Virus record (IMG/VR): IMGVR_UViG_3300030380_000288
Location: 1-29,322 of that record
DNA: 29,322 nucleotides
From: a virus
Direction: 5' to 3' (one strand)
Shown: piece by piece, positions 1 through 29,322 of the stretch
Numbering within the stretch: the stretch's first letter is position 1
How the letters are laid out: every line of letters begins with the position of its first letter
The notes under the pieces: model-generated
What the model was told of the DNA's origin: nothing
Database searches by the model: none
Seen by the model: only the letters and a program-made list of their open reading frames with translations
Position numbers and translations under genes: made by a program

Positions 1-49
1 GCCGACCAGATCGCGAGCCCTTGCCCTACCCTCTAACCCCTAGCCCTCA

Positions 50-97
50 CCTATAGCCGTCTAGCGGCGGCTGTAGGCTTTCCCCGGATCGTCCGGG
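50..97 (+). other. Two adjacent hairpins upstream of the lysozyme gene
   Basis: Positions 50-59 pair with 68-77 over ten base pairs, one of them G-U, with an 8-base loop. A second hairpin pairs 83-88 with 92-97 around a 3-base loop. The first stem is followed by only a short mixed T/C run, so neither is a classical intrinsic terminator. They lie in a C-rich leader in which AACCCCTA occurs at 35-42 and again at 102-109. They may terminate upstream transcription or stabilise the lysozyme mRNA. The function is unknown. Confidence 0.35.
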
Positions 98-136
98 ATT
101 CAACCCCTAACCCTTTTTACTTTGGAGATTTTTACC

Positions 137-562
137 ATGACTGGAATCATTTCAACCGTAGCCGCTACCTTATTGGGCGTGGCCGATATCAAACTTAGCC
201 CGCTCGAAGATGCCTTGTGGTGCGTCGAGACTAGCCGCCAAGTCGGCCCGATTAAAGGCGATGGTGGCCGGGCACTTGGTCCCCTGCAAATACACTTTGC
301 GGCGTGGTACGACGGGGTGGAGCATGATCCCAGCATCGGCGGGACCTATGAAGACTGCAAAGATTTAGAGTACAGCCTCAAGATTCACCGGGCCTACCTT
401 AGCCGCTACTGCAAGTCTAGCCGTCTTCCCTTCAATCGTAAGGTGACGGATGAAGACCGGGCTAAGTGTTGGAATGGTGGACCTGCGTGGTTCAGAGCCA
501 AAGGCAAGAAGCTGGCGAACCTGAACCGATACTGGAACAAGGTGAAGGAGGTACTTAAGTGA
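137..562 (+). CDS. Lysozyme-like muralytic enzyme, candidate endolysin
   Basis: A 141-residue protein. I start it at ATG 137, which has GGAG at 124-127 about nine bases upstream; a TTG further upstream at 122 overlaps that ribosome site and is unlikely. The pattern around residues 27-33 (ALWCVETSR, likely catalytic Glu31), then GDGGRALGPLQI and later CWNGGP, fits the lysozyme/transglycosylase-like fold with an invertebrate-type (destabilase-like) flavour, as seen in phage endolysins. A weakly hydrophobic N-terminal stretch (about residues 4-15) could be an uncleaved export signal or simply a helix; I do not call a signal peptide. It probably cleaves peptidoglycan at lysis. Its position at the left end, far from the holin candidate near 14.4 kb, is unusual. 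The family assignment is from motif recognition only. Confidence 0.7.
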   Translation: MTGIISTVAATLLGVADIKLSPLEDALWCVETSRQVGPIKGDGGRALGPLQIHFAAWYDGVEHDPSIGGTYEDCKDLEYSLKIHRAYLSRYCKSSRLPFNRKVTDEDRAKCWNGGPAWFRAKGKKLANLNRYWNKVKEVLK

Positions 563-672
563 GCCCTGAAGAAATCAAGAAGATCCGCGACGAATTAGCC
601 GAGGTAGCCAAGAAGCTGAATGAGATAGCCGACAGGCTCCACTACCTAGCCACCAAAGAGGTTCCCCAATGA
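559..672 (+). CDS. Small 37-residue coiled-coil protein
   Basis: GTG 559 overlaps the lysozyme stop codon (GTGA) and is preceded by a good ribosome site, AAGGAGG at 545-551. Translation gives 37 residues that are almost entirely charged and leucine/isoleucine-spaced (for example EEIKKIRDELAEVAKKLNEI), so an amphipathic coiled coil is predicted. There is no membrane segment. Stop-start overlap implies translational coupling with the lysozyme, so a role as a partner or inhibitor of that enzyme is possible, but this is inference. It is short enough that it could be non-functional; the ribosome site and the heptad-like pattern are the support. Confidence 0.5.
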   Translation: MSPEEIKKIRDELAEVAKKLNEIADRLHYLATKEVPQ

Positions 673-688
673 AGACAATCAGAAAGAC

Positions 689-1561
689 ATGGAGGGCAGA
701 TGCGTGCTAATCATTTATCCTTATGCGCAGGAATCGGAGGCATCGACCTTGGGCTGCGAAGAGTGGTCAGAGGCTTGCGAACCGTGGCTATGGTGGAGAG
801 GGAAGGATTCTGTGTCTCGCACCTGGCGTCAAAGATGGAAGCGGGAGAACTGGATCCGTGTCCTATCTACCCGGACCTACTTCGGTTCCCTTGGGACAAG
901 TATCGAGGACTTGTGGATATCGTCTCTGGTGGCTTCCCGTGTCAACCTTTTAGCCACGCTGGAAGTCGCAAAGCCACCGAAGATAGCCGACACCTCTGGC
1001 CCCACATCAGAGCAGGAGTCTCTGTTCTCCGACCGAGCTTTTGCTTCTTCGAGAACGTCGATGGGATCGCCTCAGCCAAGTCACCCGGATACCACTCAGT
1101 TCTCCACCATGTCCTCAGCGACTTGGAAGAAATGGGTTTCAGGGCAACGGCGGGACAGTTCTCAGCGGAGGAAGTTGGCGCGCCACACCTGCGGAAGAGA
1201 TGGTTTATCTTGGCCCACTCCAGATGTAACGATGCGGCCACACGAGGGAAATGTGAGGCTGCTTCGGAAGGGAGTGGAGAACGGTATGGACAAAGCGGAA
1301 GCGGATGCGATGCTGGGCCGGGACATAGCGAAGCCTCAAGGGAAGTTAAAGGCTTGGCCTACTCCGACAGCGAGAGATTGGAAGGGTGGAAACAACCCCT
1401 CACAGAATGTTCCAACCAATGGCCTGTTGGGCCGAGCTGTCCCCAGAGATCCGACGAGCCTCCCCGGACAACTCAACCCGGACTGGGTGGACACGTTGAT
1501 GGGGTTTCCAATCGGGTGGACAGGCTTAGGGCATTGGGAAACGCAGTCGTGCCTCAAGTAG
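689..1561 (+). CDS. Overlapping +1-frame ORF with WPTPTA / LNPxWV-GFPxGWT signature
   Basis: This 290-codon frame runs through almost the whole methyltransferase gene, shifted by +1. Its C-terminal half carries WPTP twice (SWPTPDVTM and AWPTPTARDWKGG) and ends with LNPDWVDTLMGFPIGWTGL. I recognise these as a signature that recurs in phage proteins encoded beside C5 methyltransferases. The two WPTP copies lie exactly opposite the LAHS and LAYS repeats of the methyltransferase frame, and the GWT end lies just before ALGNAVVPQ, so both frames look constrained. The first ATG (689) has only a poor ribosome site, and internal ATGs at 1061 and 1109 have none that I can see. The true start, or a frameshift route of expression, is therefore open. 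The function is unknown. Confidence 0.5.
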   Translation: MEGRCVLIIYPYAQESEASTLGCEEWSEACEPWLWWRGKDSVSRTWRQRWKRENWIRVLSTRTYFGSLGTSIEDLWISSLVASRVNLLATLEVAKPPKIADTSGPTSEQESLFSDRAFASSRTSMGSPQPSHPDTTQFSTMSSATWKKWVSGQRRDSSQRRKLARHTCGRDGLSWPTPDVTMRPHEGNVRLLRKGVENGMDKAEADAMLGRDIAKPQGKLKAWPTPTARDWKGGNNPSQNVPTNGLLGRAVPRDPTSLPGQLNPDWVDTLMGFPIGWTGLGHWETQSCLK

Positions 1562-1614
1562 CCGCTACAGCTTTTAGCACCCTGTACCATCAACTCGTTG
1601 CAGCCCCCGACTAA
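700..1614 (+). CDS. C5-cytosine DNA methyltransferase (Dcm-like)
   Basis: A 304-residue DNA (cytosine-5) methyltransferase that transfers a methyl group from S-adenosylmethionine to cytosine. The conserved motifs appear in order: motif I near residues 6-17 (LSLCAGIGGIDLGL), motif IV with the catalytic cysteine (GGFPCQPFSHAG, about 77-89), motif VI (FFENV), motif VIII (RKRWFILA), a variable target-recognition region of about 95 residues, and motif IX/X (DRLRALGNAVVPQVA). The start is ATG 700, with GGAGGG at 691-696 close upstream. No cognate restriction endonuclease is visible, so it is probably an orphan enzyme protecting phage DNA from host restriction. The same DNA has a long second open frame with its own recognisable motifs; see the overlapping entry. 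Confidence 0.93.
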   Translation: MRANHLSLCAGIGGIDLGLRRVVRGLRTVAMVEREGFCVSHLASKMEAGELDPCPIYPDLLRFPWDKYRGLVDIVSGGFPCQPFSHAGSRKATEDSRHLWPHIRAGVSVLRPSFCFFENVDGIASAKSPGYHSVLHHVLSDLEEMGFRATAGQFSAEEVGAPHLRKRWFILAHSRCNDAATRGKCEAASEGSGERYGQSGSGCDAGPGHSEASREVKGLAYSDSERLEGWKQPLTECSNQWPVGPSCPQRSDEPPRTTQPGLGGHVDGVSNRVDRLRALGNAVVPQVAATAFSTLYHQLVAAPD

Positions 1615-1640
1615 CTTGCTACACTAACACAACCTCCAAA

Positions 1641-1748
1641 GTCCCCCGTCAGTTGTCTTCGGATTTCTGGCGGGGTTAGCCGAAAGGCGACAACTCGCTC
1701 CCCCCTTTTGCCTCAAGACCATCCACTCGTCTTGAGGCTTTTTTGTTT
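1641..1748 (+). ncRNA. Structured RNA element ending in an intrinsic terminator (candidate)
   Basis: A non-coding stretch directly after the methyltransferase. A 9-bp stem forms between 1644-1652 and 1667-1675 (one G-U). The next segment forms GCC-GAAA-GGC, a GNRA-type tetraloop hairpin, at 1679-1688. GACAA at 1689-1693 can pair with TTGTC in the first loop (1653-1657), which would make a pseudoknot. Alternatively, AGTTGTC plus TTCGG (1651-1662) can pair with CCGAA and GACAACT (1680-1695), disrupting the first stem. The terminator hairpin follows. It could be a small phage RNA, a regulated 3' end or a cis-acting switch. I do not recognise a known RNA family. Confidence 0.35.
1710..1748 (+). 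terminator. Rho-independent terminator after the methyltransferase
   Basis: A perfect 10-bp stem, GCCTCAAGAC at 1710-1719 with GTCTTGAGGC at 1729-1738, has a 9-base loop and is followed directly by TTTTTTGTTT. It should end transcription of the lysozyme-methyltransferase unit and insulate the integrase. Confidence 0.9.
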
Positions 1749-1777
1749 GACTCATATAGAACTAATTTGGTACTAAT
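1747..1777 (+). promoter_or_regulatory. Possible sigma70-type promoter for the integrase
   Basis: TTGACT at 1747-1752 and TACTAAT at 1771-1777 are separated by 18 bases, just after the terminator and before the integrase leader. An alternative is TTGAGG (1732-1737), 17 bases, TATAGA (1755-1760), which overlaps the terminator stem. If the first is used, RNA would begin near 1783. This rules out ATG 1784 as a practical start and leaves a roughly 90-base leader before ATG 1874. The -10 match is mediocre. Confidence 0.35.
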
Positions 1778-1827
1778 TATTCAATGCGTCCTGAAGAAAC
1801 AAAACAAAAGGGGGATTGGCGCAGACT

Positions 1828-1868
1828 CTCCAGTTTGATAAGGTCATTTGTCGATAACAAACTGGAGG
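1828..1868 (+). promoter_or_regulatory. Hairpin sequestering the integrase ribosome-binding site
   Basis: CTCCAGTTTG at 1828-1837 is perfectly complementary to CAAACTGGAG at 1858-1867, with a 20-base loop. The right arm contains GGAG of the integrase Shine-Dalgarno sequence (GGAGGT, 1864-1869), which sits five bases before ATG 1874. Folded mRNA would block ribosome entry, so integrase translation is probably conditional. Confidence 0.6.
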
Positions 1869-1873
1869 TAAAT

Positions 1874-2845
1874 ATGACAGTAAAGATCAGAGGCGGATCG
1901 TTCCAAGTAGATTTTGTTCAGGGAGGGAGCCGATACCGCCGACAATTTCAAGACAAGCATTCAGCCGAGGCTTGGGAGATCAATGCAAAGTCAAGACTTA
2001 TTCGGGGCCTCGGTCCTGATGAGGAGACAGAGGTGAAGGACAATGGACCGACCTTTCGTGTGGTAGCGGAACAGGTTTGGGATCTTGTGTGGCAACACCA
2101 GAAGTCTGCGACCAAGACCCGTAGCCGTCTAAATATTGTCCTGCAAGACATGGACGATGAGCCGTTGGTCGTGGACATAACAAAGTCTTGGCTCGATGAG
2201 TATGGCAAGTATCTGATTGATCGTGGTAACAGTGGCGGGACAGTGAACCGCAAGTTAGCTTTGATCTCGAAGGTGTTGAACTTTGCCTACGACCACAACC
2301 ACATTGATCGTGTTCCCAGGTTCCACCATTGGCCTGAGAGTGAGGGTCGGATGCGTTGGTACACCGAGGAAGAAGAGAGAAGTATCTTAGACGCCTGCGA
2401 AGATGAGCAGTCTGTAGTCTTGGTGACTCTTCTGTTCGATACTGGTATGCGTCTTGGTGAAGCCTTGAAGCTGCACACGGATGATGTTGATTTCAATCAG
2501 GGCATCATTAGTCTGTACGAGACAAAGAACTCACAGCCCCGTACGATCCCGATGACGGAGCGTGTGAAGTCTGTGCTGCGTGGCCGTACAGGTGTGGGGT
2601 TGACCGAAGGGCAGGTCAATGCACGCTGGCGAAAGATCAAGAAGAAGCTGGGATGGGGTAGGGGTGATTGCATCCACGCCATCCGTCATACTTTCGTAAG
2701 CCGTCTGGTTCAGCGTGGTGTTGATCTGGACATGGCGGGTGTACTCGCTGGTCACAAGTCCGTCCAAACGACCAGACGCTACCGCCACCTCAAGACGGAC
2801 AATCTCAAAGTCGCCATACAAAAACTGGAGACTTGCGCACAGTGA
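1874..2845 (+). CDS. int: Tyrosine-family integrase (site-specific recombinase)
   Basis: A 323-residue tyrosine recombinase that integrates and, with help, excises the phage at attP/attB. The catalytic residues are all visible: Arg in DTGMRLGEAL, the beta-hairpin Lys in ETKNSQPRTIP, HxxR in HAIRH, His in LAGH, and the nucleophilic Tyr in TTRRYRHL. An N-terminal region of about 60 residues should be the arm-binding domain. I choose ATG 1874 because of GGAGGT at 1864-1869. The frame extends up to ATG 1784, but that codon has no ribosome site and the typical integrase start (MTVKIRGGSFQVDF) begins at 1874. The gene is immediately followed by attP and repeated arm-like sites. There is no excisionase gene beside it. 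Confidence 0.93.
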   Translation: MTVKIRGGSFQVDFVQGGSRYRRQFQDKHSAEAWEINAKSRLIRGLGPDEETEVKDNGPTFRVVAEQVWDLVWQHQKSATKTRSRLNIVLQDMDDEPLVVDITKSWLDEYGKYLIDRGNSGGTVNRKLALISKVLNFAYDHNHIDRVPRFHHWPESEGRMRWYTEEEERSILDACEDEQSVVLVTLLFDTGMRLGEALKLHTDDVDFNQGIISLYETKNSQPRTIPMTERVKSVLRGRTGVGLTEGQVNARWRKIKKKLGWGRGDCIHAIRHTFVSRLVQRGVDLDMAGVLAGHKSVQTTRRYRHLKTDNLKVAIQKLETCAQ

Positions 2846-2861
2846 GGCCGATGTGGTACTC

Positions 2862-2880
2862 TGTGACAGAAGATGTGACA
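2862..2880 (+). promoter_or_regulatory. Left (P) arm-type integrase sites, two TGTGACA copies
   Basis: TGTGACA occurs at 2862-2868 and 2874-2880, a 12-base repeat period, 61 bases left of the attP core. A matching pair with the same period lies on the other side. Paired direct repeats flanking a core are typical of integrase arm sites. The assignment is inferred from spacing and symmetry; single copies of this heptamer also occur by chance (for example near 4625). Confidence 0.5.
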
Positions 2881-2941
2881 GGCGGGTCCAATAGGGACCA
2901 CAGGAGGGCCGGAAGTCCTACTGTTTTCAGGGAATCGTCGT

Positions 2942-2987
2942 AATCATAATCCGCGTGTCGGGGGTTCAAGTCCCTCCTCCGCTACCA
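2942..2987 (+). other. attP: attP core: 3' half of a CAU-anticodon tRNA gene
   Basis: From the anticodon loop to the CCA end this matches a tRNA: anticodon CAT at 2945-2947, TCCGC anticodon-stem strand, GTGTC variable segment, a T arm with GTTCAAGTC, acceptor strand CTCCGCT, then ACCA ending at 2987. The sequence upstream of 2942 cannot pair to complete the anticodon stem, so it is a fragment, not a working tRNA. CAU indicates elongator tRNA-Met, or tRNA-Ile2, which shares CAU before modification. The expected bacterial attB is the 3' half of that tRNA gene, with a 5' acceptor strand AGCGGAG. This identity can be used to find the host. Confidence 0.85.
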
Positions 2988-3010
2988 GATTACGGCCACC
3001 CTGATTCGCA

Positions 3011-3029
3011 TGTGACGAACCATGTGACA
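3011..3029 (+). promoter_or_regulatory. Right (P') arm-type integrase sites, TGTGACG and TGTGACA
   Basis: TGTGACG at 3011-3017 and TGTGACA at 3023-3029 have the same 12-base period as the left pair and lie 23 bases right of the attP core. They end just before the ribosome site (3029-3033) and GTG start (3042) of the RNA polymerase, so bound integrase could hinder its transcription. This is an inference from repeat geometry. Confidence 0.5.
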
Positions 3030-3041
3030 AGGAACGTCAGG

Positions 3042-5423
3042 GTGCGACAACACGATCTTGAAATGGAAATGATCAAGGCCGGTGCTGAGAGGTATCAGGC
3101 AAGGGTCGAGCGTGCCAAGGTGGTGAAGGTAGAAACTTCTCACCCTGCTGGTCAGCGAATGCTACAAGCTGCTGTTACCAAGAGTGCGGAAGGTTTCACA
3201 AGGTGGATCCAGCACGCCAAGACAACTGCGGGTCCACGCCACGGCTGCCTCAAATATCTGGAGCAACTCAAGCCCCAGGTGTTGGCGGCATTGACAGCCA
3301 AGTGCATCCTTGATGCCATCAGTCAGCACCGCAAACTTCCTACCACAGCGATAATGATTGGCACTCACATCGAGGATGAGATCCGCACGCTCTACCTCCA
3401 GAAGAATGAGCAATCCATCTATCGTGAGCTTGACTTCATCGACCGCCACAAGTCACCCATTACTCGGTCCTTTGCTCTGCGTCGTGTGATGCGGAAGCAC
3501 AATGTTGTGTTGCCTATCTTCGAGGGCAGGGACAAGGCCAAGGTTGGGTTGACTTGTGTTGAAATCTTCAGGCAATCTACGGATCTGGTGGAGATCAAAC
3601 TCCGCAAAGACCCCAACGGTAAAGAGCACCAGTGGCTTGCTCCCTCGGATGACTTCTTGGCTTGGATGAAGAAGGCCCATGCTCACCTTGAGATGTTGTC
3701 GCCGATCTTCATGCCGATGATTGAGAAGCCTATGCCCTACACCAATGTGTTCTTTGGGGGGTATCAGACTGGGATCTTCAAGCGTCGGCCTATGGTCAAG
3801 ACGCAAGACAAGCATCATATTGACACCATCGCTCAGGCCCCCATGCCTGAAGTCTACGACGCATTGAACCGCGTGCAGAACACACCCATGCGGGTCAACT
3901 CAAGAATGCTTGAGGTTGCCAAGTGGGTCTGGGAAAATCAGCATCCCATCGGCGACTTACCTACGAGTGATGACGAGCCATTGCCCGCCAAGCCTGTGGA
4001 CATTGATACGAATGAGGACGCCCGCAAAGAGTGGCGAAGAGCTGCGGCCCGGATGCACATGCACAACGAGCGGAACCGCTCCCGTCGCCTGCAAGTGCTG
4101 ACCACTCTCAGTCTTGCAGAGAAGTTTGATGGTCAACGTATCTGGTATCCCCACACGCTCGACTTCCGTGGTCGTGCTTACCCTCAGCCCTACTTCTTGC
4201 AGCCTCAAGGCAACGCCTTCGCCCGCTCCCTGCTGACATTTGATGACAGTGTGGTGATGGACGAGGTGGGTGAGAAGTGGTTGTCCATTCATGTGGCGAA
4301 CAACTGGGGGCTAGACAAGAAGTCCATTGAAGAACGCCTGCGGTGGGTGCAGGACAACCAGAAGCTGATCCTACGCATTGGTCAAGATCCGACAGGCAAC
4401 ATGGATTGGTCAGAAGCGGACGAACCTTTTGCCTTTGTTGCTGCGTGCATGGAGTACGCGGAGATGAAGAACACCAAGGGTAAGTTCCACACACGATTAC
4501 CCGTGGGGATTGACGCCTGCAACCAAGGGCTTCAACTCTACGGCCTTATGCTCCGGGATGAGGACACACTCAAATCCACCAACTGTCTCCCTACAACTCT
4601 CCCTAACGACCTGTACCAACAGGTGTGTGACAGTGTGATAACGATGCTGGAGCAATCCAGTGATCCGCTCGCAAAGCAGTGGATGGAGTATGGCCTCAAC
4701 CGGAGCACCACCAAACGACAGACCATGACTTTGCCTTACGGCTCAACTGTTTATTCGTGCCGTGAGTACACCATCAAGTGGTTCATTGACAGCATGAAGA
4801 AGAAGGGGAACCCATTCGGCAATGAGATGTTGAAGGCTTGCCGGTTCCTGTCCGAGCTGATCTGGGCCGCCATCAACATGAATGTGTCAGCAGCTCGTCG
4901 TGGTATGGACTGGCTCCAGCATTGTGCTGAGGTCTGCTTGGACAATGGTGTGATCCCACAATGGGTGACACCTTTAGGCCTGCCGGTTCACATGCGGTAC
5001 GTCAACCAGACCAAACGGAACATCAAGACCCAGGTCTTTGGGACCGTGAGGCAGTGCCGCATTCGTGAGGACACCGAGAAGTTAAGTAAGCGGAAGAGCA
5101 TCAACTCGATGGCTCCCAACTTTGTTCACTCCTTGGATGGCTTCGGAGGTCTTGCAGGAAAAACTGTGAATTTAGCCTTTGAATCTGGCGTTCGTTCTTT
5201 TATGATGATCCACGATCAATACAGCACAGTGGCTCCTCATGTCTCAACGGTTGCGGCATGCGTCCGCGAAGCCACTGTTAAAATCTTTTCAGGAAATATT
5301 TTGGAGGACTTGCATATCCAACTGTCGGCTTTGCTACCCTCCGATGTACGGCTTGAGTCCCCACCAGAGCAGGGGGACTGCGACATAAGCCAAGTGAGGT
5401 CTGCTCTTTATTATTTCAACTGA
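3042..5423 (+). CDS. T7-type single-subunit DNA-directed RNA polymerase (gp1)
   Basis: About 793 residues, against 883 in T7; it transcribes phage genes from phage promoters. Recognisable blocks are LDFRGRAYPQ with LQPQGNA, motif A GIDACNQGLQLYGLMLRDE (catalytic Asp), motif B with KRQTMTLPYGS, and motif C PNFVHSLDG followed by MMIHDQYST (second catalytic Asp). The C-terminus ends ALYYFN rather than T7 FAFA. The open frame extends upstream to a GTG at 2955, but that lies inside the tRNA fragment. I prefer GTG 3042 (then RQHDLEMEMIKAGAERY, the conserved family start) with AAGGA at 3029-3033. It follows integrase and attP, as in marine temperate-type podoviruses. Confidence 0.95.
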   Translation: MRQHDLEMEMIKAGAERYQARVERAKVVKVETSHPAGQRMLQAAVTKSAEGFTRWIQHAKTTAGPRHGCLKYLEQLKPQVLAALTAKCILDAISQHRKLPTTAIMIGTHIEDEIRTLYLQKNEQSIYRELDFIDRHKSPITRSFALRRVMRKHNVVLPIFEGRDKAKVGLTCVEIFRQSTDLVEIKLRKDPNGKEHQWLAPSDDFLAWMKKAHAHLEMLSPIFMPMIEKPMPYTNVFFGGYQTGIFKRRPMVKTQDKHHIDTIAQAPMPEVYDALNRVQNTPMRVNSRMLEVAKWVWENQHPIGDLPTSDDEPLPAKPVDIDTNEDARKEWRRAAARMHMHNERNRSRRLQVLTTLSLAEKFDGQRIWYPHTLDFRGRAYPQPYFLQPQGNAFARSLLTFDDSVVMDEVGEKWLSIHVANNWGLDKKSIEERLRWVQDNQKLILRIGQDPTGNMDWSEADEPFAFVAACMEYAEMKNTKGKFHTRLPVGIDACNQGLQLYGLMLRDEDTLKSTNCLPTTLPNDLYQQVCDSVITMLEQSSDPLAKQWMEYGLNRSTTKRQTMTLPYGSTVYSCREYTIKWFIDSMKKKGNPFGNEMLKACRFLSELIWAAINMNVSAARRGMDWLQHCAEVCLDNGVIPQWVTPLGLPVHMRYVNQTKRNIKTQVFGTVRQCRIREDTEKLSKRKSINSMAPNFVHSLDGFGGLAGKTVNLAFESGVRSFMMIHDQYSTVAPHVSTVAACVREATVKIFSGNILEDLHIQLSALLPSDVRLESPPEQGDCDISQVRSALYYFN

Positions 5424-5431
5424 GGTGATTT

Positions 5432-6043
5432 ATGCGTAAGAAACTAAAGAAGCTGACCAGTCCAGTGGGGACTGCCATCTACCCGCACCTGTCCAAACCT
5501 GACACAAAGTTCAATGAGGATGGTGAGTACCGGGTCAACCTGCGTCTGTCGATGGATGACGCCAAGCCTTTGCTCAAAGAGCTTCACACGATCCTGAAGG
5601 ATCACGTTGAAGAAGTGAAGAGTGAGAAGGGCAAGTCAAAGATCAAGACCCAAGACCTGCCATACAACGAGGTCGAGACTGAAGGCTCACCCACTGGTGA
5701 GGTTGATGTCAAGTTCAAGCTCAAGGCTGTGGCGGGATCAAACGACAACAGATGGGAACAGCGGCCCGCCCTGTTTAACGACAAGGGTGAGCGTATGGAC
5801 CCGGAAGAAACCAATGTCGGATCTGGTTCGGCAATCAAGATTGGCTTTGAGGTCTTTCCCTACTACACGGGGTCACTTGGTGCAGGTCTGTCTCTTCGTA
5901 TGAAGGCAGTGCAGGTGCTCGACCTTGTTGAGTTCGGCGGTAATGAATTTGATAACTTTGATTTTGCAGTAAAGGAGTCCGCCACGGAGGAGGCAGAAGC
6001 TGAAACCGATGGCGAAGAAGACGACGACGACCTCCCGTTTTGA
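5432..6043 (+). CDS. Single-stranded DNA-binding protein, T7 gp2.5-like
   Basis: 203 residues (T7 gp2.5 has 232). The N-terminal part (TSPVGTAIYPHLSKPDTKF) is the typical start of the phage gp2.5 OB-fold family. The C-terminus is a strongly acidic tail ending DDDDLPF with a terminal aromatic residue, the known contact for the replicative polymerase and helicase. It coats single-stranded DNA and coordinates the replisome. The ribosome site GAGGTGA lies at 5422-5428, and only eight bases separate it from the RNA polymerase gene. The 3' end overlaps the next frame. Confidence 0.92.
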   Translation: MRKKLKKLTSPVGTAIYPHLSKPDTKFNEDGEYRVNLRLSMDDAKPLLKELHTILKDHVEEVKSEKGKSKIKTQDLPYNEVETEGSPTGEVDVKFKLKAVAGSNDNRWEQRPALFNDKGERMDPEETNVGSGSAIKIGFEVFPYYTGSLGAGLSLRMKAVQVLDLVEFGGNEFDNFDFAVKESATEEAEAETDGEEDDDDLPF

Positions 6044-6434
6044 AATGATCTTGCCAGTGTGCCCGGTGCCTGCATCTAGGCCCAGGGTTACACGGGCAGG
6101 TCACGTTTACTACGGGAAAAAGTACACCCAGTTTCGCACCGAAGCGGCAGCGGTGTTGGGAAAGACGGTCTTTCCTGACATCCTGCCCCTCGGGGGTCCT
6201 CTTCACCTTGATGTGACATTCTTCTGTCCATCACCGAAGAGAACCAATCGCTGGGCACCACGCGGGGACATCGACAACTATCTCAAGACGTTGGATGTCC
6301 TAAACAAAGTAGTGTGGTTCGATGACGATCAAATTGTGAGCCTTGAGGCCCGCAAAGAGTACGCCGACGAACCAAGAATTGAATTAGAGGTGATTGAGTT
6401 TGGGGACATTCAAGGGGCACGCTCCCTGTCCTGA
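6009..6434 (+). CDS. RusA-like Holliday junction resolvase
   Basis: 141 residues. The N-terminal strand plus PVPASRPR and the acidic cluster RGDIDNYLKTLDVLN with WFDDDQI fit the RusA fold, in which three aspartates bind metal at the dimer active site. RusA cuts branched DNA. Here it occupies the position of T7 endonuclease I (gp3), between SSB and primase-helicase, so it probably resolves replication intermediates and degrades host DNA branches before packaging. ATG 6009 lies inside the SSB gene (35-base overlap) with GGAGGAGG at 5986-5993, rather distant. ATG 6045, just after the SSB stop, is an alternative but would shorten the first strand. Confidence 0.85.
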   Translation: MAKKTTTTSRFEMILPVCPVPASRPRVTRAGHVYYGKKYTQFRTEAAAVLGKTVFPDILPLGGPLHLDVTFFCPSPKRTNRWAPRGDIDNYLKTLDVLNKVVWFDDDQIVSLEARKEYADEPRIELEVIEFGDIQGARSLS

Positions 6435-7956
6435 GTGTGGGAGCAAAGATAATCTAGCAACGTATGACGATGGCTCGTTTTACTGCTTCACACCCGGCTG
6501 CAATCACCGATCTGGACGCACAAAGTTGGAGGTTCCAAAGGAGATGGTTGAGTTTGAATTTATGCCGCTGAACAAGCGGGGTATCAGTGAAGAGACATGC
6601 CGCAAGTGGGGCTATGGCGTTGGATCGCACAAGGGCAAGAAGTGTCATGTGGCGAACTACCGCAACCACCAAGGTGTGCTCAAGGCCCAGAAGCTACGCC
6701 TTGCTGACAAGCAGTTTGCTTGGGTTGGTGATACGAAATCTGTGGGTCTGTTTGGTGAACACCTATGGGAAACCAATGGCAAGCGTGTGGTCATCACTGA
6801 AGGTGAGATAGACGCCCTGTCTGTAAGCCAAGTGTTTGAGAACAAGTGGCCGGTGGTGTCTCTACCGAACGGGGCTCAGTCTGCACAGAAGGCTATTGCC
6901 AATTCCATTGAGTGGCTTGAGAGCTTCAAGGAAGTTGTGCTGTGCTTTGACATGGATGATGCTGGTCGTAAAGCAGCGAACGCTTGTGCTCACCTACTGT
7001 CTCCAGGTAAGTGCAAGATTGTTCATGAGATGCCAGGCAAAGATCCCAACGAGTGTTTGTTGAGCGGCAAGGTCAAGGAGTTGGTCAACTCTCTGTGGTC
7101 GGCCAAGACTTTCCGGCCTGACGGTGTGCTCAGTGGTGATGACATCTGGGATCACATGACCAAAGAAAGTGAATCTTGGAGCGTGGCCTATCCTTGGCCC
7201 GGCTTCAACGGCTCACTGTTTGGTATGCGTGGCGGCGAACTTGTCACCCTGACCGCAGGCACAGGCATTGGTAAGTCAAGTATCTGTCGAGAGCTGGCGT
7301 ACTACCTCATGATGCAGGGCCACAAGGTTGGCTACATTGCTCTTGAGGAAAGCATCAGAAAGACTGCTGAATCCATGCTGGCGATCCACATGAACGTGCC
7401 TGCTACGCACCTGCATGAAGCCAGTGAAGAGGACAAGCGGAAGGCGTTTGATGAGATCATCAAGCCGGGCAACTTGGTGCTTTATGACCACTGGGGATCT
7501 CAAGATCCGACCCGTCTGCTGGGTCAAGTCAAGTACATGTGTCGTGCTATGGACTGCCGGTTCATCTTCATCGACCACCTGTCCATCTTGGTCAGTGCAT
7601 TTGATGAGGGTGATGAGCGTCGAATGATTGACAGCACGATGACAAAGTTGCGGAGCCTTGTGGAAGAAACAGGTGTCCACTGCGTACTGGTATCTCACCT
7701 CAGGCGTCCCGATGGTCGGGGCCATGAGGAGGGGGCTGCAACTTCTTTGTCCCAACTTCGAGGATCACATGCGATTGCTCAACTGTCTGATGCTGTGCTT
7801 GGCTGTGAGCGGGACCAACAGGATGCCGAAGAAAAGAATGAGACACGGGTCCGAGTTCTCAAGAACAGGTATGCGGGCATTACAGGCGTCTGTGCTTCCC
7901 TTCAATACAACACATCAACGGGCAGGCTTGGGGAATATATGGAGCCTGTACTGTGA
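6400..7956 (+). CDS. Primase-helicase, T7 gp4-like
   Basis: About 518 residues (T7 gp4A has 566). It begins with a zinc ribbon (CPECG near residue 10, later CFTPGC). The TOPRIM primase has VVITEGEIDALS and VVLCFDMDDAG (Glu and Asp metal ligands). The DnaB/RecA-like helicase has Walker A AGTGIGKSS and Walker B FIFIDHLSI. It unwinds the fork and primes lagging-strand synthesis. No ATG fits: TTG 6400 has AGGTG at 6388-6392 at good spacing, and TTG 6394 is the alternative. The start of this gene overlaps the end of the resolvase by about 35 bases. Confidence 0.93.
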   Translation: MGTFKGHAPCPECGSKDNLATYDDGSFYCFTPGCNHRSGRTKLEVPKEMVEFEFMPLNKRGISEETCRKWGYGVGSHKGKKCHVANYRNHQGVLKAQKLRLADKQFAWVGDTKSVGLFGEHLWETNGKRVVITEGEIDALSVSQVFENKWPVVSLPNGAQSAQKAIANSIEWLESFKEVVLCFDMDDAGRKAANACAHLLSPGKCKIVHEMPGKDPNECLLSGKVKELVNSLWSAKTFRPDGVLSGDDIWDHMTKESESWSVAYPWPGFNGSLFGMRGGELVTLTAGTGIGKSSICRELAYYLMMQGHKVGYIALEESIRKTAESMLAIHMNVPATHLHEASEEDKRKAFDEIIKPGNLVLYDHWGSQDPTRLLGQVKYMCRAMDCRFIFIDHLSILVSAFDEGDERRMIDSTMTKLRSLVEETGVHCVLVSHLRRPDGRGHEEGAATSLSQLRGSHAIAQLSDAVLGCERDQQDAEEKNETRVRVLKNRYAGITGVCASLQYNTSTGRLGEYMEPVL

Positions 7957-8213
7957 GAGTTGATAGATCACACACCGAAGTCAAGATCCATGCAGGAAAA
8001 AAGAAAGAGGATCGGCCCATACGACTTGAAACGGAGATCCCTCGTTCTTACACTTGGGTCGCCAAAAAGTTGGCTGAAGATCCTGAGATAGGAACAAAAG
8101 TAACCCGTCAATGTATAGAGATAACAGAGAAAAGAATCTTCGCCAAAATCATTGACGCCATCATTGCTGACCCAGACCTTTGGGATTATTTGGAGGACAA
8201 CTACCTTGTATGA
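7953..8213 (+). CDS. Hypothetical 86-residue protein
   Basis: GTG 7953 overlaps the primase-helicase stop (GTGA), with GGAG at 7940-7943. The protein is charged, has a basic N-terminus (about 30% Lys/Arg in the first 25 residues) and a predicted helical C-terminal half ending with WDYLEDNYLV. There is no membrane segment or known motif. It sits where T7 carries the small genes 4.3 to 4.7, between helicase and polymerase, and its stop overlaps the start of the polymerase gene, so it is translated as part of the replication operon. I do not recognise a family. Confidence 0.75.
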   Translation: MRVDRSHTEVKIHAGKKKEDRPIRLETEIPRSYTWVAKKLAEDPEIGTKVTRQCIEITEKRIFAKIIDAIIADPDLWDYLEDNYLV

Positions 8214-10023
8214 AATCGTATTTGACATAGAGACAAACGCCATCACCGACTGGGACAACCTATCGGATTTGAAGGTGATCCACTGCTTGGCCCTGAAGGT
8301 CAACCACAGTACGACTGAGTTGTACAGTGACAGCTTCGACGGCCCCAACAAGATCAAGGATGGCATTCTCAAGTTGCAGATGGCTGATCGTTTGATTGGT
8401 CACAACATCAAGCGGTTTGATATCCCTGCAATCAAGAAGCTCTACCCCGATGCAGACTTCTACAGCTGCCATGTGATCGACACATTCTTGGCGGGGAAGA
8501 TTGGACACCCAGATGTTCTCAATGAGGACTATCAAAGCCAGAAGATCCCTAAAGAGTTGTGGGGTAGACACTCACTCGAAGCCTGGGGCCTGCGTCTTGG
8601 GTGCAAGAAGGATGACTTTGGCAAGAAAACAGATTGGTCAGTGTTCACCCCCGAGATGGGTGAGTATTGCAAGCAGGATGTAGATGTCAACGCCAACCTT
8701 TGGATGCACCTGAAGGAGTCCTTCAGTGGTGATGCCTACGAGGTTGAGGATGCCTTTGACACCATCATCCGAGATCAAGAGATTCATGGTGTTTACTTTG
8801 ATGAGCAAGCGGCCCAAGGGTTGCATGCTGAGTTAGTCGGAGAGAAGAACAGTATTGAGAGAGAATTGAAAAAGGTGTTTCCCGCTGGAGAGACGCCGAT
8901 GAAGAAGCCTCAGTATTATTACCACCCTGCTACTGAGGATCGCTATAACACCAAGGGTGCAGCACCTACGGTTGTACGCAAAGAGTTGGTTGCTGGGCCA
9001 CCAAAGGTCAAGGTCACACCCTTCAACCCCGGCAGTCGTGTACAGATTGCTGAGGGGCTGAAGAAGTTGCATGGCTGGAAGCCTAAAGAGTTCACGGCTG
9101 ATGGACGGGCGAAGGTGGATGAGTCTGTCCTTACATCCTTGGACTACCCAGAGGCTGAGACACTGTGCCGGTACTTGACAGTGAGTAAACGCCTCGGTCA
9201 ACTCAGTGATGGCAAGGAGGCTTGGCTTCGGGTTGTGCGTGATGGCAAGATCCACGGTAGGGTCAACCCCATCGGCACAGTGTCCTCTCGCTGTACCCAT
9301 AGCAAGCCTAACTTGGCACAGGTTCCCAGCGTCGGTGCCCCTTGGGGTACAGAGTGCCGAGCACTGTTCGGGCCTAAGGCGGGCTACGTTCTGGTTGGGT
9401 GTGATATGTCAGGGCTGGAGCTCCGATGCTTGGCTCACTACTTGGCTCGGTATGACAAGGGCGAATACGCCAGCGTTATCGAGCAGGGCGACATTCACCA
9501 GTTCAACGCTGACAAGATGGGTGTCAAACGCTCCACAGGGAAGGGCATCATGTATGCCACTCTCTATGGTGCCGGTGATCTCAAGATTGGGTCACTGGTC
9601 GGCGGTGGGAAGAAGGATGGTAAGGAGCTTCGGGCTATGCTTGAGAAGGGCATCCCCGCATTGAAGCGTTTGAAGAACGCCATCAAGAAGCACCTTGTGA
9701 AAGAGAAGTGGTTGCCTGCGATTGATGGTCGTAGGTTGCCGATCAGATCCGAACATAGTGCACTGAACCTACTGCTTCAATCTGCGGGAAGTATCCTAAT
9801 GAAGCGGGCTACAGTGCTGATGAATGATAAGTTTGGGTCTATGGACGTACAACAACTAATGCACATTCACGACGAGGTGCAGCTACAAGCTAAGGAAGGC
9901 GAGGCAGATTATGTCGGACAACTTGCGGTACACGCCATGCGTGAGAGTGGTGAACACTACGACTTCAGATGTAAAATCACTGGAGAGTACAAGATCGGAC
10001 GGAACTGGGCCGACACCCACTGA
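8206..10023 (+). CDS. Family A DNA polymerase, T7 gp5-like
   Basis: About 605 residues, compact compared with T7 gp5 (704). The 3'-5' proofreading exonuclease is present: Exo I VFDIETNA (residues 5-12), Exo II LIGHNIKRFD, Exo III YCKQDVD. Polymerase motif A is GCDMSGLELRC, motif B KGIMYATLYGAG, and motif C MHIHDEVQLQ; the C-terminus GEYKIGRNWADTH matches the family end, so the gene is intact. The open frame reaches up to 8152, but TTG 8206 has GGAGG at 8192-8196 and gives the expected N-terminus. It overlaps the preceding gene's stop. A LAGLIDADG gene overlaps its last 113 bases. Confidence 0.95.
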   Translation: MYEIVFDIETNAITDWDNLSDLKVIHCLALKVNHSTTELYSDSFDGPNKIKDGILKLQMADRLIGHNIKRFDIPAIKKLYPDADFYSCHVIDTFLAGKIGHPDVLNEDYQSQKIPKELWGRHSLEAWGLRLGCKKDDFGKKTDWSVFTPEMGEYCKQDVDVNANLWMHLKESFSGDAYEVEDAFDTIIRDQEIHGVYFDEQAAQGLHAELVGEKNSIERELKKVFPAGETPMKKPQYYYHPATEDRYNTKGAAPTVVRKELVAGPPKVKVTPFNPGSRVQIAEGLKKLHGWKPKEFTADGRAKVDESVLTSLDYPEAETLCRYLTVSKRLGQLSDGKEAWLRVVRDGKIHGRVNPIGTVSSRCTHSKPNLAQVPSVGAPWGTECRALFGPKAGYVLVGCDMSGLELRCLAHYLARYDKGEYASVIEQGDIHQFNADKMGVKRSTGKGIMYATLYGAGDLKIGSLVGGGKKDGKELRAMLEKGIPALKRLKNAIKKHLVKEKWLPAIDGRRLPIRSEHSALNLLLQSAGSILMKRATVLMNDKFGSMDVQQLMHIHDEVQLQAKEGEADYVGQLAVHAMRESGEHYDFRCKITGEYKIGRNWADTH

Positions 10024-10363
10024 CCTGGCATACCTTGCTGGTTTGGTTGATGGTGAAGGATGGATTGGATATTTGAGTACGCCAAGTATTCAGATTGATT
10101 CAGTATCACCTTCGTTGGTCACGGGACCATCGGTGTTGTTCGGCGGCTCTGTGTCAACACAGGATCGCAAACACTCAAAGGTGTTTCGGTGGCGGGTGCA
10201 TGGACCAACTGCTGTGGGTATTCTCAAGGCTCTGTTGCCTTACCTCCGATACAAGAAGAGGCAGGCAGAACTTGTGGCCCGTATGAGTAGATACCCCGCA
10301 AAATCAGCCATACACACTGCGATGCAGAAACGACTTAAACAAAGTAGAGAAAGGAGATATTGA
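9911..10363 (+). CDS. LAGLIDADG-type homing endonuclease, free-standing
   Basis: Up to 150 residues. The motif LAYLAGLVDGEGWI (about residues 39-52) is the LAGLIDADG helix with its acidic metal-binding residue. Downstream, FRWRVHG and the helix ILKALLPYLRYKKRQAELV match the usual C-terminal part of single-motif enzymes, which act as homodimers and cut a long DNA site. The frame is +1 to the polymerase, and the first ATG (9911) lies 113 bases inside the polymerase gene; GTGs at 9941, 9947 and 9950 are other possible starts. No intron is seen, since the polymerase is uninterrupted. It is probably a selfish gene that spreads between co-infecting phages. Confidence 0.75.
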   Translation: MSDNLRYTPCVRVVNTTTSDVKSLESTRSDGTGPTPTDLAYLAGLVDGEGWIGYLSTPSIQIDSVSPSLVTGPSVLFGGSVSTQDRKHSKVFRWRVHGPTAVGILKALLPYLRYKKRQAELVARMSRYPAKSAIHTAMQKRLKQSRERRY

Positions 10364-10584
10364 TGGAACCAATAGACCTTGTGCCTACAGAGTCCCTGTT
10401 GAGGGAATTGCGTAGGAGATTTGACACAATGGTGTTCCTTGGTGCAGCCACCAAAACATCAGACATGGAAGACGTAACGGTATCTTTTGACGGCCAGTTC
10501 CACTCAGTGTTGGGGCTGGCCGAACTTGGTAAAACAGCAATAATGCAGGGGATCAGTGATGACTCAGACCGCCCTAGTGATTGA
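10363..10584 (+). CDS. Conserved phage hypothetical, 73 residues
   Basis: ATG 10363 overlaps the previous stop (TGATG) and has AAGGAG at 10351-10356. The start MEPIDLVPTESLLRELRRRFD with VLGL further on resembles small hypothetical proteins often encoded next to exonuclease genes of T7-like and other phages. It is soluble and acidic at the C-terminus. No catalytic motif is visible. Its 3' end overlaps the exonuclease start, so it is part of the nucleotide and DNA metabolism operon. The function is unknown. Confidence 0.75.
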   Translation: MEPIDLVPTESLLRELRRRFDTMVFLGAATKTSDMEDVTVSFDGQFHSVLGLAELGKTAIMQGISDDSDRPSD

Positions 10585-11308
10585 CGCCGACATTCTCCTT
10601 TGGGAAGCCTGCATGGGATGCGAGCAACCCTATGACTGGGGAGATGATTTTTGGACCCTGCACTGTGATGCCCGTGAGGCGAAGCAGCGGTTCGATAATG
10701 ATGTGGCAACCCTCAAGGAAAAGCTCAACGCCCGCTCTGTGGTAATGGCCCTGAGTGGTCCTAAGAACTTCCGCAAGGATGTGCTGCCTACCTACAAGAG
10801 CAATCGTAAGAAGACCCGCAGGCCGGTTGCGTTCCATGCTGTGAAGAACTACATCCGTGAAGCCTACCCAACCTACGAGTTTGAGAACATCGAAGCCGAT
10901 GATGTCTGCGGCATGCTGATGACAGGGATGTACAAAAGCAAGTTCGACAAGGTGTTGGTGTCTACCGATAAGGATCTCAAGCAGATCCCAGGTCTTCACT
11001 ACAACCCCGGACACCCAGAGGATGGCGTGTTTGAGGTGAACAAGTTCGATGCTCACTACAACTTCTTGATGCAGGTTCTCACCGGCGATGCGGTGGATGG
11101 CTATTCAGGTTGTCCCGGTGTTGGGCCTGTAGGAGCAAAGAAGGTGCTGGACCCTGACCCCTGCTGGGTGTCGGTGAAGAATGCGTATGATAAGGCTGGG
11201 CTCACTGAGGATGATGCCTTGGTGCAGGCCCGTGTCGCCTACATCCTGCGGAAGAGTGACTATGACCGCAAAACACAAACTGTCAAATTATGGAGGCCAA
11301 AGCCATGA
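10559..11308 (+). CDS. 5'-3' exonuclease, T7 gp6-like (FEN family)
   Basis: 249 residues. The PIN/FEN acidic residues appear in VIDADILLWEA, FENIEADDVCGML and LVSTDKDLKQIPG, followed by the helix-hairpin-helix-like DNA-binding segment GCPGVGPVGAKKVL. In T7 the homologue removes RNA primers and degrades host DNA. The basic stretch TYKSNRKKTRRP is the usual helical-arch region. ATG 10559 is preceded by GCAGGGGA at 10545-10552. The stop overlaps the next start as ATGA. Confidence 0.92.
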   Translation: MTQTALVIDADILLWEACMGCEQPYDWGDDFWTLHCDAREAKQRFDNDVATLKEKLNARSVVMALSGPKNFRKDVLPTYKSNRKKTRRPVAFHAVKNYIREAYPTYEFENIEADDVCGMLMTGMYKSKFDKVLVSTDKDLKQIPGLHYNPGHPEDGVFEVNKFDAHYNFLMQVLTGDAVDGYSGCPGVGPVGAKKVLDPDPCWVSVKNAYDKAGLTEDDALVQARVAYILRKSDYDRKTQTVKLWRPKP

Positions 11309-11637
11309 CAAGAGAACAACTACTACGCCTTCACCAGATGCTGTGTAATGAAGCACAGTCTTTGATGAAGGTCAAAAATCACGATTACAGCGGCGGGAAG
11401 GATGCCCAAGACCCCTTTTTGAACTTCACACGGGTGGAGAAACTGGGGATCACAGATACTGAGCGGGGCTTTATGGTCCGCATGACGGACAAGGTGTCAA
11501 GGCTTATAACCCACCTTGATAACAAGACTTATGCCGTCAAGGATGAGTCCTTCAGGGACACGGTTCTGGACCTCATAAACTACAGCATTCTTATGTATGC
11601 CTATGTAAATAGAAAGAAGGGTGACTATGAGGAATAA
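11305..11637 (+). CDS. DUF1599 family protein (nucleotide-modification-associated domain)
   Basis: 110 residues. The core KNHDYSGGKDAQDPFLNF followed by MTDKVSRL and a C-terminal helix with DTVLDLINYSILMYAY is the pattern of the DUF1599 family. This family was grouped by comparative genomics with phage nucleotide and base-modification proteins. The helical, acidic layout also recalls MazG-like pyrophosphatases, but I do not see a confident catalytic set. ATG 11305 overlaps the exonuclease stop (ATGA) and has GGAGG at 11292-11296. Its operon with an exonuclease and polymerase suggests a role in the nucleotide pool or DNA modification. Confidence 0.8.
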   Translation: MTREQLLRLHQMLCNEAQSLMKVKNHDYSGGKDAQDPFLNFTRVEKLGITDTERGFMVRMTDKVSRLITHLDNKTYAVKDESFRDTVLDLINYSILMYAYVNRKKGDYEE

Positions 11638-11830
11638 AAACAACCCCGTCCCCCGACCATCACACATAGATCCAGGCCTGATTCAATGGCTGGATCAACA
11701 CTTCCCAGAGAGGTGTCCGGATGTTGAGTGGTCAGATCGGGAGGTCTGGATGAAAGTAGGCCAGCGTAGCGTTATACGTTGGCTTCTAAACCACAAAGAA
11801 GAGATGGATGATAACATCCTCAAGGAGTAA
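11627..11830 (+). CDS. Hypothetical 67-residue protein
   Basis: ATG 11627 lies within the end of the preceding gene and has AAGAAGG at 11614-11620. The protein reads HIDPGLIQWLDQHFPERCPD then REVWMKVGQRSVIRWLLNHKEE, a pattern I associate with small conserved phage proteins just upstream of structural genes. There are no membrane helices. The function is unknown. It is the last gene before the head module. Confidence 0.7.
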   Translation: MRNKNNPVPRPSHIDPGLIQWLDQHFPERCPDVEWSDREVWMKVGQRSVIRWLLNHKEEMDDNILKE

Positions 11831-11835
11831 TAATT

Positions 11836-12072
11836 ATGTGTATTGGCGGATCAAGAGGACCAGCACCCCCACCCCCACCAGCTCCTGTGCCCCCACCTCC
11901 ACCCCCTCCTACGATTAAGGTGAAACAGGCCCCAGAATTTAAGATTCCTGAGCGAGCTGAAAACACCCAACTCAAAGCAGACAACCCTGTGGTGATGAAG
12001 CGATCTGCAAACCCCCGTAAGCGAGGTAAGCGAATGCTCACGATCCCATCAGAAGAAGAAATGACCTACTAA
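11836..12072 (+). CDS. Proline-rich 78-residue protein upstream of the portal
   Basis: It begins MCIGGSRGP, followed by a polyproline block (about residues 9-25) and a basic tail containing NPRKRGKRMLTIP. Small proteins with an MC-Gly start, a proline tract and an R/K-R-x-LTIP-like end commonly precede the portal gene in T7-like phages, which supports it being real and probably virion-associated. It is not a classical lipoprotein, because there is no hydrophobic signal before Cys2. The stop overlaps the portal ATG (TAATG). The function is unknown. Confidence 0.75.
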   Translation: MCIGGSRGPAPPPPPAPVPPPPPPPTIKVKQAPEFKIPERAENTQLKADNPVVMKRSANPRKRGKRMLTIPSEEEMTY

Positions 12073-13622
12073 TGGAATCACTCCAGTCGATCTACAGCAA
12101 GTGCGAAGGACACCGCTCACAGTTCCTTGAACGTGGGCGTGACTCCAGCCGGATTACTATCCCGACAATTCTCCCTGAAGACGGTAAGACTTCGGCTGCT
12201 CGATTCCCCACCCCCTACCAAAGTATTGGGGCTCGGGGGGTCAACAACCTGTCCTCCGCCCTGCTGCTCAGCCTCCTCCCCCCGAATGCTCCATTCTTCC
12301 GGCTTATGGTCGATGAAGAGACAAAAATGGAGCTGGAGGCTGTAGATCCACGAGTGGTGACTGAGGTAGAAAAGTCACTGTCCAAAGTTGAACGGGCGGT
12401 GATGGATGAGATTGAAGTCAACGGTATTCGGACAGGAATGTTCGATGCTCTTCGACATCTCATTGTCACTGGTAATGCTCTCCTGTACTTCCCTGACGGC
12501 GGCATGATGCGTGTGGTTCATCTAGACCGATACATCGTCAAGCGGTGCCCATTAGGCCGTGTTCGCATGGTAATTGTCAAGGAGTCTGTGTCCCCTATCA
12601 TGCTCCCGCCAGAGCTTCGCGGGATGGCTGGTGAGCCTTCATCTGACTCTTACGAAGACCACTTGGATATGTACACCGGGATGGTGACTATTGATGACAA
12701 GACCATCGAGGTCTATCAGGAAATCAAAGGGCAAATTATTGAGTCTACTCGTCGGCAGATCCCCACCGAAGAGTCACCATTCATCCCTCTGAGGATGGGT
12801 CGAGTGGACGGTGAGGACTACGGACGTGGCTATGTCGAACAATACTACGGGGATCTTCAATCTCTTGAAGGGCTTACTCGTGCTCTTGTGGAAGGCACAG
12901 CTGCTGCATCAAAGTTGCTCTTCCTTGTCAATCCGAACGGGACCACCAGGGCTCGTACTTTGGCGGAATCACCCAACGGAGCAATCAGGGAAGGATCAGC
13001 CGGTGATGTCAGCGTTCTTCAAAGTCAGAAAGCACAGGATTTCTCTGTTGCTCTCAATACCATCAACAAGATCGAAGAGAGATTGTCGTATGCCTTTCTC
13101 CTCGTTGAGGGGAGCATTCGTAATGCGGATCGAGTTACAGCAGAAGAAATCAGGCTCGTAACTCAAGCAATCGAAAGACAACTTGGTGGTATCTACTCCA
13201 TCCTAAGCCGTGAGCTCAGTCTGCCTCTGGTGCGAACAGTCATGCGTGTGATGAAGAAAGAGAATAAATTGCCTGCTGTACCTGAAGATAAGGTAAAGCC
13301 GACAATTATCACAGGCATTGAGGCCCTCGGGCGAGGTAACGATCTCAACCGACTCGATACATTTCTTTCAGGAATCGGACAACTCCTCGGTCCCGAGGCC
13401 CTCAATCAATATGTAAACTTCTCTGAGTATCTGAAGCGTCGTGCTTTGTCACTCGGAGTTGATGTTGATGGACTGATCCGAACCGAAGAAGAACTTCAGA
13501 TGCAGGCGATGCAACAACAAGAAGCCATGCAACAACAAATGATGATGCAACAAGTTGCGGCTGCATCTCAACAAGAACAACAAATTGAACAAGCACAACA
13601 ACCTGAAGAGGCAACTGAATAA
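12072..13622 (+). CDS. Portal / head-tail connector protein, T7 gp8-like
   Basis: 516 residues (T7 gp8 has 536). The family pattern is clear: an N-terminal helical part with RFPTPYQSIGARGVNNL and LLLSLLPPNAPFFRL, a central domain with FDALRHLIVTGNALLYF, and the RNADRVTAEEIR region. A dodecamer forms the DNA channel at the capsid vertex. The C-terminal 50 residues are very rich in Gln and Met (repeated QQQ and MQQ). The start overlaps the previous stop. It is followed directly by the scaffold gene. Confidence 0.95.
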   Translation: MESLQSIYSKCEGHRSQFLERGRDSSRITIPTILPEDGKTSAARFPTPYQSIGARGVNNLSSALLLSLLPPNAPFFRLMVDEETKMELEAVDPRVVTEVEKSLSKVERAVMDEIEVNGIRTGMFDALRHLIVTGNALLYFPDGGMMRVVHLDRYIVKRCPLGRVRMVIVKESVSPIMLPPELRGMAGEPSSDSYEDHLDMYTGMVTIDDKTIEVYQEIKGQIIESTRRQIPTEESPFIPLRMGRVDGEDYGRGYVEQYYGDLQSLEGLTRALVEGTAAASKLLFLVNPNGTTRARTLAESPNGAIREGSAGDVSVLQSQKAQDFSVALNTINKIEERLSYAFLLVEGSIRNADRVTAEEIRLVTQAIERQLGGIYSILSRELSLPLVRTVMRVMKKENKLPAVPEDKVKPTIITGIEALGRGNDLNRLDTFLSGIGQLLGPEALNQYVNFSEYLKRRALSLGVDVDGLIRTEEELQMQAMQQQEAMQQQMMMQQVAAASQQEQQIEQAQQPEEATE

Positions 13623-14374
13623 TGAGTGATTACCAAAAAGTAGAATTCCGAAGTGAAGAGACTGGGGCCATGTCCCCGGAGAATATGGACAGTCTTGAGC
13701 AAGAAGCCGCGGCGCAGGGCGAAGTTGAACAACCTTATGAAGAACGACCCGAATGGCTCGATCAGAAGTTCGAGTCGCCGGAAGCGATGGCGTTCGCGTA
13801 TAAGCAACTTGAGTCGGAATTCACGAAGCTGAGGCAGGGTGGCGAAACTGAGCAACCAGCAAACACTGGTGACTTGGAACAACTCTCTGATAATGACTTT
13901 GCACCTTTCACTGAAGAGTTCAACGAGACAGGTGACATTTCAGACATTTCAAGACAAAAGATTGAGGAGTGGGGGATCCCACGAGCGTACATTGATGCTT
14001 ATATAGAAGGCCAAAAGGCCGTGACCGAAGGCCAAGTACAGGGTGTCTTTAACGCTGTTGGAGGTGAAGGCAACTACAACACCATGCTTGCATGGGCTCA
14101 AGCCAACCTGCCTGAGCAGGAGATTGACGCCTTCAACGAGATGGTGATGGGGAATGACCAGCAGATGAATATGGCAGTCCAAGGACTGTGGGCCCGCTTC
14201 AACCAAGGAAGCAGTCAACCCATGCTCCAAGGTGATACCGGATCGTCTGCTCCTACTGGCTCATTCCAATCGCGGGCACAAGTGACTGCTGCGATGTCTG
14301 ATCCCCGTTATAGAAATGACCCTGCTTATCGTGAAGAGGTCTACCGTAAACTCCAACAATCCAACGTCATGTGA
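13622..14374 (+). CDS. Capsid assembly scaffolding protein, T7 gp9-like
   Basis: 250 residues, acidic, mostly helical and low in aromatic residues. PEWLDQKFESPEAMAFAYKQLE near residues 42-63 is characteristic of the phage scaffold family. It directs procapsid assembly and leaves the head before DNA packaging. The C-terminal region (SRAQVTAAMSDPRYRNDPAYREEVYRKL) is a helix-turn-helix-like capsid-binding end. It sits between portal and capsid genes, but a lysis-like cassette separates it from the capsid gene here. Confidence 0.92.
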   Translation: MSDYQKVEFRSEETGAMSPENMDSLEQEAAAQGEVEQPYEERPEWLDQKFESPEAMAFAYKQLESEFTKLRQGGETEQPANTGDLEQLSDNDFAPFTEEFNETGDISDISRQKIEEWGIPRAYIDAYIEGQKAVTEGQVQGVFNAVGGEGNYNTMLAWAQANLPEQEIDAFNEMVMGNDQQMNMAVQGLWARFNQGSSQPMLQGDTGSSAPTGSFQSRAQVTAAMSDPRYRNDPAYREEVYRKLQQSNVM

Positions 14375-14382
14375 GGTGAACT

Positions 14383-14574
14383 ATGGAAAAACCAGGTTAC
14401 AAAACTACTGAATTCTGGCTGGCCGTCGTGGCCGGTGCTTTGGGTGCAACGATTGCATCAGGTGCTCTTCCCAGTGAAGGCCCTTGGGTGCAAGCTGTGG
14501 CACTCCTCCAAACTGCTCTTATCTCGATGGGCTACACAGGTGCCCGTCTCGCTCTTAAATCCTACGGCGAGTAA
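14383..14574 (+). CDS. Holin candidate, two membrane segments
   Basis: 63 residues. After the start MEKPGYKTTEFW come two hydrophobic segments, about residues 13-29 (LAVVAGALGATIASGAL) and 37-53 (VQAVALLQTALISMGY), separated by a short Pro/Gly turn, and a short basic tail. This fits class II holins, which form membrane lesions that release endolysin. AGGTGA lies just before ATG 14383. The next two genes look like membrane/lipoprotein spanin components, which strengthens the lysis assignment. Confidence 0.65.
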   Translation: MEKPGYKTTEFWLAVVAGALGATIASGALPSEGPWVQAVALLQTALISMGYTGARLALKSYGE

Positions 14575-14741
14575 TGTGGAATGCCTTGGCCTCTATCGTG
14601 GTGGCCCTTCTACAAGTATGGGTTAAAGACGTACTTCAAAATAAGAATGAGGCGGTTGACTCTACCCCTCCTGCTGATGTCCGTGGGCGTTGGCATAACA
14701 GGGTGCAAGAGTTCAAACGTCGTATTCGTGGAGGCCAGTGA
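14574..14741 (+). CDS. Small membrane protein, i-spanin-like (Rz-like) candidate
   Basis: ATG 14574 overlaps the holin stop (TAATG). The 55-residue product starts MWNALASIVVALLQVWV, one N-terminal membrane segment, followed by a charged soluble part ending RVQEFKRRIRGGQ. This is the topology of an inner-membrane spanin subunit, though it is much shorter than lambda Rz (153). A lipoprotein ORF starts inside it in another frame at 14647, the nesting seen for Rz/Rz1 pairs. The tight coupling and nesting support a real gene. The spanin function is inferred. Confidence 0.6.
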   Translation: MWNALASIVVALLQVWVKDVLQNKNEAVDSTPPADVRGRWHNRVQEFKRRIRGGQ

Positions 14742-14886
14742 TGGCCTCGTGAGACTTGGCCCCGATGTTCGGGGTCATGTTTATTTCTGGAATGGTTCCG
14801 CGTGGGAACTATCCAACAACCCTGTAGACCTCCCTGAAGGGTGGTATGCGGGATCTATGAATGGTGCTGAAGAAGTTACAGAATGA
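14647..14886 (+). CDS. Lipoprotein nested in the preceding gene, o-spanin-like candidate
   Basis: ATG 14647 gives 79 residues with a lipoprotein signal: MRR, hydrophobic LTLPLLLMSVGVG, then the lipobox ITGC with lipidated Cys at residue 20. The mature part (about 60 residues) contains VYFWNGSAWELS and LPEGWYAG. It starts in the +1 frame 73 bases inside the 55-residue gene and overlaps it by 95 bases. Partial nesting of a lipoprotein gene in a membrane-protein gene is typical of spanin pairs, but the mature part is not proline-rich as in Rz1, so a different outer-membrane role, such as exclusion, remains possible. The ribosome site is weak, suggesting coupling. Confidence 0.65.
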   Translation: MRRLTLPLLLMSVGVGITGCKSSNVVFVEASDGLVRLGPDVRGHVYFWNGSAWELSNNPVDLPEGWYAGSMNGAEEVTE

Positions 14887-14975
14887 ACTTTGGCCCTGCT
14901 GCGGCGGGACAACCTCTGGGAACCTAAACCAATCAGCTCAGTCAACCAACTTCTTTTTAAGAAAGGAATCCAACT

Positions 14976-16085
14976 ATGGCTGGTGAAAACCAAGTAATGA
15001 ACCCAATCGGGATTTCTCGACTGGGTGCTAGTAACCTCGGAACAGACAAAGACGCTCTGTTCCTCAAGGTCTTCTCAGGTGAAGTCCTTCAAGTGTTTGA
15101 AGAGAACAACGCTCTTCTCCCTCTCGTTCGTCAACGTACGATCTCATCCGGTAAGTCCGCTCAGTTCCCCGTGACTGGCGTTGCTACCGCTAAGTATCAC
15201 ACACCTGGCGATTCCATTATGGCTTCTGGTCTTGATGCCGACGCAGCTGGTGGCAACACTGGCGATGGCATCTTGAACTCAAGCAAGTACCTCACCAACA
15301 TGTCTCACACTGAGCGTGTGATTTCCATCGACGGTATGCTCGTCTCCTCGGCCTTCATTGGTGATATCGACGAAGCCAAGAACCACTACGATGTGCGTTC
15401 CGCTTACTCGACCCAAATCGGTCGTGAGCTTGCTTACCACGCTGACAAGGCTTTGATCCGTACCTGTATCGCAGGTGCTCGTAAGACCGCTGACCGCTTC
15501 GGTGGATCTGACGCTAAGTTCTTGGGCGATCAAGTTGCTCTCGATGCTGATAGTGATGGCGTTGAAGGTTCTGAAATCGTCACTGGCCTCTTTACTGTGG
15601 CCCAGAAGATGGACGAAGCCAGCGTGCCTACTGACGGACGCTACTGTGTCTTGAGCCCTGCCAACTACTACAAGTTGGTGAACACGGCGAATGACAGCGT
15701 GCTTCGTGCTATCAACCGCGACTTCGGTAACGAAGGTAACGGTTCGATTGCTCGTGGTGAGATTGTGCAGGTCGCAGGTCTTCGGATCCTGAAGTCCAAC
15801 CACATCCCATCTGCTAACGAGTCTTCTTCTCAGGACGCAGTGCTCGGTGATGACCTCATCAACAATGATGTGTTCACTTCCGACGGTGGATACTCTGGTG
15901 CAAACTTCACCACCACCGAAGGTATCTGCTTCCAAACCGAAGGTCTGGGCACCGTCAAGTTGCTCGATCTCGCTATGGAATCTGAGTACCAGCTCGACCG
16001 CCTCGGCACCCTGATGGTTGCCAAGTATGCAATGGGTCACGGCATCCTCCGCGAGGAATGCTTGTTCGAGTTGACCACCTCGTAA
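14976..16085 (+). CDS. Major capsid protein, T7 gp10-like
   Basis: 369 residues (T7 gp10A has 345), HK97-fold capsid protein of T7-like phages. Typical features are the N-terminal FLKVFSGEVLQVFEENNALLPLVRQRTI, the VISIDGMLVSSAFIGDIDEA segment and RILKSNHIPSA near residue 270. It builds the icosahedral head. A strong ribosome site, GAAAGGA at 14961-14967, follows an 89-base leader, and a strong terminator comes after the gene, both expected for the most highly made protein. I see no frameshift extension as in T7 gp10B. Confidence 0.95.
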   Translation: MAGENQVMNPIGISRLGASNLGTDKDALFLKVFSGEVLQVFEENNALLPLVRQRTISSGKSAQFPVTGVATAKYHTPGDSIMASGLDADAAGGNTGDGILNSSKYLTNMSHTERVISIDGMLVSSAFIGDIDEAKNHYDVRSAYSTQIGRELAYHADKALIRTCIAGARKTADRFGGSDAKFLGDQVALDADSDGVEGSEIVTGLFTVAQKMDEASVPTDGRYCVLSPANYYKLVNTANDSVLRAINRDFGNEGNGSIARGEIVQVAGLRILKSNHIPSANESSSQDAVLGDDLINNDVFTSDGGYSGANFTTTEGICFQTEGLGTVKLLDLAMESEYQLDRLGTLMVAKYAMGHGILREECLFELTTS

Positions 16086-16110
16086 TAAACGAGACATCTA
16101 ATTTTCACAG

Positions 16111-16142
16111 CGGGCCCTCGAAAGAGGGCTCGTTGCTTTTCT
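16111..16142 (+). terminator. Intrinsic terminator after the capsid gene (T-phi position)
   Basis: CGGGCCCTC at 16111-16119 pairs with GAGGGCTCG at 16124-16132 through nine base pairs (one G-U) around a GAAA tetraloop, followed by TTGCTTTTCT. T7 places its main terminator T-phi at the same spot between gp10 and gp11. Confidence 0.9.
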
Positions 16143-16155
16143 ATAGGAGAACCCC

Positions 16156-16794
16156 ATGCCCGCACGAACAACTGAACTAGAGTCCGTGAACACCATGCTT
16201 TCCACCATTGGTGAGCCTCCGGTGAACTCACTGACTGGTCAGCAAACTGCTGATGCCGCCATCGCCAAGAACATTCTTGATGAGGTGTCTCGTGATGTAC
16301 AAACTGCGGGATGGCACTTCAACACCCAATACGGTGTCACTCTTTCTCCTTCCTCTGACGGCACGATCTCTATCGGATCTGATATTGTTCGTGTTGATGT
16401 GGACAACCGAGTGAACACCGCGACCAACCAACCAACGACCCTCACATCTCACGACAGTCGTGACATTGTGCAGCGTGGGTCTAAGTTGTTTGATCGGGCC
16501 AACAACACCACCACGTTCACTTCGAGCGTGAAGGTCACGACGGTCACTCTGTTGGAGTTTGAAGACCTTCCAGAGCCTGCTCGTCGATACATCACGATCC
16601 GCTCTGCCCGTATCTTCCAGGACCGGATGGTTGGCTCTCAGAAGCACAATGCTTTCACCCTGCGTGACGAGATGGGTGCTATGGCTGTCCTCCGTGAGTT
16701 TGAGGGCGATACGGCTGACCACAACATCTTCAACAACTATGACACGGCCATCATTGTGAACCGTGGCAACGCTATCCGAGGAGCCAGCTTCTAA
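16156..16794 (+). CDS. Tail tubular protein A, T7 gp11-like
   Basis: 212 residues (T7 gp11 has 196). The N-terminal ESVNTMLSTIGEPPVNSL with DEVSRDVQTAGWHFNTQ is the hallmark of the gp11 family. It forms the ring between portal and nozzle. The ribosome site AGGAGA lies about seven bases before ATG 16156, directly after the terminator. The stop overlaps the start of the nozzle gene (TAATG). Confidence 0.95.
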   Translation: MPARTTELESVNTMLSTIGEPPVNSLTGQQTADAAIAKNILDEVSRDVQTAGWHFNTQYGVTLSPSSDGTISIGSDIVRVDVDNRVNTATNQPTTLTSHDSRDIVQRGSKLFDRANNTTTFTSSVKVTTVTLLEFEDLPEPARRYITIRSARIFQDRMVGSQKHNAFTLRDEMGAMAVLREFEGDTADHNIFNNYDTAIIVNRGNAIRGASF

Positions 16795-19346
16795 TGCTTG
16801 TTGCTTACCCGATCCCCAACTTGACGGGCGGCGTGAGCCAACAACCGGCAAACAGTCGGCCCATTGGTCAGTGCGAGTCTTCGGTCAATGCCGTCCCTCA
16901 CCCTATCGAGGGGCTGACCAAAAGACCGCCAGCGAACCATGTCAAAGAGTTGATGATGGCCCCAACCAACACGCCCTTCATCCAACCAATCAACCGCAGC
17001 TCCACTGAGCAATACATTGTGACAATTGATGGTACTGGTAAAACGGGTGTCAAAGTCTTTGACCTAGATGGTGTAGAGCAGACGGTCAACGTAGATGCTA
17101 ATGTTGTTGATGCGTACTTACAATCATCAACGCCTCGTGACACCTTCAAGATGACCACCGTGGCTGATGTGTCTTTCATTGCAAACACTGCGACACCGGT
17201 GGCAATGGATACAAGTATTACGTCCAAGTATTCTTTGGATCTCACATCACCGCCCTTTGAGGCTTTGATTGATGTGAAGGGAAGTCCTTCGAGCTTTCAA
17301 GAGCTTGACATCAAAGTGTACTTAAGCTCTGATAACCTTTTTGATGGGGATAATTCACCCAATACAACCATCACAGATCCTCTTTTTACTACATTCCCTG
17401 AATCAGGCAGTTCAGATACGGCAAAATTCACAGGTAATACATCTGCCGCAAAAATTGCAAGACGAATTAGAGATAAGGCTGACTTTGATGCAACAAACCG
17501 TCAGAGCAGCGACACTGGTGAATTTAGCACATCTTCAAATGCTATTAAGACCAATCGGGAGCGAGACAACACATCCACGGTTTATCTGAGAAATACAACG
17601 CCTGCGGACTTTGAGTTAACGATTGATGATGGGCTAAATAATGCAGTAATCTTGGGTATTAAAGATAAGGTAGATAACTTTACTGATCTGCCTCCTATTG
17701 CCAAGAACAAAATGTTAATTGAGGTTGCAGGCAGTCCCGAGACAGAGATTGATGATTACTACGTCCGCTTCGAGCGTGATGGTGGATCTGATGTTGGTGT
17801 TGGTAAAGGCCGCTGGGTTGAGACAACCGCTGGCGGGCTGAACAACAACTACGACTTCAACACGATGCCCCTGATCCTGATCCGCAGGCCCGACAACCAG
17901 TTCGACCTCAAGCGAGCTGATGGTGTTGACCCATCCTCTAACGTCCACGCTGATGTGAAGTATGAGGACTTCAAGTTTGCTCCACGACAAGTGGGGGATG
18001 CTTTGACCAACCCCAACCCATCTTTCGTCGGCCTCAAGATCACTGATATCGCGTTCTTCAAGAACCGCCTGGTGTTTATCTCTGGCGAGAATGTGATCCT
18101 GTCAGAGACTGCTCAATATTTCAACTTCTTCCGGACAACCCTCACAACGCTCAAGGACTCTGCTCCTATTGATGTGACGGTCGGTGGTACGTCTGTCAAC
18201 AAGCTGGAAGCTGCTGTCCCGTTTGCAGACCAGCTTGTGCTTTTCTCCTCGCAGGCTCAGTTCACCCTCCAAGGTGAGGGTGTATTGACACCTAAGACTG
18301 TCTCTATCACTCCGGCAACAAACTTCGACATCACTAGCAATCTCCGGCCCAGTGTCTCTGGCAACAGCCTGTTCTTCGGGTTCCCCAGAGGCAGCTTCAG
18401 TGGGCTGCGAGAGTATTACAAGACCAACGATACTGATGTCCAGTTTGATGCCATTGAGATCAGTCGGGATGTCCCGAAGTACATCAACGGCACCATCAAG
18501 ACCATTGCTTCCTCCAGCCATGAGAACTTGGTGGTGGCGTTGACGGATACTGACCCCACCTCCCTGTATGTTTACCGCTACTTCATGGCGGGCACCCAGC
18601 GTGTCCAGTCAGCGTGGACTAAGTTCACCTTCGAGAGCCGTAACATCGTTGACATCTTCTTCCGTGAGACAAGCCTGTATATGGTGATGACCAACGGAGG
18701 CAAGCTCGTGCTTGAAGAGATGGACATGGAGTCGGGCCTCAAGGATGATGGCGTGACTTATGTGACCTATCTGGATCGTCGTGTGAAGAAGACCAGTGGC
18801 ACATTCGATCAGGCCACAGGTAAAACCACATTTACTGGTTTGGACTACACCCCCACAGCATCGGCCCAAGTGGTGCGTAACGATGGGCTGATCCTCAAGG
18901 TAACTGACCAAGCCGACGGATCAATCAGTGTTGAGGGTGACTTCAACACCTCTACCGTCTACATCGGTGAGCCTTACACCATGACCTATGAGTTCTCTGA
19001 GCCAGTCATGCAGTCTGAATCAGGAGGGCGTAGAGTCCCTGTGGTGAATGGACGCCAGCAGATCCGATACATGACAGTGATCTTCGATGACACCTCGTTC
19101 TTCTCTATCAAGGTGACGCCTGAGTTTGGTGAGACTTTCACCTACCCATACAGCGGCAAGTTCATCGCTGATGGCTCTGCAACCCTGGGAACGCTGGTGG
19201 TGCAGGATGAGACTTTCCGTGTCCCTGTGTTCGCCCAGACCGACAAGGTGAAGGTCGAGCTCATCAACGACAGTCCGCTGCCCTCCAACTTCCAGTCAGC
19301 GACCTTTGAAATCAACTACACAACCCGTGTGCGTCAACGTCTGTGA
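16794..19346 (+). CDS. Tail tubular protein B (nozzle), T7 gp12-like
   Basis: 850 residues (T7 gp12 has 794). The start PIPNLTGGVSQQPANSRPIGQC and FKNRLVFISGENVILSET are characteristic. It forms the tail nozzle through which DNA passes. Residues about 160-310 (bases 17281-17740) are encoded by clearly AT-richer DNA (35-40% GC in sampled lines against 57% at 18181-18240). That suggests a swapped surface domain within a conserved frame. The next gene starts on its stop codon (GTGA). Confidence 0.93.
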   Translation: MLVAYPIPNLTGGVSQQPANSRPIGQCESSVNAVPHPIEGLTKRPPANHVKELMMAPTNTPFIQPINRSSTEQYIVTIDGTGKTGVKVFDLDGVEQTVNVDANVVDAYLQSSTPRDTFKMTTVADVSFIANTATPVAMDTSITSKYSLDLTSPPFEALIDVKGSPSSFQELDIKVYLSSDNLFDGDNSPNTTITDPLFTTFPESGSSDTAKFTGNTSAAKIARRIRDKADFDATNRQSSDTGEFSTSSNAIKTNRERDNTSTVYLRNTTPADFELTIDDGLNNAVILGIKDKVDNFTDLPPIAKNKMLIEVAGSPETEIDDYYVRFERDGGSDVGVGKGRWVETTAGGLNNNYDFNTMPLILIRRPDNQFDLKRADGVDPSSNVHADVKYEDFKFAPRQVGDALTNPNPSFVGLKITDIAFFKNRLVFISGENVILSETAQYFNFFRTTLTTLKDSAPIDVTVGGTSVNKLEAAVPFADQLVLFSSQAQFTLQGEGVLTPKTVSITPATNFDITSNLRPSVSGNSLFFGFPRGSFSGLREYYKTNDTDVQFDAIEISRDVPKYINGTIKTIASSSHENLVVALTDTDPTSLYVYRYFMAGTQRVQSAWTKFTFESRNIVDIFFRETSLYMVMTNGGKLVLEEMDMESGLKDDGVTYVTYLDRRVKKTSGTFDQATGKTTFTGLDYTPTASAQVVRNDGLILKVTDQADGSISVEGDFNTSTVYIGEPYTMTYEFSEPVMQSESGGRRVPVVNGRQQIRYMTVIFDDTSFFSIKVTPEFGETFTYPYSGKFIADGSATLGTLVVQDETFRVPVFAQTDKVKVELINDSPLPSNFQSATFEINYTTRVRQRL

Positions 19347-19780
19347 TTACCTTCAGGACACCTACTGTTCCTGATATTGCTCACATCGCCAACAATCTGC
19401 GACAGGGCGACTATGAGGAAATCGAAGCACTCGGAGAGAAACCATTCGAGGCAATCATGGATGGCTACCTACATGGGCAGACCAAGGTTGCTTGTCTCGA
19501 CAAACCCATCTGTATCTTTGGTGTTACGGATCATGGGCCTGCGGGCCAGATTTGGATGCTGGGGACAGATGACATTCGTAAGGTGCCCGTTGAGTTCTGC
19601 AAGAAATCGAAGCAGATCGTCGATGAGTACCAGCAGCAGTATGAAGTTCTGTGGAACATCATTGACTGCCGCAACACCGGAAACATTGCTTGGCTGAAGT
19701 GGCTAGGCTTTGAGTTCGGAGATCCTTTTAATCATGGCCCTGCGGGGTATCAATTCATGGAGTTTTCAAGATGGCAATAG
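19343..19780 (+). CDS. Internal virion protein gp13-like, GNAT-fold
   Basis: 145 residues (T7 gp13 has 138). The start MITFRTPTVPDIAHIANNLR, the middle PICIFGVTDHGPAGQIWMLGTD and the end GNIAWLKWLGFEF follow the layout of T7 gp13 and of GNAT-type acetyltransferase folds. In T7 gp13 is an assembly factor needed for the inner core. Whether acetyl-CoA binding is retained is not evident. GTG 19343 overlaps the nozzle stop codon. Confidence 0.82.
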   Translation: MITFRTPTVPDIAHIANNLRQGDYEEIEALGEKPFEAIMDGYLHGQTKVACLDKPICIFGVTDHGPAGQIWMLGTDDIRKVPVEFCKKSKQIVDEYQQQYEVLWNIIDCRNTGNIAWLKWLGFEFGDPFNHGPAGYQFMEFSRWQ

Positions 19781-20466
19781 GAATGGTTATGGCCGGTCTT
19801 GGCATTGCCAACTCTATTATGGGGTTTGGTGCTGCCAAACGGAAAGCCCGGGCCGAAAACGAATATAGATACCGACTTCAGATCCAACGTAACCAGCAGT
19901 ATGCCCAACAGATTGCATACCAACGCCAGCTCATGGCTGCTCAGTCTGCCCGATATCGAGCCCAGGCTAAGGCGGCAAAGACCCGACTTGAAGGCCAGTA
20001 CACAGATACTTTGGAAGCCATCTCGGAGAGAAAAGAGAATGCCGCAAGTCAGATCAACAACATCTTCGTCCAGTCTCAAAATGCCCAAGGGTCAGATATG
20101 GCTCGACGAGGTGAGTCACTGACTGAGGGCAACAGCGTTGTGGCCCTTCAACAACAATTCCAACGCAATCAAGCGACTCTCAGCGAAGTTCAACACAACG
20201 CTCTGGAGTCGTTTATGCGTCGATCCCAGAACCAACTCAAGACTGCTAGAGACGCTACAGCGGCCCAACTGGCAGGATCTCGTCCAATGCCTATGGCACC
20301 TATCGCTCCACCGGATCAACTGCAACAAGCTCAGGGGCCGAGTACAGCAGGGCTACTAATGAACATCGGCTCCAACATTGCTTCGGGGTACATGGCAGGA
20401 GCTCAGATGCTGCCTGATGGTGTCCCGGCCACTTTCAATAATGCTATGTTTGGGCCTGAAGGATAA
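19771..20466 (+). CDS. Internal virion protein gp14-like (ejected core protein)
   Basis: 231 residues (T7 gp14 has 196). It starts with a glycine-rich hydrophobic segment (MVMAGLGIANSIMGFGAAKRK) followed by a long Gln/Ala/Arg-rich helical region, the composition of T7 gp14, which inserts in the host outer membrane after ejection. The C-terminal part has PMPMAPIAPP and a second hydrophobic stretch near GLLMNIGSNIASGYM. It overlaps the preceding gene by ten bases. Position and architecture give the assignment. Confidence 0.85.
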   Translation: MAIGMVMAGLGIANSIMGFGAAKRKARAENEYRYRLQIQRNQQYAQQIAYQRQLMAAQSARYRAQAKAAKTRLEGQYTDTLEAISERKENAASQINNIFVQSQNAQGSDMARRGESLTEGNSVVALQQQFQRNQATLSEVQHNALESFMRRSQNQLKTARDATAAQLAGSRPMPMAPIAPPDQLQQAQGPSTAGLLMNIGSNIASGYMAGAQMLPDGVPATFNNAMFGPEG

Positions 20467-20469
20467 ACC

Positions 20470-23031
20470 ATGTCACAATTCACAGCACCCGCAGGCATCC
20501 TTGGCCGTCCCGACTTCTCAGGCGATGACTACACCCTTCAGGCATTCCAGAACCTGTCCAATACTCTTGGTCAGTTGGCAACCACCAACGCTAAGAGAGA
20601 GGTTGAACAAGCCTATGAGTATGGCCTCATGGTTGAGCAACTGGGAGCAGAGGAAGCCAAGAATGCTTCTGAGTTCGGCAAGTTGGTTGACCAAGGAAAG
20701 GTCAGTAATCTCGCCAACTCTTGGATCGAGGTGGGTGGTCAAGTAGGCCGAGCCAAGAAAGACTTCATCTCTTGGTCAACTATGGCTGAAGAGAACATGA
20801 ATCTGTCCCTAGACAACAATCAGTTCGGTTTGCGGGAAGGGGACAACCCAGAAGAGTCTTACAACAACTGGAAAGCCTCTGTGCTGGCGGATCAACGCCA
20901 GAAGATGAATGGTGCTGGGTACTACTACGGTAAGACCTTTGGTGGTCTTATGGACAAGTGGGAGTCCGAGTTCAAGCCTCGGGCATTCAAGGCTCGTGCA
21001 GCTTTGCAGCGTGACGATCTTCGTCGTGGTGTGGCTGACGATATTACGGATAAGGTGAAAAAGAAAGCTAAGGACCTTCCAGGGCTGATGTCCGACCTGA
21101 CCACGATGTTGTCTAACACAGAAAACCGTGGTGCCCTCGGCAACGAGGGATACCGTAAGTACGTCTACGATGTGCTTGAGCAACTTGCCGAAAATCCAGA
21201 TACTGCTGTAGCTGCCAACCATGCCCTTGAGAACATGCGTGAAGAGACGGGCCTCAGGTGGGCAGATCACTACGCAGAAGAGCTCAACGCTTCTGAAAAC
21301 AGGCGTGATGCTGCCTCGATGCCTCAGCTCACTGAAGACGCAAGAGATGCCGTATATCTTGCAATTCAGGCAAACCGAACTAAGGGTGATGATGTTGAGT
21401 TCAAACTGTTGGCTGCCAACATGTCCCACTTGCCTGAAGAGGCCCAACATAAAGCCATTACAGGGGCCCTACGACAAGCCGCTGATGACTTTGTTACTAA
21501 TAAAAACCCTGAAGGCATGGAGGTTCTTCTGGATCAGCTTGAGGACACTAAGTCCCCCACTGGTGAACCTTACAGTGAGGTGATGGGTATTGAGATTGCG
21601 TCGATCCGTAACTATCTCAAGAAGGGCGAAGAAGATGCTGACGCTAAGAAGCTCCAGAAACTTCAACTCGATACCGCTTTGGCTGAAGGTAAGTTGGAGG
21701 GTGCACTGGGCTTTGTCGTAACTGAAATTCAACAAGAGGCGGAGCAGAACGGTGGAGCTGTAGACATCAGTGAAAGAGAAGTCAGAGAAAGAGTTATGGC
21801 CCGCCTAGAGGCTATGGGAGAAGATAGATTCTTCACTGAAGGTGATGTGTTCTTCGATGCTCAAAACTCATTCTTCACAAGTGGTGTGGGTACATTTGCT
21901 TCCTCATATAGAGCCATTGGCGAAGATCAAAGGGAGACAGGTGCGGAGGTTCTCCAACAAATCATTCGAGACAATCCCACTGATGTATCAGCTGCTATCA
22001 GACAACTACAAACGGCGGGCGTAGGTCTAAGGGCGGACACTCTTCAAACAATCAAAGTAAGGCTCGATGGATATTACGAAGCAATGTCGCAGACAAGACA
22101 ATCTTCTCAAGCTACGCACAAGCGGAACTTGATGACAGCACTAGACACAAAGTTTGGATTCAGGGATCTGAGCGAAGGCAAAATTGGTCTTAGTAATTTT
22201 AAAAGTCAATCTCAGATCATTGCAGCAAATGATTTCCTAGATCAACTCGATACTCAATACTCTGAAAGTTTGTCCGCAAAAATAGATGGGTATCAAACTA
22301 TGAACCCTGACGAGCCAATCACTGCTGACATCATGGCAACCTTTGCTGCGGAAGCATCAAAAGAAGTGATTGAAGCAGCGACAGCAGATGGTGCTTTCAC
22401 TTACGAAAGCCCTCAATCCATGATTGAACGCATCAAGGCCGCAGGGGAAGAAAGAGATTTTGGCACACGAGGCTCAGTCTTACCAACTAGTGGGGCCGAA
22501 GTTGGCGGTGGTGCCTTCTTTACGGATAATCTTCAAAAAAACATTGGAGACTTGCGGACAGCAATTCAGAATCAGGACGCATCAACTGCTGCCTCTGAGC
22601 TTGCCTTGATTAGACCTCAAGCTGACAGCCTGATTAACACTGTTGAAAGGGGCATCCAACTAACAGGTCAAAACCTTTCGGCCTACCCCATTTCACGTTT
22701 GTTTACTCAACAACGACCTGTCTCAATCGAAGAACTTGAGAGGGGCACGTTTGATACTGAGCAGGGCCCAGATGACATTTCACTGACAGGCTTCAACTAC
22801 GATCCAACAGTTCAACCCATGTTTGATGGTATGGCTGATCTTGAGTCCGCCATCAAGGAATACAACGATGTTGGATCGGCTGGTGGAGACATTAATACAA
22901 CTCGTATTATTCGGCTTATCAACACAATCAACAAACGAGCGGCAGCGAGTGATGACATTACAGGTGTTCGGAGTTTTGAAGCGTTCCTCAGTTTCCAGAA
23001 AGACCTATTTGAATTTAGAGGGTATAACTAA
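20470..23031 (+). CDS. Internal virion protein gp15-like (ejected core protein)
   Basis: 853 residues (T7 gp15 has 747), mostly helical, charged, and without cysteine in the parts I checked. Early segments such as LQAFQNLSNTLGQLATTNAKREVE and LANSWIEVGGQVGRAKKDF resemble gp15-type core proteins, which with gp16 form the periplasmic conduit for DNA entry. AAGGAT lies just before ATG 20470. Bases around 22080-22700 are AT-richer (38% GC at 22141-22200), another mosaic patch. The stop overlaps the next start (TAATG). Confidence 0.85.
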   Translation: MSQFTAPAGILGRPDFSGDDYTLQAFQNLSNTLGQLATTNAKREVEQAYEYGLMVEQLGAEEAKNASEFGKLVDQGKVSNLANSWIEVGGQVGRAKKDFISWSTMAEENMNLSLDNNQFGLREGDNPEESYNNWKASVLADQRQKMNGAGYYYGKTFGGLMDKWESEFKPRAFKARAALQRDDLRRGVADDITDKVKKKAKDLPGLMSDLTTMLSNTENRGALGNEGYRKYVYDVLEQLAENPDTAVAANHALENMREETGLRWADHYAEELNASENRRDAASMPQLTEDARDAVYLAIQANRTKGDDVEFKLLAANMSHLPEEAQHKAITGALRQAADDFVTNKNPEGMEVLLDQLEDTKSPTGEPYSEVMGIEIASIRNYLKKGEEDADAKKLQKLQLDTALAEGKLEGALGFVVTEIQQEAEQNGGAVDISEREVRERVMARLEAMGEDRFFTEGDVFFDAQNSFFTSGVGTFASSYRAIGEDQRETGAEVLQQIIRDNPTDVSAAIRQLQTAGVGLRADTLQTIKVRLDGYYEAMSQTRQSSQATHKRNLMTALDTKFGFRDLSEGKIGLSNFKSQSQIIAANDFLDQLDTQYSESLSAKIDGYQTMNPDEPITADIMATFAAEASKEVIEAATADGAFTYESPQSMIERIKAAGEERDFGTRGSVLPTSGAEVGGGAFFTDNLQKNIGDLRTAIQNQDASTAASELALIRPQADSLINTVERGIQLTGQNLSAYPISRLFTQQRPVSIEELERGTFDTEQGPDDISLTGFNYDPTVQPMFDGMADLESAIKEYNDVGSAGGDINTTRIIRLINTINKRAAASDDITGVRSFEAFLSFQKDLFEFRGYN

Positions 23032-26000
23032 TGGCAGAAGAGTTCAAACCTATTGACTTTGATAGTCTCGGATCTCAAAAGAAAAGAGAGATCCCCGAAG
23101 GCCAAGAGTCCTCTACTTTCGACCTCAATGATGATGGAAGCGTAGGCTTTGGAGATATTCTCACAGGTCTAGGTGATGTTGTTGCTGCACCTTTCCGTGG
23201 TGTCCTTGATGCAGGCCAGGGTCTTATTGACACTGCTGACATGGTGACTAACTGGGTAGGCATTGACATCCCTGATACAGACATCAACTTCCTCGGTGAC
23301 AGTAAGACAATGGTGGGCCGTGGTGCTCAAGGCTTGACCAACTTCTTGGCGGGCTTTGTACCTATCGCAGGCCAAATCTCCAAGGGAGCCAAAGGTGTCC
23401 AGTTCTTGTCCAAAGCTGCTCAAGCAGCCAAGACAACCAAGAAGGGTGCTGCGGCTGTCTCTGTAGGTCGTGGTGCTGTCGCGGGTGGTATTACTGACTT
23501 CGCTGTGATGGACGCTGAGATGGGCAACCTGTCCACGATGATCCAAGACACGCCTGCGTTGCAGGGACTACAGAACCCGATCACTGACTTCTTGGCCCAT
23601 GAGGGCGATGACAGTGAACTAGAGAAGAGGATCAAGAACGTCATGGAGGGGGCCGGACTCGGCATCTTCTTCGATGGCATGATTGAGTCTGTCAAAGCAA
23701 TCCGAGCAGGTCAACGTGTCCGTAGGGCCGGTGGTACGCCTGAAGAGGCTGCGGCTGCTAGGGACGCTGAGATCAAGCCTACAAAGCCTGAAGCTCAAGC
23801 AGCAGACGATGTGGTGTTTGAGGCAGAAGAGGGCGTGATGTATCACGGCACAGCTTCGGAACTTGACCCAAGTTCTATTGATCCATACAAAACTCGGGTT
23901 AATGGTTTGTACGGGCCAGGACTATATCTGACAGAAAATCCAAATGTTGCTCACGGATACTCAAAGGCAAGAGCAGGAGCAGAAGGTACTAGGCGTCTTT
24001 ACAAAGTAAAATTGAATGAGACAAACCTCATTGACATGGATATGAAGTTTGCGGACGCTGATCCAGCAGTTCGTAAGGAGTTTGAAAAACTACACAGTGG
24101 TGTGGCAGATGATTTTGTAGAGGCCGACATAGATCAGCTGAACACTATGACACTTGGCGACATTTATAGAGATGTCACCAAAACTCTAAGTGAAAATCCT
24201 TTCATGACAGAGGGAGAAGCATTGGGGCTTATTGACGAGTTCCAAGGTGCAGTAAATAGATTGGGATACGATGGTGTTAAGCACCTTGGTGGTCAGATAG
24301 TTGGTAATGTCGATCACCGCGTCACAATCCTGTTTGACCCATCGAACACAACGTCTCATGGTCGAGCCAACCCTATCGCTTCGATGGATGACATTGCATC
24401 CACTGGCAAGCCTAAGAAGCCTGACGCTAGATCAACTGTAAAAGTATATCGGGGTGGCGAAGTTAACCCAGACAATCCCTTAACATATACAACCTCCAAA
24501 AAAGGTGAAGCAAACCTTTATGCTGAGGGAAAAAAGACTAGCGAGATTTTAACTTTTGAATTGGATGCAAACAGAATTGCAAGCGAAGAAGAAGTTAGAG
24601 AAACTCTCACTGAACTTGGCTTTACTCAAGTAAAAAAAGATAATGATGAATATGTTGGGGGAATGATTCACGAGTACCTAGATCCAGAATTTAAAGGTGA
24701 AGGGTTTTACCTTGGTGACGGGGTTGATGCTAGACTGGCAAAAGCACTACAAGATAAAGGCTTTGATGCTTACAAAGCTGTAGGCACTGATGTAAGAGGA
24801 ACTAACAGGTCCACTGAGGAGATAGTGCTTGTTGGTAAAAACCCCAAACAGGTTAAAGGCCCAAGAGATCCCTCAGATCCACCTGTAGACGATGGAGCAG
24901 GTCCAAGAGACTCTGGGGGTGACGATCTCGAAGGCCGCAAGCCTGGTGCTCGTGGCGAGAAGTATTTTGAAGAGAACTTGGATCGTGTTGGTGATGACAG
25001 GGGCGTTCGTCAACTCGTGAAAGATGTTGTTGATGATGCCAGAGAAGCTGGCGAGGTGGCTCCAGCGGAGCGTAAGTCACACGCTGAGATGTATAGCGAA
25101 GCCGCAGATGATCTGGATGAACTTGACCAAATGATGGGTGAGTCCAGTGGCAGGCTGAAAGAGGCTTTGGCTGACGAGGGAGAAAAGGCTGTCTCAGGTA
25201 TCCAAAGGGTGCGAAGACTTCGACTCCTCCAGAAGAGAGCTTCTGATAAAGCTGTAGAAGCAGCAAGGGCTGTAGCAGCTGAAACATCACCCGGTATGGA
25301 CAAGCTCCGGGCTTTTGTCGAGGCAAGGCAGAAACTTCGTTCAGTCACCCTTGCGGGTATTGAAGTGAAGCGTGCACTGGCCCGAGAACTCTCAGGCTTG
25401 GCTTACACCGTTGATGACCTCCCAGACGTTCCTCACATCACAGCCAAGTTGGATGATGGTGTAGATGACGCTCTTGATGATGTGTTTTCTGAAGCTGGTG
25501 GTGGTAATACCGACATAGGTGCAAGCAGGATTAGAGAGGAAGCCCAAAAGATTGTTGATATTGCTGACACATCAGGTGATACGGCTGTAGTTGGAGCAGT
25601 TCGCAAGACTCCCGACATCGGCAAGATGACGATGAGTGTTTGGGTCAACTTTCTTCTGTCCGGCCCTAAGACACAGCTTGTGAACGCTTTATCTGGTGCA
25701 CTGGCAACTTCATTCAGGCCCGCAGAAAAAGCCGCAGGTCGGTTCTTTACTGGGGATGTAAGTGGGTCTATGTCTCAACTGGCTCAGTACAACTACATTC
25801 TTCAGAATGCGGGGGCCGCAACCAGGCTTGCAAAGCAATCTTTGTTTAATAACAAACCAATCTTGCTTAAAGGAGGCAAGGTGTCTGAAGTCTTGGACGC
25901 ATCTGGACAAGAAGCCTCTGCTGTCATGGCGGCCAAGTACGGAATTTTGGGGTTATTGGGGAAGGGAGTTACGTTACCGACAAGAGTCCTTCAGACTGTC

Positions 26001-27617
26001 GATGAGTTCTTCAAGCAGTTGAACTACAGATCCCAAGTGATGGTTGACCTGAAAACTACAGCGGCTCAAAAAGGTTATGACGATAACTGGGTAAGAGAGT
26101 CTGCTGAGAAGATGTTCTCACAGGACGAGATGTTTACGAAAGACTCTATTCGTCGCCAAGCGGCTAGAACAGCTAAAGAAGAAGGACTGGAGCCTGGATC
26201 TAAAGAGTTCAATACGTTTGTCCGTCGCTTCTATGGTGAGATGTATGACCAAGAACTTGTCCAGATTGCCAACCAAGGTAAGCGGGCCGCAGAAGATGTG
26301 ACCTTTACCCGAGAGCTAAGTGAAAAGGGGCAGGGAAGGATTATTAGGGGGGCGAAGAAACTTCAAGATTTGAAAGGGAGTGGAGTTTTTGGAACCGTCC
26401 TACTTCCATTTGTGAGAACGCCAGCACAACTTGTTGAGTTCTTCCATAGACGCTCACTGGGTCTTGTTTCTGAAGCGTTGCAGGGCAACGTCGCAGATGC
26501 CAACAGAGGTCTGGGGGCTCAGTTCCAACGCCTTCGTGAAGGCAGTATCAAGGAGCTTGCGGGGGCGACCAAAGAGCAGCGTGCGGACTTTATGGGTCGG
26601 GTAGCTGCGGGATCAACCCTGTATGGTTCTATTTATGCGGCAGCGTCGATGGACATGATTACTGGTTCAGGGCCCAAGGATGTTAATCAACGTCGCCTTC
26701 TTGAGCAGTCAGGATGGCAACCCTACTCAGTCAAAGTTGGTGATACTTACTACTCCTACCGACGCTTTGACCCATTCTCCAGCTTCATTCAAGTGATTGC
26801 GGATTTTCAGGACCACTACAAATACAACACAAGATTCAAAGGTGAGGATCAAGTAGAAGCGGATGTGGCCGAAGAGTTTGGACTTGGTATGGCATTTGTT
26901 ACCGCCAACTTGGTTCGCAACAAAAGTTTCTTTGCAGGCTTGTCTGCTTTCGCAGATGCAATTGGCGACCCATCTGGTTTTTCTGCCCTTAAGTTCTTTC
27001 GCCAGTTGGGCGGATCAATCGTCCCATCGGTCTTGTCTCAAACCAATCAAGAATACTTTGACAACGAGTTGAGGGAACCTAGATCATTCTTGGATGCAAT
27101 GAAGCGTCGTTTCCCTGGACTCTCCGATGAACTCCCACCACGCCGTGACCTCTTCGGTAAACCACTGACCGTTGCAGAGACTATTACAAGCCCCATCCTC
27201 CCAGGACCGCTCGAAGTCAAGACCACATCAAGAAGTGCTGTGCGTCGTGAGCTGGCGGAGGTTGGAGCCAACTTCGGCAACCCAAGGAAAACACGCGGCG
27301 ACTTGGATCTGACCCAATACAAGATGGGTAAGTATGACGCTTATGACCGCTTCCAAGTATTGGTAGGCGAGATCAGGCTCGGAGGCAGAACTATGGAGCA
27401 ACAGATGAGCCGTCTGATCCAAAGAAGCCAATACAAGCGTATGGGCCGAGAGTCCAAGATGGAGCAACTGAACAAGATTCTTCGTCAGTATCGTGATGCT
27501 GCTTGGTGGCAACTTGTGAAGGAAAACCCCCAGATCAAGAGAGACTTGCGTACCAGCGATCAAAATGAGGCCCGAGATATGCGAGGTCAACAACAACTAC
27601 CACTGAGTTACCAATAA
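23031..27617 (+). CDS. Giant internal virion protein gp16-like with ADP-ribosyltransferase-like insert
   Basis: 1528 residues (T7 gp16 has 1318). Modules in order: residues 31-42 form a dockerin/EF-hand-like loop (DxNxDGxVxxxD); 45-230 are glycine/alanine-rich with amphipathic helices; 268-440 are ART-like (VMYHGT, GLYGPGLYLTENP, a late GYDGV and RVTILFDPSN); 468-610 hold a second ART-like module (VKVYRGG, YTTSKKGEANLYA, GFDAYKA, STEEIVLVGKNP); a Pro/Asp/Gly linker follows at about 610-645; next comes a helical Ala-rich part. From about 866 on is the conserved inner-core part (SVWVNFLLSGP, LLPFVRTPAQ, SGPKDVNQRRL, SYRRFDPFSSF). I see no transglycosylase domain like that of T7 gp16. The ART region has low GC. 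Ejection into the host is expected from the family. Confidence 0.85.
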   Translation: MAEEFKPIDFDSLGSQKKREIPEGQESSTFDLNDDGSVGFGDILTGLGDVVAAPFRGVLDAGQGLIDTADMVTNWVGIDIPDTDINFLGDSKTMVGRGAQGLTNFLAGFVPIAGQISKGAKGVQFLSKAAQAAKTTKKGAAAVSVGRGAVAGGITDFAVMDAEMGNLSTMIQDTPALQGLQNPITDFLAHEGDDSELEKRIKNVMEGAGLGIFFDGMIESVKAIRAGQRVRRAGGTPEEAAAARDAEIKPTKPEAQAADDVVFEAEEGVMYHGTASELDPSSIDPYKTRVNGLYGPGLYLTENPNVAHGYSKARAGAEGTRRLYKVKLNETNLIDMDMKFADADPAVRKEFEKLHSGVADDFVEADIDQLNTMTLGDIYRDVTKTLSENPFMTEGEALGLIDEFQGAVNRLGYDGVKHLGGQIVGNVDHRVTILFDPSNTTSHGRANPIASMDDIASTGKPKKPDARSTVKVYRGGEVNPDNPLTYTTSKKGEANLYAEGKKTSEILTFELDANRIASEEEVRETLTELGFTQVKKDNDEYVGGMIHEYLDPEFKGEGFYLGDGVDARLAKALQDKGFDAYKAVGTDVRGTNRSTEEIVLVGKNPKQVKGPRDPSDPPVDDGAGPRDSGGDDLEGRKPGARGEKYFEENLDRVGDDRGVRQLVKDVVDDAREAGEVAPAERKSHAEMYSEAADDLDELDQMMGESSGRLKEALADEGEKAVSGIQRVRRLRLLQKRASDKAVEAARAVAAETSPGMDKLRAFVEARQKLRSVTLAGIEVKRALARELSGLAYTVDDLPDVPHITAKLDDGVDDALDDVFSEAGGGNTDIGASRIREEAQKIVDIADTSGDTAVVGAVRKTPDIGKMTMSVWVNFLLSGPKTQLVNALSGALATSFRPAEKAAGRFFTGDVSGSMSQLAQYNYILQNAGAATRLAKQSLFNNKPILLKGGKVSEVLDASGQEASAVMAAKYGILGLLGKGVTLPTRVLQTVDEFFKQLNYRSQVMVDLKTTAAQKGYDDNWVRESAEKMFSQDEMFTKDSIRRQAARTAKEEGLEPGSKEFNTFVRRFYGEMYDQELVQIANQGKRAAEDVTFTRELSEKGQGRIIRGAKKLQDLKGSGVFGTVLLPFVRTPAQLVEFFHRRSLGLVSEALQGNVADANRGLGAQFQRLREGSIKELAGATKEQRADFMGRVAAGSTLYGSIYAAASMDMITGSGPKDVNQRRLLEQSGWQPYSVKVGDTYYSYRRFDPFSSFIQVIADFQDHYKYNTRFKGEDQVEADVAEEFGLGMAFVTANLVRNKSFFAGLSAFADAIGDPSGFSALKFFRQLGGSIVPSVLSQTNQEYFDNELREPRSFLDAMKRRFPGLSDELPPRRDLFGKPLTVAETITSPILPGPLEVKTTSRSAVRRELAEVGANFGNPRKTRGDLDLTQYKMGKYDAYDRFQVLVGEIRLGGRTMEQQMSRLIQRSQYKRMGRESKMEQLNKILRQYRDAAWWQLVKENPQIKRDLRTSDQNEARDMRGQQQLPLSYQ

Positions 27618-27629
27618 GGATAAGAAACC

Positions 27630-29171
27630 ATGCCAAACAGTTACTATGAGGAAGCAGGAGCAGTAGGGACAGCCTCTGTCTCGTTCACTGACTCTCAGCT
27701 TGAATACTTAAACAAAGCCCACCTATTCGTAAAAGCCATTACCAGTAGTGGGACAACCCAAGACTTTACCTCGGGCTACACAGTATCTGTTGCAGGGTCT
27801 ACGACAACTGTGGACACTTCAGGTCTGACATTTCCAACAGGAACGGCGACCATCCGGATCTTCCGAACAACCCCTGTAGATGACCTACTGACCACGTTCA
27901 CCAACGCATCCCTGCTTCGGGCCGAAGAACTCAACAACTCTACCAAGCAGCTCCTGTTTGCTCTCCAAGAGAACGGTGAGCAGAACCTTGGTGCTATTCC
28001 TTTGGATGCTGACAACAAATTCAACGCAGGCTCCAAGGCGATCAAGAACGTCGAAGATCCTGTAGATGGTCAAGAGGTTGCTACCAAGGCGTATGTGGAT
28101 GCCTTGACTTCCTTCAGCACCAGCCCAACATCTGTGCCTCGGGTCTACACCAGCACCATTGGGGCTATGACAACCTCCGGTTCCGACAAGACATTGGCAT
28201 TGTCTCCTCAACCTCTCTCCGTTCAGAACGAGATGTTCATCGTAACTGTGGGTGGTATTGTCCAACAGCCGAACACTGACTTCACGGTAACTACTGATGG
28301 CACTACAACAACGCTCACGATTACCAATGGTAACTCTGAGGAGGGTGAAACAGAAGTCATGGCCCTGGCATTTGGTAACACCAAGTCTGTCTTTGCATTC
28401 CCCGTAACAGGTGAGGCACTCGCAGCAAGCGAGACTCCTATCACCATCAAGGGGCACGCCAGCCAATCTGCGGATCTCTTTAACATCACCGACAGCTCAA
28501 ACACGACGCTGGCGAAGGTGGCTGCTGATGGGGATCTGACTTGTGTTGATGTGACCGCCAGCGGTAACGCAGCGGTGACTGGAACCCTGTCTGCCGCCGC
28601 AACGACCGCAAGCAGCTTGACTGTAAACGGAGCCACACAGGTCAATGGTGATCTGACTGTGACAGGTACGGCCACGATTTCTGGTGGTATCTCTGCACTT
28701 CCCCCAGGTGCTGTGGTTCCTTATGCCGCAGGGTCGGCCCCGACAGGCTTCTTGGTCTGCGACGGAACAGCGGTAAGCCGCTCAACGTACTCAACCTTGT
28801 TTGACATCATTGGTGAGGCATACGGAGTTGGTGACGGTTCCAGCACATTTAACCTGCCAAACCTTGAGGGCCGGTTCCCAATGGGTGTTGATGGTAGTAA
28901 TGCGTTGGCGACTACTGGTGGTGGTACAGCAACACTTTCGGAAGCAAACTTGCCCGACCACACGCACACTTATTCAAAAACTACAGATGTATCGACATCA
29001 ATCAGTTTGAGCGCTGGAAGTCAGGTTGACATTAATTCACCCGATAGAAGCATCTCAGCCTCTTCTACAGTGACTACTTCTTCCATAAACACCGGATCAG
29101 GCACCGGATCAGGCACCGCGTTCAACGTCACTCCCGCCTTCATCGCCCTCAAATACATCATCAAGACCTAA
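27630..29171 (+). CDS. Tail fibre, T7 gp17-like N-terminus with tail-collar C-terminus
   Basis: 513 residues. Residues 1-150 (YYEEAGAVGTASVSFT, LLRAEELNNSTKQLLFALQE, DGQEVATKAYVDAL) match the T7 fibre N-terminal attachment domain. A beta-rich Ser/Thr stem with repeated VTGT-like segments follows. From about 352, PPGAVVPYAAGSAPTGFLVCDG and FNLPNLEGRFPMG form a phage tail-collar domain, and the end PAFIALKYIIKT is typical. It probably binds the host receptor. AAGGA at 27616-27620 precedes ATG 27630. It ends with a 12-base tandem repeat encoding GSGT units. Confidence 0.92.
   Translation: MPNSYYEEAGAVGTASVSFTDSQLEYLNKAHLFVKAITSSGTTQDFTSGYTVSVAGSTTTVDTSGLTFPTGTATIRIFRTTPVDDLLTTFTNASLLRAEELNNSTKQLLFALQENGEQNLGAIPLDADNKFNAGSKAIKNVEDPVDGQEVATKAYVDALTSFSTSPTSVPRVYTSTIGAMTTSGSDKTLALSPQPLSVQNEMFIVTVGGIVQQPNTDFTVTTDGTTTTLTITNGNSEEGETEVMALAFGNTKSVFAFPVTGEALAASETPITIKGHASQSADLFNITDSSNTTLAKVAADGDLTCVDVTASGNAAVTGTLSAAATTASSLTVNGATQVNGDLTVTGTATISGGISALPPGAVVPYAAGSAPTGFLVCDGTAVSRSTYSTLFDIIGEAYGVGDGSSTFNLPNLEGRFPMGVDGSNALATTGGGTATLSEANLPDHTHTYSKTTDVSTSISLSAGSQVDINSPDRSISASSTVTTSSINTGSGTGSGTAFNVTPAFIALKYIIKT
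29091..29117 (+). repeat. 12-base tandem repeat in the fibre gene
   Basis: ACCGGATCAGGC occurs at 29091-29102 and again at 29103-29114, followed by ACC. Being a multiple of three, copy changes would keep the frame and lengthen or shorten a Gly-Ser-Gly-Thr linker just before the fibre C-terminus. Confidence 0.8.
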
Positions 29172-29181
29172 GGAGTAACTC

Positions 29182-29322
29182 ATGTCTTCACCTACAAAAG
29201 TCCCCGCGAACATGACCTCCGGGGTTATCAAAACAGCAGAGAAAGCCTCTGCAACAGGAACCAGTGGTTCGTCCCAAGTAGGGGCCGTGGTTCAACTTAA
29301 CTCTTCCGAGAAGATCCCATCG
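29182..29322 (+). CDS. Partial gene after the fibre, truncated by the window edge
   Basis: ATG 29182 has AAGGAG at 29170-29175, overlapping the fibre stop. Forty-seven codons are open to the last base with no stop. The visible part is rich in Ser, Thr, Ala and Gly (MSSPTKVPANMTSGVIKTAE at the start), composition like a fibre accessory or decoration protein. No motif is visible, and the family cannot be assigned from this fragment. Confidence 0.75.
   Translation, partial: MSSPTKVPANMTSGVIKTAEKASATGTSGSSQVGAVVQLNSSEKIPS

Follow-up and report, generated by a model that had tools for sequence, protein, structure and literature searches.

Monomeric C5 cytosine methyltransferases such as M.HhaI and Dcm hold motif IX and the target recognition domain in the same chain as motifs I-VIII and X. 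Two described enzymes depart from this plan. M.AquI (CYCGRG), a naturally split C5 methyltransferase, has two subunits, and its small subunit contains the distal variable region together with motifs IX and X. M.EcoHK31I (YGGCCR) also consists of two polypeptides: its large subunit carries motifs I-VIII and X without motif IX, and only motif IX is located on the small one (PMC3404938).

The locus described here lies in a window of 29,322 nucleotides, positions 1 to 29,322 of the IMG/VR virus record IMGVR_UViG_3300030380_000288. Its methyltransferase, here named alpha, shares motifs I-VIII and X with M.HhaI and Dcm, but motif IX is not recognisable in its frame. A second protein, beta, is nested in the +1 frame. 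The nesting of a small-subunit gene in a large-subunit gene in another frame also has a possible precedent: Lee, Kam and Shaw reportedly found in 1995 that the beta gene of M.EcoHK31I lies inside alpha in this way. The likeness to M.EcoHK31I concerns the described motif layout. Unlike in M.EcoHK31I, beta in the subgroup to which the window belongs spans nearly all of alpha, shares a ribosome site with it through adjoining start codons, and carries WPTP modules. In contrast to M.AquI, alpha here keeps motif X, and the +1 frame accommodates beta by overprinting. The locus is probably a split C5 methyltransferase working like M.EcoHK31I, in which beta supplies motif IX and specificity; this reading is drawn from sequence comparison.

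Alpha (700-1614, + strand, like beta and the motifs of this locus given below) is a predicted protein of 304 aa with matches to PF00145 (1.3e-28) and PHROG_363 (8.4e-59). In addition to this homology it has the catalytic Pro-Cys, ENV and motif VIII expected of PF00145. Motif IV with the catalytic cysteine (GFPCQP, 931-948), motif VI (ENVDG, 1051-1065), motif VIII (LRKRWF, 1189-1206) and motif X (RALGNAVVPQ, 1528-1557) were assigned by family knowledge. As the first-pass annotation had reported, the +1 frame relative to the methyltransferase ORF stays open for 290 codons (ORF 689-1561). Its WPTP motifs do stand opposite the LAHS and LAYS repeats of the enzyme: module 1 (WPTPDV, 1211-1228) faces LAHS at 1210-1221, and module 2 (WPTPTARD, 1355-1378) faces LAYS at 1354-1365. 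LNPDWVDTLMGFPIGWT (1472-1522) is found just ahead of motif X. A profile search of the +1 ORF, which had been suggested, matched PHROG_1008 at 1e-13. This family is labelled "DNA methyltransferase" and its profile mixes two frames, because positions 36-279 correspond to beta and positions 289-324 match motif X of alpha in the other frame. A match of beta to PF10880 was weak, below the family cutoff, and was rejected.

Elsewhere in the window, a tyrosine-type integrase (1784-2845) adjoins a single-subunit RNA polymerase (2955-5423), and T7-like replication, head and tail genes are located downstream of the polymerase. This gene content suggests a temperate podovirus of the T7-like kind. Just past the integrase, gggggttcaagtccctcctccgctacca (2963-2990) resembles a tRNA 3' end and is a possible attP core; ARAGORN and Rfam searches at 2963-2990 gave no match, as expected for a 3' tRNA fragment. 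The ORFs 122-562 and 20470-23031 had no PHROG match at E 0.001.

The openness of the +1 frame was compared with a null model in which the alpha protein and codon usage were held fixed and synonymous codons were permuted. For the window, a +1 run of at least 285 codons was seen in 18 of 20,000 such shuffles. The same model was applied to 160 loci for which the alpha profile was the sole criterion of choice; viral contigs and bacterial genomes supplied 80 each. In 143 of the 160 the longest +1 run was at or beyond the 5% tail. All 44 loci below 50% GC were significant (mean +1 runs of 257-273 codons, compared with 92-104 expected). Stop codons were also mapped in an alignment of 126 non-redundant relatives, between motif IV (PCQ) and a point some 20 codons upstream of motif X. 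Only 3 stops were observed in the +1 frame of this region against approximately 390 expected from shuffles, while the third frame, used as a control, was ordinary with 857 stops against approximately 966. Upstream of motif IV the depletion of +1 stops is only partial, because beta starts later in one subgroup.

Frequent +1 stops in homologous genes, which the first-pass annotation had named as evidence against its proposal of dual coding, were thus not seen across the 126 relatives. The dual coding of the alpha/beta locus is, on these tests, near certain to be real and to be conserved across many phages and prophages. A sequencing frameshift or a pseudogene was ruled out, since the arrangement recurs in nearly all relatives, and the synonymous shuffles, for which the third frame served as control, ruled out a by-product of composition. 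It is scarcely credible that the +1 frame is untranslated and that its openness and motifs merely follow from the alpha protein or from base composition. High-GC members taken alone are compatible with such an origin, as 8 of the 32 loci with at least 60% GC lack a significant +1 run, but the shuffles, which keep both the alpha protein and codon usage, give their strongest signal in the low-GC members, and the +1 stop map contradicts it directly. The same explanation is also opposed by the suppression of third-position change and by loci in which beta was kept over a decayed alpha or outside any overlap, both described below.

Selection on the two proteins was analysed in each direction. In a shuffle-based conservation test the beta residues are more alike than the constraint on alpha explains, most strongly at LNPxWVEWLMGFPIGWT, the WPTP modules, TWK and the N-terminal MWR..RTW..RWKR..W. 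The control frame was used as the yardstick because kinship among the sequences inflates these scores; the C-terminal block reached a summed score of 65 for beta, compared with 26 for this control. In the reverse test, where the synonymous codons of beta were shuffled, alpha was constrained at PCQ, ENV, motifs VIII and X and a WPxRPG..W block, and hardly constrained opposite LNPxWVEWLMGFPI of beta. The LAD/LAH columns opposite WPTP are under weak constraint in the alpha frame and strong constraint in the beta frame. The LAHS/LAYS repeats are therefore largely a shadow of WPTP, in agreement with the suggestion that overprinting had shaped them. Within the overlap, change at codon position 3 is 1.28 times that at position 1. 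The corresponding ratio is 1.90 for ordinary C5 methyltransferases and 2.07 for neighbouring ORFs, the latter being a control chosen by length in which a few ORFs may be false. Free variation at sites silent in alpha, the other outcome named in advance as contrary, was accordingly absent. These patterns of change show that the alpha and beta frames are both under protein-level selection.

Translation starts were assigned by a simple rule rather than experimentally. The start region of the window reads GGAGGG-CAG-ATG-C-GTG. The Shine-Dalgarno sequence GGAGGG (691-696) is placed for the alpha start ATG 700 and likely for GTG 704, which shares it and is the likelier start of beta than the alternative ATG 689; from GTG 704 beta would be a protein of 285 aa (704-1561). 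The same layout, with both starts together under a single Shine-Dalgarno sequence, is found in other loci of the window's subgroup. Overlapping start codons of the form ATGTG (beta ATG, alpha GTG) occur in 34 of 89 loci and ATGnATG-type spacing in 15; most of the remaining loci have other short distances. In a second subgroup, mostly from bacterial genomes, an internal ATG starts beta, often about 15 codons before PCQ. A Shine-Dalgarno sequence of at least 5 bases precedes 12 of 29 first internal ATGs, compared with 4% of internal ATGs (p 5e-10). Judging from these signals, beta is very likely translated independently.

The first-pass annotation had considered two products for the overlap, a second protein or a frameshift fusion. 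The start signals of beta favour the former. A programmed frameshift would join alpha motifs I-VIII and the C-terminal part of beta in one chain, with no separate beta, and the hybrid would hold both motifs I-VIII and motif IX. Such a join is in fact created by an indel at one locus (L189, 1692-2678), where a frame change near the end connects alpha motifs I-VIII to the beta segment LNPEWVEWLMGFPIGWT. Its origin may be a rare fusion, a mutation that shifted the frame or an error in the assembly, damage or misassembly being considered because motif X is left out of frame. As a general mechanism frameshifting is very improbable: openness and conservation of the beta frame extend well upstream of any position at which a shift would be useful, up to its own signalled start codon, and in another locus (L244) a second beta with its own ATG lies over a crippled alpha frame.

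Alpha and beta are closely associated. Among loci selected by beta alone, 78 of 80 have beta overlapping alpha in +1, and one of the others (L210) shows the same arrangement at a contig edge. The last, L244, is a special case. It contains a nested pair followed by a second beta (beta2, 987-1955) of 322 aa with several WPTP modules, and in the alpha frame underlying beta2 motifs I-IV are missing and motif X is broken. In this single case beta was retained where alpha decayed. The arrangement hints that a single alpha may use two betas. In L176, from an Armatimonadetes genome, one ORF encodes alpha with motif X and then WRTP, WATP and NPDWQEILMGFPPGWT. The alpha part has no LAD repeats and the +1 frame contains 24 stops. 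Read from its ORF, this single case is a natural, non-overlapping alpha-beta fusion. The retention of WPTP-like modules beside an alpha part free of LAD repeats again fits the view that the repeats result from overprinting. Neither the viral contigs nor 200 genomes of the phylum of L176 yielded further fusions of this kind, and only matches to the alpha part were found. The fusion in L176 and the duplicated beta in L244 both support a partnership between alpha and beta.

Beta probably contributes the motif that alpha lacks. The alpha family profile matches M.HhaI residues 12-173, which comprise motifs I-VIII, and the variable stretch of alpha leads directly into motif X. Motif IX of ordinary enzymes reads RRLTPREMLRLQGFPDSF and the C-terminal end of beta reads GQLNPxWVEWLMGFPIGWT. 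When beta was compared with 12 ordinary enzymes using hhalign, the best local match fell exactly on motif IX and was weak (P 0.08). Of the 160 loci, 125 have a motif IX-like string in the +1 frame and 2 have one in frame 0. The motif IX-like segment of beta in the window (1472-1522) is also its most strongly constrained block. The counterpart in M.EcoHK31I is motif IX on a separate small polypeptide; here the beta block resembles motif IX at the hhalign level given above, and start signals point to its separate translation. This likeness of GFPxGWT to motif IX and the M.EcoHK31I precedent go beyond the first-pass annotation.

Beta might instead be a real nested protein that forms no part of the methyltransferase; it could, for instance, regulate alpha or act independently against restriction. 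The weak motif IX match would agree with this, as would the structural results: the beta profile had no match among solved structures, and AlphaFold models, whether of isolated beta or of the fusion in L176, were poor in the beta parts. Such a role is nevertheless unlikely, as the most conserved block of beta resembles exactly the motif missing from alpha, beta without alpha is almost never found, and a natural alpha-beta fusion exists.

The subunit reading suggests that one DNA stretch would encode a two-subunit C5 cytosine DNA methyltransferase. Alpha, in frame 0, would contribute motif X as well as motifs I-VIII, which serve cofactor binding and catalysis, and beta, in +1, would bring the WPTP-module region and the segment resembling motif IX. 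Ribosomes would initiate alpha and beta from one or two nearby sites. Beta would then join alpha and complete the small domain for target-sequence recognition, and phage DNA would thereby be methylated, presumably against restriction. We infer a physical complex, motif IX acting in trans, a role of beta in specificity and an anti-restriction role. A wider proposal is offered tentatively: dual coding may be general in a common class of phage C5 methyltransferases, with beta serving as a specificity subunit that can be exchanged. The target would be set by the WPTP modules, whose number varies, and additional copies of beta would give a single alpha further targets. The overlapping start codons ATGTG, served by a single ribosome site, would keep the subunits in step.

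The same nested +1 beta is found in several annotated phages: in Paenibacillus phages Diva (gp50) and Lily (gp63), where it is called an "internal gene", and in Escherichia phage K1ind2 (ORF28, "Mte8-like"), where the label is no more than a lead towards kinship with M.EcoHK31I. These depositor annotations are single cases, and no family, function or coding test was found for them. Escherichia coli phage N15 has the same +1 frame, unannotated, at gene 58. In a Bacteroides finegoldii plasmid (L324, NZ_OY725938.1) the nested locus is annotated only as an alpha fragment and a beta fragment. Dual-coded loci seem to confuse gene callers. No description of the family or of its dual coding was found in the literature searched, which yielded nothing closer than papers naming M.EcoHK31I and a remark in passing on "Mte8-like". 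A precedent therefore exists, and the breadth and the shared-start arrangement look new.

If this reading is true, phages contain a pair of genes overlapping on the same strand that is both very long and widely conserved, with runs of up to about 520 codons and members in many phyla, and many genomes annotate just one of two real proteins at such loci. The family would allow dual coding, subunit splitting, fusion and duplication to be compared, and target recognition in these methyltransferases would become directly testable. M.EcoHK31I would turn from a curiosity into an example of a broad class.

What the first reader, a model, noticed from the sequence alone, without database searches (positions are those of the whole stretch)
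23830..24880. Tandem ADP-ribosyltransferase-like domains inside an ejected inner-core protein
Residues 268-440 (YHGT, GLYGPGLYLTENP, RVTILFDPSN) and 468-610 (VYRGG, YTTS, STEEIVLV) look like two diverged ART-fold modules. Each ends with a Gly-Tyr/Phe-Asp segment and a strand followed by FDP or KNP. They are bounded by Pro/Ala/Asp-rich linkers, and their DNA is much lower in GC (42 of 120 bases at 24541-24660) than flanking gene parts (34 of 60 at 23461-23520). Because gp16 homologues are ejected, this would deliver a toxin-like effector with the genome, comparable in concept to T4 Alt but built into the DNA-ejection machine.
Basis: partly seen in the sequence, partly recalled or inferred. Interest (0 to 1): 0.78.

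Follow-up and report, generated by a model that had tools for sequence, protein, structure and literature searches.

The report
Enzyme cassettes inside a phage DNA-injection protein
A short-tailed marine-type phage carries two ADP-ribosyltransferase-like domains spliced into the large protein that it is expected to inject ahead of its DNA, and close relatives lack one or both, so the injection machine appears to double as a swappable carrier of host-modifying enzymes.

Summary
The 1528-aa internal virion protein D (gp16 position) of a T7-like phage contains two ART-fold modules at aa ~266-440 and ~469-606. Module 1 belongs to the ART-PolyVal (PF18760) neighbourhood: below Pfam's cut-off itself, but homologous to modules in other gp16s that pass. 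Module 2 has no Pfam family of its own; its AlphaFold2 model is confident (pLDDT mostly 75-92), and the chains aligned to it are nearly all ARTs (KptA, ParT, TreX, cholera toxin, PARP14; Z 3-5.4). The modules are mutually homologous (E 4e-5; controls 0.14-0.18).

They are cassettes: L034 lacks module 1, L001 and L031 have module 1 only, the window has both. Module 2 recurs in unrelated proteins, including phage C75C1's. The zone they occupy varies from 221 to 1639 aa among 55 distinct gp16s; 8 of 45 representatives match ART-PolyVal.

Best reading: a virion-delivered 'polyvalent' effector, ARTs carried in with the genome to modify host molecules. Delivery and activity are inferred, not shown. 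Module 1 lacks the canonical strand-5 acidic residue; only module 2 (R474-Y486-E597) has a full candidate triad. The principle is known (Iyer 2017; T4 Alt; N4 vRNAP). The T7-type ejection-protein cargo bay appears to be a new variant.

The parts
23031..27617 (+). Internal virion protein D (gp16-position ejection protein), 1528 aa, carrier of both modules
   Evidence: phrog_6651 'internal virion protein' E 9e-62 over aa 853-1521; tblastn to internal virion protein D of Roseobacter/Pelagibacter phages and to P-SSP7 gp16
23325..23753 (+). Conserved N-block of this gp16 family (aa ~99-241), immediately upstream of the cargo zone
   Evidence: Profile found in 55 distinct gp16 proteins
23826..24350 (+). 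ART module 1 (aa 266-440), H-Y type, ART-PolyVal neighbourhood
   Evidence: PF18760/DUF3990; profile hits PARP12, tankyrase, cholix, exotoxin A among solved chains; missing as a block in L034
23844..23846 (+). H272, candidate NAD-binding His of module 1 (strand 1)
   Evidence: Invariant in the aligned relatives
23925..23927 (+). Y299, candidate Tyr of module 1 (GxGLY, strand 2)
   Evidence: Conserved in nearly all relatives
24351..24434 (+). Ser/Ala/Pro/Asp/Lys-rich linker between the modules (aa 441-468); L001 carries a ~22-aa Pro/Ala linker in place of module 2
   Evidence: Composition; L001 alignment
24417..24854 (+). Module 2 cassette (aa 463-608; ART core ~469-606), present/absent between 90%-identical gp16s
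   Evidence: Absent from L001 and L002; 25-65% identical copies in unrelated large proteins; AlphaFold2 pLDDT mostly 75-92; ART structural matches
24450..24452 (+). R474, candidate strand-1 residue of module 2 (His in distant members)
   Evidence: Invariant in the close subgroup; FHGG in the L022-L026 subgroup
24486..24488 (+). Y486 in LTYTT (strand 2), equivalent to Y299
   Evidence: Invariant in module 2 relatives; strand in the model
24819..24821 (+). E597 (with E596) in the last strand of module 2, candidate catalytic acid
   Evidence: Invariant in the close subgroup; strand at aa 594-601 in the model
24855..24965 (+). Gly/Asp/Pro-rich linker downstream of module 2 (aa 609-645)
   Evidence: Composition; identical in L001 over aa 609-640
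25641..27614 (+). Conserved gp16 core (aa 871-1528)
   Evidence: Profile A4 retrieves 438 viral loci
20470..23031 (+). gp15-position gene (853 aa), directly upstream
   Evidence: Position only; no PHROG or significant Pfam hit
19771..20466 (+). gp14-like internal virion protein
   Evidence: phrog_805 E 8e-8
19343..19780 (+). gp13-like internal virion protein
   Evidence: phrog_308 E 7e-39
27630..29171 (+). Tail fibre with T7-type N-terminal domain, directly downstream
   Evidence: PF03906 E 2e-15, PF07484 E 3e-21

Best explanation
The gp16-position ejection protein of this T7-like phage carries two tandem ADP-ribosyltransferase modules as exchangeable cargo between its N-terminal block and its conserved core. 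Shown by computation: both modules are ART-superfamily domains (module 2 by fold, module 1 by sequence), they are homologous to each other, and each is present or absent as a unit in relatives. Inferred: gp16 sits in the internal core, leaves the head partly unfolded with the other core proteins, refolds across the envelope, and exposes the flexibly tethered ARTs to cytoplasmic NAD+. There they ADP-ribosylate (or attach ADP-ribose-linked groups to) host proteins or nucleic acids in the first minutes, favouring phage transcription or blunting defence. The expected copy number is low (4-6 gp16 per particle in T7), which suits a catalytic rather than a stoichiometric effector. Module 2 (R474, Y486, E597) is the likelier active enzyme; module 1 (H272, Y299, no acidic residue at the canonical strand-5 position) is less certain. 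My rough probabilities: ART fold of both 0.9; delivered into the cell 0.75; at least one module enzymatically active on a host target 0.6.
For: Module 1: PF18760 1.9e-4 and DUF3990 3e-4; homologous (6e-5) to L087, whose module passes the PF18760 cut-off; five further gp16-family proteins pass. A profile of module 1 relatives picks out PARP12, tankyrases, PARP10, cholix and exotoxin A from all PDB sequences (E 0.004-1). Module 2: AF2 pLDDT mostly 75-92; nearly all VIA-align rows for model residues 203-353 are ARTs, among them KptA 1wfx Z 5.4, Albireti toxin 5.3, TreX 5.1, ParT 5.1, MbcT 4.6, cholera toxin 4.1, PARP14 4.0, VIP2 3.3; 5 of 10 family members hit PF18760. Module 1 vs module 2 profiles: 69% probability, E 4e-5, against 0.3-0.4% for either versus the gp16 core. 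Cassettes: L001 gp16, 90% identical, lacks only module 2 as a large block; L034 lacks L031's residues 233-444 with 74%/69% identical flanks; low GC3; module 2 in C75C1, L008, L009, L010, L019. Purifying selection on module 1 (dN/dS 0.13, core 0.19). Delivery context: internal-core synteny and homology to P-SSP7 gp16; [quoted passage not shown] PMC5512222 and PMC9503650 propose the same role for virion-packaged ARTs.
Against: No experiment. Foldseek alone gave no significant PDB match, and VIA Z values of 3-5.4 are modest on their own; what carries weight is that nearly all the aligned folds are ARTs. Module 1 could not be modelled (pLDDT 36 alone, mostly <50 in the joint model). Module 1 has V431 at the strand-5 position of the PARP catalytic Glu. 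No detectable relation to T7 gp16, so T7 topology cannot be transferred residue by residue; no strongly hydrophobic 19-residue segment marks where the protein crosses the membrane (best KD 1.26). Isolated gp16 relatives tested (Pelagibacter, Roseobacter, Desulfovibrio and Caulobacter S2B phages) and T7 lack PF18760, so the cargo is optional.
Confidence: 0.72

Rival explanations
1. Pseudo-enzymes: the modules keep the ART fold but no catalysis, and serve as spacers or as binding domains (for NAD+, nucleic acid or a virion partner) within gp16.
For: Module 1 lacks the canonical strand-5 acidic residue (V431). Distant module 2 relatives (L022-L026 subgroup) have N at the E597 position. gp16 cores without the modules exist (L034), so the domains are not needed for ejection.
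Against: H/Y in module 1 and R/Y/EE in module 2 are among the most conserved positions, as expected for an active site; a spacer would not need purifying selection at dN/dS 0.13. Mono-ART PARPs without the Glu are active (own knowledge).
Confidence: 0.2
2. The ARTs act in the producing cell or inside the particle: on phage proteins during assembly, on the ejectosome itself, or against a second phage, rather than on the next host.
For: The gene lies in the structural region, so the protein is expected to be made in bulk late in infection. PMC9503650 itself mentions an alternative in which such ARTs counter immunity aimed at packaging components.
Against: Fusion to the ejected core protein would be an odd choice if delivery had no use; ARTs recur in ejection proteins of otherwise unrelated phages.
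Confidence: 0.12
3. Counter-defence: the ARTs or their NAD use neutralise host NAD-linked or nucleic-acid-targeting immunity during entry, rather than reprogramming transcription.
For: PMC9503650 describes virion-packaged NAD+/ADP-ribose enzymes as countering NAD-derived signals; the cassettes are swapped between close relatives, as is usual for genes in arms races.
Against: No host, defence locus or target is known; not separable from transcription control by sequence.
Confidence: 0.3
4. Chance resemblance or another fold: short motifs misread as ART.
For: Pfam scores for the window itself are below the curated cut-offs.
Against: Four lines agree: family transitivity, PDB profile hits, profile-profile match with controls, and the module 2 fold.
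Confidence: 0.04

Closest known systems
ART-PolyVal domain (PF18760) of phage and plasmid polyvalent proteins (Iyer et al. 2017, PMC5512222), prototype in the N4-like vRNAP of Roseovarius Plymouth podovirus 1
   Same: H-Y-type ART inside a large, multi-domain, virion-associated phage protein predicted to be injected; several copies per protein also described there
   Different: Host protein here is a T7/P-SSP7-type internal virion protein D, not an N4 vRNAP or DarB-like giant; the window's modules fall below the Pfam cut-off; module 2 replaces His by Arg
T4 Alt (Alt/VIP2, R-S-E-2 clade)
   Same: Phage ART packaged in the head and injected with DNA; the same logic of use
   Different: Separate protein, different ART clade; no sequence link found here; VIP2 itself only Z 3.3 in structure
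T7 gp16 / P-SSP7 gp16 ejection proteins
   Same: Gene position, size class, internal-core synteny; homology to P-SSP7 gp16
   Different: No detectable sequence similarity to T7 gp16; no transglycosylase; carries ART cargo instead
SR18_gp040c of Caulobacter phage SR18 (relatives Jess A, RapA, BL94)
   Same: 2002-aa protein with a strong PF18760 domain (83.9 bits) in a cultured phage; annotated only as hypothetical protein
   Different: Rauchvirus, not T7-like; its status as an ejection protein is not tested here
MuF-ART fusions (PMC9503650)
   Same: ART fused to a head structural protein for delivery
   Different: MuF is a structural component of the head; here the carrier is the internal core / DNA-ejection protein

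Membership tests
ADP-ribosyltransferase superfamily | Split beta-sheet ART fold | tested here: met
   Module 2: well-predicted model, nearly all structural matches of that part are ARTs, Z 3-5.4. Module 1: not modelled; sequence only
ADP-ribosyltransferase superfamily | H/R (strand 1), Y/S (strand 2), E/D/Q (strand 5) triad | tested here: inconclusive
   Module 2 R474-Y486-E597 all conserved in the close subgroup; module 1 H272-Y299 conserved but V431 at the strand-5 position, with H429 and D436 as possible substitutes
ADP-ribosyltransferase superfamily | NAD+ binding and ADP-ribosyl transfer | not testable with these tools
   Needs biochemistry
ART-PolyVal (PF18760) | Score at or above the curated 31.2 bits | tested here: not met
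   Window module 1 scores 17-23 bits; its relative L087 scores 31.8 and L046 71.8. Filed as 'related to', not as a formal member
Polyvalent protein (Iyer 2017) | Large phage/plasmid protein combining several domains predicted to be delivered with DNA | tested here: met
   Two ART modules plus ejection core in one chain; sister gp16s carry methyltransferase, SLT, DUF7831 or DUF7178. Delivery itself is inferred
Alt/VIP2 clade (T4 Alt) | R-S-E active site and clade-specific sequence | tested here: inconclusive
   Module 2 has R and E, but Y/T rather than STS; Pfam affinity of its relatives is PF18760, and distant members have His at the R position
Internal virion protein D (phrog_6651 / P-SSP7 gp16 type) | Profile match and gene order gp13-14-15-16-tail fibre | tested here: met
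T7 gp16 (phrog_342) | Sequence similarity and N-terminal transglycosylase | tested here: not met
   hhalign 0.2% probability; T7 hits phrog_342, the window protein hits phrog_6651; no SLT in the window protein

The most novel reading that the evidence does not exclude
The region between the N-block and the core of T7/P-SSP7-type gp16 is a general cargo bay: an insertion zone (221-1639 aa in 55 distinct proteins) in which marine and other podophages exchange effector domains (ARTs in several lineages, methyltransferases, unknown domains). The DNA-ejection machine would thus also work as a protein-injection system, comparable to effectors loaded on a secretion machine, with Arg-type (R-Y-E) ARTs as one new cargo family.
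Probability: 0.5. Interest if true: 0.78.

Novelty: new variant of a known kind. Interest (0 to 1): 0.62.

Why it matters
T7-like ejection proteins are mostly studied as a DNA conduit; PMC9503650 counts ARTs in only about 3% of podoviruses. If the cargo-bay reading holds, a sizeable share of short-tailed phages could deliver enzymes before any phage gene is expressed. The natural present/absent pairs (L034, L031, L001, window) then make it directly testable what such an enzyme buys the phage. It also gives a sequence-defined insertion point tolerated by the ejection machine.

Tried and rejected
Single-sequence AlphaFold2 of module 1 failed (pLDDT 36); this spent one of two jobs, and the joint model resolved only module 2. 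Several mixed alignments split one module over the other because the two are homologous; only A12 was used for folding. Foldseek against PDB gave no significant hit for the joint model; in the viral library two matches passed E 1e-3 and a deposited ART-PolyVal-like protein ranked 12th at E 0.06. The module 2 profile found no relative by sequence in PDB and none in ~85,000 bacterial/archaeal genomes by its conserved peptides (patterns only, so not proof of absence). The GNT-I, LytR_C and STAT_int Pfam hits are sub-threshold and ignored. Homology to T7 gp16 was looked for and not found. No macrodomain gene in the window. Literature searches for ARTs in internal virion proteins found no relevant report; the library lacks most subscription papers and preprints, so prior mention is possible.

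Full report
Observation. The gene at 23031-27617 (+) encodes 1528 aa. The two motif-bearing stretches are lower in GC and especially GC3 (0.37 and 0.27) than the other large parts of the gene (0.40-0.51).

What the gene is. The window is a 29,322-base viral contig with a T7-type RNA polymerase (phrog_414; best matches Pelagibacter phages at 34% identity), portal, tubular tail B, gp13- and gp14-like internal proteins, a gp15-position gene, this gene and a T7-type tail fibre. The C-terminal half matches phrog_6651 'internal virion protein' (9e-62) and internal virion protein D of Roseobacter and Pelagibacter phages, and also gp16 of Prochlorococcus phage P-SSP7 (4e-10). No link to T7 gp16 itself was detected (hhalign 0.2%; T7 belongs to phrog_342), and the T7 transglycosylase is missing. 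[quoted passage not shown] That this protein is ejected is therefore an inference from homology and position.

Module 1 (aa ~266-440). Alone it hits PF18760 ART-PolyVal at 1.9e-4 and DUF3990 at 3e-4, both below the curated cut-offs. A profile from the window and L001 finds the same module in gp16s of L028-L033 and L035 (3e-59 or better) and in L087 (6e-5). L087 itself scores above the PF18760 cut-off, as do gp16-family proteins L046, L061, L039, L116 and L063. A profile of 13 relatives run against all PDB sequences returns mainly PARP12, tankyrases, PARP10, cholix and exotoxin A at E 0.004-1; its formally best row is a repeat artefact of a designed protein. H272 and G-x-G-L-Y299 are the conserved core, together with a C-terminal GYDG-x-x-H-x-G-G ... 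H-x-V-x-I-x-F-D-P motif. At the position of the PARP catalytic Glu (four residues before F435) the window has V431; H429 two residues before it, and D436, are conserved in most relatives. Iyer et al. describe the polyvalent ARTs as H-Y-D (PMC5512222); which residue is the D could not be decided here. Between window and L001 module 1 evolves under purifying selection (dN/dS 0.13 versus 0.19 for the core).

Module 2 (aa ~469-606). It has no Pfam family of its own, but 25-65% identical copies exist in further viral loci and in Phage C75C1; half of the ten members scanned hit PF18760 weakly. The AlphaFold2 model built on 15 rows is confident for this part (block means mostly 74-92). Nearly all VIA-align rows for this part are ARTs: KptA, Albireti toxin, TreX, ParT, MbcT, pertussis-like PltA, cholera toxin, PARP14, PARP4, HopU1, ExoS, VIP2. 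Z values (3-5.4) are moderate; the weight comes from the consistency. In the model R474, Y486 and E596/E597 lie in the first, second and last strands, where ART active-site residues belong. Four sampled distant members (L022, L023, L025, L026) have His at the R474 position, so this looks like an Arg variant of the H-Y-E type rather than a T4 Alt relative.

The two modules are homologous. Profile-profile comparison gives 69% and E 4e-5 along the whole domain; the same profiles against the gp16 core give 0.3-0.4% and E 0.14-0.18.

Cassette behaviour. L034 gp16 lacks L031's residues 233-444 while the flanks are 74% and 69% identical. L001 and L031 have module 1 only. L001 is 90% identical to the window protein and differs by one large block: 146 aa of module 2 replaced by about 22 aa of Pro/Ala-rich linker, with identical sequence resuming at KGPRDPSDPPVDDGAG. 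Module 2 occurs in other large proteins at the gp16 position: in L008 after a gp14-like gene (phrog_805, 6e-24) and before a tail fibre, in L010 before a tail fibre, and in L009 and C75C1. Across 55 distinct gp16s the stretch between the conserved N-block and the core ranges from 221 to 1639 aa, median 539. Of 45 representatives 8 hit PF18760; others carry methyltransferase, DUF7831, DUF7178 or a weak nucleoside deoxyribosyltransferase match, and a 1934-aa gp16-family protein (L116) carries SLT plus ART. The sample is the best-scoring 80 of 438 loci, so the fractions are not population estimates.

How it most likely works. The modules ride in the ejected protein on flexible linkers, enter the cell with or before the DNA, refold and use host NAD+ to modify host molecules early, as T4 Alt does. 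Shown: ART fold or family, tandem homology, cassette exchange, internal-core context. Inferred: ejection, cytoplasmic exposure, catalysis, targets. Module 2 is the better candidate enzyme. Counter-defence and transcription control cannot be told apart by sequence.

Known versus new. Virion-delivered ARTs in large phage proteins are an established proposal (PMC5512222, PMC9503650; N4-like vRNAP fusion, MuF fusions, T4 Alt). I found no report of ARTs in T7/P-SSP7-type internal virion proteins in the papers available, though most subscription literature was not searchable. I therefore class it as a new variant of a known kind. A cultured phage with a comparable feature is Caulobacter phage SR18 (PF18760, 83.9 bits, in a 2002-aa protein).

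Noticed in passing
window 689-1561 and 700-1614 (+): Two ORFs of 290 and 304 aa, both starting with ATG, overlap almost completely in different frames; one may be spurious or it may be a true overprinted pair.
   Followed up: no
L046 175-8010; L065 409-8022; L060 1936-7989; L091 1912-7998: gp16-family proteins of 2018-2612 aa with cargo zones over 1000 aa that hold PF18760, DUF7178, a methyltransferase and DUF7831, mostly unassigned sequence.
   Followed up: partly
L127 5291-11299 (Caulobacter phage SR18 gp040c) and Caulobacter phages RapA, BL94, Jess A: ART-PolyVal domain at 83.9 bits in a 2002-aa protein in a cultured phage; the matching regions in RapA, BL94 and Jess A are annotated 'lysis protein'.
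   Followed up: partly
L125 364-12123 (G052, 5054-aa frame): A giant protein with several ART-PolyVal stretches in one reading frame.
   Followed up: no
L124 4264-6204 and 6189-8915: A gp16 with an ART module whose two halves lie in overlapping ORFs of different frames; a sequencing error, a decayed copy or a programmed frameshift.
   Followed up: no
L022-L026: A distant module 2 subgroup with FHGG in place of YRGG (His for Arg) and Asn at the E597 position in aligned members, in proteins of about 1880-2260 aa where the frame is complete, from a different phage group.
   Followed up: partly
window aa ~99-241 (23325-23753): A conserved N-block of gp16 (RLSxL...NPxTExL...DDxExEGRLKNxxEG) with no family assigned; it may be the part that docks in the core or tunnel.
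   Followed up: no
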